Shown one piece after another: positions 1-64,000 of a DNA stretch of 64,000 bases. Origin of the DNA: Flavobacterium chryseum. Its GTDB lineage: Bacteria; Bacteroidota; Bacteroidia; Flavobacteriales; Flavobacteriaceae. The stretch is from positions 558,001-622,000 of the forward strand of contig NZ_SNWW01000002.1 in assembly GCF_004362015.1 (NCBI RefSeq). Direction: 5' to 3'. Position 1 is the first letter of the stretch, and each line of letters starts with the position of its first letter. A model generated the notes under the pieces. The model had not been told where the DNA came from, made no database searches, and was given only the letters and a program-made list of their open reading frames with translations. A program made the translations under genes and the position numbers.

Positions 1-636
1 AATAACAAACAAATAACGTCCTAAATTGATGAGCGGAATGCGATCGCTTAATACATCCTGAATAATGGTTTTTTGAATAAATACCTCAAAAACTACAATT
101 GTCGCTACTGTTACAAATAATATAATGGTCATAACAAGCGAAATCGCCAAGGCCATTAAATATTGACTGAAAAAACCACGTTTATCAAAAACGTGTTTAG
201 AAGATTCAAAGCCACTTAAGATTCCGTTAATACCATTTGCCATCAAAAAAATGGAAAGCAAAAATCCTGAAGACAACAACCCGGAGTGACTATTATTTAA
301 AATATCACTAATGATTTTGTTTATCGCATCGTAGGTATTAGGAGGAACTCCCTGTTGCACAAACTGAAGAAAATCGGCCTGAAAACCTTCAATTGGAATA
401 AAAGGAATTAAGTTCAATATAAAAAGTGCAAACGGAAATAAAGCCATAAAAAAGCTAAAAGAAACAGCACTTGCATGATACGAAAATGCTCCTTCAAGAA
501 TTCCTAAAGTATACAGTTCCAGCAAATCGTATAACGAAAAACCTTCTAAAGAAGGAAATTTGATTTTCTTTAAAAGCCGCACTAAAGAACGTAATACCGG
601 AATTCTTTCAATCCTATCTTCTATCTCTTGAGACAT
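1..636 (-). CDS. YihY/BrkB-family inner membrane protein (C-terminus outside window)
   Basis: This is the first 212 codons of a multi-pass membrane protein that runs off the left edge. The protein opens MSQEIEDRIERIPVLRSL, followed by an amphipathic lead and a segment resembling the YihY/BrkB core (GAFSYHASAVSFSFFMALFP). Several hydrophobic helices follow. YihY proteins were once called ribonuclease BN; their role is not settled, and transport or envelope functions have been suggested. It lies 92 bases after nadC on the same strand, so co-transcription is possible. The spacer carries AT-rich words (TTTAGATTTTAGATT, ACAATTCACAATTAATAATT) rather than a clear terminator. The family call is good; function is open. 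Confidence 0.85.
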   Translation of the reverse strand, partial: MSQEIEDRIERIPVLRSLVRLLKKIKFPSLEGFSLYDLLELYTLGILEGAFSYHASAVSFSFFMALFPFALFILNLIPFIPIEGFQADFLQFVQQGVPPNTYDAINKIISDILNNSHSGLLSSGFLLSIFLMANGINGILSGFESSKHVFDKRGFFSQYLMALAISLVMTIILFVTVATIVVFEVFIQKTIIQDVLSDRIPLINLGRYLFVI

Positions 637-728
637 ATTATTTTAGATTTGAGAGTTTAGATTTTAGATTTTTCGCGTGTTAAATATATTTAGCATTAAC
701 AATTCACAATTAATAATTTACAATTGAT

Positions 729-1586
729 TTAAAACGCTTTTAGACTCAAATCCATGTTATAAATCGAGTGTGTTAAAGCGCCCGAAGAAATATAATTAAC
801 GCCACACAAAGCATATTCACGAATCGTTTTTTCGTTGATATTTCCTGAAGATTCGGTTTGGCATTTCGAGCCAATTAAAGCTACTGCAGCTTTTGTATCT
901 TCATAATTAAAATTGTCAATCAAAATTCTGTGAACACCATCGCTTAGTAAAATCTCACGGATTTCATCCAAATTTCTAGCTTCAACAATAATTTTTAAAT
1001 CTAAATTATTCGCTTTTAAGTAGTCTTTCGTCTTTTTTATAGCGAGCGTAATTCCGCCTGCAAAATCAATGTGATTGTCTTTTAGCATCACCATATCATA
1101 CAATGCAAAGCGGTGATTTTCGCCTCCTCCTATTTTTACAGCCCACTTTTCGGCAGCTCTAAAATTGGGCGTTGTTTTACGTGTATCTAAAATTTTAGCG
1201 CCCGTTCCTTCTAAAAGCTTAACGTATTGATTTGTTTTTGTAGCAATTGCAGACATACGTTGCATTGTGTTTAAAACCACTCTTTCTGCCTTTAAAATAG
1301 ATTGTGAACTTCCGGAAACTTCAAAAACAACTTCGCCATATTCTACATGTGTTCCGTCTTCAATGTACGTTTTAACTTTTAATTTCGGATCTACATATTC
1401 AAAAATCATTTTCGCAAGTGCAACACCCGCAATAATTCCCTGATCTTTTACCAATAACTTAGCCTGGCCGTGCGCCGTTTCCGGAATACACGCCAATGAA
1501 CTATAATCTCCCGTGCCTACATCTTCACGAATTGCATTACTGATTAATAATTGTAATTCGGTTTGAAATTGTACTTCGCTAATCAT
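729..1586 (-). CDS. nadC: nicotinate-nucleotide pyrophosphorylase (carboxylating), quinolinate phosphoribosyltransferase
   Basis: NadC converts quinolinate and PRPP to nicotinate mononucleotide, CO2 and pyrophosphate, the last committed step of de novo NAD synthesis in the cytoplasm. The 285-residue length is normal. The N-terminal part carries EDVGTGDYSS, typical of the open-faced sandwich domain. The barrel domain has the diagnostic TRKTTPNFR and KIGGGENHR stretches with the substrate-binding Arg and His residues, then MLKDNH, and a C-terminal SSGALTHS loop. No other NAD gene is nearby. It is divergent from the AlkC-like gene, with 192 AT-rich bases between them. Confidence 0.96.
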   Translation of the reverse strand: MISEVQFQTELQLLISNAIREDVGTGDYSSLACIPETAHGQAKLLVKDQGIIAGVALAKMIFEYVDPKLKVKTYIEDGTHVEYGEVVFEVSGSSQSILKAERVVLNTMQRMSAIATKTNQYVKLLEGTGAKILDTRKTTPNFRAAEKWAVKIGGGENHRFALYDMVMLKDNHIDFAGGITLAIKKTKDYLKANNLDLKIIVEARNLDEIREILLSDGVHRILIDNFNYEDTKAAVALIGSKCQTESSGNINEKTIREYALCGVNYISSGALTHSIYNMDLSLKAF

Positions 1587-1778
1587 TTTTCTAAATTTTA
1601 TAAGATGCTAAAGTAGGACTTATTTTGTGGATTTGAAAGTTTCATTTTGATTTTAAAAATTAAAAAATAGTAAATATTGTAAAAGAATTAAGATTAAATT
1701 CTCAACTAAACTTAATCTCTTAATGGTTTAAAAAATTAAAGAACATTAAATATCTTTGAGGTTCATTCAAACAAAATT

Positions 1779-2879
1779 ATGGGATTAATTAAAGATATAT
1801 ATTCGGTTACTTTTTACGAGAAATTTGGTCAGGCTGTCGCCGAAGTATATCCAATATTCGACAAACAAAAATTCATTGATACAATATACGAAGGCGATTT
1901 TGATCAAAAAGAATGGAAGGAAAGAATGAAACATACAACGACTGTCTTTCATCAATTTATGCCTGAAAACTTTCCGGAAGCTGTTGTCTTAATTGATAAA
2001 ATCATTGAAAATTTAAAGAAAAATAAATTTACAGAAGGAAATCTCGCCTTCATTTTTTTTGCCGATTATATCGAAATGTACGGAATCGACGATTTTAAAA
2101 CTTCGGCGAAAGCCTTTGTTTCTATCACTCAATTTATAAGTTGCGAGTTTGCGGTTCGTCCTTTTATTTTAAAATATAAAGAAAAAATGATCGATGAAAT
2201 GGTCAAATGGTCCTTACACGAAAATCATCACGTACGGAGATTGGCCAGCGAAGGAAGCCGACCGAGATTACCGTGGGCAATGGCGATTCCGTTTTTAAAA
2301 AAAGACCCTGCTTCTATCCTTCCCATTTTAGAAAACCTGAAAAATGATCCTTCAGAATATGTCCGCAGAAGCGTTGCTAATAATCTAAATGATATTGCAA
2401 AAGATAACCCGCAAATTGTATTGGAAATTGCCCATAAATGGAAAGGCTTCACCAAAGAAACTGATGCAATTATAAAACACGGTTGCCGAACTTTATTAAA
2501 ACAAGGTCATCCTGAAATCCTGAGTCATTATGGTTTAGAAAGTACTAACATCGAACTTTCGTCTTTTGAAATTAAAACGCCTGTTGTAAAGATTGGAGCT
2601 TATTTGCAGTTTCAATTTCATTTAAATAATAAAAACGAAGAAGCTAAAACAATCCGTTTAGAATATGCCATTCATTACAAAAAATCGAAAGGCCATTTGG
2701 CGAAAAAAGTTTTTAAAATCAGCGAAAAAATTTATCAGCCCAATCAATTAATAAAAGTTGATAGAAATCAATCTTTCAAACTAATTACAACTCGCGTTTT
2801 TCATACCGGAATGCATCAATTGTCGATTATCATTAATGGAACTGAAAGTGAAGCTTTGGAATTTGAATTGATTGACTAA
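1779..2879 (+). CDS. AlkC-like DNA alkylation repair glycosylase with C-terminal Ig-like domain
   Basis: The protein is built of HEAT-like helical repeats typical of the AlkC/AlkD DNA glycosylases, which excise alkylated bases such as 3-methyladenine without flipping them out. The AlkC-type signature HHVRRLASEGSRPRLPW sits at residues 150-166, and a second repeat SEYVRRSVANNLNDIA follows near 197-212. After about residue 255 the sequence turns beta-rich (LQFQFHLNNKN, FHTGMHQLSIIING). This matches the extra Ig-like domain known in part of the AlkC family, where it helps grip damaged DNA. A -7 type box (TATCTTTG, 1751-1758) precedes the start. It stands alone, ahead of a pirin/OsmC stress operon. 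Family is confident; damage specificity is not readable. Confidence 0.88.
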   Translation: MGLIKDIYSVTFYEKFGQAVAEVYPIFDKQKFIDTIYEGDFDQKEWKERMKHTTTVFHQFMPENFPEAVVLIDKIIENLKKNKFTEGNLAFIFFADYIEMYGIDDFKTSAKAFVSITQFISCEFAVRPFILKYKEKMIDEMVKWSLHENHHVRRLASEGSRPRLPWAMAIPFLKKDPASILPILENLKNDPSEYVRRSVANNLNDIAKDNPQIVLEIAHKWKGFTKETDAIIKHGCRTLLKQGHPEILSHYGLESTNIELSSFEIKTPVVKIGAYLQFQFHLNNKNEEAKTIRLEYAIHYKKSKGHLAKKVFKISEKIYQPNQLIKVDRNQSFKLITTRVFHTGMHQLSIIINGTESEALEFELID

Positions 2880-2885
2880 AATTTA

Positions 2886-2943
2886 AACACAAATTTCACT
2901 AATTAGCACAGATTGATTTGTGAAAATTCGTGCAATTCGTGTT
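2886..2943. repeat. CACGAATT-type intergenic hairpin, copy 1
   Basis: Two 25-base arms (2886-2910 and 2919-2943) pair with five mismatches, several of them G-T compatible, around an 8-base loop. The right arm reads as tandem words AATTCGTG. Related hairpins occur at 9684-9742 and 59458-59537, with a weaker one at 6747-6827. It lies just past the stop of the AlkC-like gene and has no long T run, so it is not a standard terminator. Confidence 0.7.
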
Positions 2944-2990
2944 CTATTTATTTCTTATTTTTATAAAACATTTTCTTAATCTAAATTAAG

Positions 2991-3020
2991 TTACAGATTC
3001 CTATCACAACTGTAATTTTG
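2991..3020 (+). promoter_or_regulatory. candidate promoter of the pirin operon
   Basis: TAATTTTG at 3013-3020 fits the Bacteroidetes -7 consensus TAnnTTTG. TTA at 2991-2993 stands 19 bases upstream where TTG is expected. The transcript would start about 18 bases before the pirin ATG. Confidence 0.45.
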
Positions 3021-3045
3021 TTTTCAAATCAAATTAAAAAAAACC

Positions 3046-3927
3046 ATGTCAAATATCAGTTTAATTATCGAAGAACGTGCTGCCAACATTGGCAATTTTA
3101 TGGTAGGCCGTTTATTGCCTTTCCGTGAAAAAAGAGCCGTTGGTCCGTTTGTATTTATCGATCATATGGGACCTGCACATTTAAATCAATATCAAAATAT
3201 GGATGTTCCGCCACATCCGCATATCGGACTTTCGACTTTGACTTTTTTGTTTGAAGGAAGCATTATGCACCGCGATAGTTTAGGAACAGAATTAGAAATA
3301 AAACCCGGAGCCGTAAACTGGATGACAGCAGGAAAAGGAATCGTACATTCTGAAAGAACACCTGAATATTTAAGAAATTCTGATAAAATGCTGCACGGAT
3401 TGCAGATTTGGGTAGCATTACCAAAAGAATTGGAACAAATGGATCCAAATTTTGCGCACGTTGAAGCTGATGATATTCCGGCCTGGGAAGAAGATGGCGT
3501 TTCATACAAATTAATCGCGGGAGAAGCTTTCGGAAAAAAATCACCGGTTCCTGTTTATAGTCCGTTATATTTTATCGAAATTAAAAGTACCGAAGCTAAA
3601 AAAATCAATATTGGAAATCATCTATTTGGCGAAAGCGGATTGTATATTTTAGAAGGAAGCATTAAAAGTGGTGAACAAGTTTATGATCCGAAACAAATAT
3701 TAATTACAAACGACAGTACTTTATGTGAGTTTGAATTAGCCGAAAATTCTACTGTTTACATTTTTGGAGGAACGCCATTTCCTGAAGAACATTTCATCTT
3801 TTGGAATTTTGTTTCATCAGATAAAGAAATAATCGAAAAAGCCAAAAAAGACTGGACAGAACAAACTTTTCCGAAAGTTCCGGGCGAAACTGAATTTGTG
3901 CCATTACCAGAACCAAGAATCAAATAA
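3046..3927 (+). CDS. pirin family protein (bicupin)
   Basis: Pirins are metal-binding double-cupin proteins; several bacterial members act as quercetin dioxygenases or modulate redox enzymes. The four metal ligands of the N-terminal cupin are visible as His57 and His59 in PPHPHIGLST, with His101 and Glu103 in IVHSERTPE. The C-terminal cupin (about residues 175-270) is present. The length of 293 fits. The gene starts a tight operon: the OsmC gene begins 3 bases after its stop and the acetyltransferase gene 6 bases after that. This arrangement suggests a shared oxidative or electrophile stress role, which is inference. The substrate cannot be told from sequence. Confidence 0.9.
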   Translation: MSNISLIIEERAANIGNFMVGRLLPFREKRAVGPFVFIDHMGPAHLNQYQNMDVPPHPHIGLSTLTFLFEGSIMHRDSLGTELEIKPGAVNWMTAGKGIVHSERTPEYLRNSDKMLHGLQIWVALPKELEQMDPNFAHVEADDIPAWEEDGVSYKLIAGEAFGKKSPVPVYSPLYFIEIKSTEAKKINIGNHLFGESGLYILEGSIKSGEQVYDPKQILITNDSTLCEFELAENSTVYIFGGTPFPEEHFIFWNFVSSDKEIIEKAKKDWTEQTFPKVPGETEFVPLPEPRIK

Positions 3928-3930
3928 CTT

Positions 3931-4326
3931 ATGGATACTATAACAGCAAAAATTGATACTCGTTTGTATCGAACGGAAATAACTTCAGCGAGCGAAAATG
4001 TTTTAATCTCAGATGAACCTCAGGAAATTGGCGGCAAGAATTTAGGATTAAATCCAACAGAGCTTTTGGCAGCATCATTGGCTTCGTGCACCGTAATTAC
4101 GTTGCGAATGTACATCAATCGTAAACAATGGGAAGTTTCAGAAATTAATGTCAAAATTGATTTTGAAAGAGATGCCGATCGAAATGTAGCTGTTTTTACG
4201 CGAAAAATCGAAGTAATTGGCGAGGTTGACGAAACACAAAGACAACGATTAGAAACTATTGCCAATAGTTGCCCAATTCATAAAACACTTACACATTCAA
4301 TAGAAATTAAAACCACACTAATATAA
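3931..4326 (+). CDS. OsmC family peroxiredoxin-like protein
   Basis: OsmC/Ohr proteins reduce organic hydroperoxides with a pair of cysteines. Both are present: Cys53 in LAASLASCTVITLRM and Cys114 in NSCPIHKTL. The 131-residue length is typical of the YhfA-like OsmC branch rather than Ohr. It is the middle gene of the pirin-OsmC-GNAT operon and is separated from pirin by only 3 bases. Which OsmC subfamily it belongs to is uncertain. Confidence 0.88.
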   Translation: MDTITAKIDTRLYRTEITSASENVLISDEPQEIGGKNLGLNPTELLAASLASCTVITLRMYINRKQWEVSEINVKIDFERDADRNVAVFTRKIEVIGEVDETQRQRLETIANSCPIHKTLTHSIEIKTTLI

Positions 4327-4332
4327 ATTATA

Positions 4333-4617
4333 ATGGAAATTCAACAAAGAAACGATACAAGAAGAGGTGCTTTTGAAGCAATCGAAGACGGACAAGAAGC
4401 AGGAAAAATGACGTATACCTGGGCTGGAGATTCTAAATTCATCATCGACCATACTGAAGTAAGCGAAGAATTTAACGGAAAAGGAGTTGGTAAAAAACTG
4501 CTTATGGCGACCGTTGATTACGCCAGAAATAACAATTTAAAAATTATTCCGCTTTGTCCTTTTGCAAAAAGTGTTTTTGATAAGAATGAGGATATTCGTG
4601 ATGTACTTTTTTCGTAA
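4333..4617 (+). CDS. small GNAT-like N-acetyltransferase (YjdJ type)
   Basis: The protein is 94 residues long, the size of the minimal acetyltransferase domain found in YjdJ-like proteins. Recognisable parts are MTYTWAGDSKFIIDHTEV, then the acetyl-CoA loop SEEFNGKGVGKKLLMATVDYA with its GxGxGK-like turn (about residues 44-64), and IIPLCPFAKSVFDKN at the end. It is the last gene of the pirin-OsmC operon. The acceptor substrate is unknown for this family. Confidence 0.85.
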   Translation: MEIQQRNDTRRGAFEAIEDGQEAGKMTYTWAGDSKFIIDHTEVSEEFNGKGVGKKLLMATVDYARNNNLKIIPLCPFAKSVFDKNEDIRDVLFS

Positions 4618-4654
4618 GTTACTAAGTTTCTGAGTTGCTAAGATTCTAAGCTTT

Positions 4655-4777
4655 TTTTACCGCAAAGCACACAAATAATTACGCGAAGTTCGCAAAGTTT
4701 TTCAGACGAAGCTTTGCGAACTTTGTTGTTATATTAAGTTTAGCACATAATAAAACCTTGCGTTCTTTGCGGTAAAA
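4655..4777. repeat. CGCAAAG-word intergenic hairpin
   Basis: Two nested perfect stems are present: 4655-4667 pairs with 4765-4777 (TTTTACCGCAAAG), and 4686-4697 pairs with 4712-4723 (AAGTTCGCAAAG). The preceding bases 4633-4650 hold an 18-base word that recurs exactly at 44342-44359. The whole 230-base gap after the acetyltransferase gene is made of such words. Confidence 0.65.
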
Positions 4778-4821
4778 TTCACCAACCTAAAAATCAATTT
4801 TAAAATCTCCTCTAAAACTTG

Positions 4822-4829
4822 TATATTTG
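4822..4829 (+). promoter_or_regulatory. candidate -7 box of the adenosine deaminase gene
   Basis: TATATTTG matches TAnnTTTG 21 bases before the ATG. I see no clear TTG at the expected upstream distance. Confidence 0.4.
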
Positions 4830-4850
4830 CATGTAATTTAAACTTAGAGT

Positions 4851-6266
4851 ATGACGAGGATAATTACATTTTTCTTTATTTTTATAGCACAGATCGGCTT
4901 TTCTCAAACGGCTGAAAATTATTTAGAAAAAATTAGAAATAACGAAGCTCTCTTAACAGCTTTTTTTCAACAAATGCCAAAAGGCGGCGATTTACACCAT
5001 CATTTTTCAGGATCAATTTATGCAGAACCTCTTTTAGAAAGAGCGATTGCTGAAGATTTTTATTTGAATTTAGAAACGATGGCTGTTTCAAAAACAAAAC
5101 CTTCAAATGGCAATTGGCAGGCTTTTTCTTCTCTTAAAAACAATGGAAAACTAGCACAATACGAGCAACAAGTAATGCAAACCTGGTCGGCTAAAGATTA
5201 TAATGGTTCTGTACCTTCTGACGATTTGTTTTTTGATTCTTTTCAGAAATTTGAACCTACAATCCAGGGCCATTTTGCAGAGGGAATGCTCGAATTAAAA
5301 AAACGTGCCATTGCTGAAAATGTTAGCTATATCGAAACCCAATTATCAACGATTCCTTGTGATATGAATGTTTCTGATTTAACCGATTTTAACTCAAAAT
5401 TGCGTCAGGCAGCAAATCAAAAAGATGAAAAAGCAGTTTTAAAACTTTTAGATGAATTGTATAAATCACTTCAACAAAAAGATGCTAAAAAATATGCGAC
5501 TGATTTCAATACCAATTTTATATCAAAACTTCACAAAGACTTAAAAATTGATGATGATCGTTTTACGATGCGCTATCAAAATTTCGTGCTTCGTTTTATG
5601 GATCCGGTTGATTTATTCAAAAACCTGACAATTGCTTTTATTTCGGCAAACGATAGCAAACTGGTTGCAGGCGTTAATATCGTTTCTCCGGAGCATGGCG
5701 AAAATTCCATGAAAGATTATTGGTTGCACATGGTCATGTTCAAATACTGTCATACTAAATTTCCAGATGTAAAATACACATTGCATGCCGGCGAATTAAC
5801 GTTAGGCTTGGTTCAGCCAGAAGATTTAACCTGGCATATTAACGATGCTATTTATATTGCCGGAGCAAACAGAATTGGCCACGGAGTAGATATCGCTTAC
5901 GAAGCAAACTCATACGATTTGTTGAAATACATGTCTAAAAACAATATTCCAATTGAGATTAATTTAGTCAGTAACGAATTCATCCTGAAAGTAAAAGAAA
6001 ACAGACATCCGTTTACACTTTATAAAGAATTTAATGTTCCAATCGTAATTAGTACAGACGACGCCGGAATTTTAAGAAGCAATATGACAGAGCAATATGT
6101 TTTATTGGCTAAAAGATATCCTGATGTCTCGTATGCTATTATTAAGAAATATGTTTACAACAGTATTAATTACAGTTTTATTCAGGATGAAGCGGTTAAA
6201 AGGCAGTTATTGAAAGATTTAGACAATCGATTTAAAACTTTTGAAGCAAAATTTTCTAAAAACTAA
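4851..6266 (+). CDS. secreted adenosine deaminase (ADGF/metal-dependent amidohydrolase type)
   Basis: The enzyme would deaminate adenosine to inosine with a zinc centre. A signal peptide ends near FIAQIGFSQT (residues 11-20), so it is exported. Zinc ligands appear as H49 and H51 in GGDLHHHFSGS. Other family motifs are LHAGEL with a further ligand and the catalytic Glu region, GANRIGHGVDIA, and STDDAGI with the two Asp residues that hold metal and water. At 471 residues it matches the longer secreted ADA-related growth factor class rather than the 330-residue cytoplasmic Add. It stands alone between two hairpin-rich gaps, probably serving nucleoside scavenging outside the inner membrane. Confidence 0.9.
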   Translation: MTRIITFFFIFIAQIGFSQTAENYLEKIRNNEALLTAFFQQMPKGGDLHHHFSGSIYAEPLLERAIAEDFYLNLETMAVSKTKPSNGNWQAFSSLKNNGKLAQYEQQVMQTWSAKDYNGSVPSDDLFFDSFQKFEPTIQGHFAEGMLELKKRAIAENVSYIETQLSTIPCDMNVSDLTDFNSKLRQAANQKDEKAVLKLLDELYKSLQQKDAKKYATDFNTNFISKLHKDLKIDDDRFTMRYQNFVLRFMDPVDLFKNLTIAFISANDSKLVAGVNIVSPEHGENSMKDYWLHMVMFKYCHTKFPDVKYTLHAGELTLGLVQPEDLTWHINDAIYIAGANRIGHGVDIAYEANSYDLLKYMSKNNIPIEINLVSNEFILKVKENRHPFTLYKEFNVPIVISTDDAGILRSNMTEQYVLLAKRYPDVSYAIIKKYVYNSINYSFIQDEAVKRQLLKDLDNRFKTFEAKFSKN

Positions 6267-6291
6267 ATTATGATAATTTCTGAGTAAAATA

Positions 6292-6393
6292 TTTTAACGC
6301 AGATTTAAAAAGATTAAAGCTGATTAACGCAGATTTTTTATTATAAAATATCAAAAATAAAATCTGCTTAAATCTGCAAAATCTGCGTTAAAA
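6292..6393. repeat. GCAGATT-word intergenic hairpin
   Basis: Perfect 15-base arms (6292-6306 and 6379-6393, TTTTAACGCAGATTT) enclose further AATCTGC/GCAGATT copies that can pair internally. More copies of the word follow at 6403-6427 (CGCAGATTTAGCAGATCAGG), reaching almost to the next ATG. It may stop transcription of the deaminase gene, but no clean T run follows a single stem. Confidence 0.6.
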
Positions 6394-6443
6394 ATTACCT
6401 CTCGCAGATTTAGCAGATCAGGCAGATAAAAAATTCATTTAAT

Positions 6444-6746
6444 ATGATTCTAGAAGCGGTATATCTTTTTATAAAACCAGAATTTGCAAATCAATTTGAA
6501 GCTGATTTTGCAAAAGCAAGTCAATACATTTCATCAATTAACGGATACTTAGGTCATCGCTTAGAGAAATGCCTAGAAGTCGAAAACAAATATCTTTTAT
6601 TAGTAGATTGGAACACGCTTGAAGATCATACAATAGGTTTTAGAACTTCAGAAGCTTATCTGGAATGGAAAAAGATTCTGCATCACTATTACGATCCGTT
6701 TCCCGTTGTAGAACATTTTAAAACCGTTTTTGAAAATAAAAAATAG
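6444..6746 (+). CDS. antibiotic biosynthesis monooxygenase (ABM) domain protein
   Basis: The 100-residue protein has the size and pattern of a single ferredoxin-like ABM domain: an opening strand (LEAVYLFIKPEFANQFEADF), a helix, HRLEKCLEVENKYLLLVDWNTLEDH in the middle and FRTSEAYLEWKKILHHYYDPFPVVEHF at the end. Such proteins form dimers; some are cofactor-free oxygenases or haem-binding, many have no known job. The retained W, F and H residues fit the family, but the substrate is unknown. It lies between repeat-rich gaps without operon partners. Confidence 0.8.
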   Translation: MILEAVYLFIKPEFANQFEADFAKASQYISSINGYLGHRLEKCLEVENKYLLLVDWNTLEDHTIGFRTSEAYLEWKKILHHYYDPFPVVEHFKTVFENKK

Positions 6747-6827
6747 CCCACTGATTTTTACAGATTTAACAGATTTTCAAATATCTTTTTCAGTTTTTAA
6801 TTCGTGAAAATTAGTGCAATTCGTGGC
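6747..6827. repeat. CACGAATT-type intergenic element, degenerate copy
   Basis: The right half (6801-6827) reads TTCGTGAAAATTAGTGCAAT then TCGTGGC, as in the other copies. The left half is a CAGATTT-word variant that pairs only partly, so this looks like a hybrid or decayed copy. It ends 18 bases before the rlmH start. Confidence 0.5.
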
Positions 6828-6845
6828 AAAAAAAAAGCTTATCTA

Positions 6846-7319
6846 ATGAACATCAAACTTATCGCCATAGGCAAAACAGATAATAAATCGCTTCAAACTT
6901 TGATTGACGATTATACCAAACGTTTATCGTTTTACATCAAATTTGATTTGGAAATTATTCCCGATATCAAAAACGTAAAGAATTTATCTGAAAGCCAGCA
7001 AAAAGAAAAAGAAGGCGAATTGATTCTGTCGAAATTAACGCCAACTGATCAGTTGATTTTATTGGATGAAAACGGAAAGAACTTCTCAAGCGTTGGTTTT
7101 TCTGAAGAATTACAAAAGAAAATGAATTCCGGAATCAAAACTTTGGTTTTTGTAATTGGCGGACCGTACGGATTTTCAGATACGGTTTATAGCAAAGCGC
7201 AAGGCAAAATTTCGCTTTCGCTAATGACATTTTCACATCAAATGGTGCGTTTGTTTTTTATCGAACAATTGTATCGCGGGTTTACGATTCTACGAAATGA
7301 ACCTTATCATCATCAATAG
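6846..7319 (+). CDS. rlmH: 23S rRNA (pseudouridine-1915-N3) methyltransferase
   Basis: RlmH is a SPOUT-fold enzyme that methylates pseudouridine 1915 of 23S rRNA on the assembled ribosome. The start at the ATG of MNIKLIAIGKT gives 157 residues, the normal family length; an open frame reaching 42 bases further upstream would only add repeat-derived residues. The SAM-binding knot is seen as VFVIGGPYGFS, and the C-terminus QMVRLFFIEQLYRGFTILR ending NEPYHHQ is the family signature. It is convergent with the lipoprotein gene that follows. Confidence 0.96.
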   Translation: MNIKLIAIGKTDNKSLQTLIDDYTKRLSFYIKFDLEIIPDIKNVKNLSESQQKEKEGELILSKLTPTDQLILLDENGKNFSSVGFSEELQKKMNSGIKTLVFVIGGPYGFSDTVYSKAQGKISLSLMTFSHQMVRLFFIEQLYRGFTILRNEPYHHQ

Positions 7320-7385
7320 ACGGTTAATCGTTTTACCGTTTAATTGTTGAAATTGTTTATTTGGTAATTCTTTAATTGTAATTTT

Positions 7386-8015
7386 CTAGAAGATAAATTC
7401 CTTAGGAATTTCATCATTGTAAGAATCTAGTTTTCTGAATTCAATTTTAGTTTCAATGTATTCCTGATAACTCATGTTTTTATCGAATAACAAATATACT
7501 TTAGGTTTTACAAAAAAAGCTATTCTACCAATATGCTCTAACACTTCCTCTTTTTTAACTTCTTCATTATTTACCAAAACAATATTACTTCCCTTTTTAA
7601 AAACAATTACCAAATCGCCTGTTGCTGGTTTTGACATTGAATAATACACTTTCGTGAAAGGTAAAAAGGCCATGTTCTTTCCAACAGAATCTGCGTAAGA
7701 ATAATAGTTTTCGGCTTTTTCGTTTTTGTGTGCCTGCTCTCCGCGTTTCTTTTCCTGAAGTTTTATTATTTCAGGAATTACTAATTTCAAAGGCAAACGT
7801 TTGTCAATATTAAAAATCCAATTGGTAGAAATTATGCTGTTTTTTCTGTTTACTTCTGCAATTGTATCTTTTCCTTCGGTTTTAAAAAAGATGTAAATTG
7901 GTGAATGATCCTGAACATCTTTTACTAAAGAAATATTCGATTTTGGAAGAAAAACATCTTCTTTGGTTGCGCATGAAAAAAGAAGGCAAACAATAATTAA
8001 ACTAAGGTATTTCAT
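7386..8015 (-). CDS. uncharacterised lipoprotein
   Basis: I do not recognise this family. The N-terminus MKYLSLIIVCLLFSC has a lipobox ending at Cys15, so the 209-residue protein should be lipid-anchored in the envelope. The mature part alternates charged and beta-prone stretches with no obvious catalytic motif. The middle region (residues 75-110) is strongly charged and helical. It is transcribed in the same direction as folP but is separated from it by a 28-base perfect inverted repeat, so it is probably a separate unit. Confidence 0.75.
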   Translation of the reverse strand: MKYLSLIIVCLLFSCATKEDVFLPKSNISLVKDVQDHSPIYIFFKTEGKDTIAEVNRKNSIISTNWIFNIDKRLPLKLVIPEIIKLQEKKRGEQAHKNEKAENYYSYADSVGKNMAFLPFTKVYYSMSKPATGDLVIVFKKGSNIVLVNNEEVKKEEVLEHIGRIAFFVKPKVYLLFDKNMSYQEYIETKIEFRKLDSYNDEIPKEFIF

Positions 8016-8051
8016 AAACTAAACTTTTATTTTTTTAATAGAGCATTTTTG

Positions 8052-8138
8052 TGTCATTTCGACGGAGGAGAAATCACATGCGCTTAATCCATTCAGTTGT
8101 TGCTCTCTGGATGTGATTTCTCCTCCGTCGAAATGACA
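8052..8138. repeat. perfect 28-base inverted repeat between folP and a lipoprotein gene
   Basis: Arms at 8052-8079 and 8111-8138 are exactly complementary over 28 bases, with a 31-base spacer. Their core reads ATTTCGACGGAGGAGAAATC. The arms are more GC-rich than the surroundings. No T run follows either side, so it is not a simple terminator. The style resembles REP/BIME-like elements that are mobilised in trans; I recall similar sequences in other Flavobacterium genomes but cannot verify that here. Confidence 0.85.
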
Positions 8139-8158
8139 AACTAAACGATTTATTTACA

Positions 8159-8983
8159 CTATAAACTCATTTTCTTAAACAAAGTAACGCATTCCATCGC
8201 TTCTTTTACATCGTGAACACGTAATATTTTTGCGCCTTTTGTTAATGCAATGGTATTCAGAACCGTTGTTCCGTTTAAAGCTTCTTGTGCTGTATTATTA
8301 AGCGCTTTATAAATCATAGATTTTCTTGAAACACCAGTTAAAACAGGCAATTCTAACAAATTAAAAAGTTCCATTTTTTGTAAAACTTCATAATTTTGAT
8401 CGGTTGTTTTGGCGAATCCGAAACCCGGATCTAATATTAAATCATTAATTCCGAGGCTTCTTGCTTTTTTTACTTTTTCAGAAAAATAGAAAAGTATTTC
8501 TTTTACAATATCATCGTATTGTGTCAGGCTTTGCATTGTTTGCGGATTGCCTCGCATGTGCATCATAATATACGGAACATTATAATGTGCAATAACATCA
8601 AACATTTTATCGTCTAATTCTCCTGCTGCAATGTCATTTATAATCGCAGCGCCACTTTCTATACTTGCTTTTGCAACTTCTGCTCTAAATGTGTCAATTG
8701 ATAATAAAGTGTCTGGAAAATGCTTTGAAATCAATTCGATAACCGGAATAATTCTTTCGATTTCTTCTTGTTCCGAAACAAATTCAGCACTTGGCTTACT
8801 AGAATAAGCTCCAATATCTATAAATGTCGCACCTTCTGAAAGCATTTTATCAACCTGCGAAATGATTTCGTCTTCATTTTTATATTTTCCACCGTCAAAG
8901 AAAGAATTTGGCGTAACATTCAAAATTCCCATTACTTTGGGAATCGACAAATCTATAAGCTCGCCTTTGCAGTTAATCAACAT
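8159..8983 (-). CDS. folP: dihydropteroate synthase
   Basis: FolP joins p-aminobenzoate to dihydropterin pyrophosphate in folate synthesis and is the sulfonamide target. The diagnostic MGILNVTPNSFFDGG motif is at residues 18-32. It is followed by IDIGAYSSKPSAEFV, SIDTFRAEVA, INDIAAG, MHMRGNPQTM and DPGFGFAKTTDQNYEVL, then GVSRKSMI and RVHDVKEA at the end, all expected in the TIM barrel. The length of 274 is normal. It is divergent from the DUF1599 gene, an arrangement I associate with Flavobacteriaceae. Confidence 0.96.
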   Translation of the reverse strand: MLINCKGELIDLSIPKVMGILNVTPNSFFDGGKYKNEDEIISQVDKMLSEGATFIDIGAYSSKPSAEFVSEQEEIERIIPVIELISKHFPDTLLSIDTFRAEVAKASIESGAAIINDIAAGELDDKMFDVIAHYNVPYIMMHMRGNPQTMQSLTQYDDIVKEILFYFSEKVKKARSLGINDLILDPGFGFAKTTDQNYEVLQKMELFNLLELPVLTGVSRKSMIYKALNNTAQEALNGTTVLNTIALTKGAKILRVHDVKEAMECVTLFKKMSL

Positions 8984-9007
8984 CTGTTTTGTTATTTTTT
9001 GTTTCAG

Positions 9008-9084
9008 GTTTCAAGTTTCAGGTTGTTGGCATTAACACTTTGTTTAGAAAAAACTTGAAACAAAGAAAACCTGAAACTTGAAAC
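9008..9084. repeat. 17-base perfect inverted repeat in the folP/DUF1599 divergent spacer
   Basis: Arms at 9008-9024 and 9068-9084 (GTTTCAAGTTTCAGGTT and its complement) flank 43 bases. The left side also carries a partial tandem copy of the same word. It lies between divergent start codons, where an operator is conceivable, but its low-complexity word structure is like the other intergenic repeats here. Confidence 0.6.
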
Positions 9085-9137
9085 TCTTTAATATTATCCC
9101 TATTTTTGAAGAAATTTAAGCAAATATACAGCAATAA

Positions 9138-9677
9138 ATGAAGAATACTTCCTTAGAATTTGATAATGTAATTACGGTTTGCAGAACCTTATTTATCAAT
9201 AAAATGAAAGATTATGGCAGTGCCTGGCGTATTTTAAGATTGCCTTCGCTAACCGATCAGATTTTCATAAAAGCACAAAGAATCAGAAGTTTACAGGAAA
9301 ACGAAATTCGTAAAGTTGATGAAGATGAAAAAGGAGAATTCATCGGAATTATCAATTATTCTATTATGGCTTTGATTCAGTTAGAATTGGGCGTTGTGGA
9401 TCAGCCTGATTTAGACGTACAAAAAGCTACCGAATTGTATGACGCTAAAATAAAATTAACCAAAGAGTTAATGGAAGCCAAAAATCATGATTACGGCGAA
9501 GCTTGGCGCGATATGCGCGTTAGTTCTTTAACCGATTTAATTTTGCAAAAACTTTTGCGTGTTAAGCAAATTGAAGATAACAAAGGTCTGACTTTAGTTT
9601 CAGAAGGCATCGACGCTAATTATCAGGATATGATTAATTATTCTGTTTTTGCCTTGATTCTCAATCCTATTAAATAA
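9138..9677 (+). CDS. DUF1599 domain protein with internal duplication
   Basis: The protein contains two copies of the DUF1599 unit. The first includes KMKDYGSAWRILRLPSLTDQ (about residues 23-42) and the second NHDYGEAWRDMRVSSLTDLI (about 116-135), each followed by a helix with KxxRxxxxxE spacing and a later INYSxxALI segment. The family has been linked by comparative genomics to nucleotide metabolism or modification, without firm biochemistry. It is divergent from folP and followed by the DoxX-like gene, a conserved Bacteroidetes neighbourhood. Confidence 0.87.
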   Translation: MKNTSLEFDNVITVCRTLFINKMKDYGSAWRILRLPSLTDQIFIKAQRIRSLQENEIRKVDEDEKGEFIGIINYSIMALIQLELGVVDQPDLDVQKATELYDAKIKLTKELMEAKNHDYGEAWRDMRVSSLTDLILQKLLRVKQIEDNKGLTLVSEGIDANYQDMINYSVFALILNPIK

Positions 9678-9683
9678 AAGTAA

Positions 9684-9742
9684 GCCACGAATTTCACAAA
9701 TTTACACTAATTTAATTGGTGCTTATTCGTGAAATTCGTGGC
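9684..9742. repeat. CACGAATT-type intergenic hairpin, copy 2
   Basis: Arms of 28 bases (9684-9711 and 9715-9742) pair with five mismatches around a 3-base loop. CAC recurs at 9686, 9695 and 9705, a spacing of 9-10 bases. The right arm ends 16 bases before the ATG of the next gene, so the RNA hairpin would sit in or just before its leader. Confidence 0.75.
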
Positions 9743-9758
9743 AAAAAAACAAAAAAAT

Positions 9759-10880
9759 ATGAAAAATATAATTACTCAATTTTCCCGATTATTTGTCGGT
9801 GTATTATTTATCATTTCCGGATTAATTAAATTAAATGACCCGGTTGGTTTCTCTTATAAATTGGCTGAATATTTCAGTGAACCGGTTTTTAATATGCCAT
9901 TTTTAGAGCCATTGGCTTTAGGATTAGCAATCTTTTTAGTAATTCTTGAAGTAGTTTTGGGCGTAATGCTATTAGTAGGTTACAAATCAAAATTAACGAT
10001 TTGGGCTTTGTTGCTTTTAATCGTTTTCTTTACGTTCCTTACCTTCTACTCGGCTTATTTTGATGTTGTTAAAGATTGTGGCTGTTTTGGAGATGCTTTG
10101 CACTTAACGCCTTGGCAATCCTTTACAAAAGATATCGTTTTACTTTTCTTTATCCTGATTTTATTCATCAATAAAAAACTGGTAAAACCTTTATTTTCAA
10201 ATCTTGTTACAAACATTATCACTTTCGCAAGTTTGGTTTTGTGTATTGTTATGGCAGTTTGGGTTTTAAATCATAATCCGATTAAAGATTTCCGTCCGTA
10301 CAAAGTGGGAACCAATATTGAGAAAGGAATGGAAATTCCGGAAGGCGCGCCAAAATCTGTAGTAGAAATGATTTTTATCTACAAAGTTAACGGAGTTGAT
10401 AAAGAATTTACAGAAAAAGATTTAGGAAATATTCCGGAAGGTGCCACTTTTGTTGACCGAAAAGATAAAGTAATTACAGAAGGTTATGTGCCGCCAATTC
10501 ACGATTTTACGATGACAAAAGACGATTCTGATTATAAAGAAGAATTGCTGAAAGAACCAAAATTATTGATTTTTGTTACGTACGATTTGGCTTTGTCTAA
10601 TCCTGAAGGAATGAAAAAATTAGAAAAAGTAAATGTCGAAGCTAAAGCAAAAGGTTATAAAGTAATTGCAATGACAGCGTCTGGAGCTGATGAAATTGCA
10701 AAAGCTAAAAAACAATACGGTTTAAATGTCGATTTCTATTTTTGCGATGCAACGGCATTGAAAACTGTCGAAAGAGCAAATCCGAGTATTGTTGTTTTAC
10801 ATAAAGGAACAGTAGTTCAAAAAGTACATTATAACGATGTTGATGATTTGAAATTATCTGACACTGCTTATAATCTTTAA
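9759..10880 (+). CDS. BT_3928-type DoxX-like membrane protein
   Basis: An N-terminal four-helix DoxX-like domain (about residues 1-165 from the chosen ATG) includes GVLFIISGLIKLNDPVGFSY and a CGC motif in VVKDCGCFGDALH, which could serve redox chemistry. The C-terminal half, after one more helix, is a soluble thioredoxin-like domain without a CxxC: FVTYDLALSNPEGM, VIAMTASGADEI and SIVVLHKG. The start was moved to MKNIITQFSRLF because the preceding residues are encoded by the intergenic hairpin. It precedes a TlpA-like lipoprotein and tpiA, as in related genomes. Role in redox or envelope maintenance is inferred. Confidence 0.85.
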   Translation: MKNIITQFSRLFVGVLFIISGLIKLNDPVGFSYKLAEYFSEPVFNMPFLEPLALGLAIFLVILEVVLGVMLLVGYKSKLTIWALLLLIVFFTFLTFYSAYFDVVKDCGCFGDALHLTPWQSFTKDIVLLFFILILFINKKLVKPLFSNLVTNIITFASLVLCIVMAVWVLNHNPIKDFRPYKVGTNIEKGMEIPEGAPKSVVEMIFIYKVNGVDKEFTEKDLGNIPEGATFVDRKDKVITEGYVPPIHDFTMTKDDSDYKEELLKEPKLLIFVTYDLALSNPEGMKKLEKVNVEAKAKGYKVIAMTASGADEIAKAKKQYGLNVDFYFCDATALKTVERANPSIVVLHKGTVVQKVHYNDVDDLKLSDTAYNL

Positions 10881-10901
10881 AACAAAATAAAAAATATAAA
10901 G

Positions 10902-10937
10902 AACGCCAATATTCTATGAGATCTATTGGCGTTTTTT
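10902..10937 (+). terminator. rho-independent terminator of the DoxX-like gene
   Basis: The stem AACGCCAATA (10902-10911) pairs with TATTGGCGTT (10924-10933) over a 12-base loop, followed by a T run. Confidence 0.85.
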
Positions 10938-10964
10938 ATATTTTCTAATCAAACCCATTCTGAA

Positions 10965-11420
10965 ATGTTTAAAAACCACATTGACATAAAAATAAATCAC
11001 GAAAAATTCATAAAAAAAGTTTGTGAAACAAATATTGTTTACGGATTAAAAAATGAAGCTGGATTTGCAACTTCAAGCTCTAATGAACTTGAAGATGAAA
11101 ATGGAGAACCTGTTGAAATAATATGCTTTTGGTCAGAAGAAGTTAGGGCGAGAGTTTGTGCAAAAAATGGATGGGAAAATTATTGTACTGCTGAAATAGA
11201 ATTAAGTGAATTTATTGAAAATTGGTGCATTGGCATAGATAACGATGAATTATTAGTCGGAACTAATTTCGATCAAAATATGTTTGGTCGTGAAATTGAA
11301 GGATATGACTTAATATTGGAATTGATTGACGAATTAAAAAAGACAAGCAAGGAATTGGAATTTCAAAAGTTTGAAAATTTACAAGATTTGGAGACTCAAA
11401 TTAAAGAATCTTTAGAATAA
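10965..11420 (+). CDS. DUF2750 domain protein
   Basis: This small cytoplasmic protein (151 residues from the chosen ATG) resembles DUF2750 proteins. It shows VYGLKNEAGFATSSS, then CFWSEEVRARVCAKNGW with the family's F-W-S core, and LSEFIENWCIGIDNDELLVG with GTNFDQNMFG. The upstream extension to a TTG would overlap the terminator of the previous gene, so the ATG of MFKNHIDIK is better. No function is known for the family; members are sometimes found among immunity-type small proteins, but nothing toxin-like is adjacent. Confidence 0.8.
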   Translation: MFKNHIDIKINHEKFIKKVCETNIVYGLKNEAGFATSSSNELEDENGEPVEIICFWSEEVRARVCAKNGWENYCTAEIELSEFIENWCIGIDNDELLVGTNFDQNMFGREIEGYDLILELIDELKKTSKELEFQKFENLQDLETQIKESLE

Positions 11421-11474
11421 AAAGAGACTTTCTTTTATCGTAAGAAAAATAATAATCCAAAATAATGGTTTGAG

Positions 11475-11482
11475 TATATTTG
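11475..11482 (+). promoter_or_regulatory. candidate -7 box of the secreted hydrolase gene
   Basis: TATATTTG fits TAnnTTTG and stands 31 bases before the ATG. The -33 element is not clear. Confidence 0.4.
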
Positions 11483-11513
11483 TTAAGCAAACTCTACCTA
11501 ATACACTTTAATT

Positions 11514-12173
11514 ATGAAACAATTGTTCAGATTATTATTTACTTTTCTATTTATCCTTTTTAGCATATTGAGTTTTGCTCAAACAACAAACAAAGATCAA
11601 AAATATATCTTTTTCCTGCATAATAAATTTGTTGAGGAAAACGATTTAAGCATTGCTCATCCAGAATATGGAAAAGCCGAATACAATGAAATTTTAGCTT
11701 CTTTCAGGAAAGATAATTTTATTGTTTCTAGTGAAATAAGAAGTAAAAATACTAATGCTGCAACGTATGCTAAGAAAGTTGTAAAACAAATTAAAGGCTT
11801 ACTAAAAAAAGGTATTTCTCCAAATAAAATAACAGTAATCGGAACTTCTAAAGGTGGCTATATTGCGCAATATGTCTCGACTTATTTAGCGAATCCTGAT
11901 GTGAATTTTGTTTTTATTGGATGTTTTATGGATAGAGATATCGAAGAAAGTCCAGAAATTAATTTCTGTGGAAATATTCTAAACATTTATGAAAAATCAG
12001 ATATTTACGGTGTTTCTGCAATCAAACGAAAAGAAACTTCAAAACTGAAAGTAAATCAGTTTAAAGAAATTGAATTAAATACCAATCTTAAACATGGCTT
12101 CTTATATAAAGCTTTAGATGAATGGATTGTTCCAAGTAAAAAATGGGCAAATGGTAATTATGAATTGAATTAG
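11514..12173 (+). CDS. secreted alpha/beta-hydrolase-like protein
   Basis: A signal peptide (residues 1-22, ending LSFAQ) precedes a 197-residue domain. The nucleophile elbow VIGTSKGGYIAQY places the Ser at residue 112, with strand FFLHNKF near the start and FVFIGCF after the elbow. The likely His is in NLKHGFLYKALDEW near the C-terminus. The core is small and has no clear cap. The substrate is not predictable. It is bounded by its own promoter box and a terminator, so it is probably monocistronic. Confidence 0.78.
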   Translation: MKQLFRLLFTFLFILFSILSFAQTTNKDQKYIFFLHNKFVEENDLSIAHPEYGKAEYNEILASFRKDNFIVSSEIRSKNTNAATYAKKVVKQIKGLLKKGISPNKITVIGTSKGGYIAQYVSTYLANPDVNFVFIGCFMDRDIEESPEINFCGNILNIYEKSDIYGVSAIKRKETSKLKVNQFKEIELNTNLKHGFLYKALDEWIVPSKKWANGNYELN

Positions 12174-12193
12174 AATTCTAAAGAATATATTTT

Positions 12194-12222
12194 AAAAGCC
12201 TTCAAAATTGATGGCTTTTTTT
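12194..12222 (+). terminator. rho-independent terminator of the secreted hydrolase gene
   Basis: AAAAGCC (12194-12200) pairs with GGCTTTT (12213-12219), extended by an inner TCAA/TTGA stem after one mismatch, with a T run following. Confidence 0.8.
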
Positions 12223-12430
12223 ATGCGAATCTGACGCTTTTTTGCTTCTAAAAATCTTCTTATTTAAAAAAAGGATCACTTTTTTCAACTGCTATCAAAA
12301 TTATTTTTTTAAAATTTCCTGCAAATCGAGATTTTTGGCACTTACTATTACGATTTCTCAACTCGTTTTTTAACCGAAATTTCAAGTTTTGTGATAAAAT
12401 AAACGAGTCTTCAAATTTTGTTAATCTCCA
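12223..12430. other. AT-rich spacer without a recognisable gene
   Basis: No open frame of note is present. The only structure seen is an 8-base inverted repeat ACTCGTTT (12361-12368) with its complement at 12401-12408, upstream of the promoter that follows. Its function, if any, is unknown. Confidence 0.5.
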
Positions 12431-12431
12431 T

Positions 12432-12460
12432 TTGGCATTCGATTTGTTTGTTTAACTTTG
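12432..12460 (+). promoter_or_regulatory. promoter of the TlpA-like gene
   Basis: TTG at 12432-12434 and TAACTTTG at 12453-12460 are separated by 18 bases, matching the flavobacterial TTG-N17-23-TAnnTTTG consensus. It gives a leader of roughly 90 bases before the ATG at 12556. Confidence 0.65.
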
Positions 12461-12555
12461 TTGGGAACCTTAATATATGAAATCGCCCTGATTTGAATTT
12501 GCAGATTCATTTCCAGAAAAGCATTTCATACTATTTTAAAAACTATTATTATAAT

Positions 12556-13050
12556 ATGAAACAAATAGCTTTAGTTGTTATTGCATTTATTACTTTTTCA
12601 TGTACACAAGCACAGAAAACTAGTTTTTCTAAAGAGGCTTTGTCTGAAAAATTACTTACAGTTGATGGAGGTCAAACTTCTTTCAAAAATATTTTAAAAA
12701 AATACAAAGGAAAAACTTTGGTTATCGAAGTTTGGGCTTCGTGGTGTGGTGATTGCGTAAAAGCAATGCCGAAATTAAAGGAATTACAAGCGAATCATCC
12801 TGAAGCTTCTTACTTATTTCTTTCGGCTGATAAAACGGCTGATAAATGGAAAGCAGGAATTGAAAAACACGAATTAAAAGGTGATCATTTCATGATGAAT
12901 GATGGTATGAAAGGTCTTTTTGGAAAAGCAATAGATTTAGACTGGATTCCGAGATATATAGTTATTGATAAAAAAGGGACAATTGTTCTTTACCGTGCAA
13001 TTGAAACGGACTTTGATAAAATCAATCAAACTTTACAAGGATTGAAATAA
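12556..13050 (+). CDS. TlpA-like thioredoxin-fold lipoprotein
   Basis: The chosen ATG gives MKQIALVVIAFITFSC with a lipobox at Cys16, which the longer open frame would bury. The mature domain is thioredoxin-like with VWASWCGDCVKAMPKL, active-site Cys64 and Cys67, and a cis-Pro loop in LDWIPRYIVIDKKG. TlpA/ResA-type proteins reduce disulfides in the periplasm, for example for cytochrome maturation. It sits between the DoxX-like gene and tpiA; the DoxX-like partner has a CGC motif, so a shared redox role is possible but not shown. Confidence 0.88.
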   Translation: MKQIALVVIAFITFSCTQAQKTSFSKEALSEKLLTVDGGQTSFKNILKKYKGKTLVIEVWASWCGDCVKAMPKLKELQANHPEASYLFLSADKTADKWKAGIEKHELKGDHFMMNDGMKGLFGKAIDLDWIPRYIVIDKKGTIVLYRAIETDFDKINQTLQGLK

Positions 13051-13175
13051 TTTTTAATAGCAATGGCAATTTCAAAATTCAATGTCAATACTAAAAATAA
13101 ATTTTAATTTTAGCTTAACTTGAATTGAAATTTCAATAAAAAACAAATTACAAAGAATAAATAAAAACTACCAAA

Positions 13176-13928
13176 ATGAGAAAAAAGATTGTTGCAGGAA
13201 ACTGGAAAATGCATAAAAACGCAGCGCAAACTGAAGAATTATTAAGCGAATTAATTACTAAAATACCAGCACAAACTACTGCTCAGGTAATTGTTGCTCC
13301 AACATTTGTAAACTTACAAGCAGCCGTTGCTAAAGTAAAAAACACAACAATTGGTGTTGCTGCACAAAACGTTCACCAGGCTGAAGGTGGCGCTTTTACA
13401 GGAGAAATTTCTGCTGATATGTTAACTAGCATTGGTGTAAACACGGTAATTCTTGGTCACTCTGAGCGTAGAGCTATTTTTCATGAAACAGATGCTTTAA
13501 TCGCAAGCAAAGTTGATACTGCTTTGAAGCATGAATTGACTGTAATTTTCTGTTTTGGAGAAGAATTAAAAGATCGTCAATCAGGAAATCATTTCAATAT
13601 TGTTGAAAATCAATTACGTGACGGATTATTCCACATTACAAAAGAATCATGGTCGAATGTTGTTTTAGCATACGAACCAGTTTGGGCAATTGGAACGGGA
13701 GAAACTGCTTCACCGGAACAAGCGCAGGAAATGCACGAATTTATTAGAGAAGTTGTTCGTAAGGCTTTTGGAGCTGATATCGCTGACGAAGTTTCTATTT
13801 TATACGGTGGTTCTGTAAAACCTGATAACGCTAAGGAAATCTTCTCTAAACCAGACGTAGACGGTGGTTTAATTGGTGGTGCTGCTTTAAAAGCTGATGA
13901 CTTTTTAGCTATTGTAACGGCTATCTAA
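13176..13928 (+). CDS. tpiA: triose-phosphate isomerase
   Basis: TpiA interconverts dihydroxyacetone phosphate and glyceraldehyde 3-phosphate in glycolysis. All catalytic residues are visible: Lys11 in GNWKMHKN, His95 in LGHSERR and Glu167 in AYEPVWAIGTG. The phosphate-gripping LYGGSVKPDNA and GGLIGGAALK loops close the barrel. The length of 250 is standard. It is followed by a strong terminator shared with the convergent gene. Confidence 0.98.
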   Translation: MRKKIVAGNWKMHKNAAQTEELLSELITKIPAQTTAQVIVAPTFVNLQAAVAKVKNTTIGVAAQNVHQAEGGAFTGEISADMLTSIGVNTVILGHSERRAIFHETDALIASKVDTALKHELTVIFCFGEELKDRQSGNHFNIVENQLRDGLFHITKESWSNVVLAYEPVWAIGTGETASPEQAQEMHEFIREVVRKAFGADIADEVSILYGGSVKPDNAKEIFSKPDVDGGLIGGAALKADDFLAIVTAI

Positions 13929-13960
13929 TTTTAGATTTTAGATTTTAGATTTTACTATAA

Positions 13961-13990
13961 AAAAAGCGTTTGCTGGTGCGAACGCTTTTT
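13961..13990. terminator. bidirectional terminator between tpiA and the convergent secreted-protein gene
   Basis: A 13-base stem (13961-13973 with 13978-13990) has one G-T pair and a TGGT loop. It is flanked by A and T runs on both strands, so it can stop transcription from both sides. Confidence 0.88.
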
Positions 13991-14036
13991 TATTTTTTTA
14001 CTCTTTACTCTTTACTTTTAACTTCTATAACAGAGA

Positions 14037-16346
14037 TCAGTTTATAAATGATTGTAGTAGCGGGCAATTGTATTTGTTAAATGTTGGTGTTGTTTTATAC
14101 ACCGAATAGAAATTAACCAACTCCTGCCCTGCTCTAAACGGATTTTTTGCTTCTTCTTCCGCCGAAACTATATTAGCATAATGATTGTAATAATTACATT
14201 CGAAAATCATTAAACTGGCTAAGGCTTTTTCGTTATTATTTATAGACATTTTTAATGCTTTCTCATAATACATTTTCGCCATTGTCAAACTGTAATAATT
14301 CCCTTTTTGATAGGTTTTTTCGTTTTCAGAATTATCTCCGTACACATAATCAACATACGATTCTCCAGATGTCCAATCGTAGGCAACCATCATCCAGGAA
14401 TTTCCTAAATAGGAAACATTGAAATAGGCATGTGCCAATTGTAAATTGCCCGATGCTGTATTTTGCTTTTTTAACTGAATTAATTTTGCAATGAATTCTG
14501 CTTTATTAAAACGATAATCGAATTTGCGTTCTTTATCTTTTTGCAGAATTTTTGGCGTAAACGGATTTTCATTTAAATTGTCTGCAAAAGCATAATTCTT
14601 GTCCCAGAAATCTTTTGGCATACTCGAAAAGGTTTCATAAGCCAATTCTAAATTATTGTTTCTAAAGGCAATAGTTCCTTTCAAATCTTTATAATAATTT
14701 ACATTTGGTGCGATTGTTCCGGAACAAATGTATTTTTCAAAAGGTGTTTTGTCTTCTTTTTGTTGTAAAGCGATCAATTGATCTATGTCTTCAACAGTCG
14801 CAGTGCTGTCGAAATAACCAATATAACTGTAGAAGTAAGGATTATTGTAAACGGAATATTCACCTCCGTTTTTTTGATCCGATTTCATCATTAATAATCC
14901 TGCCGTAACACGATCGTCTTTTTTAGCAAAATCAGCACTGGCAATTCGGTACAAACTGTATAAATTCTTGAATAATCCGTTATCGGTTTCAACCAGACTT
15001 TCGACTGAATCAAAGTATTTAAAAAGCTGATTTTGAACTTGCTCCTCTTTCAAATTATCTTGTTTTAAAGAAACTAAAGCCAGTTGAATATTTTTCTGCA
15101 TTTGTATGGATGCGTTGGCTTTAGCAGAAATCATATTGGTATATTTTTTTCCTTCGTCAATCTGATCATCCATAAAACAAAGCTGTGCAATGGCGGCGGT
15201 AACATAGTCTTTTTGCTCTCCCGAAGTTTGCTCACGAATAGAAATTAGAAAATATTCTAATGCTCTTAAATGCAAAATATCTTTATTAAGATTTTCTTCT
15301 CTTGCTTTTGCATAATCATCATACCAAATCGTGCCGTCAAATACAACCGACGGACTTCCGTTATTGGTATATTGCGGGGTAAAAATCCAATCTTCGAGTT
15401 TGTTGATTTCTCTTCCGATCAAGAAACTCAAATTAACGCTATTCGGACTTAATTTATAAACTGCTTCAATAGTTTTTAAATCCGGCGCAGGATTTCGGAA
15501 ACTTTCAATGGCAAGAATTACGCTTCGCTCTTCATCATTTTGCGCCAGAGCCAAGGTTTCTTGGGTTAATTTCCAATTGTAATGCTGCAAAACGGCAAAT
15601 GATTTTTCTTCGCAAGTGGCAAAAACTTTGCTCAATAAATAGTTTTGCAACGGAAAATTATCAATGCATAAAGCTTTATAATACAAAGCCCAAGGTTCTA
15701 AAATGGTATTTTTATTTTCGGCAAAATAAGTATCGTACAAACGAATTACTTCTTCTTTATCCTGAGCGTAAAAACTATATCTCAAAATTAAAAAAGCATA
15801 TCGCTGTTTCAGTAATGCATCTTTTGCTGATTTAATTTTCTTTTCAAAATCTTCTAAATCTGCCAGTTTATGATCCTGGCTGTTATAACTAACTTTGTCC
15901 CACGATTCCCATTTTACATCAGTATTACTATTGTATTCGAGTTTTTTAGCAAATAAAATATAGTTTAAAAAAGCTTTATTTTTTGACAATGATAGCGCTT
16001 CAATAAAAGTGTTTTTTGCGAATACTTTTTTTAACGATTTAGTTTCAAATGCCGTTTCAAATTGTTCAGAATCTGTTTCGTATAAAATAACGTGAACATC
16101 TTTTGGATCAATTGTATTTCCTAATTTTTTCTTCCACTCCAAACAATTCAATTCGTGATCAACATCAGAAACGGTATTGGTCGAATAGTAATAATCCGCA
16201 GAATAATAAAATGGTGTGAGTTTAAAAAAACCATTTCGTTGTGCTTTAAACAAAGCTAAACGACTTGTTTCCGGCGAAACGCTCCAACCACAGGCAAAAG
16301 AAACCTGAAAGCTTAAAACTAAAAGTAAACTGCTAAAAACTCTCAT
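14037..16346 (-). CDS. large exported protein of unknown function, partner of the adjacent lipoprotein
   Basis: I do not recognise this family. The chosen start MRVFSSLLLVLSFQVSFACGW gives a signal peptide; the longer open frame would extend 51 bases into the upstream gene and hide it. The mature protein is about 750 residues, helix-rich, and looks like irregular TPR-type repeats (YAFLILRYSFYAQDKEEVIR, YKALCIDNFP, QLAHAYFNVSYLGNSWM). Conserved-looking aromatic patches such as FFKLTPFYYSADYYYS follow the signal peptide. It overlaps the upstream lipoprotein gene by 14 bases, so the two are translationally coupled. The pair lies between tpiA and prmA on the opposite strand. Confidence 0.75.
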   Translation of the reverse strand: MRVFSSLLLVLSFQVSFACGWSVSPETSRLALFKAQRNGFFKLTPFYYSADYYYSTNTVSDVDHELNCLEWKKKLGNTIDPKDVHVILYETDSEQFETAFETKSLKKVFAKNTFIEALSLSKNKAFLNYILFAKKLEYNSNTDVKWESWDKVSYNSQDHKLADLEDFEKKIKSAKDALLKQRYAFLILRYSFYAQDKEEVIRLYDTYFAENKNTILEPWALYYKALCIDNFPLQNYLLSKVFATCEEKSFAVLQHYNWKLTQETLALAQNDEERSVILAIESFRNPAPDLKTIEAVYKLSPNSVNLSFLIGREINKLEDWIFTPQYTNNGSPSVVFDGTIWYDDYAKAREENLNKDILHLRALEYFLISIREQTSGEQKDYVTAAIAQLCFMDDQIDEGKKYTNMISAKANASIQMQKNIQLALVSLKQDNLKEEQVQNQLFKYFDSVESLVETDNGLFKNLYSLYRIASADFAKKDDRVTAGLLMMKSDQKNGGEYSVYNNPYFYSYIGYFDSTATVEDIDQLIALQQKEDKTPFEKYICSGTIAPNVNYYKDLKGTIAFRNNNLELAYETFSSMPKDFWDKNYAFADNLNENPFTPKILQKDKERKFDYRFNKAEFIAKLIQLKKQNTASGNLQLAHAYFNVSYLGNSWMMVAYDWTSGESYVDYVYGDNSENEKTYQKGNYYSLTMAKMYYEKALKMSINNNEKALASLMIFECNYYNHYANIVSAEEEAKNPFRAGQELVNFYSVYKTTPTFNKYNCPLLQSFIN

Positions 16347-17469
16347 AATAGTTGGATATATTTTGGGTTCCATAATCGTTGATGTATTTTTTATCAAAAG
16401 AGAAAAATGTCACTTTGGTTTGATTGTCAATTTTAATTTTACTTTTTACGATTGAAATCATTTTCTCGAGTTCATCTTCAGAAATTTTTTCGATTCTGAT
16501 TTCATCTCCATTTCGCAAATAGGTTTGTCCCACTAAAATATCGTCTTGCAAAATGTATTTAGTATCAGATGATTTTTTCAATTTAATAGTATCACTTCTC
16601 AATTGGTCATAATCAGATAAAATTCCCTTAAACTGATTTCCTCTAAAAACAACCGCCCAGCTGTACAACGGCAAAGCAATGTCAAGTTTTAATTTGTATG
16701 TATCGTGAGTAATGTATTCTGCCAAATCTTCGCTGGTTCCTATAGAATTTTTGGTTTTTAAATCGTCTGGTTTGTTCAGATTATAACACATTAATAAGCC
16801 CTTATCAACAGGCGGAGTTCCCGCTTTTTCAGCATATTTATATTGCCAAAGTCGTATTGTGGCGGAGATTTTTGCTGTTGGAAATTGTTGTTTGATTTGC
16901 TTTAATAAATAGAAATAATTCTTTTTAGACTTTTCTGTCCAATCGCAATCTATTAGAATTTCTTTAAAGTCTACTTTCAATTTAGCTAATTCAATTGCTT
17001 TTATCGAATCGTAATTCAATCGCTTAAAGTTTTCATTTTTATAATACTCTTTTGGATATACAATTTCATTGGCAATTTTATCAGCCTTAGTTTCATTCAT
17101 TCTGGTGCCAATTATCTGAACGCGTTTTGCGATTCTGGCTGCCAGACTATCTAATTGACTGGCATTAGCTTGCAAAACAACTTCGTTAGTTATAAAAATA
17201 CTTGGCGTAATTTCGGGGTTGCTATTATTTAATCTTATATCATGAATGGTCGCAACGGGCAAAGGTTCTTTGGCGTACGGATTCCAATCGACATCAAAAA
17301 AGCGAACGTACAAATGTTTTACATTCAGGTTTTTAATTAAAGAATCATCTTCTTTCTCAAAATTTAAATCGGTTTTCCAGTAACAAAAGGATCGTACAAC
17401 TTCGTGTTCGTTCTCGCAGCTTCCTGAAGTTAACACTACAAAAAGCAAAATAAAAATGATATTCTTCAT
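16333..17469 (-). CDS. lipoprotein with TIM-barrel-like (DUF3142-like?) features, partner of the large exported protein
   Basis: The N-terminus MKNIIFILLFVVLTSGSC has a lipobox at Cys18, so the protein is envelope-anchored. The body shows a barrel-like rhythm: KHLYVRFFDVDWNPYAKEPL near residue 50, then ILIDCDWTEKSKKNYFYLLK around 165-185, ISATIRLWQYKYAEKAG and GLLMCYNLNKP. The order of an acidic strand end, a search helix and a later strand resembles DUF3142 and GH18-like barrels, but I see no sure catalytic pair. The similarity is tentative. It is the first gene of the coupled pair and probably provides the promoter for both. Confidence 0.72.
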   Translation of the reverse strand: MKNIIFILLFVVLTSGSCENEHEVVRSFCYWKTDLNFEKEDDSLIKNLNVKHLYVRFFDVDWNPYAKEPLPVATIHDIRLNNSNPEITPSIFITNEVVLQANASQLDSLAARIAKRVQIIGTRMNETKADKIANEIVYPKEYYKNENFKRLNYDSIKAIELAKLKVDFKEILIDCDWTEKSKKNYFYLLKQIKQQFPTAKISATIRLWQYKYAEKAGTPPVDKGLLMCYNLNKPDDLKTKNSIGTSEDLAEYITHDTYKLKLDIALPLYSWAVVFRGNQFKGILSDYDQLRSDTIKLKKSSDTKYILQDDILVGQTYLRNGDEIRIEKISEDELEKMISIVKSKIKIDNQTKVTFFSFDKKYINDYGTQNISNYYESF

Positions 17470-17558
17470 ATTTTAAAACCGTTCAAATTTCAATCAAAAT
17501 TAACACTAATCTTGGTGAGAATATGATTTATTTTTAAACAACTTCTACTTTCGATTGT

Positions 17559-17566
17559 TACCTTTG
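17559..17566 (+). promoter_or_regulatory. candidate -7 box of prmA
   Basis: TACCTTTG fits TAnnTTTG and ends 14 bases before the prmA ATG; a TTG at the matching distance is not evident. Confidence 0.45.
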
Positions 17567-17580
17567 CAAAAAAATTATTT

Positions 17581-18414
17581 ATGTCGAATATATATTTAGG
17601 ATATCATTTTACCATTGAGCCCAAAGAACCGGGTTCAGAAATTTTAATTGCAGAATTGGGCGAAAAAGCGTTTGAAACTTTTACAGAAACAGAAAACGGA
17701 ATTTCGGCTTTTGTGAAGAAAGATTTATGGGATGAAAACATTCTGGATGACATTTATATTTTACAATCTGAAGAGTTTAAAATTGAATACACGGTTGAAG
17801 AAATCGATCAGGTAAACTGGAACGAAGAATGGGAAAAGAACTTTGAAGCGATTGATGTTGACGGAAAATGCCACGTTCGCGCTCCTTTTCATGAAAAAAC
17901 TGATGCCGAATTTGATATTATAATTGAACCAAAAATGAGTTTTGGAACCGGTCATCACGAAACAACGCACATGATGATTCAGCATTTATTAGAAATGGAT
18001 GTTGAAGGTTTAAAAACACTTGACATGGGTTGCGGAACAGCAATTTTAGCCATTTTAGCTGAAATGAAAGGCGCTCAGCCAATTGATGCCATTGATATTG
18101 ATAACTGGTGTTATTTAAATTCAATCGAAAACGCTGAACGCAATAATTGCAAACATATTACCGTTTATGAAGGCGATGCAGCACTATTGGCCGGTAAAAA
18201 ATATGATTTGATTATTGCAAACATCAACCGTAATATTTTGCTGAATGATATGCAAAGTTATGTAGATTGTTTAAACCCAAAAGGAATTATACTTTTTAGC
18301 GGTTTTTATGAAGAAGATATTCCTTTTATTGATGCTTCATGCACAGAAAAAGGGTTGACTTATGTAAAAAAGTTTCAAAGAAACAACTGGGTTTCATTAA
18401 AATACGTAAATTAG
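17581..18414 (+). CDS. prmA: ribosomal protein L11 methyltransferase
   Basis: PrmA trimethylates ribosomal protein L11 at several amino groups. The N-terminal L11-recognition domain (about residues 1-90) is shorter than in enterobacteria, as usual in Bacteroidetes. The SAM-binding domain has MSFGTGHHETTHMM, then LDMGCGTAILAILAEMKGA (motif I), DIDNWCYLNSIENAERN and DLIIANINRNILL, where the NxN loop takes the substrate. The length of 277 is typical. It is followed after 36 bases by clpS in the same direction, a common flavobacterial pair. Confidence 0.95.
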   Translation: MSNIYLGYHFTIEPKEPGSEILIAELGEKAFETFTETENGISAFVKKDLWDENILDDIYILQSEEFKIEYTVEEIDQVNWNEEWEKNFEAIDVDGKCHVRAPFHEKTDAEFDIIIEPKMSFGTGHHETTHMMIQHLLEMDVEGLKTLDMGCGTAILAILAEMKGAQPIDAIDIDNWCYLNSIENAERNNCKHITVYEGDAALLAGKKYDLIIANINRNILLNDMQSYVDCLNPKGIILFSGFYEEDIPFIDASCTEKGLTYVKKFQRNNWVSLKYVN

Positions 18415-18450
18415 ATACTAGTAATTACAACAGTACAAAAACTTGAAAAA

Positions 18451-18726
18451 ATGAGTACTAAAGAAAAAGTAAGAGAAAGAGTTCGCGAAAAGGAAGCGAC
18501 AGGTTTCAATAACGAAATCATTGTTTATAACGACGATGTAAACACTTTTGATCACGTAATTGATACTTTAATGCGTGTTTGTAGTCACACACCTGAACAA
18601 GCAGAACAATGTTCCTTAATTGTACATTACAACGGAAAATGCACCGTAAAAACGGGTCCGATGGACAAACTAAAACCTCAATGTACACAACTTTTGGAAG
18701 CTGGACTAAGCGCCGAAATTGTTTAA
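18451..18726 (+). CDS. clpS: ATP-dependent Clp protease adaptor ClpS
   Basis: ClpS delivers N-degron substrates to the ClpAP protease. The 91-residue protein carries the family core IVYNDDVNTFDHVIDTLMRV at about residues 24-43, with the N-end-rule pocket residues (N-D-D, then the D/H/V face), followed by HTPEQAEQCSLIVHYNGKCT and KTGPMDKLKPQ. It forms a unit with prmA that ends at a strong terminator. Confidence 0.95.
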   Translation: MSTKEKVRERVREKEATGFNNEIIVYNDDVNTFDHVIDTLMRVCSHTPEQAEQCSLIVHYNGKCTVKTGPMDKLKPQCTQLLEAGLSAEIV

Positions 18727-18740
18727 TTATCAATAATGTA

Positions 18741-18790
18741 AAAAACGTTATAAATTATTCTATATTTGAATAATTTATAACGTTTTTTTT
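18741..18790 (+). terminator. clpS terminator whose loop also carries a promoter-like -7 box
   Basis: A perfect 20-base stem (18741-18760 with 18768-18787) has a 7-base loop and a T run reaching 18790. Loop and following base read TATATTTG (18761-18768), a match to TAnnTTTG. The next gene's ATG is at 18791, immediately after the T run. Confidence 0.9.
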
Positions 18791-20062
18791 ATGGAAGAAT
18801 ATGGAAAGATATTAATTATCGCTACGCCTATTTTTTTAGTTTTAATTATAATAGAAAAAATTTACGGCATCTATAAAAAAGAAGACACTGCACCTCTAAT
18901 AGATAGCGTTTCAAGCATTAGCTCCGGAATTACCAATTCTGTAAAAGATGTTTTAGGATTAAGCCTGACTTTTATTTCCTACGAATGGCTGGTTTCTAAA
19001 ATTGCTTTTTTTCATCTTGAAGCTAATGTTCTTTCCTATTTTATTGGCTTTTTCGTAATTGATTTTTACGGCTATTGGAGCCATAGATTAGCGCATCAAA
19101 TTAATTTTCTTTGGAACAAACATGCGATTCACCACAGCAGCGAAGAGTTTAATCTCGCTTGCGGACTGCGGCAACCTATAGCAAGTTTGGTTAATTTATT
19201 TACTTTTTTATTGATTCCTGCCGCATTACTGGGCGTTCCCGCTACGGTAATCGCCATTACTTTGCCTCTTCATTTATTTCTTCAATTTTGGTATCATACC
19301 AAACACATTAAAAAAATGGGCTTTGTAGAAAATATTCTGGTTACACCTTCGCATCATCGTGTGCATCATGCGATTAACCCGGAATATCTGGATAAAAATC
19401 ATTCGCAAATATTTATTTTTTGGGATAAGTTATTTGGTACTTTTCAAGCAGAATTAGACGATGTTCCTCCTGTTTTTGGAATCACAAGACCGGCAAATAC
19501 CTGGAATCCGATTAAGATTAATTTTCAGCATTTAAGTTTACTAATTTCAGATGCCTGGCGCGCTGATAACTGGAAAGATAAATTGACAATTTGGTTTAAA
19601 CCAACAGGCTGGCGTCCCGAGAATTTTGAAGAAAAATATCCTGTACACAAAATTGAAAACGTTTATAATTTTGAAAAATACGGCACTCAAAATTCACAAA
19701 AATTAGTTTATTGGTCTGTAGCACAAATGCTGATTACGCTTTTGTTTGTGACTTATTTATTTGATAATATTGCTAAAATTGGTTTGCCTAATATATTCGT
19801 TTACGGCTTTTTTATTTTAATAACGATCTACAGTTATTCTGAATTGATGGATAAAAGTAAATATGCCGTTTTTTGGGAAGGATTTCGTTTCGTAATTGCC
19901 ATTGCAATCATATCTTATTATGGCGACTGGTTTGGTTTAAACGAGGTTTTATCTATTTCTAATTATATCATTTTAAGCTATTTGAGCTTGTCATTTATAA
20001 CTTCAGTTTATTTTGTAACTATAGATTTTAAAACTACCCCCAGCCCATTAATCAATCCCTGA
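18791..20062 (+). CDS. fatty acid hydroxylase superfamily protein, alkylglycerol monooxygenase (AGMO/TMEM195)-like
   Basis: This membrane protein has the eight-histidine di-iron signature of the superfamily: HRLAH (98-102), HAIHH (111-115), WYHTKH (167-172) and HHRVHH (188-193). It resembles vertebrate alkylglycerol monooxygenase more than sterol desaturases. HHSSEEFNLACGLRQ follows the second cluster, TPSHHRVHH is followed by DKNHSQIFIFWDKLFGTF, and FGITRPANTWNPIKINFQHL comes next. It also has the AGMO-style extra C-terminal transmembrane block (about 290-415). AGMO cleaves the ether bond of alkylglycerols using oxygen and tetrahydrobiopterin. A lysoplasmalogenase gene starts 6 bases after its stop. 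The superfamily is certain; the AGMO assignment is from remembered motifs. Confidence 0.85.
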   Translation: MEEYGKILIIATPIFLVLIIIEKIYGIYKKEDTAPLIDSVSSISSGITNSVKDVLGLSLTFISYEWLVSKIAFFHLEANVLSYFIGFFVIDFYGYWSHRLAHQINFLWNKHAIHHSSEEFNLACGLRQPIASLVNLFTFLLIPAALLGVPATVIAITLPLHLFLQFWYHTKHIKKMGFVENILVTPSHHRVHHAINPEYLDKNHSQIFIFWDKLFGTFQAELDDVPPVFGITRPANTWNPIKINFQHLSLLISDAWRADNWKDKLTIWFKPTGWRPENFEEKYPVHKIENVYNFEKYGTQNSQKLVYWSVAQMLITLLFVTYLFDNIAKIGLPNIFVYGFFILITIYSYSELMDKSKYAVFWEGFRFVIAIAIISYYGDWFGLNEVLSISNYIILSYLSLSFITSVYFVTIDFKTTPSPLINP

Positions 20063-20068
20063 CACATT

Positions 20069-20755
20069 ATGAAACATACTTTATTTATTAAACTTTATTT
20101 TGTCATTAGCCTGTTTTATTTATTATTTTTATTTTTAGGCTATGAAAATTTAGATTTGTATCTAAAACCTATTTTAATTCCTCTTTTGGGATTTGTCGTT
20201 TATCTTCATGAAAGATTTCCCCTTAAAAAAACGCTTTTAATTGCTTTACTATTTTCCTGGATTGGTGATATTATTTTACTTTTTGCGGACATTGACGAAA
20301 TCTATTTTATTCTGGGATTAGTTTCGTTCCTGATTTCGCATATTATGTATTGCGTTGTTTTTAGCAAACAAATTAAGGCGGAAACCAAAACTAATAAATT
20401 TCTTTTTGCAATAGGAAGTCTTGTAATTATGCTTTACTTAGTTGGAATTCTCTCCGTTTTATATCCAAGCCTGGGCGATCTAAAAATTCCTGTAATGGTT
20501 TATGCGACTGTTATTTCGACTATGCTTTTATTTGCGTTTAATGGCTTTTTAGTCTGGAAAAAATCGGGAAGTAAATTGGTATTTATTGGCGCGATTGTAT
20601 TTGTTGTTTCAGATACTATTCTGGCAATCAATAAATTTTATTCGCCAATCGAAAAAAGTGCCTTTTTTATTATGCTTACTTATCTTGTGGCACAATATCT
20701 GCTTGTAATTGGTGTCTTAAAATTGAATTCGAAGGTTGAATTGATTCAAAATTAG
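20069..20755 (+). CDS. lysoplasmalogenase (YhhN/TMEM86 family)
   Basis: YhhN/TMEM86 proteins are integral membrane hydrolases that split the vinyl-ether bond of lysoplasmalogens. This 228-residue protein has about eight hydrophobic helices. The family motifs are LLIALLFSWIGDIILLF, with its conserved Asp, and the later IGAIVFVVSDTILAINKFY, whose second Asp completes the proposed active site. A middle segment LVSFLISHIMYCVVF also fits. It follows the AGMO-like gene by 6 bases and must be co-transcribed with it, which strengthens an ether-lipid assignment for both. Confidence 0.88.
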   Translation: MKHTLFIKLYFVISLFYLLFLFLGYENLDLYLKPILIPLLGFVVYLHERFPLKKTLLIALLFSWIGDIILLFADIDEIYFILGLVSFLISHIMYCVVFSKQIKAETKTNKFLFAIGSLVIMLYLVGILSVLYPSLGDLKIPVMVYATVISTMLLFAFNGFLVWKKSGSKLVFIGAIVFVVSDTILAINKFYSPIEKSAFFIMLTYLVAQYLLVIGVLKLNSKVELIQN

Positions 20756-20846
20756 TTTGAACTTTGTTACAGATTTTAAGATTAGCGCAGATAAAAATTT
20801 AAGATAATTTAATTCTTTTAATCTGTCGCAGAAGCAATTTTGCTTT

Positions 20847-20854
20847 TATATTTG
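20847..20854 (+). promoter_or_regulatory. candidate -7 box of the short lipoprotein gene
   Basis: TATATTTG fits TAnnTTTG and stands 21 bases before the ATG of the downstream lipoprotein. The spacer before it contains GCAGATT-type words (20768-20796). Confidence 0.45.
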
Positions 20855-20875
20855 TACCACCAATAACTAACAACC

Positions 20876-21328
20876 ATGAAAAAAATAGCTTTAATTCTCG
20901 TTTTACTAATTACTGCAACTTCTTGCGTAAGCACAAAGTCTACTTTGAAAAATGTAGACGATAATGCTCCTGATTTAGTATTAAAAAAAGACAATACTTT
21001 TGCTATTACACTTTTCAGTAAAGACAAAAAATACGGCTACGATCCAGATTATCCTGTCAATATTTTTTACCGAAATACCAGAGATGAAGCTTTAAACGAA
21101 ACTCGTTTTCTAAATGCTTTAGCAGGTCCAAATGGTGAAAAAATTACTTATACAAGATTAGAAACCTGCTGTCCTTTCCCGACTAAAAGAAGCGATATGG
21201 GAGCCGGATTTCTGAATGTTTATGAGTTAAAATGGGAAGGACAAAAAAAGCCTGTTAAACTTTATTTGAACATTTATGAAAAAGGAATTTTGATGGTTCC
21301 GCTGGGATTGAGTTTGAAGAAGGAGTAA
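20876..21328 (+). CDS. small lipoprotein of unknown function
   Basis: MKKIALILVLLITATSC is a lipoprotein signal with Cys17. The 134-residue mature part is beta-rich, with FAITLFSKDKKYGYDPDYP, ALAGPNGEKITYTRLETCC (two adjacent Cys) and KLYLNIYEKGILMVPLGL. I recall homologues in flavobacteria that are mislabelled 2-dehydro-3-deoxyphosphooctonate aldolase, but nothing in this sequence supports an aldolase; the true KdsA is encoded further downstream here. The function is unknown. Confidence 0.75.
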   Translation: MKKIALILVLLITATSCVSTKSTLKNVDDNAPDLVLKKDNTFAITLFSKDKKYGYDPDYPVNIFYRNTRDEALNETRFLNALAGPNGEKITYTRLETCCPFPTKRSDMGAGFLNVYELKWEGQKKPVKLYLNIYEKGILMVPLGLSLKKE

Positions 21329-21362
21329 TTTCTAATAACTAATTTAAATACAGAATACATAA

Positions 21363-21686
21363 ATGTTCGGAATAACTCCTTTAATTCTACTTGCATTACC
21401 ACTACTCTTTCAACTAATATTTGGTAACAAAACTATTCGCGATAAGTTTTCAATAACACTTAGTAATTTAGCTTTTATAACTTTAATTTCACAAGTCGTT
21501 TTATCAATCGTATCTTATAAGATTGCCTTATATAATTTTAATCAATATTTTGAGCAGCATCCAAATGTAACGAAATGTGGAATGGGATTTTTAGGTCTTA
21601 TTGGACTTGCTGGATTTTTTACTATTGCTCTAATAATTGTTATAATTGTTCAATATTTTATAAATAGATATAGAAAAAGTAGTTGA
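21363..21686 (+). CDS. small membrane protein, unknown function
   Basis: The 107-residue protein has three predicted membrane helices (about residues 4-20, 36-56 and 75-99), separated by a short cytoplasm-like stretch GNKTIRDKF and a loop EQHPNVTKCGMG, and ends in the basic tail RYRKSS. I do not recognise a family. It starts 34 bases after the lipoprotein gene on the same strand and may share its transcript. Confidence 0.6.
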   Translation: MFGITPLILLALPLLFQLIFGNKTIRDKFSITLSNLAFITLISQVVLSIVSYKIALYNFNQYFEQHPNVTKCGMGFLGLIGLAGFFTIALIIVIIVQYFINRYRKSS

Positions 21687-21704
21687 GGAAATACTTGAAA
21701 TATC

Positions 21705-21908
21705 ATGATTAAATCAAAAATAGCTTTTATATTTTTTGCGTTTTTAACTGCTTTGATTAGACATCATTTTTAGCATTTAAAGTCATAAAATTCTTTTAAA
21801 AGTAGAGAAAAAATCGAATTCAAACTTGGCGAATTTGTAACTTTACAATTAGGCATATTGTTAGTGCTTGTAACTCTCAGGTTTCATGTAGAAACGAATA
21901 AATTTTAA
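21705..21908 (+). pseudogene. possible remnant of a small membrane protein gene
   Basis: Three open pieces in shifting frames read like parts of one protein: MIKSKIAFIFFAFLTALI from the ATG at 21705, FLAFKVIKFF in another frame at 21767-21796, and SREKIEFKLGEFVTLQLG continuing to FHVETNKF back in the first frame at 21801-21905. Two frameshifts would be needed to join them. It follows another small membrane protein and precedes the arylamine N-acetyltransferase gene by 4 bases. It may be chance reading of AT-rich DNA. Confidence 0.35.
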
Positions 21909-21912
21909 TAAA

Positions 21913-22701
21913 ATGAAACAATCAAACAATCATAAAATTGAAGCTCCAAGTTTCGATTTACAGCAATATTTAAAGAGAATCAATTTTTCGGGAGAAATTA
22001 AATTGAATTTAGACGGTATTAAAAAGCTGATGCAAAGCCAGATATTTAGTGTGCCTTTTGAAAATATCGATGTTCAGGCCGGCAAAATTATATCGTTAAT
22101 TGGTGATGATATTGTAACCCAAATTGTGGACAAAAATCGTGGCGGCTATTGTTATCAAATTAATGGTATATTTTCGTTAATGCTTCAGGAAATCGGAATT
22201 CCGCATTATTATATTGCAGTTCGTCCTTTAGTTAATCCCGGTCAGAATGCTAAAACACATTTAGCAATCATTGCTACGATAGAAAACGAAGATTATCTGA
22301 TCGATTTGGGATTTGGCGGTAACAGCATTAGAGAACCTTTGAAACTAAGCGAAATTGGAACTGAAATTAAGCAGAATTTTGATACTTTTACCTTAGTTAA
22401 ATCGGAGGAAAATGAATATTTACTGCAAATACTTATCGAAAAGGAATGGTCTAATTTATATTCGTTTGATTTAAATCCCCAAAGATGGATTGATTTTAAA
22501 CCTGCCAATCATTATAATTATTCACATCCTGATTCTCCTTTTACTCAAAAACTAATTGTTGTTTTACAAAACCCATTGGGTAAAAAAATATTACTTAAAA
22601 ATGCTGTAAAATCTGTGAAAAACGGAGTTACTGAAATTATTTCTTTTGAGGACAATCAATTGAATAGTATTCTGGAAACAGAATTTAATTTGAAGGTCTA
22701 A
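21913..22701 (+). CDS. arylamine N-acetyltransferase
   Basis: NAT enzymes move acetyl groups from acetyl-CoA to arylamines and hydrazines by a Cys-His-Asp triad. All three residues are visible: Cys80 in KNRGGYCYQINGIFS, His116 in NAKTHLAII and Asp131 in YLIDLGFGGNS. The N-terminal three-helix bundle includes VPFENIDVQAG, another family hallmark. The length of 262 is normal. Its physiological acceptor is not predictable; flavobacterial members are not linked to a pathway here. Confidence 0.93.
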   Translation: MKQSNNHKIEAPSFDLQQYLKRINFSGEIKLNLDGIKKLMQSQIFSVPFENIDVQAGKIISLIGDDIVTQIVDKNRGGYCYQINGIFSLMLQEIGIPHYYIAVRPLVNPGQNAKTHLAIIATIENEDYLIDLGFGGNSIREPLKLSEIGTEIKQNFDTFTLVKSEENEYLLQILIEKEWSNLYSFDLNPQRWIDFKPANHYNYSHPDSPFTQKLIVVLQNPLGKKILLKNAVKSVKNGVTEIISFEDNQLNSILETEFNLKV

Positions 22702-22759
22702 TTTAAAAGTTGTTTTGAGGAAATATTCCCCATTAATTCAAGAATTCCACTACATTTTT

Positions 22760-22898
22760 AGCCCTGATAGCAGCGGAAATCCTTTTTTGAGAAACCCTAT
22801 TTTTTCTGGTTTTTGCAGAGCGACCGGAGGAAGCTCCTGCAAAGACCAAGAAAAAAAGGGTTTAGAGAAAAAGATTGAAGTGAATAGCAGGATTGGCT
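22760..22898. repeat. long imperfect intergenic hairpin of the AGCCCTG...TAGCAGG type, copy A
   Basis: The left side begins AGCCCTGATAGCAGCGG and the right side contains GAATAGCAGGATTGGCT. Between them, about 45 bases on each side pair imperfectly: AAACCCT with AGGGTTT, TTTTCTGG with CCAAGAAAA, and TTTGCAG with CTGCAAA, around an inner loop near 22821-22833. An open frame across it is an artefact of the repeat. A shorter, perfect hairpin with the same outer words is at 49998-50062. Confidence 0.7.
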
Positions 22899-22944
22899 TC
22901 TTAAAAAAAACTTAAATCTTCATGTGCTATTCATAAATCATAAC

Positions 22945-22952
22945 TACCTTTG
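22945..22952 (+). promoter_or_regulatory. candidate -7 box of kdsA
   Basis: TACCTTTG fits TAnnTTTG and lies 20 bases before the ATG. No good TTG is seen upstream at the usual spacing. Confidence 0.45.
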
Positions 22953-22972
22953 CACTGTCAAAAAATCATATT

Positions 22973-23791
22973 ATGAACATACAACATATTCCACAAATTA
23001 AGCATACTGATAGTGGGAATTTCTTTTTATTGGCGGGGCCTTGCGCCATTGAAGGAGAAGAAATGGCTCTCAGAATTGCTGAAAAATTAGTTGGTATTAC
23101 CGACAAACTTCAGATTCCTTATGTATTTAAAGGATCATTTAAAAAAGCAAACCGTTCTAGAATTGATAGTTTTTCTGGAATTGGTGACGAAAAAGCATTA
23201 AAAATTTTAAGAAAAGTTTCAGAAACATTTCATGTTCCAACTGTAACAGATATTCATACCAATGAAGATGCTGATATGGCTGCACAATATGTTGATGTTT
23301 TACAAATTCCGGCTTTCTTAGTACGTCAGACAGATCTTGTTGTGGCTGCTGCTAATACCGGAAAAGTAGTAAACCTGAAAAAAGGACAATTTATGAGTCC
23401 GGAAAGCATGAAACACGCTGTACAAAAAGTGTTAGATTGTCATAATGAGAATGTTATGGTTACAGACCGTGGTTCTATGTTTGGTTACCAGGACATGATT
23501 GTTGATTTTAGAGGAATTCCTACTATGCAGCAATATGCTTCTACGGTTTTGGATGTTACACATTCATTACAACAACCTAACCAAACTGCTGGTGTTACGG
23601 GCGGAAGACCTGATATGATTGAAACTGTTGCTAAAGCGGGTATTGCTGTTGGTGTTGACGGTATTTTTATCGAAACGCACTTTGACCCTGCTAATGCGAA
23701 AAGTGATGGCGCCAACATGCTTCATTTAGACTATTTTGAAGGTTTAATGACCAAATTGGTTGCCATTAGAAAAACAGTTAATTCATTTTAA
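22973..23791 (+). CDS. kdsA: 3-deoxy-8-phosphooctulonate synthase (KDO-8-P synthase)
   Basis: KdsA condenses phosphoenolpyruvate with arabinose 5-phosphate to make KDO-8-phosphate for lipopolysaccharide. Characteristic stretches are FFLLAGPCAIEGEEMALR near residue 17, FKGSFKKANRSRIDSFSG with the PEP/A5P-binding Lys-Ala-Asn-Arg, TDIHTNEDA, LQIPAFLVRQTDLVVAAA, MVTDRGSMFGYQDMIVDFRG and ETHFDPANAKSDGANML. The Asn in KANRS is where metal-dependent forms often carry Cys, so a metal-independent enzyme is possible. The length of 272 is normal. A barrel-like gene follows after 18 bases. Confidence 0.97.
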   Translation: MNIQHIPQIKHTDSGNFFLLAGPCAIEGEEMALRIAEKLVGITDKLQIPYVFKGSFKKANRSRIDSFSGIGDEKALKILRKVSETFHVPTVTDIHTNEDADMAAQYVDVLQIPAFLVRQTDLVVAAANTGKVVNLKKGQFMSPESMKHAVQKVLDCHNENVMVTDRGSMFGYQDMIVDFRGIPTMQQYASTVLDVTHSLQQPNQTAGVTGGRPDMIETVAKAGIAVGVDGIFIETHFDPANAKSDGANMLHLDYFEGLMTKLVAIRKTVNSF

Positions 23792-23809
23792 ATTTTTAAT
23801 ATTATTTCA

Positions 23810-24712
23810 TTGAAAACAAAAATTTTATTTTTCTTTTTAGTGTGTTTTTCTATGCACACATTTGCACAGGAAGAAATCGCAGTAGAAAGATACACAGCAC
23901 ATAATAAAGGGAAATTCTTCGTTTCCTGGGGAGGAAACAGAGATAGTTACAGTCAATCTGATGTGACTTTCAGAGGTAAAGATTACAATTTTACGGTTGA
24001 TAATATGGTAGCTCATGATAAACCAAAAGGATGGCATCTTGATTACGTGAATCCGGCTAACATGACAATTCCGCAAACTAACTTTAGAATGGGATATTTC
24101 TTTAGCGACCACTACAGCGTTTCTATTGGTTGGGACCACATGAAGTATGTAATGAGCCAAAACCAGATAGCTAATGTTACTGGTAATATTAATTTACCTG
24201 CTGATCAGGCCGGGTCTATTTACAACGGAGTTTATAATAATACACCTGTAGATATGTCTCAAGGTGGTGCTCAGGAAGGTGGCTTTGAGAAAGGTGAAAT
24301 TCAAAATGGTACTGCTTTTTTAATGTACGAACATACAGATGGTTTGAACTATATTAATACGGAAGTTTCAAGACATGACGATATTTCGAAATGGCTTGGT
24401 TTGCCAAATACAGATAAGATTCAGATTAACTTAACTGAAGGTTTAGGTGCCGGAGTTTTATATCCTAAAACTAATGCAACTGTATTAGGAAAGGATCGTC
24501 ATGATGATTTTCACATTTCGGGTTACGGAGTATCTGCAAAAGCTGGAATTAACTTTACCTTTTTCAAGTATTTTTATCTACAAGGTGAACTAAAAACTGG
24601 TTATATCAATATGCAGGATATTAGAACTACACAAAGTAATGATGATAAAGCTTCGCAACATTTTACATTCGTTCAGAGAATTATTGCTGTTGGAGGAATT
24701 TTTAGAATCTAA
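23810..24712 (+). CDS. exported barrel-like protein, uncharacterised
   Basis: The frame begins with a TTG that directly precedes a signal peptide (KTKILFFFLVCFSMHTFAQ), so the TTG start is likely real. The 280-residue mature protein alternates aromatic and polar residues in short strands (FFVSWGGNRDSYSQSDVTF, NFRMGYFFSDHYSVSIGWDH, YFYLQGELKTGYINM) and ends in a hydrophobic strand with terminal RI. This fits an outer-membrane beta-barrel, although I cannot name the family. It starts 18 bases after kdsA and ends at its own terminator, so it may share the kdsA transcript. Confidence 0.75.
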   Translation: MKTKILFFFLVCFSMHTFAQEEIAVERYTAHNKGKFFVSWGGNRDSYSQSDVTFRGKDYNFTVDNMVAHDKPKGWHLDYVNPANMTIPQTNFRMGYFFSDHYSVSIGWDHMKYVMSQNQIANVTGNINLPADQAGSIYNGVYNNTPVDMSQGGAQEGGFEKGEIQNGTAFLMYEHTDGLNYINTEVSRHDDISKWLGLPNTDKIQINLTEGLGAGVLYPKTNATVLGKDRHDDFHISGYGVSAKAGINFTFFKYFYLQGELKTGYINMQDIRTTQSNDDKASQHFTFVQRIIAVGGIFRI

Positions 24713-24737
24713 TTATTTCATAAAAAATATTTTTAAA

Positions 24738-24771
24738 AATAGCTGTCATTTATTTGGCAGCTATATTTTTT
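24738..24771 (+). terminator. rho-independent terminator after the barrel-like gene
   Basis: ATAGCTGTCA pairs with TGGCAGCTAT (one G-T pair) across a short AT loop, followed by a T run. Confidence 0.8.
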
Positions 24772-24774
24772 ATG

Positions 24775-24803
24775 TTTTACTTTGCGATTCAAAGTTCTTT
24801 TAA
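24775..24803 (+). promoter_or_regulatory. upstream motif shared with the Coq4-like gene, copy 1
   Basis: The stretch TTTTACTTTGCGATTCAAAG then TTCTTTTAAA matches the one at 25627-25655 except for a few central bases. It contains CTTTG...CAAAG as an inverted repeat (24780-24794). TTACTTTG resembles a -7 box with one change. It lies about 75 bases upstream of the chosen ATG of the next gene. Confidence 0.5.
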
Positions 24804-24877
24804 ATGTGTTAAAGTATTTAAAAAAGATAATTAGCCTAAAGTGTAATAATGTACTTTTAGCGTTTAAAAATACAAAG

Positions 24878-25564
24878 ATGAAAAAACAAAAATATCTGTT
24901 TCTTGGAATTACGTTTCTGCTAAGTTTTGGTCTTGCATTGTTTGTCGCAATGTCTGTTTTTCCTAATAATCCATTTTCGAAAACAAAAGCAGCAAAGACT
25001 GAAAGCGCGATACAAAGTAAGCTTAAAAATGGAGATATTATTTTTCAAACCTCGCAATCTCCTCAATGTGAAGCGGTGCGAATTGCTACTAATTCAAAAT
25101 TTTCGCATTGTGGAATAATCTATGATCTTGACGGAAAATGGTTTGTTTTTGAAGCTGTTCAGCCCGTAAAACTAACTCCGTTTGACGAATGGATTCAGCA
25201 TGGAAAAGACAATAAATATGTTATAAAAAGATTAAAAAATGCCGATCAGGTTTTGACACCTGTCGTTGTACAAAAGATGCAAAATTACAGTCAGCAGTTT
25301 GATGGAAAAGAATATGATGCTTATTTTGAATGGACTGATAATAAAATTTATTGTTCTGAATTGGTTTGGAAAATCTATAAAAATGCGGCTGGAATTGAAT
25401 TATGCAAACTAAAGGAATTGAAAGACTTTAATTTAAGTGATGAAAGAGTACAAAAAATACTAAAAGAAAGATACGGCAATGACATTCCGCTTGACGAAAA
25501 AGTAGTGGCTCCTTCTAACCTTGTTGATTCGGATTTATTAAAAACTATAATTGATAATTATTAA
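24878..25564 (+). CDS. YiiX/YebB-type permuted NlpC/P60-like cysteine hydrolase
   Basis: From the chosen ATG the protein begins with an N-terminal membrane anchor or signal segment (YLFLGITFLLSFGLALFVA). The catalytic domain has the permuted order typical of the YiiX/YebB group: LKNGDIIFQTS, then His77 in NSKFSHCGIIYD, an acidic FVFEAVQPV strand, and Cys159 in KIYCSELVWKIYK. Such enzymes act on amide or ester bonds of peptidoglycan or lipids; the substrate is not known here. It has its own terminator and shares an upstream motif with the next gene. Confidence 0.87.
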   Translation: MKKQKYLFLGITFLLSFGLALFVAMSVFPNNPFSKTKAAKTESAIQSKLKNGDIIFQTSQSPQCEAVRIATNSKFSHCGIIYDLDGKWFVFEAVQPVKLTPFDEWIQHGKDNKYVIKRLKNADQVLTPVVVQKMQNYSQQFDGKEYDAYFEWTDNKIYCSELVWKIYKNAAGIELCKLKELKDFNLSDERVQKILKERYGNDIPLDEKVVAPSNLVDSDLLKTIIDNY

Positions 25565-25587
25565 GCAATTTATAACAATAAAATCTT

Positions 25588-25617
25588 AAAGCTAATTCAA
25601 AACTTAATTAGCTTTTT
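25588..25617 (+). terminator. rho-independent terminator after the YiiX-like gene
   Basis: AAAGCTAATT (25588-25597) pairs with AATTAGCTTT (25606-25615) and a T run follows. Confidence 0.82.
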
Positions 25618-25625
25618 TATTTACT

Positions 25626-25655
25626 ATTTTACTTTGAATTTCAAAGAACTTTTAA
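25626..25655 (+). promoter_or_regulatory. upstream motif shared with the YiiX-like gene, copy 2
   Basis: TTTTACTTTGAATTTCAAAG followed by AACTTTTAAA repeats the motif at 24775-24803. Here the centre is a perfect 15-base palindrome (25632-25646, CTTTGAATTTCAAAG). The chosen ATG of the Coq4-like gene is 18 bases downstream. Confidence 0.5.
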
Positions 25656-25672
25656 AAAAAATAAAACAAAAT

Positions 25673-26131
25673 ATGAAAGACACTATTATCGAAAAAATGT
25701 ATGAGCTGTCGCGCGCACCTTATCAAAAATATTTTAAGAAAAATGATCCGTGGCAAATTGATAAGACGAAATTACTGGATTATCCGGAAGGTTCTTTAGG
25801 ACTTGGTTTAGGTAATTTTCTTTATAAAAATCATTTTGATATTCAGCCAAAATTGGAAGATCATGATATTATTCATGTTTTAACGAATACAGGAACTTCT
25901 GTATTAGAAGAAATCGGGATGCAGTATTATCTGCTGGGTAATGGAAAAAGAAGTTTGTATTTATACTTGGTAACATTATCAGGCACCATCTTTTATCCAA
26001 CGAAAATTAATTACTTTTTTGGTGAATATAAAAAAGGAAAAACGGCACTTCCTTTTTATTATCTTGATTTTTCGAAAATGCTATTAATGCCTATTTCTTC
26101 TATTCAAAATACTTTTAAAATATTATCATGA
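25673..26131 (+). CDS. Coq4-like protein
   Basis: The 152-residue protein (from the ATG of MKDTIIEKMYELS) has the Coq4 metal-binding signature HDxxH-x11-E: His64, Asp65, His68 and Glu80 in HDIIHVLTNTGTSVLEEIG. Other matching parts are YPEGSLGLGLGNFLYKNHF before it and the later hydrophobic YLVTLSGTIFYP. Coq4 organises and helps remodel the ubiquinone head group in eukaryotes and proteobacteria. Flavobacteria use menaquinone, so another role, perhaps lipid binding, must be considered. A TTG-started form of this frame would reach back into the shared upstream motif, so the ATG was preferred. Confidence 0.82.
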   Translation: MKDTIIEKMYELSRAPYQKYFKKNDPWQIDKTKLLDYPEGSLGLGLGNFLYKNHFDIQPKLEDHDIIHVLTNTGTSVLEEIGMQYYLLGNGKRSLYLYLVTLSGTIFYPTKINYFFGEYKKGKTALPFYYLDFSKMLLMPISSIQNTFKILS

Positions 26132-26148
26132 AAACTAAAGAGCATAAA

Positions 26149-26177
26149 AAAAGCTACAAGTAAAACTTGTAGCTTTT
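26149..26177. terminator. bidirectional terminator between convergent genes
   Basis: AAAAGCTACAAG (26149-26160) and CTTGTAGCTTTT (26166-26177) form a perfect 12-base stem with a 5-base loop, with A and T runs on either side. It separates the Coq4-like gene from the M28 peptidase gene. Confidence 0.88.
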
Positions 26178-26196
26178 AAAAATCTTTTTGTGAAAA

Positions 26197-27585
26197 TTAG
26201 TTTGAAGCTGGAAGAACAATTCCGGTTTGGTCAATTAAATAAACCAAACTTGCCATTGTCGCGGCTCCAAGTTCTAACTCTCTTTTATTAATGGCATCAA
26301 ATTTATCGTTTGCTGCATGGTGATAATCAAAGTAACGTTGAGAATCTGGTTTTAAACCTGCTTTTACGATCGCTTTAGACGTTAAATGATCAATATCTGA
26401 CCCAGCGTGTCCAATTGTGAAACTGTGTATCAAATAAGGCTCAAAAAGGTCTTTGAAACCTTGTATTTTTTTGAAGTTCGTATCATCTGCCTGAACAGAA
26501 AACCCTCTTGGACTAAATCCGCCTGAATCACTTTCTAAAGCAAAAATATGATTTTCGTTCTTTTGCTTTGAAACTTCTTCGTACTTAGCACCACCTTTTC
26601 CGCCGTTTTCTTCGTTCATAAACAATACTGCACGAATGGTATTTTTTGGTTTGTAGTTTAAGTTTTTAAGTATACGAATTACTTCCATACTTTGCACTAC
26701 TCCTGCTCCATCATCGTGAGAACCATCTGCTAAATCCCAAGAATCAAGGTGACCGCCTACAACCATAATATTTTCTGGAGTAACTGTTCCTGTTAATTCT
26801 CCAATTACATTGTATGACAATACATCCGGTAGTGTTTCGCATGATTGTTTGAAATAAAATTTCAAGGCCGGATTGCTTTTCAAAGTTGCACTTAATAACT
26901 CAGCTCCGTTTGTACTAATTGCCGCTGTTGGAATATATTTTTCCTTTGGTAAATCGCCATAACTCTGAGCGCCTGTATGAGGAAAATCATCTAAACGCAA
27001 ATTCATAGAACGAACAATTGTTCCTACAGCTCCAAGTTTAGCCGCTTCTTTTGCTCCGGCAAATCTCTGATCTACACATGCTCCGTATGATATAAAGGTT
27101 TCAATATTTTCAGGGTTCATTGGTCTGTTAAAAAACACAATTTTTCCTTTTACTTTATCACCAAGTTCTGCTAATTCTTTAATTCCCTGAACTTCGATTA
27201 CTTCTGCAGTAAGTCCGGTTTTTGCAGTTGCAACAGAACCACCTAAAGCACAAATTGGCACTACTGTTTTTGCTTTTCCGTCAAGAATGTAAGCGGTTTC
27301 TTTTTCGCCACGAACCCAATGCGGAACCATAACTTCCTGTAAGTACACTTTGTCAAGTCCTAAACTTTCTAATTGTGCTTTTGTATAATTTACAGCTAGT
27401 TGGGCATTTTGAGATCCTGATAAACGAGCTCCGATATCATTAGACAAATACTCTAACCAAGTATAGCATTTAGACTCTGTTAAAGCTTTTTTGTAAAATA
27501 ATTTAATATTTTTTTCATCATTTGACTGTGCAAAAGATGTCAATCCGTTTAAAACTAAAACAGTTAAAAGAATCGTTTTTTTCAT
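26197..27585 (-). CDS. secreted M28 family zinc peptidase with PA-type insert
   Basis: A signal peptide ends at LTSFAQ (residue 20). The catalytic domain has the M28 zinc-site motifs VVGGHLDSWDLADGSHDDGAG, with His279 and the bridging Asp near 291, then MNEENGGKGG with the catalytic and ligand Glu pair at 325-326, ESDSGGFSP, and HAGSDIDHL. Residues about 110-245 resemble a protease-associated insert (KVKGKIVFFNRPMNPE, AAKLGAVGTIVRS). These are aminopeptidases or dipeptidases acting in the periplasm or outside. It lies downstream of the GH43 gene on the same strand, but 117 bases apart and probably independent. Confidence 0.92.
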   Translation of the reverse strand: MKKTILLTVLVLNGLTSFAQSNDEKNIKLFYKKALTESKCYTWLEYLSNDIGARLSGSQNAQLAVNYTKAQLESLGLDKVYLQEVMVPHWVRGEKETAYILDGKAKTVVPICALGGSVATAKTGLTAEVIEVQGIKELAELGDKVKGKIVFFNRPMNPENIETFISYGACVDQRFAGAKEAAKLGAVGTIVRSMNLRLDDFPHTGAQSYGDLPKEKYIPTAAISTNGAELLSATLKSNPALKFYFKQSCETLPDVLSYNVIGELTGTVTPENIMVVGGHLDSWDLADGSHDDGAGVVQSMEVIRILKNLNYKPKNTIRAVLFMNEENGGKGGAKYEEVSKQKNENHIFALESDSGGFSPRGFSVQADDTNFKKIQGFKDLFEPYLIHSFTIGHAGSDIDHLTSKAIVKAGLKPDSQRYFDYHHAANDKFDAINKRELELGAATMASLVYLIDQTGIVLPASN

Positions 27586-27702
27586 AGGTTATTCGCATTT
27601 TGGGTTAATTAATTCACTTGTTAATTGGCTTGACAAAGGAACAAAATTCTTTTGCAAATCAGGTGGATTTTAATAACCCATTTTCTAAAAAATAAAACAA
27701 AT

Positions 27703-29625
27703 TTACTTTACTTCGTTAATCTTATTTTTTGTGCTGATACCATTTTCATTAAACGCCTCAATTGTAAAATAATACTTCGTTCCTTTGTCTAAACCTCTAA
27801 AATCATAAGAGCTTTCATCATAGACCATTATGGTGTTGTACAATTTATCAGGAGAAATTCCATAATAAATGTTATATCCAATGGCATCGGTTTGCTTTTT
27901 CCAGGTAATCATTGCACTACGGGAGTCGGCTGCATTTCTTTTCACTTTAAAATCAGAAACCGGTTTTGGTTTTACGGATAAGCCGTTTCCAAAAACCCTG
28001 AAATCTGATATGGCAAATAAGCCCGAAGCATTATGAATATTTTCCATTTTAATGTAGCGCGCTTCAATTGGTTTTGATAATTCTACATAATCGTGTGGAA
28101 CGTCTTTATCATTCTGAGATTTATCGATAACTAATTTCCAATTTACAGCATCATCAGACATGAATATTTTGTACTGATAATAAATATCCATTGCCTTATT
28201 GTATTGTGTCGCTTTATGATCGGCATAATTTATTTGCAAAGCGTTTATTTGCATTTTTCTTCCCAAATCAAGCTGCAACCATTCACCGGGGTTACTGGTT
28301 TTTGCAGACCAATACGTTTGAATATTTTCATCAGTTAAATTTGCAGCTCCGTAACAGAATTTCTCATAAACTTTTTTACCGCCATTATCTACTCTGTGTG
28401 TCTCAACTTCCATACAATCTTCAGAAGAGGAAACTGTTACCGGTTTTTTATACGAAAGCAGCATCCAGCCCGATGAAGCGCCATTTTCATGATTGCGCAG
28501 TTCTGTCGGAAGTTTTATTGGAAAATCTCCGTAAGAGGTATTCGAATACATTATATCATCTTTATCAAAACCTGCAGGAAACATATCGATACGACGTTCA
28601 AAACGATCTTTTATCGAGATTTTGCAAGTTCCGGTATTCCAGTAATTGCCGTAATTATCAGCAAAAGTATTTCCGTGCCCTGCTCCAATTACAAATCCGC
28701 CTGGCTTGTATGACATCGGATTGTGTTTTTGATAAACGAATGGCCCTAACGGATTATCTCCAACATGTACTCCGTTTGCATAACCTTTAAACTCCGTTGC
28801 AGGAGCACCATATTGCATATAATATTTTCCGTTGTGTTTTGTCATCCAGGCACCTTCTATGAAATTTCCCCAAGGTGCTGGTTCCATATCATTATTTGGA
28901 CCAAAACGTTCCCAGCCGTGAGCTGCAGGATCAAGACCAACAACCGCTTTTGCCTGACCATAAGGTTTTTGAATATCTTCGACTTCGGTTGCAGCATAAA
29001 GCTTTGCATAATCGGCCTGATTCCCTTTTGGCAACCAGGTTTTGTAATCAACTTCAACACCTACAAGTGGCAATTTTCCGCTTGAACCGTAGTACATGTA
29101 TACTTTTTTATCGTCATCCTGAAAAATAGCAGGATCCCAAGTTGGCAACATTGCTTTATCAACATGTCTTAACCATTTACCTGATTTTGGATCAGCAGTT
29201 TTCCAAACCGGATGATCTTTTTGCCAGGTAGAACCAACGTAAAATAAGGTATCGTTTACAACCCACGCAGCAGGCGCACATTGATCGTCGTCCCCAGGTT
29301 TTCTTTGAAAACTTCCGTAAACAAATTTCCAGTCAGACATATCTTTACTCCAAAAGAAACCAGCCTGATTGGTTGCAAATAAATAATATTCGCCTTTAAA
29401 AGTAATAATTACAGGATCTGCACTTGAACGACGCGATTCTGGAATTCCGTTATGATTAAATGTTGTATAATTATATCCGATATTAATTGGATTACAATAA
29501 GTTGACGCAGGTTTATTAGGATCAAACCATTCTGTTTTTCCTGGAATAGGTGAATTTTGTGCTGATGTAGTGATTGGAAATCCAATCAAAATCAGTAAAA
29601 GCGGAATTAAAAATATCTTTTTCAT
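27703..29625 (-). CDS. secreted GH43-family glycoside hydrolase with discoidin-like CBM and FN3 domain
   Basis: The chosen start gives MKKIFLIPLLLILIGFPITTSAQ, a signal peptide. The five-bladed propeller shows the GH43 acids: Asp near residue 70 in SSADPVIITFKGEYYLFATN, a second Asp in TWDPAIFQDDDKKVYMYYG, and the acid Glu in FIEGAWMTKHNGKYYMQYG. A discoidin-like (F5/8 type C) module follows at about 410-550 (NIQTYWSAKTSNPGEWLQLD, ARYIKMENIHN), then an FN3-type domain at the C-terminus. GH43 enzymes remove arabinose, xylose or galactose units. It comes after a strong terminator, so it is adjacent to, but probably not co-transcribed with, the glucan-type operon. Confidence 0.9.
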   Translation of the reverse strand: MKKIFLIPLLLILIGFPITTSAQNSPIPGKTEWFDPNKPASTYCNPINIGYNYTTFNHNGIPESRRSSADPVIITFKGEYYLFATNQAGFFWSKDMSDWKFVYGSFQRKPGDDDQCAPAAWVVNDTLFYVGSTWQKDHPVWKTADPKSGKWLRHVDKAMLPTWDPAIFQDDDKKVYMYYGSSGKLPLVGVEVDYKTWLPKGNQADYAKLYAATEVEDIQKPYGQAKAVVGLDPAAHGWERFGPNNDMEPAPWGNFIEGAWMTKHNGKYYMQYGAPATEFKGYANGVHVGDNPLGPFVYQKHNPMSYKPGGFVIGAGHGNTFADNYGNYWNTGTCKISIKDRFERRIDMFPAGFDKDDIMYSNTSYGDFPIKLPTELRNHENGASSGWMLLSYKKPVTVSSSEDCMEVETHRVDNGGKKVYEKFCYGAANLTDENIQTYWSAKTSNPGEWLQLDLGRKMQINALQINYADHKATQYNKAMDIYYQYKIFMSDDAVNWKLVIDKSQNDKDVPHDYVELSKPIEARYIKMENIHNASGLFAISDFRVFGNGLSVKPKPVSDFKVKRNAADSRSAMITWKKQTDAIGYNIYYGISPDKLYNTIMVYDESSYDFRGLDKGTKYYFTIEAFNENGISTKNKINEVK

Positions 29626-29686
29626 CTGTATTAATTTAAACACTAATTTTATATGTAAATTCTTATTTAATAAATTATTAAATCTA

Positions 29687-29720
29687 TAAAAAAGCCCTTC
29701 GTATAACCAGTACGAAGGGC
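29687..29720 (-). terminator. terminator of the SusC-to-GH3 operon
   Basis: GCCCTTCGTA (29694-29703) and TACGAAGGGC (29711-29720) form a perfect 10-base stem with a 7-base loop. On the minus strand it is followed by a T run (complement of the A run at 29688-29693), right after the GH3 gene. Confidence 0.9.
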
Positions 29721-29740
29721 ATTACTAATTAACAAACCAA

Positions 29741-32041
29741 TTATTTAGTTAACTCAAAACTAACTTTCTTATCGGCATTTGAATTTCCTCCAACGAAAAC
29801 ATCAAACTGTCCAGGTTCTGCTACGAATTGTAAATCAGAATTATAAAATTTTAAATCTTCAACCGTGATATCAAAAGTCACCGTTTGTTTTTCACCTTTT
29901 TTAAGTGTTATTTTTTGGAAGTTTTTCAGTTCTCTAACTGGTCTTGTTACTGAACCAACTAAATCTCTGATGTATAACTGAACGGTTTCTTTTCCGTCAT
30001 AATTTCCTGTATTGGCAACATCAACTGTTACTTTTAATTTTCCGCTGAAATTCATTTTATCAGATGAAATTTTTACGTTTGAATACTCAAATGTGGTATA
30101 ACTTAAACCAAAACCAAATGGAAATAATGGCTCGTTTCTTTCGTCAATATAATTTGATCTGAATTTTTCGAATTTTCCTTCTGTATTAGAAAGTGGTCTT
30201 CCTGTGTTTTTATGTGCATAATAAATTGGCAACTGACCAACGCTTCTTGGAAAAGTTGTTGTCAATTTTCCTGATGGGTTAACATCTCCAAATAAAACAT
30301 CAGCTATAGCATAACCTGCTTCTGTACCTGCAAACCAAACGTTTAAGATTGCCGGAACTGATTTCTCTTCATCAGTTAAAACTAGCGGACGTCCGTCGAA
30401 TAAAACTAAAACAACTGGCTTTCCAGTTTTTAGTAATGCATTCAATAAATCTTTTTGTGCTTGTGGAATTTCTAAATTTGTTCTACTGCTGGACTCTCCG
30501 CTCATTTCTGCGGATTCTCCTAAAGCCGCCACAATAACGTCTGATTGATTGGCTACTTTTAAGGCTTCTGCCAATAATTCTTCTTTAGAACGAGCATCAC
30601 GGTGCAATGTTTTTCCAAACATTGTCGCGTTAGTTTCAAAAGTTTCATCATAATCTAAGTTACTTCCTTTAGCATATAACACTTTCGTGGAAGTTCCTGC
30701 AACTTCTTTAATTCCTGCCAATAATGAAATAGCATTTTCCATTTTTGTCGCTACGCTCCAGGTTCCCGGCATATTTTCTTTAGCATCTGCCAACGGTCCG
30801 ATAAGTGCAATAGTTCCTGATTTTTTAAGCGGTAATGCCTGATTTTGATTTTTTAATAAAACCAATGATTGTGCTGCAATCTGACGTGCTTCTTTTCTGC
30901 TGCTTGCGGTAAAGATTTCCGTTTTTGCTCTGTTTTCATTACAATATTTATACGGATCCTGGAACAATCCTAAATCGTATTTTGCTTCTAAAATAAGTTT
31001 AACAGCATTATCAATTTGAGCAATCGTTACTCTTTTTTCTTCTAAAGATTTCTTTAAAGTTGTCAAAAAACCTTCTCCAACCATATCCATTTCAACACCT
31101 GCGTTTAATGATAAAGCAGACACGTCTTGCAAATTACCCATTCCGTGTTCTATCATCTCAGGAATTCCAGTAAAATCTGTAACTACAAAACCTTTAAAAC
31201 CCCATTTTTTTCTTAAAACATCAGTCATTAACCATCTGTTTCCGGTTGCAGGAATTCCATCAATTTCATTGAAAGAAGCCATAACTGAACCTACTCCGGC
31301 ATCAACCGCTGCTTTGTATGGCGGAAAATAATCGTTGAACATTCTGATATGACTCATATCAACTGTATTGTAATCACGTCCTCCTTCTGGTGCACCGTAT
31401 AAAGCAAAATGTTTTACACACGCCAAAATAGAGTTGTTTTTGGAAAGATCATGTTGTTGGTATCCGTTTACCATTGCTTTTGCAATCTGGCTTCCTAAGT
31501 ACGGATCTTCACCTGAACCTTCAGAAACTCTTCCCCAACGAGGATCACGAGAAATATCAACCATTGGCGAAAATGTCCAGTTGATTCCGTCAGCACTTGC
31601 TTCCTGAGCTGCAATTTGAGCACTTCTTTCAATCAAATTCATATCCCACGTACATGACAGACCAAGTGGAATTGGAAATGTTGTTTCGTAACCATGAATT
31701 ACATCCATACCAAAAAGCAACGGAATTTTTAAACGGCTTTTTTCAACAGCGATCTTTTGTACTTCTTTAATTTTTTGTACTGATTTTATATTGAATAGAC
31801 CTCCTACTTTGCCTTCAGCAATATTTTTTGCAACATTCGAACTATTAGCTTGTCCTGTAGTAATATCGCCAGAAGTTGGTAAATTTAGCTGTCCTAATTT
31901 TTCATCTAATGTCATTTTAGAAATTAATTCAGCTACAAACTCTGATTTCGGCTTAATTGTTACTGCATTCTTAGTGTTCTTTTTCTGGGCGTAACCCAAA
32001 ACAGCACATCCTAAAAAAAGTAAGACTAATTTGTTTTTCAT
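29741..32041 (-). CDS. GH3 beta-glucosidase
   Basis: A signal peptide (MKNKLVLLFLGCAVLGYAQ) exports this 766-residue enzyme. The barrel domain has KIPLLFGMDVIHGYETTFP, DPRWGRVSEGSGEDPYLG, and ACVKHFALYGAPEGGRDYN. The nucleophile region GFVVTDFTGIPEMIEHG places the catalytic Asp at residue 289. The alpha/beta sandwich carries AALGESAEMSGESSSR, where the acid/base Glu lies, and a C-terminal FN3-like domain ends the protein. The TDFTG-type nucleophile motif resembles the BglX and Bacteroides beta-1,2-glucosidase branch. It is the last gene of the SusC/D operon and would finish imported gluco-oligosaccharides in the periplasm. Confidence 0.93.
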   Translation of the reverse strand: MKNKLVLLFLGCAVLGYAQKKNTKNAVTIKPKSEFVAELISKMTLDEKLGQLNLPTSGDITTGQANSSNVAKNIAEGKVGGLFNIKSVQKIKEVQKIAVEKSRLKIPLLFGMDVIHGYETTFPIPLGLSCTWDMNLIERSAQIAAQEASADGINWTFSPMVDISRDPRWGRVSEGSGEDPYLGSQIAKAMVNGYQQHDLSKNNSILACVKHFALYGAPEGGRDYNTVDMSHIRMFNDYFPPYKAAVDAGVGSVMASFNEIDGIPATGNRWLMTDVLRKKWGFKGFVVTDFTGIPEMIEHGMGNLQDVSALSLNAGVEMDMVGEGFLTTLKKSLEEKRVTIAQIDNAVKLILEAKYDLGLFQDPYKYCNENRAKTEIFTASSRKEARQIAAQSLVLLKNQNQALPLKKSGTIALIGPLADAKENMPGTWSVATKMENAISLLAGIKEVAGTSTKVLYAKGSNLDYDETFETNATMFGKTLHRDARSKEELLAEALKVANQSDVIVAALGESAEMSGESSSRTNLEIPQAQKDLLNALLKTGKPVVLVLFDGRPLVLTDEEKSVPAILNVWFAGTEAGYAIADVLFGDVNPSGKLTTTFPRSVGQLPIYYAHKNTGRPLSNTEGKFEKFRSNYIDERNEPLFPFGFGLSYTTFEYSNVKISSDKMNFSGKLKVTVDVANTGNYDGKETVQLYIRDLVGSVTRPVRELKNFQKITLKKGEKQTVTFDITVEDLKFYNSDLQFVAEPGQFDVFVGGNSNADKKVSFELTK

Positions 32042-32051
32042 TCTATCGTTT

Positions 32052-32765
32052 TTATTTGTTTGTATTCTTTTTAACCTGTTTCAACATCCAGTTGTAAATT
32101 TCCGGATTATCATAAACTCTTGTCCAACTGTCGTGACCTGCATCATCAAAAATGGTGAGTTGAACATCTGGTGCATTGCACTTTTTTAACTCTTTGTAAA
32201 TGGTTATGGCATAATCTACCTTTACCACATCATCTAATAATCCGTGAAAAATCCTAGTTGGAATATTTGCAATCTTACATGCGCTTTCTAACTCAATTAA
32301 ATCAACAAAACCAGAAATTGGTACAATTGCCGCAAATTTTTCAGGATATGAAAGTGCTAAATTCCATGCTGCCCAGCCTCCCGAACTTAATCCTGTAACA
32401 TATATTCTTTCAGGATCAATTTTGTTCTCTTTTTGAATTTTTAAAATCAATTCATAAATAGATTCTATGTTCCAATTTTCATCTTCTTTGCATTGTGGTG
32501 CAACAACATAAGCATCTAATTCATGTGTTTTTAAATACTTTAAAGGTCCATGAATTTTTACTTTTTCGAGATCTGTTCCCTTTTCTCCATCACCTGAAAT
32601 AAAAACGATTAATGGCTTTTTATCTTTTGTATTTGCTGGTTTGTGCAAAACGTAGCCTAATTCATAATTGGTTACCACAACTGTTTTTATTTTTCCATTT
32701 GTTTCTTTTTGTGCAAAACCTAATACAGAAAATAAGAGCACTAATACTGCTAATTTGTACTTCAT
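32052..32765 (-). CDS. secreted serine alpha/beta hydrolase of the SusC/D operon
   Basis: A signal peptide (MKYKLAVLVLLFSVLGFAQ) precedes an alpha/beta-hydrolase domain of the dienelactone hydrolase/esterase type. The nucleophile elbow YVTGLSSGGWAAW gives Ser127. The acid is in FHGLLDDVVKVD and the His in FDDAGHDSWTRVYDN, a pattern seen in polysaccharide-linked esterases and phospholipase-like proteins. The gene is 11 bases from the GH144-like gene and 10 bases from the GH3 gene, so it belongs to the operon. It may remove acyl substituents such as succinyl or acetyl groups from the glucan; that is inference from position. Confidence 0.85.
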   Translation of the reverse strand: MKYKLAVLVLLFSVLGFAQKETNGKIKTVVVTNYELGYVLHKPANTKDKKPLIVFISGDGEKGTDLEKVKIHGPLKYLKTHELDAYVVAPQCKEDENWNIESIYELILKIQKENKIDPERIYVTGLSSGGWAAWNLALSYPEKFAAIVPISGFVDLIELESACKIANIPTRIFHGLLDDVVKVDYAITIYKELKKCNAPDVQLTIFDDAGHDSWTRVYDNPEIYNWMLKQVKKNTNK

Positions 32766-32776
32766 ATTAAATTATC

Positions 32777-34150
32777 TTAAATCCCATATTTTCCAGATTT
32801 GAAACCAAGTTTTGTTAAACCTTGTTTTACTTCCGGGGCATTCATAAATAATTTCCATAATAAACCAGTTCTGTAATTTTCAATCATTACTACTTCCGGG
32901 CCCTGATCAATTGCTAAATAACGTTTTGCAACCCAATTATTATTCCCTAAGCTTAGTGCATCGTAAAAACCAGCATTTCCCCAAGTTTGTTCTTTATGAT
33001 TTTCATATAGATTTCTTATGAATGCCATTGATTCTTTTGGCATATATACAATTGAACTAATTGCTGCTGTTGGAGAGATTACTTCCTGATCGTTACTTGG
33101 CATATGGGCATTATATCCTATTGATCCGTCAGAATTTCTTGAATATGAAGCACTTAATCCCCAATAATCAGGTCCATAACCTTTTACTTTCTTTGGATTT
33201 TCAACGCAATATTCATAATTGATTTTAGTCTGATTTACATTCAAATCCCAATAGTTAGCATATTTATCGCTCAATTGATTTGGATCTAAGCCAACATACG
33301 AATAATGCGCCCAGAATAAAGGTCCACCAAATTCTGCAGCACCATTATGTTTTAAAACCAATGGAACATTATATTTTTTATCTGATGAAACAATGTCACC
33401 ATTTCTGGCCCAGCCTTCGTGATATGCTTTTGCATCAATTGAATGCGTTGGCGAAGATGCTGCCATTACATAGGTAATTAAACATTCGTTATAGCCTTGC
33501 AGTGGAAAATTCATTTGCCAGTCGTAAGTTGGTGACCAGTGCCAATACAGTACATTTTTATTGTTTGTAAACCAATTCCACTCTACACCTTTCCAAAGTG
33601 CATCATATTTTTGCGCTACGGCTTTCTCTTTTTCAGAGCCTTCTTTTAGATATTCGCGAACAGTAATCATCCCTGCAACCAAAAATGACGTTTCGACTAA
33701 ATCTCCACCATTATCCTTGGTTCCAAAAGGTTTTACTTTTCCGGTATTTCCGTCTATCCAGTGTGACCATGCTCCGTGAAAACGATCGGCTTTGCCTAAA
33801 AAATCAGCAATTTTGTTTAATCTTTCAACTCCTTGTTCTTTAGAAATATATCCTTGAGACATTCCGGAAACAATCGCCATTAATCCAAAACCTGAACCAC
33901 CTGTTGTTACGATGTTTGCATCATTTTCAGGATAAATTCCATCCGGATGGTAGCGTTCTCTGGCTAATCCTGAATTTGGTTCTGCATAATCCCAAAAATA
34001 TTTAAAGGTTTGTTTTTGAACAGTTTCTAAAAGTTGTTCGTCTGTTAATGCAACAGTTGTAGCATTTTCTTCCTTTTCTTCTTTTGGTTTATCATTTGAA
34101 CCACAACTAAAAAAAGTAAAAGCTAATAATAAAACTGAAATTCTAACCAT
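32777..34150 (-). CDS. GH144-like (glucoamylase-family, PF10091-type) surface lipoprotein
   Basis: MVRISVLLLAFTFFSC is a lipoprotein signal with Cys16, followed by an acidic run (DKPKEEKEE) typical of surface-exposed Bacteroidetes lipoproteins. The catalytic domain is an (alpha/alpha)6 type with LLETVQKQTFKYFWDYAEP, GLARERYHPDG, TTGGSGFGLMAIV, WSHWIDGNTGKV, HWSPTYDWQMNFPLQGYNE and SPTAAISSIVYMPKESM. Proteins of this family in Bacteroidetes SusC/D loci have been characterised as GH144 endo-beta-1,2-glucanases or sophorose-releasing enzymes. That gives the substrate proposal for this locus. The exact linkage is not provable from sequence alone. Confidence 0.87.
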   Translation of the reverse strand: MVRISVLLLAFTFFSCGSNDKPKEEKEENATTVALTDEQLLETVQKQTFKYFWDYAEPNSGLARERYHPDGIYPENDANIVTTGGSGFGLMAIVSGMSQGYISKEQGVERLNKIADFLGKADRFHGAWSHWIDGNTGKVKPFGTKDNGGDLVETSFLVAGMITVREYLKEGSEKEKAVAQKYDALWKGVEWNWFTNNKNVLYWHWSPTYDWQMNFPLQGYNECLITYVMAASSPTHSIDAKAYHEGWARNGDIVSSDKKYNVPLVLKHNGAAEFGGPLFWAHYSYVGLDPNQLSDKYANYWDLNVNQTKINYEYCVENPKKVKGYGPDYWGLSASYSRNSDGSIGYNAHMPSNDQEVISPTAAISSIVYMPKESMAFIRNLYENHKEQTWGNAGFYDALSLGNNNWVAKRYLAIDQGPEVVMIENYRTGLLWKLFMNAPEVKQGLTKLGFKSGKYGI

Positions 34151-34174
34151 TATTTATTTTTTAAAATTAATTAT

Positions 34175-35488
34175 TTACCAAGCAAAATTTGCAGACCATT
34201 GGCTAAAATCACTCCAAGTACCATTTTGTGATTTAGATCTTACTCTAAATTTTATTCTCCAAGGTTGTAAATCTTTATTGACATACATATTGTAAGCTAC
34301 ATGAGAAGACTCCATTGTTTGAAAACTTCCGTTTACAGGACTAGCAGGGTTTGAAGCATAATTTAAAATCATATATTCAACCTCGTGTAGAATTGTATTA
34401 TTATCTGATTTCCATTGAAAATTAGCTGTTCCACATACACCTCCAGATGTGCTACAAGCACTATTAACTATCAAATCAGAAGGAGGATATACAAAATCAG
34501 TGTTTTTTAAAGCTGACAGTTGACATGAATTAGAAACATTTTTTATAAAAGTTAAATCCTCTTTACCTGCAATTTTTATTACTGCTTTGATAGTGAATGG
34601 AACTGTTGATGCTCTGCTTATCACAAGATCATTTCCTGTACCAGGTCTCGCTAAAACAGCGTAAGATGGCTCAACTGTCCAATTTATTGAATTATAATAT
34701 TTAGGCATATAAAAAATGGCATATCTTTGTGTATAACCACTGGTTGCTGTTGAACAAAATTTATCACTTCCATCTAATGACGGCGGTGTTGCTGACTCTG
34801 TATATACTTCTGCAAGTTCCCAATTATTGGATACATAAGGAGGAAAATCTAATGACTCTGAATAAGGTTCTGCTCTAATCCAAAATTGATATAATGAATT
34901 GGGTAATAAATCTGGTATCGTTTTAGTAGTTTCTGTTGAAGTAGTTCGTCCATAAGTGACTGGTGTTCCTGTTTTTCTATACTCCAGAGTATAAGATAAT
35001 GCACCTGGCACCTTGCTCCATTTTACAATAATTTTATTGTCATATGAAACAAAATTTATATTAGTTGTTTTTGCTAGACCTGTCTCTTGAGTGGCTCCTT
35101 TTTTATAATTAACTGTTATACTGATCATTTTAGAATCCTCTTGCGAACAACTAGAATTTGTTGAAAACTTATATGTAAATGAATGATCTAGAGGAGTAGC
35201 TTTTCTAAACTTAAACGTTATTTCAGATTGTTGCCCCGGTAGTAAATAAGTACCATTACTAAAATTAACACCTGTTAATCCATTGTCAAAGACGCAATAA
35301 GTGGGATTTATTAATACTGAGGTCGAAGAACTTCCTGTGCATGAAGCCATAACTTTTACTAATACTTCTTGACCAGACTCAGCTGTAACAGTCTGTGAAA
35401 GATTAGAGTAGGTCACCACATTTTGAGATAAAATAATTTCTGTCGAAAACAACAAAAAAAATAAAATTACTATTTTCATACTTTTCAT
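34175..35488 (-). CDS. FN3-domain surface protein in the SusE position
   Basis: A signal peptide ends near IILSQ (residue 22). The 437-residue protein is beta-rich. A clear FN3 module lies at about 145-230 (VSYDNKIIVKWSKVPGALSY, TIPDLLPNSLYQFWIRAEPY), and a second related module is near the C-terminus (ANFQWKSDNNTILHEVEYMI, WRIKFRVRSKSQNGTWSDF). There is no lipobox, and I see no type IX sorting domain. Its place between SusD and the first enzyme gene is where SusE/SusF or PKD-type glycan-binding proteins are usually found, so glycan binding is a reasonable inference. The sequence itself is not diagnostic. Confidence 0.8.
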   Translation of the reverse strand: MKSMKIVILFFLLFSTEIILSQNVVTYSNLSQTVTAESGQEVLVKVMASCTGSSSTSVLINPTYCVFDNGLTGVNFSNGTYLLPGQQSEITFKFRKATPLDHSFTYKFSTNSSCSQEDSKMISITVNYKKGATQETGLAKTTNINFVSYDNKIIVKWSKVPGALSYTLEYRKTGTPVTYGRTTSTETTKTIPDLLPNSLYQFWIRAEPYSESLDFPPYVSNNWELAEVYTESATPPSLDGSDKFCSTATSGYTQRYAIFYMPKYYNSINWTVEPSYAVLARPGTGNDLVISRASTVPFTIKAVIKIAGKEDLTFIKNVSNSCQLSALKNTDFVYPPSDLIVNSACSTSGGVCGTANFQWKSDNNTILHEVEYMILNYASNPASPVNGSFQTMESSHVAYNMYVNKDLQPWRIKFRVRSKSQNGTWSDFSQWSANFAW

Positions 35489-35514
35489 AATTTGATTTAT
35501 AGAAATACATAATA

Positions 35515-35552
35515 TACATCACTTCCTTCAGAATGTTGAAGGAAGTGATGTA
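35515..35552. promoter_or_regulatory. perfect 16-base hairpin between susD and the FN3 gene
   Basis: Arms at 35515-35530 and 35537-35552 (TACATCACTTCCTTCA and its complement) pair exactly around a GAATGT loop. On the coding strand no T run follows, so read-through is expected; an RNA-processing or stability element that sets susCD above downstream genes is plausible. The ends spell TACATCA/TGATGTA, the same box found four times before susC. Confidence 0.7.
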
Positions 35553-35557
35553 GTATT

Positions 35558-37039
35558 TTAATTTACGTAAAGAGGATTTTGCTGAGATAATCCGCTTGCT
35601 TCTCTTAAAAATGAAGCTGGTAAAGGGAATACTTCGTTTTTACCTTCAGTAAAAGTCTTACCATCTATTGCAAAAGCAGCTTTGGCTTGTCCGGTTCTTA
35701 CTAAGTCGAAGAATCTGTCGTGCTCAAATGCAAGCTCTACTCTTCTTTCTTTCCATATTGCAATTCTAACATCAGCTTGAGATACGGCAGGAGTAACGCC
35801 TAAATTTGCTCTATTTCTGATTTGATTTAACAAAGGAATTGCATCACCAGTTTGACCTAATTCATTAAAAGCTTCAGCTTTCATCAATAAAACTTCTGCA
35901 TATCTTAAATATCTGATATTGGCATCAGCTTTACCTTGATCCGTAAAATTAGAAGAATATGCTTTATAATTAGCTGCTTTAGGGAAACCAGCCGTTATTT
36001 CTTCTTGAGTTAGCGATGGAACTATACGTCCGTCATATAATGTTGAACCTGGGAATATAATTGTTGCAGCCTTTCTTACATCTCCTGGCTCATAAGCATT
36101 TATTAAACTTTGAGACGGAGCATTGAAACCCCAACCCCAACCTCCGTTGCTACGAATACCTTGAGATACAGAATAGTTATCGATACCTAACGCAGGAGCT
36201 GTTCCTACTGAATTAATTTCAAAAATTGATTCAGGTCCAAATTCTCCAGTAACTTTATACATCGAAGCATAATCACCAACAATAGAGTAACCCGTAACTT
36301 TATTACAATTATCTACTACTTGTTGCCATTTCTTTTGGTATAAACTAACTTTAGCTAGTAAAGCATAAGCAGCTCCTTTTGAAGCTCTTGCTTTGTCAGC
36401 ATCTGAATAAGCAGATTTTTCTGGTAATGCAGCTGCTGCTTCATTCAAATCTTGTTCAATAAAAGCATATATTTCTGCTGGAGTTTTACGCGTTAATTGC
36501 ATAATTCTATCCGATTCAACTCCAGGAACTGGTATATGATCGATAAGTGGAACTCCTCCGTAACATTTAACTAAAGTAAAGTACATAAAAGCTCTTAAAA
36601 ACTTAGCTTCTCCTACTAATCTTGATCTTAAATCACTGTTTGCCTTATCTAATTTTGGAACTATTACTATGGCTTGATTTGCTCTGTTGATACCAACATA
36701 ATTTGCTTTAAAAATAGTTTCTACAGATGGATTTGATCCTTCATAAGTAAGTGCGTCCAGAATGTCTTTATCTGCACCTGTATCACCCGGTATAGAGCCT
36801 TTATCTGCATCATCAGAAGCAATACTAGAAATTCCGTTCCAGGCAAAAGAAGACATTTCCCAGCTTAGGAATTCATTGTAAACAGAAGTTACAAATGATT
36901 TTGCTCCAATGTCATTATTGTAAAGCTCTAAATCTTCTACAGGAATAGACTGACTTGGTTTAACATCTAAATAATCATCAGAACAACCTGCAAAGATGAG
37001 GGCTGAGAAGACCGACATCGCTATATATATATTTTTCAT
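35558..37039 (-). CDS. SusD-like outer-membrane glycan-binding lipoprotein
   Basis: The chosen start is MKNIYIAMSVFSALIFAGC with the lipobox Cys at residue 19, followed by SDDYLDVKPSQS, the usual surface-export type signal. SusD/RagB features are FVTSVYNEFLSWEMSSFAW, NRANQAIV, LVGEAKFLRAFMYFTLVKCY (the TPR-containing RagB core) and the C-terminal block RYAEVLLMKAEAFNELGQ with WKERRVELAFEHDRFFDLVR. SusD caps the SusC porin and captures oligosaccharide. It begins 4 bases after the susC stop, the normal tight pairing. Confidence 0.95.
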   Translation of the reverse strand: MKNIYIAMSVFSALIFAGCSDDYLDVKPSQSIPVEDLELYNNDIGAKSFVTSVYNEFLSWEMSSFAWNGISSIASDDADKGSIPGDTGADKDILDALTYEGSNPSVETIFKANYVGINRANQAIVIVPKLDKANSDLRSRLVGEAKFLRAFMYFTLVKCYGGVPLIDHIPVPGVESDRIMQLTRKTPAEIYAFIEQDLNEAAAALPEKSAYSDADKARASKGAAYALLAKVSLYQKKWQQVVDNCNKVTGYSIVGDYASMYKVTGEFGPESIFEINSVGTAPALGIDNYSVSQGIRSNGGWGWGFNAPSQSLINAYEPGDVRKAATIIFPGSTLYDGRIVPSLTQEEITAGFPKAANYKAYSSNFTDQGKADANIRYLRYAEVLLMKAEAFNELGQTGDAIPLLNQIRNRANLGVTPAVSQADVRIAIWKERRVELAFEHDRFFDLVRTGQAKAAFAIDGKTFTEGKNEVFPLPASFLREASGLSQQNPLYVN

Positions 37040-37043
37040 GTTT

Positions 37044-40000
37044 TTAAAATTTAAAATTAGCACCAATTACAAATGATCTTAATGCCGGATAAGCATCTAA
37101 CTCTACACCCTGACTTTTTGTTGGATCTCCGTCACCATTTAATTCAGGAGTAAAACCTGAGAATTTTTGAGTAATAAATGGATTAATTGCATTGATGTAA
37201 ATTCTGCAAGAAGTAATAAATTGATCTTCCTGAAGTGGTAATTTATAACCTAGAGTAATATTATTAATTCTGAAGAAATCTCCAGATTCCATATAATAAG
37301 TCGAAGCTACAGGAACTTGATTAAATGGCGCAGGATTTGTCGCTGTTGTATTGGTTGGTGTCCAGAAATCTGTTGCTACAGAGGCTTCTACATTTTCACC
37401 AGAAAAACGTTGTGCTTTTTTACCATTATAAACTTTAGCACCGCCAGTACCGTAACCATCAACAGAGAAATCAATATTTTTATAAACTAATCCTAAAGTT
37501 ACCCCGTAAGTAGACGTTGGTAAAACAGAACCAAAATATTTCTTATCCTTGTTACCGTCTAAAAGATTTTGAGTTACTTTTTGACCAACTGAATTATAAT
37601 ATAGCATACTTCCATTTGCGGGATCTACTCCTGCATATTCATATAAATAAAAGCTACCCAATGGTTTTCCAACAGATGAATAATCTAATATCTTAGTATC
37701 CTGACCATTTCCTAATCCACCTCCAATTGTTGGTACGATTTGCGGATCAGTTATTTTAGCTAATTCATTTTTATTGTAAGCATAATTACCACCAATCCAA
37801 TAACTTAAATTATCATTGATTTTATCATCCCAACGTAAAGAAATCTCATATCCTTTATTAGAAACTTCACCAACGTGCCTTGCAGCTTGTTGATCAATTC
37901 CTGAAGTCATTAAAGGTTTAGTATATAAAATGGTATTTTTAGTTTCTTTATCATACACATCAAAAGATCCTTTTAATCTGTTATTTAAAAGTTCGAAATC
38001 TATTCCTGCAGAAGCTTCTTCTACAATTTCCCAAGATAAAGTTGGATCTACCTGAATATTAATTGTATTTCCATTTGCATCTAATCCCGGGAAATAATAA
38101 CCGTAACCTGATGAAAAAGTTTGTGCATTAAGAGGCACATTTTGGTTACCTAATTTACCCCAACCACCTCTAAGTTTAATTAAATCAACTCCTTTGATAT
38201 CAGACAAGAATTTTTCTTTAGTCATAATCCATCCTAAACCAAAAGAAGGAAAAGTTCCCCAACGATAATCATTCGCATAATTAGAAGATCCATCACGTCT
38301 AATTGTACCTGTAACCAAATATCTGTCTAATAACTTATATTGGAAACGAGCAAAGTAAGATGCTAATTTTAATTCATTATAATTTTCATCTTGATATTTA
38401 AGTATATCAGCAGCAAAATTATATTGATCACCTACTGGTGCCCAGTAGTTAGAATCTGGAGTTACATTTTTTCTGTCAATTGTTAATTTTTCTTTATGTC
38501 CTTTTACATTTGTTTCAATACCGGCAGTTACTTCAACATCATGAATTTCTGCAAATACTTTATTATAAGTCAAATAATTAGACAAGTTCCAGTTGAAATA
38601 TTGTTCTCTGCCTTTTGTCAATACATTTGTATTTCCTGAAATTGGATAAGCACTTGCAACACGTGTTGGATCAGCAGCTAACCATTTACCTTTAGTATCA
38701 ACATAATTGTATTGTTTCCAATTATAATATTCACCATTAAATTGAGATGTGAATTTTAACCCGTCTATAATTGTATAATCTAATTTTAAACCTCCTTGAA
38801 ACATTACGCTACGTTGTTGTTCGTCATAAAAATTCAATTGAGAAACCGGATTTTCCACTGTATTAAAAGCAGATCCTGTTTCGCTTGCAACACCGTTAGC
38901 TACAAATGGAACTCCATATTTGCCATCAGGAAAATAAACCGGAACAATTGGAGATTGTCTGTAAGCATTTGTAAATGCACTAAGAGGCTGTGGAGAAGAT
39001 TTTACAGAACTAAAACTAAAGTTCTGACTTAAAGTTAATTTCTTAGAAATTTTATATTCATTGTTATTTCTAAACGTTGTACGACCGTAATCCAGTCCAT
39101 TTAAAATACCTTTTTCTTCATAATTACCTACACTAAAAAAGTATTTTATATTTTCAGATGATCCTGAAACCGAAACGTTATTTTGAGTATAGCTTCCAGT
39201 TCTTGTAATCTCATCAAACCAATCTGTATTTACAGGTTGATTTGCAGCAAATGTATTGGCTCCCAAGGCTGCATTAGAGTAAGCAGCAAATTGATTTGCG
39301 TTAGCCATTTTTACTTTTTTCAGTGGAGACCTAACCCCACCAAAACTTTCAACTTCTACAGTAACTTTGTTTCCTTTACCGCTTTTTGTAGTAATCATAA
39401 TTACACCATTTGCACCTCTGGTACCATAAATAGCTAATGATGATGCATCTTTAAGAATTTCATACGAAACGATATCATTTGTATTAATATTATTGATGTT
39501 TTCTGTTGGCATACCATCAACAACATATAAAGGAGTTCTTCCTCCTAATGCTGTACCAACTCCTCTAATAACTACAGAAGGCGTACTTCCAGGAACATCG
39601 GATGATGTAACCTGAACCCCGGCAGCTTTACCTTGGATGGCTTGAGAAGCATTTAAAACTTTTGTTTTCGCGACCTCTTCTCCTTTTATTGAAGAAATTG
39701 CGGTAGTATTATCAATTTTCTTTCTTGTACCATAACCAATTACAACTACTTCTTTTAAAGCAGTATCACCTGATTCTTTTAATGTAATTGTCATTGGAGC
39801 CGAAGTTGCTGGCAATGAAACAGGGTCAAAACCCAGCATTGAGATTTTTATCATCTCGCCTTCTTTGGCATTTATCGTAAAATTTCCGTCGAAATCAGCA
39901 TCAGCAGTGGCTCTGGAACTTGGAGCACTAATAACTGCCCCCGGAACTCCCATTCCGCTACTGTCTACTACTTTTCCTTTAATTGCTTGTGTTTGCCCAG

Positions 40001-40055
40001 ACATGTACGCCGGAAGCAATAAGAGCGCTAATAAGCTAAAAATAAAATTTTTCAT
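37044..40055 (-). CDS. SusC-like TonB-linked outer-membrane transporter
   Basis: A signal peptide (ending YMSGQ) is followed by a carboxypeptidase-regulatory-like domain (IKGKVVDSSGMGVPGAVISA), the SusC TonB-box region (LKEVVVIGYGTRKKIDNTTA), and the plug with GKAAGVQVTSSDVPGSTPSV, IRGVGTALGGRTPLYVVDGM and the RGANGVIMITTKSGKG end. A 22-strand barrel fills the rest and ends in FVIGANFKF, a terminal aromatic as needed for barrel assembly. At 1003 residues it is of normal length. It imports oligosaccharides together with SusD and leads the operon. Confidence 0.96.
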   Translation of the reverse strand: MKNFIFSLLALLLLPAYMSGQTQAIKGKVVDSSGMGVPGAVISAPSSRATADADFDGNFTINAKEGEMIKISMLGFDPVSLPATSAPMTITLKESGDTALKEVVVIGYGTRKKIDNTTAISSIKGEEVAKTKVLNASQAIQGKAAGVQVTSSDVPGSTPSVVIRGVGTALGGRTPLYVVDGMPTENINNINTNDIVSYEILKDASSLAIYGTRGANGVIMITTKSGKGNKVTVEVESFGGVRSPLKKVKMANANQFAAYSNAALGANTFAANQPVNTDWFDEITRTGSYTQNNVSVSGSSENIKYFFSVGNYEEKGILNGLDYGRTTFRNNNEYKISKKLTLSQNFSFSSVKSSPQPLSAFTNAYRQSPIVPVYFPDGKYGVPFVANGVASETGSAFNTVENPVSQLNFYDEQQRSVMFQGGLKLDYTIIDGLKFTSQFNGEYYNWKQYNYVDTKGKWLAADPTRVASAYPISGNTNVLTKGREQYFNWNLSNYLTYNKVFAEIHDVEVTAGIETNVKGHKEKLTIDRKNVTPDSNYWAPVGDQYNFAADILKYQDENYNELKLASYFARFQYKLLDRYLVTGTIRRDGSSNYANDYRWGTFPSFGLGWIMTKEKFLSDIKGVDLIKLRGGWGKLGNQNVPLNAQTFSSGYGYYFPGLDANGNTINIQVDPTLSWEIVEEASAGIDFELLNNRLKGSFDVYDKETKNTILYTKPLMTSGIDQQAARHVGEVSNKGYEISLRWDDKINDNLSYWIGGNYAYNKNELAKITDPQIVPTIGGGLGNGQDTKILDYSSVGKPLGSFYLYEYAGVDPANGSMLYYNSVGQKVTQNLLDGNKDKKYFGSVLPTSTYGVTLGLVYKNIDFSVDGYGTGGAKVYNGKKAQRFSGENVEASVATDFWTPTNTTATNPAPFNQVPVASTYYMESGDFFRINNITLGYKLPLQEDQFITSCRIYINAINPFITQKFSGFTPELNGDGDPTKSQGVELDAYPALRSFVIGANFKF

Positions 40056-40098
40056 ACAGTTCGTAATCGTTTAAGTTAGTAGAGCCAAATTAAACAAT

Positions 40099-40264
40099 TA
40101 CAACGTTGTAGTACATCAAACACCACTACTACACAGCTACATCATTATGTTAAAATACCATTGTATACTAATGATAATCAACATAATAAATGTTAATAAT
40201 AATTTCTTAACATAACATTATGATGTAGTAATGATGTATTGGAATTCTATAAAAAATGATGTGT
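40099..40264. promoter_or_regulatory. susC upstream region with repeated TACATCA boxes and a TACAACGTTGTA palindrome
   Basis: TACATCA occurs at 40112-40118 and 40138-40144, and its complement TGATGTA at 40221-40227 and 40232-40238, with a near match at 40258. A 16-base stretch around the second box pairs with that around the third with one mismatch. A perfect 12-base palindrome TACAACGTTGTA lies at 40099-40110. The region lies between the regulator gene and susC and is the natural operator for that regulator. No TAnnTTTG box with good spacing is evident; TTAATTTG on the minus strand (40085-40092) is the nearest. Confidence 0.6.
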
Positions 40265-40299
40265 AAAAATATAAAATCTACAAATAACAGATACGAATC

Positions 40300-43044
40300 T
40301 TACACACTTAATAAAAATTTTGACAGGTTTTCTTCTTGAGTGAGGTTTAATTTCTTTCTTAGTCGATATCTGTGCAATTCTACACCTCTAAATGATATGT
40401 TCATCATGGGTGCAATTTCCTTCGAAGAAAGGTTCATTTTAAGATAAACACAAAGTTTTATATCTTTGGGAGTCAGGTTTGGAAATTTCTTAGAAAGGTT
40501 AATAATAAACTCATTATGAATTTGATTCAGATTCGTTTCAAAAATCTCCCATTCGTGTTTATTTACTTCATTTATTTTAATGGTTTTTTTAATTTCGCTT
40601 TTTAGTTTATTAAAATCTTTTTCAGAATCAAGAATGGTTTGGATATTGTCAATCATTTCACTTTGCTTGGCAATCGACAACGATTTTCCGGCAACTTCTG
40701 ATGATTTGGTTTGTAATTCAAGTTCTAAAATATGTTTTTCATATTCCTGAATATTTAATTCGTTTTCTGTTTTCAATTCCATCTCAAGAATTTCTCTCTG
40801 ATGTTTTAATTCTTCAGCCTGCAATTTTAATTTTTGCGTATAGCGAAGTTTATTCCATTTATAATAGAAAAACAATACCGCAGCGATTATCAATAAATAA
40901 AGTAAAATCATCCAAAATGAAAAGTACCAAGGTTGTGCAACTTTGAAATCAAAACTGGAAACAGTGTCATAATTTGCACCATCATGTTTAAAAATTACAA
41001 CTGAATGAGAACCACTGCTAAGATTATTTAAAACTATTACTCCGTTTGAAATTGGAATATAGTTTTTTCCTTTATTAATCTGATAAAATAAATTAGGTCT
41101 GCCAGCTCCGTAAATTCCAGATATTACGTTTACTCTAAGCTCGGTATTATATTTTATTTTACTGTCATTTGGCAAAAGTTTATTATTATTATAAGCTTCA
41201 ACCTTAACGCCTTTATTTTGTTTATTCTGATATTCTAATTGAAGGGAAATAAAACCATCATCAAGATTCATTAAATAATGGTTTTGACTTCTGAAAATTC
41301 TTAAGTTTTCATTGATCAATTTTCCTTTATAATATTTCTCCTGAATCATATTCCACACAAACTTGTTTCCATTTGCATATATATGATATAAAATATTTTC
41401 CTGAAGTACTATAAAATGGTCTTTATCTATGGCTACAACATCAGCAATATTCTTAAAATTAGTATTGAACAATTCATTCTCTTCTAATTTATTTGAAATA
41501 GAATTAAACGTGTACCAAACATTATTAATCAGAAAAAGTATTTCGTTTCTAAATTCGAAAATCTTAACTCCAAAATCATTTTTAATTTTACTTTGCTGTG
41601 TAATATTTTCAATTTTCCTGGTTTTAAAATTATCATCAAATAAAACTCTATATAATCCGCGATAATTATCTGCTGCCCATATTTCATTTTTTTTATTTTG
41701 GGCTACATATTTTATAGGTTTTGAAAGACCGCTAATTAATTTATTTTCTGTAAGTTTTGAAGCATCTTTATAAACCAAAATTCCGCTGTAAGTAGATTGA
41801 AAATAAGTATCGTTAATCATACTTTTAGATAAATTCCAACCACCGCTTACCTGATTAATTTTGTTTAATGCACCGTTTTCATAACAAAAAGTTCCATCGT
41901 TATGACCTATAATGTATTTGCTTCCAATTTTAGTAATATTCCAACCCTGACCTTGCGTGTTGGGCAACATATTAAAATTCCCGGAATTAAACTCAAAAAT
42001 TCCGTGATTTGAGGCAATTAAATATCCGCTATTCGTTGTTGCAACAGAATAAACAGAACCTAAAATTCCTGAATTATCATAAAAAAATGAAATTGGCGAA
42101 TTTACTTCAACGTGGGCAATTCCGTTATCGAGACCAAGCCATAAATCTTCCTCTTTATCAAAACCAATACATAAGACCGAATTGTTCATCAAAACATTAT
42201 TTCGATCTATATTCTTATAGGTCTGCGTAATAAAGTCATAAATATAAACGCCTTTATTTCCCGTACCAACAACTAGTTTATTGTTTTTAATAAACTTTGC
42301 TACGTTAATTCCGTTTGCTTTTAAAGTTTCATTTAATGGATTATTCCAGGGTTTTAAACCCGATTCTTCAACAATAAAAATACCTTTCTTTTGCGTAAAT
42401 ATGTAGATTGTATTTTTGTATTTTTCGATAGCGTGAACAACGGTGTTTTTTAAAATATTCCAACCTTTTGGATTTGAAATTTTTGAACCATTCATTCTAA
42501 AAAGACCTTTATCGACAGATGCGACATAAAGATTTTTATCTACTACGAAACAATAAGATATTAAAAATGGAAATTTGATTTTTGAAATATGCTTTCCGTC
42601 GTAAATAAAAACGTCATTAAAAGACTGAAAATATAAGGAACCATTGTATCTGAAAATTTTCCAAATTTCTTCATTATCTTTTTCAGCAAACAAGCGAAGG
42701 TTTTTGGTAATGGATACATATTTCATCTTTCCATTTTCTCTATACCAATAGCCAAATTCTTTATAAGAACCAGAATATATTTTATCACCTTCAATTAAAA
42801 TTGAACGAATAATAGTTTTGTTGGGCAAAGAATATTTCTCCCAAATAACGCCATCGTATCGCAATAAATAATGATTATTGGCAAAATACATGGCTTTATC
42901 ATTTCCCTGTGCTGCATTCCAGATTTGATTATCACCCTGATAATCTGATTTATTATAGTTTTCTACGAAAGGAAGTAATTCTTGTGCGTGCGCTTGAAAA
43001 GCAATGAAAAAGAAGAATAATGTTTTTAAAAGTATCGATTTCAA
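40300..43044 (-). CDS. membrane-spanning propeller/Y_Y_Y sensor with LuxR-type HTH, regulator of the SusC/D locus
   Basis: The protein begins with a signal-type segment (KSILLKTLFFFFIAFQAHAQ). A long beta-propeller sensor follows (repeats such as DNQIWNAAQGNDKAMYFAN, EEDLWLGLDNGIAHVEV), then a Y_Y_Y-like domain and one transmembrane helix (about 705-730 from this start, FWMILLYLLIIAAVLFFYY). A coiled coil comes next, and the protein ends in a LuxR-type helix-turn-helix (LTPKDIKLCVYLKMNLSSKE, HRYRLRKKLNL). There is no histidine kinase or receiver domain. I chose a TTG start 33 bases inside the longest frame because a -7 box, TATCTTTG, overlaps the longer form. It lies directly upstream of susC in the same direction. 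Confidence 0.88.
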   Translation of the reverse strand: MKSILLKTLFFFFIAFQAHAQELLPFVENYNKSDYQGDNQIWNAAQGNDKAMYFANNHYLLRYDGVIWEKYSLPNKTIIRSILIEGDKIYSGSYKEFGYWYRENGKMKYVSITKNLRLFAEKDNEEIWKIFRYNGSLYFQSFNDVFIYDGKHISKIKFPFLISYCFVVDKNLYVASVDKGLFRMNGSKISNPKGWNILKNTVVHAIEKYKNTIYIFTQKKGIFIVEESGLKPWNNPLNETLKANGINVAKFIKNNKLVVGTGNKGVYIYDFITQTYKNIDRNNVLMNNSVLCIGFDKEEDLWLGLDNGIAHVEVNSPISFFYDNSGILGSVYSVATTNSGYLIASNHGIFEFNSGNFNMLPNTQGQGWNITKIGSKYIIGHNDGTFCYENGALNKINQVSGGWNLSKSMINDTYFQSTYSGILVYKDASKLTENKLISGLSKPIKYVAQNKKNEIWAADNYRGLYRVLFDDNFKTRKIENITQQSKIKNDFGVKIFEFRNEILFLINNVWYTFNSISNKLEENELFNTNFKNIADVVAIDKDHFIVLQENILYHIYANGNKFVWNMIQEKYYKGKLINENLRIFRSQNHYLMNLDDGFISLQLEYQNKQNKGVKVEAYNNNKLLPNDSKIKYNTELRVNVISGIYGAGRPNLFYQINKGKNYIPISNGVIVLNNLSSGSHSVVIFKHDGANYDTVSSFDFKVAQPWYFSFWMILLYLLIIAAVLFFYYKWNKLRYTQKLKLQAEELKHQREILEMELKTENELNIQEYEKHILELELQTKSSEVAGKSLSIAKQSEMIDNIQTILDSEKDFNKLKSEIKKTIKINEVNKHEWEIFETNLNQIHNEFIINLSKKFPNLTPKDIKLCVYLKMNLSSKEIAPMMNISFRGVELHRYRLRKKLNLTQEENLSKFLLSV

Positions 43045-43062
43045 GATATTGAGATTTATATT

Positions 43063-43070
43063 CAAAGATA
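43063..43070 (-). promoter_or_regulatory. candidate -7 box of the propeller/LuxR regulator gene
   Basis: On the minus strand this reads TATCTTTG, matching TAnnTTTG, 18 bases before the preferred TTG start at 43044. The -33 element is unclear. Confidence 0.45.
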
Positions 43071-43096
43071 ATGACAAATATTGAATTTTAGGGCGT

Positions 43097-43126
43097 AAAA
43101 AAAGCTTCTCAGGTGAGAAGCTTTTT
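43097..43126 (-). terminator. rho-independent terminator of ackA
   Basis: AAAAAGCTTCTC (43099-43110) pairs with GAGAAGCTTTTT (43115-43126) with an AGGT loop; on the minus strand a T run follows, just past the ackA stop. Confidence 0.88.
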
Positions 43127-43147
43127 AAAGAAACTATAATGTTTTAT

Positions 43148-44332
43148 TTAATTTTCAAGCAATTGATACACCTGATTTGCAATCTCATATTCTTCATCTG
43201 TTGGTACTACTAAAATCTTTGCTTTAGAATTTGGTGTATTAATTTCTCTAATGGTTTTAGAACGAATCTGATTCTTTTCGTCGTCTATTTCGATTCCAAA
43301 ATAATCCATATCCGTACAAACCAATTTACGCATGTACGAAGAGTTTTCGCCAATTCCCGCTGTAAAAACAATGGCATCTAAACCATTTAAAGCCGCTGTG
43401 TAGGCACCAATAGTTTTTCTGATTCGATACGCATTCATTAGTAAAGCCAACTGACAATCTTTGTTTCCTTTTTCAGCTTCAGATTCAATATCACGTAAAT
43501 CACTGTAACCTGTAAGGCCAAGCATTCCGCTTTGTTTCAGTAAAATGGAATTTACATCATCTGCCGTGTAGCCAAGATTTTTTATCAGATAAAATATAAC
43601 CGATTGGTCAATATCTCCGGCACGAGTTCCCATTATCAAACCATTTGAAGGCGAAAATCCCATTGTAGTATCGATGCTTTTTCCGTCTTTAATCGCAGTC
43701 ATGCTGCAGCCATTTCCTAAGTGAATCGTGATTATTTTTGAATTCTTTTCTAAAAACTCAATTGCTTTTTCTGAAACATATTTATGACTTGTTCCATGAA
43801 AACCATAAACACGAACTTTATTTTCGGTTAAAAGATAATTTGGTATCGCATATTTATACGCTTCAACCGGAATAGTCTGATGAAAAGCAGTATCAAAAAC
43901 GGCTACTTGTTTAGCGTTAGAAAAAATTTCTTCGGCAACATTTATTCCAACCAAATGCGCAGGATTATGAAGCGGAGCCAGTTCTGAAAGTTCTTTTATT
44001 TTTTCTTTAACTTCGTCATTTATAATTGTTGTGTCTGAAAAATAACTTCCTCCATGCACCACGCGATGACCAACAGCGGTAATTTCAGAAGTCGATTTTA
44101 TGACTCCTTTTTCAGGATCTAAAAGCATTTCGGCTACTTTCTCTAATCCTACTTTATGCGTTGTAATTGGTATTATTTCTTCAATAGAATTTGATGAAGT
44201 TTTGAATGTAACATTAGAAGTTTCTAAACCAATTCGATCGATCATTCCTGTACAAATTACTTCATTTGCAGGCATAACCATTAATTGATATTTAATTGAA
44301 GAACTTCCTGAATTTATAATTAATATTTTCAT
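43148..44332 (-). CDS. ackA: acetate kinase
   Basis: AckA interconverts acetyl phosphate and acetate with ATP formation. The protein opens with MKILIINSGSSSIKYQL, the ASKHA phosphate-binding loop. It then shows VGHRVVHGGSYFSD, VFDTAFHQTIP, YGFHGTSHKYVSEKA with the catalytic His region, IITIHLGNGCSMTAI, MGFSPSNGLIMGTRAGDID and FTAGIGENSSYMR. The length of 394 is normal. It follows pta on the same strand after 102 bases of word-repeat DNA (44342-44420), so the two may be transcribed together, making ATP from acetyl-CoA. Confidence 0.97.
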   Translation of the reverse strand: MKILIINSGSSSIKYQLMVMPANEVICTGMIDRIGLETSNVTFKTSSNSIEEIIPITTHKVGLEKVAEMLLDPEKGVIKSTSEITAVGHRVVHGGSYFSDTTIINDEVKEKIKELSELAPLHNPAHLVGINVAEEIFSNAKQVAVFDTAFHQTIPVEAYKYAIPNYLLTENKVRVYGFHGTSHKYVSEKAIEFLEKNSKIITIHLGNGCSMTAIKDGKSIDTTMGFSPSNGLIMGTRAGDIDQSVIFYLIKNLGYTADDVNSILLKQSGMLGLTGYSDLRDIESEAEKGNKDCQLALLMNAYRIRKTIGAYTAALNGLDAIVFTAGIGENSSYMRKLVCTDMDYFGIEIDDEKNQIRSKTIREINTPNSKAKILVVPTDEEYEIANQVYQLLEN

Positions 44333-44434
44333 TTTTTTTAAAGTTGCTAAGATTCTAAGTATCTAAGTTGCTAAGTTTTTTTTAAAGTTAAAAGACACAA
44401 AACTCATAATTAATAATTCACAATTAATAATTAA

Positions 44435-46528
44435 TTATAATCCTTGCGCCTGAATCGCTGTAATGACAACCGTATTAATAATATCGTCTACGGTACAGCC
44501 GCGACTCAAATCGTTTACGGGTTTGTTTAAGCCTTGTAACATTGGACCAATGGCCAAAGCTCCGGTTTCTCTTTGAACGGCTTTGTACGTATTATTTCCT
44601 GTATTTAAATCGGGGAAAATAAGCACACTCGCCTGACCTGCAACTTCAGAATCAGGCATTTTGCTTTTTCCGACAGCACGGTCGACTGCGGCATCGTACT
44701 GAATTGGACCTTCGATTTTTAAATCCGGACGTTTTTGTTTTACAATTTCGGTTGCAGTTCTAACTTTCTCAACTTCATCACCTTTTCCTGATGAACCCGA
44801 AGAATACGAAAGCATTGCAATTTTTGGTTCAATTCCGAAAGCGGCACTTGAATCTGCTGATGAAATAGCGATTTCTGCCAATTGCTCTGCCGTTGGGTTT
44901 GGATTAATAGCACAATCGCCAAAAACCGAAACACGATCTTCTAAACACATAAAAAACACCGATGAAACTACGGATGAATTTGGTTTTGTTTTGATGAATT
45001 GTAATGCCGGTAAAATGGTATGTTGCGTTGTGTGTGCAGCTCCGGAAACCATTCCGTCTGCGTGACCTTTATATACCATCATGGTTCCAAAATACGAAAC
45101 ATCTTCCATTAAATCCCTCGCCATTGTTATGCTAACATTCTTTGCTTTTCTAAGCTCGTAATAAGTATTAGCATAATCTTCATAATATTTTGATTCTATT
45201 GGATTAATGATATTTACCTGTGAAAAATCAAATGAAATTCCTAACTCTGTTACTTTGCTTTCAATTTGTTTTTTGTCGCCAATAATTGATATATCAACAA
45301 CATCCATAGCTAATAATCTTGAAGCTGCTATAATAATCCTTTCATCGGTACCTTCCGGAAGCACAATATGTTTTCGATGTTGTTTGGCTCTTTTGACCAT
45401 GTTGTACTGAAACATTTTTGGCGTCATTCCTTCGGCCTGAAATGTGATTAATTTTTCAGACAGAGCTTCAACTTCTACATACTTTTCGAAAGTATTAATT
45501 GATGTTTCAATTTTATGCGTGTTATTGGCGTAAATTTTTGATTTGATAGCACCAATTCTATTTGTAATGTGATAAGTTCCGCCATCTACAGCAATAATCG
45601 GAACAATGGCTGAAAGTCCTTCAATAAGTTTTAAAATACTTTCTTCGGGAAGAATATTTCCTGTTAGAATAATCCCAGAAATTGTTGGATAATTAGCCGA
45701 TTCATTCGCTTGCAAAGCTCCTAAAATAATGTCTGAACGATCTCCGGGCGTAATTACAAGGGCGTTATCATTTAGATGAACCAAATAATTATGCAATTGC
45801 ATTGCTCCTACGCTAAAATGCCCTATTTCGTTGTTTAAATAGGTTTCTCCAAATAAAATTTTCGCATCAAGTTCGTTAACAATTTCCTGCATTGTAGGAT
45901 TGTTTAAAGTCGAGATTAACGGAATGGTATTTACCAAAACATTTGCAGGCAAACTTTTTTGCAATCCTTTAGTAACCAATTCTATATTTTCCGGTTGCAC
46001 TTTATTGGCAAAAACGGCTAAAACTTCAACTTCTTTTATTTTGAAAGAGTCATAAACCAAATATAAACTATCAACTAATTCTTCCAGGGTTTTTCCAACT
46101 CCTGAGCCAATAATTACTGTTGGAATTCCGAGGTTTTTAGCGATTAAAACATTCAAATCCAGTTCTATTGAAGTTCCTTCTCCGGTAAAACTTGTTCCTT
46201 CAACTAAAACAAAATCAAAGCGTTCTTCGAGTTTTTTATATTTTTCGATAATTAAATCTAAAACCTCTCCTATTTTGCCTTTATTCTTTTTTTTGATTAG
46301 TTTACTTTTTGTAATCGCATAGGCTTCTTCAAACTTAATATCAAGGTTAAAATGCGAAAGAACAGTCTCGATATGATTGTCTAATTCTCCATCAACAAAA
46401 TCCTCAACTATTGGTCGGAAATATCCAACTTTAGCTGTTTTTCCAATCAAAATACTCATCAAACCGAGTGTGATAATCGATTTTCCGCTGTTTTGATCGC
46501 TTGTGGCTATATATATTGCTTTACTCAT
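44435..46528 (-). CDS. pta: phosphate acetyltransferase, long form
   Basis: Pta makes acetyl phosphate from acetyl-CoA. The 697-residue long form has an N-terminal P-loop dethiobiotin-synthase/CobB-like domain (SDQNSGKSIITLGLMSIL), a central DRTGG domain around residues 205-315 and the C-terminal catalytic PTA domain (about 370-690). The last carries HIVLPEGTDERIIIAA, GMVSGAAHTTQHTI, FGDCAINPNPTAEQLAEIAI, SYSSGSSGKGDEVEKVR and GPIQYDAAVDRAV. These match functional enzymes, and the partner ackA follows. Confidence 0.97.
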   Translation of the reverse strand: MSKAIYIATSDQNSGKSIITLGLMSILIGKTAKVGYFRPIVEDFVDGELDNHIETVLSHFNLDIKFEEAYAITKSKLIKKKNKGKIGEVLDLIIEKYKKLEERFDFVLVEGTSFTGEGTSIELDLNVLIAKNLGIPTVIIGSGVGKTLEELVDSLYLVYDSFKIKEVEVLAVFANKVQPENIELVTKGLQKSLPANVLVNTIPLISTLNNPTMQEIVNELDAKILFGETYLNNEIGHFSVGAMQLHNYLVHLNDNALVITPGDRSDIILGALQANESANYPTISGIILTGNILPEESILKLIEGLSAIVPIIAVDGGTYHITNRIGAIKSKIYANNTHKIETSINTFEKYVEVEALSEKLITFQAEGMTPKMFQYNMVKRAKQHRKHIVLPEGTDERIIIAASRLLAMDVVDISIIGDKKQIESKVTELGISFDFSQVNIINPIESKYYEDYANTYYELRKAKNVSITMARDLMEDVSYFGTMMVYKGHADGMVSGAAHTTQHTILPALQFIKTKPNSSVVSSVFFMCLEDRVSVFGDCAINPNPTAEQLAEIAISSADSSAAFGIEPKIAMLSYSSGSSGKGDEVEKVRTATEIVKQKRPDLKIEGPIQYDAAVDRAVGKSKMPDSEVAGQASVLIFPDLNTGNNTYKAVQRETGALAIGPMLQGLNKPVNDLSRGCTVDDIINTVVITAIQAQGL

Positions 46529-46589
46529 AATTTATATTTTCAATCTGACAAATGTACTGTAAATCGTGATTTTTAAGGTGTAATAAATA

Positions 46590-47663
46590 TTAAAACCAAC
46601 GTCTTTTTTTGAAATAAATGATTAAGGCTATTACGAGCAAAAACATAATGCCCATAACTACAAAATAACCATTTTCCGTTTTTAGTTCCGGCATATTTTC
46701 AAAATTCATTCCGTATACTCCAACAATAAAGGTAAGCGGAATAAATACGGCCGAAATAATGGTAAGCGTTTTCATAATTTCATTCATTTTCCGACTTTGT
46801 TCCGAAAAATAAAAGTTTGAAGCGCTTTCTAATGAACTCATATCTGATTCAATTTGCTCTAAAAGTTCTAAGCTTTTTTGATGCAGTCGAATGAAAAAAT
46901 TAAAAGTATCTTTTTGAATTAGATTGTTGTCATTGTCATCTTTTATAGTTTTCAAATAATACAGTGAATCGCGAAGTGGAACAATAGAACGTTTTAAGAA
47001 ATTAAAGTTATCCCGATGATTTTCAATTTTTTCTAAAATAATTGGGTCTGCTCCTTTTTTTGTCAAATTGATCAGTTCTTCTATCTTATCTTCTTCATCT
47101 TCAATTGTAATATAAAAATTTTCCATTACAGCATCTAACAGTAAATACAGCAAATAATCTACTTTTTTAGTCCTTACAATTCCCGCATGTGTGCGAATGC
47201 GCTCGCGAATATGGGCAAAAAAGTCACTTCGTTTTTCCTGAAATGAAATTAGAATTCCGTCTTTCAAAATAAAACTAATTTGCTCTACGCTTATATTATC
47301 TGAATATTCAGAAGGCAAAAGTGATTTTATATTAAAGAATAAAACATCTTGCTGTTCTTCTAATTTAGTTCGTTTGGTTGTATTTAAAATATCTGCTAAT
47401 AAAAAGTCATCAAACTTAAAATTATGCCCTATAGTTTTAAGTAAATCAATATCATTTAAACCATGAACATTAAGCCAGTTATTCTTTGTAAAATCAAAAC
47501 AAGAATTTAATGCTGCCACCGTAAATTTTTCATATTCAATAACATCTGCATCATTGTATACGAAAAGCTGCATTTCGGTTTGGTGTCCTTTATGTGCTCC
47601 TGTATACTCTAAACTAATGTGTTGCAGCTTGCGCCCTTTCTTGTATTTTATCTTTCTCATCAA
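46590..47663 (-). CDS. corA: CorA-type magnesium/cobalt transporter
   Basis: CorA forms a pentameric Mg2+ channel in the inner membrane. The cytoplasmic N-terminal domain and long stalk helix (about residues 150-290) lead to two C-terminal transmembrane helices. The first ends in the selectivity signature, FIVGVYGMNFENMPEL, and the second is VVMGIMFLLVIALIIYF, followed by the basic tail KKRRWF. The length of 357 is standard. It is on the pta strand but separate (61 bases). An 18-base perfect palindrome 44 bases upstream of the start may be its operator. Confidence 0.94.
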   Translation of the reverse strand: MMRKIKYKKGRKLQHISLEYTGAHKGHQTEMQLFVYNDADVIEYEKFTVAALNSCFDFTKNNWLNVHGLNDIDLLKTIGHNFKFDDFLLADILNTTKRTKLEEQQDVLFFNIKSLLPSEYSDNISVEQISFILKDGILISFQEKRSDFFAHIRERIRTHAGIVRTKKVDYLLYLLLDAVMENFYITIEDEEDKIEELINLTKKGADPIILEKIENHRDNFNFLKRSIVPLRDSLYYLKTIKDDNDNNLIQKDTFNFFIRLHQKSLELLEQIESDMSSLESASNFYFSEQSRKMNEIMKTLTIISAVFIPLTFIVGVYGMNFENMPELKTENGYFVVMGIMFLLVIALIIYFKKRRWF

Positions 47664-47706
47664 AAATGATTTATATAGTAATATTACAAAAAAGAATCTG
47701 AATGGG

Positions 47707-47724
47707 AAATGACAATTGTCATTT
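47707..47724. promoter_or_regulatory. 18-base perfect palindrome upstream of corA
   Basis: AAATGACAATTGTCATTT is fully self-complementary and sits 44 bases before the corA start codon, where a metal-responsive repressor would be expected. The half-site TGACAA also recurs in the dnaK upstream region. Confidence 0.55.
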
Positions 47725-47848
47725 TGTAAAAATATTAACCGTTAAAAAATATAATCTTTTTATTACTTTTAAAAATTAAACAACGCTAATACAAACATCT
47801 AAAAACCTTTCCGATATGAAATACTAACTGTTAACACAAATCCATAAA

Positions 47849-47876
47849 AAAACCGAGTCATTTCTGACTCGGTTTT
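47849..47876 (-). terminator. rho-independent terminator of dnaK
   Basis: AAAACCGAGTCA (47849-47860) and TGACTCGGTTTT (47865-47876) form a perfect 12-base stem with a TTTC loop. A T run follows on the minus strand. Confidence 0.9.
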
Positions 47877-47916
47877 CTATCTTAATACTTTGTACTAATT
47901 ACTTAATACTAAAGAA

Positions 47917-49803
47917 TTATTTTACTTCTTCGAATTCAACGTCTTCAACATTGTCACCTTGCGATTGCTCTTGTTGTGGAGCTGCTTGTTGACCTTGATC
48001 ACCACCTTGAGCATACATAGCTTCTGTAGCTGTTTTCCAAGCTGCATTGATGTTGTCAAGAGCTGTTTGAATAGCTGGAATATCTTGAGATTGGTGAGCC
48101 ATTCTCAATTCAGTTAAAGCGTATTCTACAGCAACTTTGTGGTCGTCAGCTAATTTGCTTCCTAACTCTTTCAATTGACTTTCTGTTTGGAAAATCATGC
48201 TGTCAGCTTCGTTTAATTTCTCAGCTCTTTCTTTAGCTATTTTGTCAGCGTCAGCGTTAGCTTCAGCATCTTTTTTCATTTTTTCGATTTCTTCAGCTGT
48301 TAATCCAGAAGAAGCTTCGATACGGATATCGTGAGATTTTCCTGTTCCTTTATCAGTTGCAGAAACTTTGATGATACCATTTGCATCAATATCAAAAGTA
48401 ACCTCGATTTGAGGAACTCCTCTTGGTGCTGGTGGAATACCATCTAAGTGGAAACGACCGATAGTTTTGTTATCAACTGCCATCGCTCTTTCTCCTTGTA
48501 ATACGTGAATTTCAACAGATGGTTGAGAATCAGCAGCAGTAGAGAAAACTTGAGATTTTTTAGTTGGAATAGTTGTGTTAGACTCAATTAATTTAGTCAA
48601 TACACCACCCATAGTTTCGATACCTAAAGAAAGAGGTGTTACGTCAAGTAACAATACATCTTTTACATCTCCAGATAAAACTCCACCTTGAATAGCAGCT
48701 CCAATAGCAACAACTTCATCAGGATTAACTCCTTTAGATGCTTTTTTACCAAAGAATTTCTCCACTTCGTCAGCAATTCTTGGCATACGAGTAGAACCTC
48801 CAACAAGAATAACTTCGTCGATATCAGATGTAGATAAACCTGCATCTTTTAATGCTTTTGCAACTGGCTCCATAGAACGTTTAACTAATGAATCAGTTAA
48901 TTGCTCAAATTTAGCTCTTGATAATTTTTTTACTAAGTGTTTAGGTCCTGAAGCAGTAGCCGTTACGTATGGCAAGTTGATTTCAGTTTCTGAAGAAGAA
49001 GACAATTCAATTTTTGCTTTCTCTGCAGCTTCTTTCAAACGTTGCAATGACATTGGGTCAAGACGTAAATCGATACCTTCTTCAGCTAAGAATTCATTTG
49101 CTAACCAGTCAATAATTTCGTGGTCAAAATCATCTCCACCTAAGTGAGTATCACCGTTTGTAGACAATACTTCAAAAACTCCGTCTCCTAATTCAAGAAC
49201 AGAGATATCAAAAGTACCTCCACCTAAATCGTAAACAGCAATTTTTTGATCAGTTCCTTTTTTATCTAATCCGTAAGCAAGTGCCGCAGCAGTTGGCTCA
49301 TTGATGATACGCATAACTTTAAGACCTGCAATTTCTCCAGCTTCCTTAGTAGCCTGACGTTGTGCATCGTTAAAGTAAGCAGGAACAGTAATAACCGCTT
49401 CAGTTACAGTTTGACCTAAATAGTCTTCAGCAGTTTTTTTCATTTTTTGAAGAGTCATTGCTGACAATTCCTGTGCAGTATATAAACGACCATCAATATC
49501 CACACGTGGTGTATTGTTGTCACCTTTTACAACTGAATAAGAAACTCTTTTTGCTTCGTTTGTAGTCTCAGCAAAAGTGTGTCCCATAAAACGTTTAATA
49601 GAAGCAATCGTTTTTGTAGGATTCGTTACCGCTTGTCTTTTTGCAGGATCACCTACTTTAATTTCTCCACCTTCAACAAAAGCGATGATAGATGGCGTTG
49701 TTCTTTTTCCTTCTGCGTTAGGAATAACAACTGCTTCGTTACCTTCCATTACAGAAACACAAGAGTTCGTCGTACCTAAGTCAATTCCGATTATTTTACC
49801 CAT
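47917..49803 (-). CDS. dnaK: molecular chaperone DnaK (Hsp70)
   Basis: DnaK folds and protects proteins with ATP, DnaJ and GrpE. The ATPase domain opens with [19 protein letters not shown] and carries [53 protein letters not shown] and [12 protein letters not shown]. The interdomain linker [19 protein letters not shown] is intact, and the substrate domain ends in a lid and the EFEEVK tail. The length of 628 is normal. No grpE or dnaJ is adjacent, which is usual for flavobacteria. The upstream gap carries unusual motifs. Confidence 0.98.
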
Positions 49804-49852
49804 TTTTTATATATTTAATTTTGATATACATTTTATAACTCAGGTGGCATAA

Positions 49853-49869
49853 GTCAATCTTTATGCCAA
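49853..49869 (-). promoter_or_regulatory. sigma-54-like promoter candidate upstream of dnaK
   Basis: On the minus strand the bases read TTGGCATAAAGATTGAC. Spacing from GG to the GA pair equals the -24/-12 distance of sigma-54 promoters (consensus TGGCAC-N5-TTGC), with GA instead of GC. It also forms part of a GGCATAA/TTATGCC inverted repeat (49846-49852 with 49861-49867). An alternative start, TTACTTTG on the minus strand (49879-49886), resembles the vegetative -7 box with one change. Confidence 0.4.
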
Positions 49870-49997
49870 TATAAAAAACCAAAGTAAATTGTCAGTTTTA
49901 ATATTGGCACACTAATAATCATCTGACAACATGACATTTTTTAAACCTGACAACCGTGGCATATCAGCACTTTACGTGTCATTATCAGGAGCTGTTT

Positions 49998-50062
49998 CCT
50001 GCTATCCGCTTGTATCTTTTTATTTTTAAAGGAAAAATAAAAAGATACAAGCGGATAGCAGG
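49998..50062. repeat. perfect 30-base hairpin of the AGCCCTG...TAGCAGG type, copy B
   Basis: Arms at 49998-50027 and 50033-50062 are exactly complementary over 30 bases with a 5-base loop. The outer words CCTGCTATCCGCTTGTATC and the flanking AGCCC (complement of GGGCT, 50061-50065) resemble the ends of the copy at 22760-22898. It lies between divergent dnaK and antiporter genes, so it is not needed as a terminator for either. Confidence 0.8.
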
Positions 50063-50175
50063 GCTAGGATAATCGGTTTCATTAGAAAATTATCTTAATC
50101 CTCAATTTTAATGTCTTTCCATACTTTCAATTAAAGTTTGAAATATATACATTAGCATTTTTCTAAATTATAAGA

Positions 50176-51471
50176 ATGGAAAACTACAGCATCATTATAT
50201 TTATTCTGGCAATCGTCATAGGACTATCAGCCTTTGCCGATAAAGCAAAATTACCTTACCCTATTCTTCTCGTTATTGTTGGAATCGCAATTGGATTTAT
50301 TCCCACAATAAAAGAAATTGAAATCAATCCCGAAATCATTTTTCTGATATTTCTGCCTCCTTTATTATACGATGCTTCGTTTAATATTTCGCCAAAAGAT
50401 TTCAAAACCAATATCAATACAATCAGCACACTGGCTATAACTTTAGTTTTCCTTACAACCTTTTGGATTGCAGTCGTGGCGTATTATATGATTCCGAATA
50501 TAACCTGGCCGCTGGCATTTGTACTCGGCGCTATACTTTCAGCAACCGATGCCGTTGCAGCAGTCAGTATTACCAAAGGACTCGGAATATCTCATAAAAC
50601 CATTACAATTCTTGAAGGCGAAAGTCTTATAAACGATGCCTCTGCACTTGTTGCCTATCGTTTTGCCGTTGCTGCCGCAATGGGATCTGCGTTTATAATC
50701 TGGAAAGCAGCACTCGACTTTGTTTTTTTATTAGGAGGTGGTTTTTTGGTAGGTTTTATAATGGCAAAAATTCTGGCTTTTATATTAAGCAAAGTCCATA
50801 AAAATTTAAATGTTACCATTAGTTTTATGCTATTAATGCCTTTTGTAGCTTATTTGGTTGCAGAACTATTACATGTTTCAGGAGTTATTGCAGTCGTCAT
50901 TTCAGGATTGACAATTGCTCGTTTTAGCAAAAAAATATTTCCCGAAAACTTAAAAAACAGTTCCAAAAGCCTTTGGGATATTATCATCTTTTTATTAAAC
51001 GGATTAATCTTTATCCTAATCGGACTTAATTTTAGATATTTATTAAAGGATATCGATAACGACATGATCCTGCCTTATATCGGCTACGCGTTTATCATTA
51101 CCATTGTGGCTTTGCTAATTAGAATGGTTAGAATATTTCTTCAAAAAATTAATCTTCAAAAAGCATTTCAAAAAAATGGAGAAGGAAAGAGGAAAAGAAA
51201 TATTAGCGAAGATGCACTTTTAGATTTTAACAACAGTGTTATTTTAGGATGGTCAGGGATGCGCGGTATTGTATCGCTTGCAATTGCGATCGGACTCCCA
51301 AAATTCCTTGAAGACGGCACTCCGTTTCCTGAAAGAAATGCAATTATTTTTATTTCTGTTGCTGTTGTGCTTTTTACCCTTATTGGACAGGGACTTACAC
51401 TTCCGTGGATAGTTAAAAAATTGAATGCTAAAGATGAAAAAGTACACAAATTAGATCAAAATTTAAAATAA
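50176..51471 (+). CDS. CPA1-type sodium/proton antiporter
   Basis: This 431-residue integral membrane protein has about 12 helices. The family core ILSATDAVAAVSITKGLGI with the ion-binding Asp is at residues 120-138. It is followed by ILEGESLINDASALVAYRF, another CPA1 hallmark, and by GWSGMRGIVSLAIAIGLP near the end, with the Arg-bearing helix. The exchange of Na+ for H+ is inferred from the family; ion choice is not certain. A long cytoplasmic regulatory tail is absent. It is followed by a barrel-like gene after 70 bases. Confidence 0.92.
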   Translation: MENYSIIIFILAIVIGLSAFADKAKLPYPILLVIVGIAIGFIPTIKEIEINPEIIFLIFLPPLLYDASFNISPKDFKTNINTISTLAITLVFLTTFWIAVVAYYMIPNITWPLAFVLGAILSATDAVAAVSITKGLGISHKTITILEGESLINDASALVAYRFAVAAAMGSAFIIWKAALDFVFLLGGGFLVGFIMAKILAFILSKVHKNLNVTISFMLLMPFVAYLVAELLHVSGVIAVVISGLTIARFSKKIFPENLKNSSKSLWDIIIFLLNGLIFILIGLNFRYLLKDIDNDMILPYIGYAFIITIVALLIRMVRIFLQKINLQKAFQKNGEGKRKRNISEDALLDFNNSVILGWSGMRGIVSLAIAIGLPKFLEDGTPFPERNAIIFISVAVVLFTLIGQGLTLPWIVKKLNAKDEKVHKLDQNLK

Positions 51472-51541
51472 AAATAAAATAGCAATTAAAAAATACGATA
51501 CTATTTTACCTACATTAGCATCATTAACTTAACCAAAATTT

Positions 51542-52249
51542 TTGATAAAAAAAATAGTACTATTTACGGTTGCCTTTATTTTCTTTTCAAACTCTTACGC
51601 TCAAAAAACAGAGTTGCGAGTATCTTTAGATTCCGGACTTTCCTCTTTTAGTGGAGAAAGCGCAGAATCATCTTCGTTTATACTTCTTTCTGAAACTGTA
51701 GGCTATGGATACACTAATAATCCTTATGGATCAAAAAATGCATTATCATACGGAGTTTCGCTAAACCTGAAAAGAATAACCAAAGTAAATTTTATATATG
51801 GTGTAGGAGTCGGTTACGAAGATCTGCGAAGTAAGACTTCGTTAACAGATGTATTCAAATATGAAGAAGATGTTATGGTGCCCGTTTCTGGTGAAACTTT
51901 TATGGATGTAAAATCAATAAATATAAATCCATTTGCAGGATATCGTTTTAATGCAGACAAACTTCCAATTGATGTAGTGGCAGGTTTTGATTTTGCAAAT
52001 ATTCTAAATACCAAAGAAAAGGGAGATGCTACGGACACAAATGGAATTAAATATACTACATCACGCGATAGGAAAACAATAAGTACAGATTTTCGTCCAA
52101 GAATTCAAATTTCAACAGATTATAAAAAATTCGGGGTTTATTTAGGCTATTCTTTCGGATTAAAAAATTATAAAGAAGGATATGTTGGCGGGACAAACGA
52201 AGTATATTCAAAGATTTTAAGATTTGGAATCACGTATCAGATATTATAA
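51542..52249 (+). CDS. outer-membrane beta-barrel-like protein
   Basis: A TTG start gives a good signal peptide (IKKIVLFTVAFIFFSNSYAQ). The mature 215 residues alternate in barrel fashion: ALSYGVSLNLKRITKVNFIY, GVGVGYEDLRSKT, INPFAGYRFNADKLPIDVVA, FRPRIQISTDYKKFGVYLGY and a closing LRFGITYQIL. The final strand with aromatic residues fits the outer-membrane insertion signal. The family resembles OmpA-like or porin-family small barrels; ligand unknown. The gene is followed by the saccharopine-dehydrogenase-like gene after 11 bases. Confidence 0.82.
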   Translation: MIKKIVLFTVAFIFFSNSYAQKTELRVSLDSGLSSFSGESAESSSFILLSETVGYGYTNNPYGSKNALSYGVSLNLKRITKVNFIYGVGVGYEDLRSKTSLTDVFKYEEDVMVPVSGETFMDVKSININPFAGYRFNADKLPIDVVAGFDFANILNTKEKGDATDTNGIKYTTSRDRKTISTDFRPRIQISTDYKKFGVYLGYSFGLKNYKEGYVGGTNEVYSKILRFGITYQIL

Positions 52250-52260
52250 AATAATTTAAT

Positions 52261-53282
52261 ATGGAAAACAGCATTGCAATATACGGCGCTTACGGACACA
52301 CAGGAAAATTCATTGTTGCCGAACTTTCCAGACAAGGATATAAATTAATTCTTTCTGGAAGAGACGAAGAAAAATTACAGCTTTTAAAAGAGCAATATCC
52401 TGAGTCAATTGTAAAAGCAGCCGATATTAACGATTCGAAAACGTTAGACAATGCATTTTCCGAAGCTACGATTATTATTAATTGTGCCGGTCCATTTTTA
52501 GATACTGCAGAACCTATCATTCAGTCGGCTTTGCGATTAGGAATTCATTATATTGATTTAAGCGCCGAACAAAAAGCTGTTTTAGATGTATTTGAACAAT
52601 TTTCTGAACAGGCAAAAGATAAAATAGTAATAATTCCTGCTGCTGCATTTTACGGCGGATTAGGCGATTTGTTAAGCACTTCGCTAACTCAGGACTGGAA
52701 AGAAATCGACGAAATAAACATTTACATCGGGCTCGATTCCTGGCATCCAACCAAAGGAACGCGATTAACAGGAGATCGAAATCATTATAAAAGATTGACT
52801 TTCAAAAACAAAAAATTACAAGAACTCGAATCAAATCCTCCAATACAATGGGATTTTAAAAATTCTATAGGAATTAAGGAAGTCGTTACTTTACCTCTTT
52901 CAGAAATTATTACCATTTCCCGTCATTTAATGTAAATAACATTAATACGTATTTGAGTCAAAATTCTTTAGATGATTTACGAAATGCAGACACACCAGAA
53001 CCTTTACCAACGGACCAAAAGAACAGATCGTCTCAGCAATTTTGTGTAGAAGTTGTAGCAATAAAAGGAAAAACCCGAAGAGCAATTACAGCTTTTGGGC
53101 AGGATATTTATGCCGTTACAGCGCCTTTGGTCGTAGAAACTATAAATAGAATATTATCGGGAAAAATAAAAAAGATTGGTGTAACTACTATGGGAGAAGC
53201 ATTTGATGCTGCAGATTTTTTACAATCGTTAGATAAAGATGACATTGTAATATCTGCTATAACTGAATCTGAACTGAATTAA
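52261..53282 (+). pseudogene. saccharopine-dehydrogenase-like NAD(P)-binding protein, split by a frameshift
   Basis: The first part (224 residues) has the Rossmann start SIAIYGAYGHTGKFIVAELS and AADINDSKTLDNAF and stops right after SRHLM. The second part, in another frame, begins INTYLSQNSLDDLR and carries KGKTRRAITAFGQDIYAVTA and GVTTMGEAFDAADFL, the usual C-terminus of these reductase-like proteins. One extra T in the TTT at 52925-52927 would fuse them to about 340 residues (reading RHFNVNNINTYL), the expected full length. This is either a genuine one-base deletion or a sequencing error. The substrate of the family is unknown. Confidence 0.8.
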
Positions 53283-53366
53283 GATTTTCTGTAATAACAA
53301 TTTTCTAATACCCAGTTTGGGTTTTTATTTGTAATTTCGATTTTTCATTAAAATTACAAATATAAA

Positions 53367-53804
53367 ATGGCTTCATTTATTAAAGAAATATCTTTTCGCT
53401 GGTCAGATCTTGACCCTAATTTTCACGTTCGACATAGTGCTTACTACGATTTTGGCGCACAACACCGTATCGAAATTCTTGAAGAACTTGGTTTAACTTT
53501 AAGAGTGATGCAAACGCAGGGTTTTGGACCTGTTTTATTTAGAGAAGAATGCGTTTTCAGAAAAGAATTAAAACTTTCAGACAAAATATTTATTCATACT
53601 AAAACTTCAAAAATGAAGGCCGATGCTTCGCGCTGGTCTATTATTCACGAATTTAGAAGAGAAGATGATACACTTTGTGCCGTAATTACAGTTGATGGCG
53701 CATGGATGGACACTAAACTTAGAAAATTAGCTTCTCCAACTCCTGAAATTGCAATTGAAGCATTAAGTATTTTCCCAAAATCAGATGATTTTGTTGGACT
53801 CTAA
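53367..53804 (+). CDS. acyl-CoA thioesterase, 4HBT hot-dog fold
   Basis: The 145-residue protein has the 4-hydroxybenzoyl-CoA-thioesterase pattern: FRWSDLDPNFHVRHSAYYDF with the catalytic Asp in the W-S-D-L-D-x-N-x-H motif, GFGPVLFREECVFRKELKL, KMKADASRWSIIHEF and AVITVDGAWMDTKLRK. The hot-dog fold hydrolyses acyl-CoA or similar thioesters in the cytoplasm. The chain-length preference is not predictable. It ends at a strong terminator, convergent with the pectate-lyase-like gene. Confidence 0.88.
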   Translation: MASFIKEISFRWSDLDPNFHVRHSAYYDFGAQHRIEILEELGLTLRVMQTQGFGPVLFREECVFRKELKLSDKIFIHTKTSKMKADASRWSIIHEFRREDDTLCAVITVDGAWMDTKLRKLASPTPEIAIEALSIFPKSDDFVGL

Positions 53805-53827
53805 CTAACGTTCATTTTTTAAAATAT

Positions 53828-53870
53828 AAAATCCAAAAACATAACTAAAATTATGTTTTTGGATTTTTTT
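53828..53870. terminator. terminator between thioesterase and pectate-lyase-like genes
   Basis: A perfect 17-base stem (53828-53844 with 53851-53867, AAAATCCAAAAACATAA) has a 6-base loop and a T run on the plus strand. The complementary A run serves the opposite direction less well. Confidence 0.88.
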
Positions 53871-53877
53871 GTTTCAG

Positions 53878-56874
53878 CTATTCTGCCACAACTTTAAAAT
53901 TACCATTGAAATTTTCTCCCGAGACATTCAAAATATAAAGTCCGTTTATCTTTTTATTTCCAAGGTTTAAAGCAAAAGTTCCATTTCCGTCAGAAACAAT
54001 TTTTTCTTTAAGAATAGTTCTTCCCGAACTATCAATCAACGAAGCCGTTGCAGAAGTAAGGGTTTGATTAGGGATATTTATGAAAATTTTATCCTTAACC
54101 GGATTAGGATATACAATAATATTATTTTTGTTTTGACTGAATTTATCTGTGCTCAAAAATTCCTGCGTAAACAATCCTAAAACTTCTGTTGCGTTTAAGG
54201 GATAATTAAATATCTGAAGCTCATCAAATTGACCTTTATAGGGTGCGGGAGCAGTTCCTGATGACAATTCAAGTTCTCCAATATTTCCAATTATAAGATC
54301 TGTTTCTTCAGAAATTCCTGTAACTGCGGTTTCATCTAATTCTGCCGAAAAAACACCATCCGTGTAAATTCTGATTTTATGCGCCTGAATATCTCTCATT
54401 ATAACAACGTTGACCCAATTGTCTGTAAAATATTTGGGAGCGGCTGTCGTAACTTCTTTTTTCGTTTTATCATCATCAATGGCAAAACGCAAAAGTCCGC
54501 CTTTGATTTCTATATTATATCTTCTGCCCGTTGCACCAGTTGTGGCATTTTTGGTAAAAGAGCCTTTGCACAACAAATAAATACTAGTTGCCGAAGAAGT
54601 GGGCAATAAAGGCGGAGCAGCCTTCATCCAAAATGAAACGGTAAACGAATTTTTATCAAACAATAAATGATCCTGATTTGGGATATTTACCATCGATTTA
54701 TTAGTTGGAGAAGTTGAAAAATCTATGGCATTATTTGCTTTTCCGGGAACTCTCACATTCGCGTTATCATAAGCTGAGTTTAAAATACCGTTATTGGCAT
54801 AATTGGTAATATCCGCTATTTCTTCTCCCTGTGAAGCAGCTTCTTTAAAAGGCCAATGACCAACAAGGCTTGGTGTTAATGCACGAAAACTCCAAACATC
54901 TCCCGTTGCAGTGCCTTTTGCGTTTACAGCATCAATTCTCCAGTAATAATTGGTTGCCGGAGTTAAGCCTGGAATTTGATAAGAAGGACTGGCAACATAA
55001 ACCAAATTTGTTAATTTGTTCAAGTTGGAAGCATCTGTACCAAAATAAACAGCATACATAATTGTGTTTGAACTTCCACTCCATTTTAAAGTTAAACTTC
55101 CATTTGTCAACTCCGCATTATTTGAAGCTGATACAGGAGTTGGATTCGTTGCTTTAGTTGGCGCTGACGGAATTGGTGGTGTTGTTATCGAAACAACTTC
55201 ACTATAAGCAGATGATTCTGTAGTGTTTACTGCTTTAATTCGATAATAATATTGTGTGTTTGGAATTAAGTTGGTTTCATTATAACTGGAAATATTAGCT
55301 CCTAATGTACTCAAAACTGTAAAATCAGTTCCGTTTACAGAACGTTCTAAAACATAACTCTCTTCATTTGCTGCATTATCGCTCCAATTAATCGTGAAAG
55401 AACTTGCTGCGGGAATTTCTGTTGAAACCACATTAGTAAAATTCAAATTGGATGGCGGAATAATAAAATCGGGGGGCGTTACATTAGTCAATCCGTTAAT
55501 GTAAACCTCAATATTCAAATAAGGCGAATGCGATGTACTTACCGCTAATGCATCGGCACTATTTTTATTTAAGCCATTGGCATCTTCCCACGCGTCAGGC
55601 ATTCCGTCGTTATCTGTGTCTATAGAAGCTGGTGCGCCATAAACATGTCCTGCACCGCCGTTTGTAAAACCAAATTGCGTTGTCAGATCAGTTTGAACAT
55701 ATACATAAGTTGCCGTAGTTCCTTTAGACATTAAATCAGAAATCATTAAATTATCAACCTGATCGCGTCTCGGATAAGATGCACCAACATTTAATACGAT
55801 TTTATTATAAGCATCGACAGCACTCAACGTGGTATTTTTCATCGGATAATCATATGGAGTTGCTAAAATAGTAGCCGCATCTCCGGTAGGATATCCCGTT
55901 AAATCTGCAGGAACTAAAGTCCCATTTAAGGCTCCATCCTTATTATTATCAAAATAATTCCCTGAACCGTACAAAAGGAAATTATCGTTTCCTCTGTTAA
56001 AAGGCGTTGTAATTGTAGTGCTCGTATTTGGGCCTCCAATAAAATAATTGTTTATAATATTAACATCAGAACTTCCGGCAGAATCTCCACCCATAATATA
56101 GGCATCACCAGATTCTGTATGTCCATAAGTATTTCCGTAATTTCCCCAATTATAAACAACGTTATTTACAAACTCGTTAATTCCTTTTATTTTATTGTTT
56201 CGCGTTTTATTGCAGATATATAAATTTCCAATTAAACTTATTTTTCCTCCTGAAGGCTGAATCAAACCTCCGGCCGAATGATTATGACGGTGCAATGCCT
56301 GACCAATAATCGAATTCTGAATAGTGATATTGTCCGGACTTATACCTTTATTATCCCAATTGATAGAAAAAACTTCATCAGTTCCCCAGGTAAAAGTCAT
56401 GTGATCAAAAATCATATTGGCGCCATTTGCAAGTCCGGATGCGTCTTGATTTTGAGCAGTTCCACCATAACGAATGCGTAGATATCTGGCAATAGTATTA
56501 TTTGATCCTGTAAAAGTTACTCTTGGACCTAAAAATATAATTCCCTCACCTGTTGCGGTTTGCCCTGCAATAGTGGTATTACTTGCAACCACAACCGGAG
56601 TTAGCAAATTAACGATACCTCCTACTCTAAATATCACAAATCTGCCTTCCTGACTAACGGCGTCCCGAAAAGAACCCGGACCGCTGTCATTTAAATTCGT
56701 AACTAAATAAATTTGAGGATTTGCTGCACCACGCGCTCCTGTTGTAAATCTTCCAAAACCGGTAGCTTCCGGAAAGGCTAATGTTTGAGCATTTAAAGTT
56801 CCAAACATGGAAATTAATCCGAAAATCATACAGGATTTGAGTACATACTTAAATGTAAAAATGTTTTTTTTCAT
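53878..56874 (-). CDS. secreted multidomain pectate-lyase-like protein (PL1-like helix, FN3, LamG, T9SS domain)
   Basis: A signal peptide ends at GTLNAQ (residue 30). A right-handed beta-helix of the pectate lyase 1 type follows to about residue 440 (FPEATGFGRFTTGARGA, NTTIAGQTATGEGI, RYLRIRYGG, DHMTFTWGTDEVFSI, IIGQALHRHNHSAGG). It is followed by a calcium-loop stretch DTDNDGMPDAWEDANGL. Two FN3 modules (about 478-665) and a LamG/concanavalin-like domain (about 670-860) come next. The last 80 residues, with IIVYPNPVKDKIFINIPN and ILNVSGENFNGNFKVVAE, form a type A sorting domain for type IX secretion. It would cut pectin-like uronates outside the cell. No other pectin genes are adjacent. Confidence 0.9.
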   Translation of the reverse strand: MKKNIFTFKYVLKSCMIFGLISMFGTLNAQTLAFPEATGFGRFTTGARGAANPQIYLVTNLNDSGPGSFRDAVSQEGRFVIFRVGGIVNLLTPVVVASNTTIAGQTATGEGIIFLGPRVTFTGSNNTIARYLRIRYGGTAQNQDASGLANGANMIFDHMTFTWGTDEVFSINWDNKGISPDNITIQNSIIGQALHRHNHSAGGLIQPSGGKISLIGNLYICNKTRNNKIKGINEFVNNVVYNWGNYGNTYGHTESGDAYIMGGDSAGSSDVNIINNYFIGGPNTSTTITTPFNRGNDNFLLYGSGNYFDNNKDGALNGTLVPADLTGYPTGDAATILATPYDYPMKNTTLSAVDAYNKIVLNVGASYPRRDQVDNLMISDLMSKGTTATYVYVQTDLTTQFGFTNGGAGHVYGAPASIDTDNDGMPDAWEDANGLNKNSADALAVSTSHSPYLNIEVYINGLTNVTPPDFIIPPSNLNFTNVVSTEIPAASSFTINWSDNAANEESYVLERSVNGTDFTVLSTLGANISSYNETNLIPNTQYYYRIKAVNTTESSAYSEVVSITTPPIPSAPTKATNPTPVSASNNAELTNGSLTLKWSGSSNTIMYAVYFGTDASNLNKLTNLVYVASPSYQIPGLTPATNYYWRIDAVNAKGTATGDVWSFRALTPSLVGHWPFKEAASQGEEIADITNYANNGILNSAYDNANVRVPGKANNAIDFSTSPTNKSMVNIPNQDHLLFDKNSFTVSFWMKAAPPLLPTSSATSIYLLCKGSFTKNATTGATGRRYNIEIKGGLLRFAIDDDKTKKEVTTAAPKYFTDNWVNVVIMRDIQAHKIRIYTDGVFSAELDETAVTGISEETDLIIGNIGELELSSGTAPAPYKGQFDELQIFNYPLNATEVLGLFTQEFLSTDKFSQNKNNIIVYPNPVKDKIFINIPNQTLTSATASLIDSSGRTILKEKIVSDGNGTFALNLGNKKINGLYILNVSGENFNGNFKVVAE

Positions 56875-56878
56875 AGTG

Positions 56879-56913
56879 ATTTGGTTATAATCAGTTAAAT
56901 AGTATAACCAAAT
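56879..56913. promoter_or_regulatory. 11-base inverted repeat at the start of the pectate-lyase-like gene
   Basis: ATTTGGTTATA (56879-56889) pairs perfectly with TATAACCAAAT (56903-56913) across 13 bases, 4 bases before the start codon. It may be an operator, or a hairpin that blocks ribosome access in the leader. Confidence 0.5.
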
Positions 56914-57158
56914 TAGTTATATGTCAAAAAGAGACCGTCCTGTCCAATCCTGTTTTACAACACTAATTATCAGTATTTTATATTTTCAACAGCTAAATTG
57001 AAACTTTTGTTTAATTCGAATAATCAAATAGGTATAATCGCTCCTTTGTTTGCATTTGTTTTATTTTTTTAACACAATAAAAGCTATAATAAAAACAGCA
57101 TGATAATTTTAATTATAGCTTTTAAGCAAATCATTTTATTACAAATTTTAGTGATTAA

Positions 57159-57189
57159 TTGAGTATTTAACCTAATAACTATAACTTTG
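57159..57189 (+). promoter_or_regulatory. promoter with a long leader before the DinB-like gene
   Basis: TTG (57159-57161) and TAACTTTG (57182-57189) are 20 bases apart, a consensus flavobacterial promoter. A second -7 type box, TATATTTG, is at 57218-57225. Both lie about 250-280 bases before the next ATG. The 595-base gap from 56875 otherwise shows no gene; a word AAAGC-N10-GCTTT (57356-57375) is the only local structure seen. Confidence 0.5.
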
Positions 57190-57469
57190 TTATACTTTAA
57201 AATTTTAAAACTAAGGGTATATTTGACTTTGTAAAAGATTCAGAATTAATGATAAAATCAACATAAACAATTTTGTCGGCACTGTTGAACATTGAAAGTC
57301 TGGGCATAGGCAAAAAAATCTACAGATGGATTTGTGATGCATTGTGATTTTATTGCAAAGCATTAAAAAACGCTTTGATGAAACTGCAATTAGTATTACT
57401 TATCCGCAGCGAATTATGACTTTTAAAAACAGCGAAATAAATACATCAAAAGAAAAATAATACATCTCT

Positions 57470-58312
57470 ATGAAATCTATACAAATTATACCCATCCAAA
57501 CATTACATCTCTTTCCTGTTCTTGATGACTTGTTAATTGAACTTTTAACGTCATTAATTGATGAAGAATGGAACGCACAAACCGTTGCTAAAAAATGGAA
57601 AGTAAAAGACATTGCTTCTCATTTATTAGATGGAAATTTGAGAGGTTTATCGATTTCCAGAGATCATTTTTTTGGAGAAAAACCCGAAAATATTAATTCA
57701 TATGAAGATTTAGTTGATTTTCTTAATCAGTTAAATATGAGTTGGACAAATGCAACAAAACGAGTAAGTCCGGCAGTTATAACAAACTTGCTGGAAATTA
57801 CAGGCAAACAATATTCTGACCATTTACAGACATTACATCCTTTTGAAAATGCTATATTTTCAGTCGCCTGGGCTGGAGAAGAAACTTCACTAAACTGGTT
57901 TCATATTGCCCGTGAATACACTGAAAAATTTCTGCATCAGCAACAAATTAGAAATGCCGTTGGCAAACAAGCTTTGTTTACAAAAGCGTTATTTTATCCG
58001 TTCATTCACACTTTTATGCAGGCTTTGCCAAACGTCTATAAAAACACATCAGCAAAAGAAGGAACTATTGTTACGCTGATTGTAAATACTGAAATTGGAG
58101 GACAATGGACTATTATTAAAGAAAAAGACAACTGGAAATTTATTGAATCTTTTGATACAGAACCAAGCGCAATTATAAAAATAAATCCTGATGATGCGTG
58201 GTTGCTGTTTTCGAAAGGAATGACCCCAAATGATGCTAAAGAAAAGGTAAAAATTATCGGTGATCAAAAGCTTGCAGAAATAGCATTAAACATTGTCGCA
58301 GTAATGGCTTAA
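57470..58312 (+). CDS. maleylpyruvate-isomerase/DinB-like N-terminal domain protein with SCP2-like C-terminus
   Basis: The N-terminal half (about residues 8-165) is a DinB-type four-helix bundle of the mycothiol-dependent maleylpyruvate isomerase group: FPVLDDLLIELLTSLIDEEW, KKWKVKDIASHLLDGNLRG and LNWFHIAREYTEKFLHQQQI, with His residues suitable for metal. The C-terminal about 95 residues (IVNTEIGGQWTIIKEKDNWK, SAIIKINPDDAWLLFSKGM) resemble the SCP2-like tail that goes with that domain. Bacteroidetes lack mycothiol, so another thiol cofactor or role is likely. It stands between a long gap and a secreted hydrolase gene. Confidence 0.8.
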   Translation: MKSIQIIPIQTLHLFPVLDDLLIELLTSLIDEEWNAQTVAKKWKVKDIASHLLDGNLRGLSISRDHFFGEKPENINSYEDLVDFLNQLNMSWTNATKRVSPAVITNLLEITGKQYSDHLQTLHPFENAIFSVAWAGEETSLNWFHIAREYTEKFLHQQQIRNAVGKQALFTKALFYPFIHTFMQALPNVYKNTSAKEGTIVTLIVNTEIGGQWTIIKEKDNWKFIESFDTEPSAIIKINPDDAWLLFSKGMTPNDAKEKVKIIGDQKLAEIALNIVAVMA

Positions 58313-58408
58313 TTAATAATACATATTTTCTGATAATTTTAAGACTCTTATTTTGCATTTTAAAATGGTTAGTTTTACTTTTATAAGTAGCCATTCAATA
58401 AATTCAAC

Positions 58409-59401
58409 ATGAAAAATATAAGATTCCTTCTAATCCTGCTTCCTTTTCTATGCTTTTCACAGCAGGAAAACGTAAAAGCACTTGATATTAATTTAAGTAA
58501 TTACGAATATCCGTTTCCGGTTCATTTTTTAGAATTGAGCAATCAGCGTCAGTCTTTAAAAATGGCTTATATGGACATTAAACCTGATAATTACAACAAT
58601 AAAAATATCGTTTTACTTCACGGTAAAAACTTCAATGGCGCTTATTGGGAAACGACAATCAAAGCCTTAACAAAAGAAGGTTTCAGAGTTATTGTTCCTG
58701 ACCAGATAGGTTTTGGAAAATCATCTAAACCGGATAATTTTCAATATACTTTTCAGCAATTTGCTGAGAATACCAAAAAATTATTAGACCATTTAGGAAT
58801 TCAAAAAACTACTATTTTAGGGCATTCAATGGGTGGAATGTTAGCGACAAGATTTGCGCTTATGTATCCTGAAACGACCGAAAAATTAGTTTTAGAAAAC
58901 CCAATTGGTTTAGAAGACTGGAAGTTGGTTGTTCCTTATAAAACAATTGATTGGTGGTACGAAGGTGAACTAAAACAAAACTACGAAGCCATAAAAAAAT
59001 ACCAAATGGCGAATTATTATGATGGAAAATGGAATGCCGATTTTCAAAAATGGGCAGAATTAAGCGCTGGCTGGACATCAGCTCCTGATTATAATATTGT
59101 AGCGTGGAATTCAGCTTTGATGTATGATATGATTTTTACACAACCTGTTGTATATGAATTCAAAAACATCAAAAGTCCAACACTTTTAATCATAGGAACA
59201 AGAGACAAAACGGCAATTGGAAAACAATGGGCCTCTGAAGAAGTCAAAAAAACATTGGGTAATTATGCTGAATTGGGTAAAAAAACACAAAAGGCGATTC
59301 CGAATTCTAAATTAGTTGAAGTACCTAATACCGGACATTTACCGCATATTGAATCTTTTGATCAATTTATAAAACCATTAATCGTATTTTTGAAACAATA
59401 A
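58409..59401 (+). CDS. secreted alpha/beta hydrolase
   Basis: MKNIRFLLILLPFLCFSQQ is a signal peptide. The hydrolase domain has VLLHGKNFNGAYWETTI with the oxyanion region, VIVPDQIGFGKSSKP, the nucleophile elbow ILGHSMGGMLATRFAL with Ser140, IIGTRDKTAIG with the acid, and VPNTGHLPHIESF with the catalytic His. The length of 330 matches haloalkane-dehalogenase or epoxide-hydrolase-like esterases. Substrate is not predictable. It is probably monocistronic, with the next gene following a repeat-rich gap. Confidence 0.88.
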   Translation: MKNIRFLLILLPFLCFSQQENVKALDINLSNYEYPFPVHFLELSNQRQSLKMAYMDIKPDNYNNKNIVLLHGKNFNGAYWETTIKALTKEGFRVIVPDQIGFGKSSKPDNFQYTFQQFAENTKKLLDHLGIQKTTILGHSMGGMLATRFALMYPETTEKLVLENPIGLEDWKLVVPYKTIDWWYEGELKQNYEAIKKYQMANYYDGKWNADFQKWAELSAGWTSAPDYNIVAWNSALMYDMIFTQPVVYEFKNIKSPTLLIIGTRDKTAIGKQWASEEVKKTLGNYAELGKKTQKAIPNSKLVEVPNTGHLPHIESFDQFIKPLIVFLKQ

Positions 59402-59457
59402 TTTTTTGTCACCACTCGAGCGACAGCGAACAGGCAAAGCAATTACATTTTTTGTTT

Positions 59458-59537
59458 GCCACTAATTACACAAATTTTCACTAATTTTTTATAAAGATTG
59501 AAAATATTATTTCGTGTAAATTTGTGTAATTCGTGGC
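59458..59537. repeat. CACGAATT-type intergenic hairpin, copy 3
   Basis: Arms of 27 bases (59458-59484 and 59511-59537) pair with three mismatches over a 26-base loop. The outer GCCAC and GTGGC ends are the same as in the copy at 9684-9742. It lies 25 bases before the DUF1398 start. Confidence 0.75.
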
Positions 59538-59562
59538 GACTTAACTTAAAAACTAAAATATC

Positions 59563-59952
59563 ATGTTTACAATCGAACAAATAAAAGATGCACATTCTAA
59601 AGTAAAAAGCGGTGCTGATTTTCCAAATTATATTCAGGACCTAATTATTTTGGGCGTAAAGGGTTACGACACTTTCGTGAATGACGGACATGTTGAATAT
59701 TACGGAGTTAATAATTATAACGTTACTGCTGACGAAAAATATGCGAAAATTAAAGTCGCTGATACTGCCAATAAAGAACGCTTTATCGAATATTTGGTAA
59801 TGCATCAGGATGGTCAAACGGATTATTTGACTTTTTGCAATCATTCAGCACAATGCGGAATAGCAAAATGGAGAGTTGATATTTTAGAAATGACCTGCAC
59901 CTACTATGATAAAGCAGAAAATGAAATATTGATCGAGAAAATTCCGGGTTAA
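59563..59952 (+). CDS. DUF1398 family protein
   Basis: The 129-residue protein fits DUF1398: FTIEQIKDAHSKVKSGADFP at the start, YIQDLIILGVKGYDTFVNDG, a middle YYGVNNYNVTADEKYAKIKV, and CNHSAQCGIAKWRVDILEMT with TCTYYDKAENEIL at the end. Members have been labelled phage envelope proteins, with no evidence here. It starts the run DUF1398, sulfurtransferase (28 bases later) and ABC protein (23 bases later), all in one direction, so they may share a transcript. Confidence 0.85.
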   Translation: MFTIEQIKDAHSKVKSGADFPNYIQDLIILGVKGYDTFVNDGHVEYYGVNNYNVTADEKYAKIKVADTANKERFIEYLVMHQDGQTDYLTFCNHSAQCGIAKWRVDILEMTCTYYDKAENEILIEKIPG

Positions 59953-59980
59953 TTTATAAACAATTCAATTCTTATTTGAT

Positions 59981-60838
59981 ATGTCACAATTGTTATCACC
60001 TATTATAAATCCAGAAGATTTACTTCACCTTCAGGATTCATCTGAAATTATTTTAATTGATGCCCGAGCAGGAATCAATGCCGAAGAAAATTATAAAAAC
60101 GAACATCTAAAAGGTGCGCGTTATGTTGATTTAAATCGGGATTTGGCAACTGTTGAAACTGATCCAGCAAATGGAGGAAGACATCCTTTACCTTCATTTG
60201 AAAAATTTTCAGAAGTACTTTCTAGACTTGGAATCTCACCTAAAATTCATGTGATTATTTACGATGATAAAAACGGATCGAATGCCGCAGCCAGATTTTG
60301 GTGGATGTTAAGATCAATCAGACATGAAAAAGTTCAGGTTTTAAACGGAGGTTTGCAAGAAGCTATAAAAATAGGTTTTCCGGTAAGTTCAGAAATTGAA
60401 ACTTTTGATGCAACAGAAAATTATCCTATTTCAGACTGGAAATTAGCCACAGCCAATATTGACGAAGTCGAAAGAGCCAGAAATAACAATCAAAATATTG
60501 TAATTGACGTAAGAGATAAAAACCGTTTTGATGGCTTAACAGAACCACTGGATTTAATTGCAGGGCATATTCCGGGCGCCGTAAACGTTCCTTTTAGCGA
60601 AAACTTAAATGAAGATGGTTTTTATAAATCTGCAGTAGATTTAAAAGAAAAATATACTGCAATTTTAGGCAATAAAAACCCCGAAGATATAATTGTACAT
60701 TGCGGATCGGGTGTAACAGCTTGCCACACTTTATTGGCTTTAGATTATGCCGGAATAGAAATTCCAAAACTGTATGTAGGTTCCTGGAGCGAATGGTCAA
60801 GAAATGATCGTGAAATGGCAACTAAAGAATCGAATTAA
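59981..60838 (+). CDS. 3-mercaptopyruvate/thiosulfate sulfurtransferase (double rhodanese)
   Basis: Two rhodanese domains are present. The N-terminal inactive one has IDARAGINAEENYKNEHLKG and YDDKNGSNAARFW-like features. The C-terminal active one has VIDVRDKNRFDGLTEPLD, AGHIPGAVNVPF and the active loop IVHCGSGVTACHT with Cys241. The CGSGVT loop is that of mercaptopyruvate sulfurtransferases, rather than CRKGVT of thiosulfate rhodaneses. The enzyme transfers sulfur from 3-mercaptopyruvate to thiols. The gene lies between DUF1398 and the ABC ATPase gene. Confidence 0.92.
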   Translation: MSQLLSPIINPEDLLHLQDSSEIILIDARAGINAEENYKNEHLKGARYVDLNRDLATVETDPANGGRHPLPSFEKFSEVLSRLGISPKIHVIIYDDKNGSNAAARFWWMLRSIRHEKVQVLNGGLQEAIKIGFPVSSEIETFDATENYPISDWKLATANIDEVERARNNNQNIVIDVRDKNRFDGLTEPLDLIAGHIPGAVNVPFSENLNEDGFYKSAVDLKEKYTAILGNKNPEDIIVHCGSGVTACHTLLALDYAGIEIPKLYVGSWSEWSRNDREMATKESN

Positions 60839-60861
60839 TTATAAAATACAAAGTACCAAAA

Positions 60862-62103
60862 ATGCAGCATTGGGATATACTTTTATCAAATCAGGTAAAT
60901 AAAAAAGCATTTATTGAAAGCTTGCTTTCCGGAGAAGCAAAAGGCGAATTAGCTGATTTTAATAATCAAAAAGGAATCCTGTTTTCTGATATTGCGATCG
61001 AGAAATTCATCGAAAGAGAATATCAATATGACATTGTTGAAGCTTCACCGGAATCGCACCGACAGTTACGCACTTTTTCATCTGGAGAGCGTAAGAAAGA
61101 ATTTTTAAAATACTGCATCAATCAAAAACCTGATTTTATCATTTTTGATAATCCGTTTGATCATTTAGATCAGGCTTCGAGAGTAATTTTAGCAGAATCT
61201 CTAAAAGATTTAGTTGAAGTTACAGCTATTATTCAAATCGTAAATCGTGTTACTGATGTACTTCATTTTGTTCCGAATAAAGCACAAATTAAAGACAACA
61301 CATTCGAATTACATCCGATTGCACAAACCGAAAGTCATTTTAAAACCTTAAATACATCGGCAATTCCAAAAGCAATTGAGCCGCATCCCTTCCACGAAAG
61401 TGTATTAATTAAAATGGAAAATATTTCTGTCAGTTATGATGATCGAAAGATTCTCGACAACATTTCATGGACAATTAAACAAGGTGAATTCTGGCAATTA
61501 ATTGGCCCGAACGGTTCAGGAAAAAGTACTATTTTGTCTCTAATTACAGGTGACAACTCAAAAGGTTTTGGACAGGATTTATTTTTATTCGGAAGAAAAA
61601 AAGGAAGCGGCGAAAGCGTTTGGGACATCAAAAAACAAATCGGAATTTTCACGACTTCAATGACCGATTTATTTCAAAAAAGCCACACTTTAGAAGAAAT
61701 GATTCTGTCCGGATTTTTCGATTCAATCGGGCTTTATATTGAACCAACCACGCATCAAAAACAAATTGTTTCGCAATGGCTTGAAGTAATCGAAATGACA
61801 CATTTAAGAAAAAAACGTTTTATTGATCTTTCAATCGGTCAGCAAAGAGTAGCTTTAATTGTGCGTGCGGTTTTAAAACATCCGCCATTATTAATTCTTG
61901 ATGAACCTGTAGAAGGTCTAGACGACGAAAATGTCGATTTGGTAATTCAGCTTATCAATACCATTAAACAAGAAACTAACGTCAGTATTTTGTACGTTTC
62001 ACATCGCATAGAACAAGGCCTTGCTCCTACTTCGGTTTTTGAATTATTACCAACTGAAACAGGCTCAATCGGTAAAATAAAATATCATTCAGAATTGAAT
62101 TAA
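60862..62103 (+). CDS. ModF-like tandem ABC ATPase with a degenerate first domain
   Basis: The 413-residue protein has two ATPase units and no membrane helices. In the first, the Walker A loop is missing (residues 1-25 read LLSNQVNKKAFIESLLSGE where GxxGxGKS is expected), although the signature TFSSGERKK (71-79) and Walker B DFIIFDNPFDHLD remain. The second is complete: LIGPNGSGKST (213-223), signature LSIGQQ (323-328) and LLILDEPVEGLDD (343-355). ModF/PhrA-type proteins have this layout and unclear jobs, linked to molybdate or stress. It is last in the DUF1398/sulfurtransferase run. Confidence 0.85.
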   Translation: MQHWDILLSNQVNKKAFIESLLSGEAKGELADFNNQKGILFSDIAIEKFIEREYQYDIVEASPESHRQLRTFSSGERKKEFLKYCINQKPDFIIFDNPFDHLDQASRVILAESLKDLVEVTAIIQIVNRVTDVLHFVPNKAQIKDNTFELHPIAQTESHFKTLNTSAIPKAIEPHPFHESVLIKMENISVSYDDRKILDNISWTIKQGEFWQLIGPNGSGKSTILSLITGDNSKGFGQDLFLFGRKKGSGESVWDIKKQIGIFTTSMTDLFQKSHTLEEMILSGFFDSIGLYIEPTTHQKQIVSQWLEVIEMTHLRKKRFIDLSIGQQRVALIVRAVLKHPPLLILDEPVEGLDDENVDLVIQLINTIKQETNVSILYVSHRIEQGLAPTSVFELLPTETGSIGKIKYHSELN

Positions 62104-62116
62104 AAAATAATATTTT

Positions 62117-62223
62117 ACCATTAAGATATTAAGTTAATTAAGAAGTGCGCTTAATTTTTCTTTCTTAGAATATTAAGTTTGTTAAGAACTGACTGCACTT
62201 AATTAACTTAATATCTTAATGGT
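62117..62223. repeat. TTAAG-word perfect 26-base inverted repeat
   Basis: Arms at 62117-62142 and 62198-62223 are exactly complementary over 26 bases. The core is TTAAGATATTAAGTTAATTA and the flanks continue with related TTAAG words. It lies between convergent genes, just ahead of a normal terminator. Confidence 0.75.
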
Positions 62224-62229
62224 GAAATA

Positions 62230-62257
62230 AAAAAAGCTCCAATTTGGAGCTTTTTTT
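62230..62257. terminator. bidirectional terminator between the ABC ATPase gene and rluD
   Basis: AAAAAAGCTCC and GGAGCTTTTTTT form a short stem with an AATTT loop, with A and T runs on both sides, suiting convergent transcription. Confidence 0.85.
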
Positions 62258-62324
62258 AATAATCGGAAAATCTATTTTCTTTATTCTATTTTCTTTCTTC
62301 TGAATCTAAAATCTTAAGTCAAAA

Positions 62325-63368
62325 TTAATTTTCTTCTTCTTCCATAGCATGTGTCTTTCCATAATTGCGCCATTTTTCGATGCAATCCTGAAAATCCTGA
62401 GGCAATTCTGTGTCAAAACGCATCATTTCGCCAGTTGTCGGGTGAACAAAACCAAGTGTTTTAGCATGCAGCGCCTGACGTGGCAACGCTTTAAAACAGT
62501 TTTCGATAAACTGTTTGTATTTCGTAAAAGTAGTTCCCTTCAAAATCAAATGTCCACCGTAGCGTTCGTCATTAAACAACGGATGTCCGATGTGTTTCAT
62601 GTGTGCACGAATTTGGTGTGTTCTTCCGGTTTCTAATTTGCAAGAAATCAAAGTTACATATCCAAAACGTTCCAAAACCTTATAATGCGTAATTGCAGGT
62701 TTTCCTATTTCAGGATCTGCAAATACGGCCATTTGCATACGGTCTTTCAAGTGTCGGGCAAGATTACCTTCAATTGTTCCTTCCTCTTCGGCAACATTTC
62801 CCCAAACAAGGGCAATATATTCACGTTCAGAAGTTTTAGCTTCAAATTGTTTTGCCAAATGCGTCATAGCCGCTTCAGTTTTGGCAACAACCAAAAGTCC
62901 AGACGTATCTTTATCAATTCTATGAACCAAACCTGGGCGTTCACTGCTGTTCATTGGCAAATTATCAAAATGATGTGCCAAAGCATTCACAAGCGTTCCC
63001 GTATAATTTCCGTGACCAGGATGTACAACCATTCCCGGCTCTTTGTTAATTAATAAAAGTGCATCATCTTCATAAACAATATTCAACGGAAGATCTTCCG
63101 GAAGAATATGGTTTTCAAACGGTGGATGTGTTAACATAACCGTCACTACATCAAACGGTTTTACTTTATAATTTGACTTTACAGGAATATCATTTACAAA
63201 AATGTTTCCTTCAGTAGCTGCGTTCTGAATTTTATTTCTCGTCGCATTCTGAATCAAATTCATTAAATATTTGTCAATACGCAAAAGCGCCTGACCTTTA
63301 GGTACTTCAAATCTAAAATGTTCGAATAATTCGTCTTCCAGATCTAAATTTTCATTATTATTGTTCAT
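62325..63368 (-). CDS. rluD: 23S rRNA pseudouridine synthase RluD family
   Basis: RluD-type enzymes make pseudouridines in helix 69 of 23S rRNA. An S4 RNA-binding domain lies at about 28-80 (LLRIDKYLMNLIQNATRNKI). The catalytic domain has RPGLVHRIDKDTSGLLVVAK, where Asp152 of HRID is the expected nucleophile. It is followed by YIALVWGNVAEEEGTIEG, RTHQIRAHMKHIGHPLFND and LPRQALHAKTLGFVHPTTG. The length of 347 is normal. It overlaps the upstream PASTA gene by 11 bases, so the two are coupled. Confidence 0.94.
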   Translation of the reverse strand: MNNNNENLDLEDELFEHFRFEVPKGQALLRIDKYLMNLIQNATRNKIQNAATEGNIFVNDIPVKSNYKVKPFDVVTVMLTHPPFENHILPEDLPLNIVYEDDALLLINKEPGMVVHPGHGNYTGTLVNALAHHFDNLPMNSSERPGLVHRIDKDTSGLLVVAKTEAAMTHLAKQFEAKTSEREYIALVWGNVAEEEGTIEGNLARHLKDRMQMAVFADPEIGKPAITHYKVLERFGYVTLISCKLETGRTHQIRAHMKHIGHPLFNDERYGGHLILKGTTFTKYKQFIENCFKALPRQALHAKTLGFVHPTTGEMMRFDTELPQDFQDCIEKWRNYGKTHAMEEEEN

Positions 63369-63981
63369 CTTGTGGGGTTTCAGTAGCTGGCGCAGCTAAA
63401 CTGTCATTTGCCTGACTTTCATCTACATAAGTTGCTTTTCCGTCTCCTAAAACCAAATCAATTTTAGAAGCTTTTAGCACGCGGTCACCTACTTTTAAGT
63501 TTCTGCCTTTATAACGCATTTCCAATACCATATCTTTTCCTAAGTTTGGGATATAAGTAATCGTTCCTTCTTCAAGCCCTAAAGCTTTCAATGTTGGAAC
63601 TGCTTCGCGATATGTTTTTTCAATTAAATCAGGGATTTTAACAGATGAAAATCCTGATGCATTAATTTTAATATATATTTTTCTTCCTTCTTTTACTTTA
63701 GTTCCCGGCAACGGATCTTGCTCAACAACACTATATTTAGGAAATCCACTTCGGTAATCAACACTATCCAAAAGCACATAATCAAGATCTAATTCGTCTA
63801 ATTTAGACTCTACTTGCTCCTCCGTTAATTTAGACAAATTCGGAACTGTAATTTCATGTCCGTGATCAGTTGTAAACGTCAACCAATGCATAAATAAATA
63901 TACTAAAACGACAACAATTCCAATGGCAATTAATATTTGTATAAAAAATACTCGGCTTGTTAAATACTTACGTAAACTCAT
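63358..63981 (-). CDS. PASTA-domain membrane protein
   Basis: One N-terminal transmembrane helix (about residues 12-32, IQILIAIGIVVVLVYLFMHW) anchors an extracytoplasmic region with two to three PASTA units: VPNLSKLTEEQVESKLDELD, VVEQDPLPGTKVKEGRKIYI, IPDLIEKTYREAVPTLKALG and GDRVLKASKIDLVLGDG. PASTA domains bind peptidoglycan-type ligands in Gram-positives; in flavobacteria this stand-alone protein next to rluD is conserved, but its role is not set. There is no kinase domain. Confidence 0.9.
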   Translation of the reverse strand: MSLRKYLTSRVFFIQILIAIGIVVVLVYLFMHWLTFTTDHGHEITVPNLSKLTEEQVESKLDELDLDYVLLDSVDYRSGFPKYSVVEQDPLPGTKVKEGRKIYIKINASGFSSVKIPDLIEKTYREAVPTLKALGLEEGTITYIPNLGKDMVLEMRYKGRNLKVGDRVLKASKIDLVLGDGKATYVDESQANDSLAAPATETPQDEQ

Positions 63982-64000
63982 AAATTTATTTTTAGTTGTG

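Follow-up and report, generated by a model that had tools for sequence, protein, structure and literature searches.

An AGMO-like membrane hydroxylase paired with a YhhN lysoplasmalogenase homolog in Flavobacterium, a candidate module for ether lysolipids

Does a bacterial gene pair join an AGMO-like membrane oxygenase and a lysoplasmalogenase in a common role on lipid ethers? The question is raised by a stretch of 64,000 nucleotides from Flavobacterium chryseum, hereafter the window, in which an initial annotation proposed an AGMO-like monooxygenase gene followed by a YhhN/TMEM86 lysoplasmalogenase gene and read the two as an operon for ether lipid degradation. AGMO has been described for animals, and a 2013 review, in its accessible parts, states that purification had not been achieved (PMC3617469). 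The available portions of two studies describe bacterial YhhN as protection against host lysoplasmalogens (PMC9471318, PMC9052158), and one of them calls a bacterial lysoplasmalogenase remarkable, since plasmalogens are absent from Legionella itself (PMC9471318). A literature search on the pairing or on bacterial AGMO, which took in few subscription papers and the accessible parts of PMC9131029, PMC9471318 and PMC12143016, did not find the pair.

Two membrane enzyme genes in tandem downstream of clpS

The window lies on contig C2 of a 5.0 Mb genome that is 99.96% complete (G000). Both open reading frames proposed for the locus are present on the forward strand, with 6 bases between them. The first (positions 18791 to 20062) encodes a 423-aa AGMO-like membrane di-iron protein of the fatty-acid-hydroxylase family, here called FAH, which was assigned from PF04116, alignments, motif tables and an AlphaFold2 model. 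The second (20069 to 20755) encodes a predicted YhhN/TMEM86 lysoplasmalogenase of 228 aa, here called YhhN, which was assigned from PF07947, an alignment and the residue list in the accessible part of PMC11994398. The ClpS gene (18451 to 18726, forward strand; PF02617) is the usual upstream neighbor in the genus and is given as context only. PF04116 matched residues 84-217 of FAH with 93.2 bits (cut-off 31), and the histidine motifs originally quoted for this protein are found in its sequence; PF07947 matched YhhN at 153.1 bits (cut-off 25.6). The genome contains four PF04116 matches in total and one further YhhN-like match, which is weak and below the cut-off.

FAH resembles AGMO except at two positions

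According to the accessible parts of PMC3617469 and PMC7911779, AGMO has nine essential histidines along with the further essential residues Q162, D233, N235, Y236, W243 and D244, and mutants of the ninth histidine and of these further residues lost all activity. FAH contains counterparts of all nine histidines (98, 102, 111, 114, 115, 169, 189, 192 and 193). In an alignment of 55 sequences H98, H102, H111, H114, H115, H189, H192 and H193 are invariant, and invariant too in the FAH alignment are H169, the ninth histidine, and Q128, D201, N203, W211 and D212, which correspond to Q162, D233, N235, W243 and D244 of AGMO/TMEM195 (EC 1.14.16.5). The spacing is nearly identical in the two proteins: the offset between human AGMO and FAH numbering is 34 through Q162 and 32 from H201 onward, a single two-residue shift. 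Unlike AGMO, FAH is bacterial and has Q103 at the position of E137 and H204 at the position of Y236. The available text of PMC3617469 describes E137 as interacting with tetrahydrobiopterin and as reportedly missing in the other hydroxylases of the family. We observed histidine at the 236 position in every intact genus member examined, and relatives of FAH retain one or both of E137 and Y236. Because the D-x-N-Y pattern is also present in L004, a plain hydroxylase of 275 aa encoded by the same genome, the loss of tyrosine in FAH is a departure from the wider pattern. The AGMO identity given to the first gene was borne out at the nine histidines, Q162, D233, N235, W243 and D244 and was contradicted at E137 and Y236. 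Judged from these residues, the FAH family looks AGMO-like overall, with an altered pocket in the window's branch.

The AlphaFold2 model of FAH (mean pLDDT 92.9) has four long helices past residue 300 (303-325, 334-353, 358-377 and 390-415) in the place that TM6-9 occupy in AGMO, in agreement with the C-terminal membrane block described by the initial annotation. FAH and AGMO are of similar length (423 and 445 aa). The possibility that the C-terminal block of FAH is a fragment of YhhN was ruled out (hhalign probability 1.9%). The catalytic part of the model matched the yeast fatty acid hydroxylase Scs7 (4zr0) with a Z of 5.1 over 169 residues at 17% identity. The fold of the catalytic core is alike, but this Z is low and tied with those of unrelated helical proteins in the same list, and the C-terminal block of FAH falls outside the match. 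A Foldseek search of the model against the PDB returned nothing at E < 0.001, and a PDB sequence search with FAH returned no match. The sole NCBIfam match of FAH was to the OlsE ornithine lipid hydroxylase model (NF052566), with which it shares the catalytic core at 58.9 bits; however, the cut-off of 475 is far away and the match covers FAH residues 82-225, with the C-terminal block excluded. The same genome encodes a second long hydroxylase of 406 aa (L111/L003, C10:131122-132219), which has E at the E137 position and Y at the Y236 position and lacks Q162 of AGMO; an identical state was found in G127.

YhhN carries the proposed lysoplasmalogenase residues

The accessible part of PMC11994398 reports tests of TMEM86A/B residues K43, G81, D82, H104, G182, S189, D190 and Y213, all of which except G81 matter. 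In our alignment their counterparts in YhhN are K33, G66, D67, H91, G174, S181, D182 and Y205, and the presence of all eight proposed active-site residues, together with the PF07947 score, supports the earlier prediction of a YhhN/TMEM86 lysoplasmalogenase. Seven of the eight are invariant among nine aligned YhhN, the exception being H91, which is replaced by Q in L110. A PDB sequence search with YhhN yielded only two chance-level matches. The lysoplasmalogenases Lpg1991 of Legionella, Rv1401 of M. tuberculosis, TMEM86A and TMEM86B (EC 3.3.2.2) likewise have PF07947, the eight proposed active-site residues and a similar length; unlike them, the window's YhhN adjoins an AGMO-like gene and its function is predicted from sequence. 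Tandem arrays of YhhN genes also occur in the same family, with seven matches within about 5.4 kb in L275 (G138:C77:47155-52512) and four consecutive genes in G096:C14:273502-276291; L276 is listed with these arrays.

The pair is conserved within the genus

We surveyed 150 genomes of the genus for FAH at E <= 1e-60 and for YhhN at E <= 1e-20. FAH was found in 61 genomes and YhhN in 61. The two genes occur together in 59 genomes, in every one of which YhhN lies directly downstream of FAH on the same strand. This adjacency is far beyond chance, and the pairing, far from being rare, is kept by 59 of the 61 FAH carriers of the genus. Just 4 of the 63 genomes with either gene lack the other: FAH without YhhN was seen in G218 and G274, and YhhN without FAH in G155 and G294. 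Since YhhN comes straight after clpS in the latter two genomes, they look like cases of FAH loss from between. A third genome with YhhN only, G460, came from the phylum sample described below. Among the few uncoupled cases is also G167 (L120, G167:C23), in which FAH is interrupted by an internal stop and the downstream YhhN is intact.

The pair recurs in a second FAH group

At family level, 149 genomes were surveyed with YhhN accepted at E <= 0.001 and long FAH at E <= 5e-112, a threshold set off by a clear gap from the next matches at 4e-55. Long FAH was found in 41 of the 149 genomes, the window's own counted, and YhhN in 66. YhhN was present in 27 of the 41 FAH carriers versus 39 of the 108 others (Fisher 0.0016), and by coordinates the two genes are adjacent in the window's own genome only. 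The flanks taken for 56 own-group FAH loci outside the genus (L081-L096, L121-L160), at most 5 kb long and in some cases limited by contig ends, contain no YhhN, so within the window's FAH group the operon is seen in the genus only. Other lipid-related genes recur near these 56 loci: PF02666 phosphatidylserine decarboxylase near 15 and PF01148 cytidylyltransferase near 14, on the opposite strand and 2-4 genes downstream of FAH (e.g. L134). These two families were among those compared in the neighbor survey, in which most of the commonest clusters lay outside the family-library comparison. Such psd- and cdsA-type neighbors would fit lipid work of another kind too. One of the loci, L094, comes from a 1.7 Mb genome with a distant family code (G585), and its FAH is 73-75% identical to that of the window; we attribute this FAH to recent transfer or assembly contamination.

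A second FAH group was obtained from the phylum search and from GTDB species genomes, the latter represented by the best 80 of at least 590 confirmed stretches. Its members are about 27-34% identical to the window's FAH over the alignment, and the hosts among the matches listed include Pedobacter, Cytophagales, Saprospiraceae, Pseudomonas, Gemmatimonadota, Myxococcota, Acidobacteriota and Spirochaetota. Among the phylum loci of this group YhhN is directly downstream of FAH in 4 of 14 (L099, L104, L106 and L110), with overlaps of 11-26 bases, and among the best 80 of at least 590 named loci it is directly downstream in 16 (L181-L186, L189, L192, L193, L195, L198, L200, L210, L218, L228 and L246). 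In L187, also of this group, YhhN is 2 kb away. Pairing across the Bacteroidetes, by which the operon proposal was to be judged, is upheld in part: it recurs in the second FAH group, but in the window's own group outside the genus the two genes often share a genome and are not adjacent. FAH is followed in 12 second-group loci by a lipoprotein-like protein of 130 aa that has no Pfam match.

FAH and YhhN co-occur across the phylum

We then compared the distribution of the two genes in 345 genomes of the phylum, with FAH taken at E <= 1e-58 and YhhN at E <= 1e-8 and both searches taken as the same sample. YhhN was found in 38 of 49 FAH carriers versus 22 of 296 others (Fisher 3e-25), and with the window's genus removed in 24 of 35 versus 21 of 287 (7e-16), both tests treating genomes as independent. 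Counted per genus, with genera treated as independent, the fractions were 20 of 29 versus 13 of 125 (4e-10). For the genus codes g156-g188, whose numbering, rising with kinship distance, leads us to read them as further genera within the same order and class, they were 16 of 17 versus 3 of 16 (1e-5, genera again treated as independent). The search of named FAH genomes without an adjacent YhhN covered 50 of 64, and 32 of these 50 hold YhhN elsewhere. All 8 Pseudomonas among the 50 hold YhhN, a count taken among FAH carriers only.

Residue states and adjacency on the trees

For the FAH tree, 173 proteins were reduced by removing 41 that were more than 78% identical to a kept one and 27 family rows, which left 105 rows and 5 outgroups; the tree holds no eukaryotic sequences and hence no animal AGMO. 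E137 is present in 59 of the 105 rows, Y236 in 34 and both in 27, including 8 Pseudomonas rows. In this bacterial tree the window's FAH groups with the E137 plus Y236 FAH and is separate from two shorter hydroxylases encoded in the same genome, both on very long branches. L111, chosen as an outgroup, was placed inside the second FAH group on a long branch.

Histidine at position 236 is found in all 23 rows with an adjacent YhhN, whereas the 78 rows without one divide into 28 with H, 32 with Y and 18 with L or M; 4 rows were unscored for adjacency as their contigs end too soon. Before thinning, the corresponding figures for histidine were 41 of 41 rows with adjacent YhhN versus 30 of 127 others. 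In a tree-aware test of this link about 1.8 of 4 independent pairs changed in the same way and 0 in the opposite way, too few pairs for a decision (median p 0.5). Adjacency changes at least 7 times on the FAH tree. In a 47-row FAH tree, forcing all 16 paired rows into one clade costs 498 log units with a p-AU of 0.115, a value that looks unstable, so a single clade of the 16 is not formally rejected; when one clade is forced on only the second group's 12 paired rows, the cost is 44 units (p 0.042). In the YhhN tree 12 of 57 inner branches are starred, and with a tree this weak co-inheritance and repeated recruitment of YhhN are not separable.

Pterin-related genes

Our search for pterin carbinolamine dehydratase (PF01329) in the window's genome gave no match, but PF00351, of the aromatic amino acid hydroxylase type, matched twice within a frame of 595 aa in the same genome. 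PF01329 was found in 11 of 23 genomes with Q137/H236 FAH, a state assumed from the genus for 3 of them, versus 20 of 21 other listed FAH carriers (Fisher 7e-4). It also occurs in 8 of 20 listed genus genomes without FAH, which stand outside this comparison. Since 51 of 64 genomes have a PF00351 match, we do not read the shortage of PF01329 as absence of pterin. A search of the 64 genomes for the plasmalogen-desaturase family PF10520 gave no match, and as the positive control was likewise without a match, this negative carries no weight.

Possible functions of the pair

The conserved operon in the genus, its recurrence in other lineages with a divergent FAH and the co-occurrence across the phylum argue for a joint function, of which ether lysolipid breakdown is the simplest. 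On these grounds the joint ether-lipid role put forward by the initial annotation is plausible, while the reaction and substrate belong to what we infer. Our preferred but tentative reading is that FAH and YhhN form a small membrane module that breaks down ether lysolipids to fatty aldehydes. Its substrates, reactions, lipid source and electron donor we infer as follows. With its di-iron centre and O2, FAH would oxidize alkyl (lyso)lipids at the carbon beside the ether oxygen, and the resulting hemiacetal would collapse, releasing a fatty aldehyde along with the glycerol (phosphate) head. YhhN would hydrate the vinyl ether bond of lysoplasmalogens and release the same aldehyde and head group, so that between them the enzymes would clear both types of ether lipid or feed on them. 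These lipids would most likely be of external origin, for instance from eukaryotic or other bacterial membranes. Because the FAH pocket is changed (E137 to Q and Y236 to H), the electron donor may be other than tetrahydrobiopterin. The phylum-wide coupling with an AGMO-like oxygenase would provide YhhN with a partner and a testable pathway, and among the bacterial relatives the cofactor positions 137 and 236 read E/Y, E/H, Q/H or K/L, a natural series on the cofactor determinants of AGMO.

Alternatively, FAH may act on another membrane lipid, such as an ornithine or glycine lipid, a sphingolipid, a hopanoid or a carotenoid-like compound, with a matching non-plasmalogen substrate for YhhN and no involvement of ether lipids. 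The OlsE model is the sole NCBIfam match of FAH (58.9 bits), E137 and Y236 of AGMO are not retained, Psd- and CdsA-type phospholipid genes lie on the opposite strand near 14-15 of the 56 own-group loci, and the tandem arrays of YhhN paralogs in family genomes may mean wider substrates. However, the OlsE cut-off of 475 is missed by far, YhhN has the complete set of proposed lysoplasmalogenase residues, and it is YhhN that recurs as the same-strand gene beside FAH in distant lineages. We regard this alternative as unlikely, though as a serious contender. The predicted chemistry of the ether lysolipid module would be identical if the pair removed membrane-lysing lyso-ether lipids from the environment and was not a feeding route, a role that has been proposed for the YhhN of Legionella and Mycobacterium. 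The accessible parts of PMC9052158 and PMC9471318 report that another bacterial YhhN is protective, but use and defence are not distinguishable by sequence, and gram-negatives are described as already resisting the membrane effects of lysophosphatidylcholine (PMC9052158, available portion); such a detoxifying role seems to us highly improbable.

A sequential route was considered as well, in which FAH with H204 would desaturate a 1-O-alkyl lysolipid to its 1-O-alkenyl form and YhhN would hydrolyze the product to an aldehyde and a head group. Neither enzyme would then be enough alone, which would explain why the pair is kept together, and the coupled retention in 59 of the 63 genus carriers of either gene is consistent with this. 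The association of histidine at 236 with an adjacent YhhN (23 of 23 paired versus 28 of 78 unpaired tree rows; 41 of 41 versus 30 of 127 before thinning) hints at a sequence of desaturation and then hydrolysis, and PF04116 is a family that contains desaturases as well as hydroxylases. Yet the tree-aware test had too few pairs (median p 0.5), YhhN is not adjacent in 28 of the H-type rows, and it is often present elsewhere in genomes whose FAH is Y-type. Moreover, the known alkyl-ether desaturase PEDS1/CarF belongs to a family other than that of FAH, and desaturation and hydroxylation are indistinguishable at the sequence level. We consider the sequential route improbable, and its full form, a bacterial two-step breakdown of saturated ether lipids in which an FAH with H for Tyr makes the vinyl ether without tetrahydrobiopterin and YhhN hydrolyzes it, more doubtful still. 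Were the two-step pathway true, the YhhN substrate would be made inside the cell, and this would explain why a lysoplasmalogenase is kept by bacteria said to be without plasmalogens.

A hairpin and variable flanks at the locus

A perfect 21-bp inverted repeat with a T run lies upstream of the pair (positions 18740 to 18789, forward strand; arms 18740-18760 and 18768-18788), and the T run abuts the FAH start codon. The hairpin loop contains TATATTTG at 18761-18768, a putative promoter of the FAH-YhhN unit. This element is retained in 54 of 61 upstream stretches (the window counted and at least one genome represented twice), 18-24 nt before the ATG. The hairpin arms vary yet remain complementary, with 81% of positions paired among 43 distinct sequences; 500 re-deals of the right arms, a control that ignores relatedness, gave a mean of 71% and a maximum of 75%. 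The hairpin is probably the clpS terminator overlapping the promoter of FAH-YhhN.

Every locus of L161-L180 except L177 has PrmA and ClpS upstream of the pair (19 of 20). In the relatives L161, L172 and L176 YhhN is separated from the next lipoprotein by an opposite-strand pair of sulphur-transport proteins, assigned to PF04143 on the basis of L161 only; the corresponding interval in the window (20755-20876) is 120 bases only.
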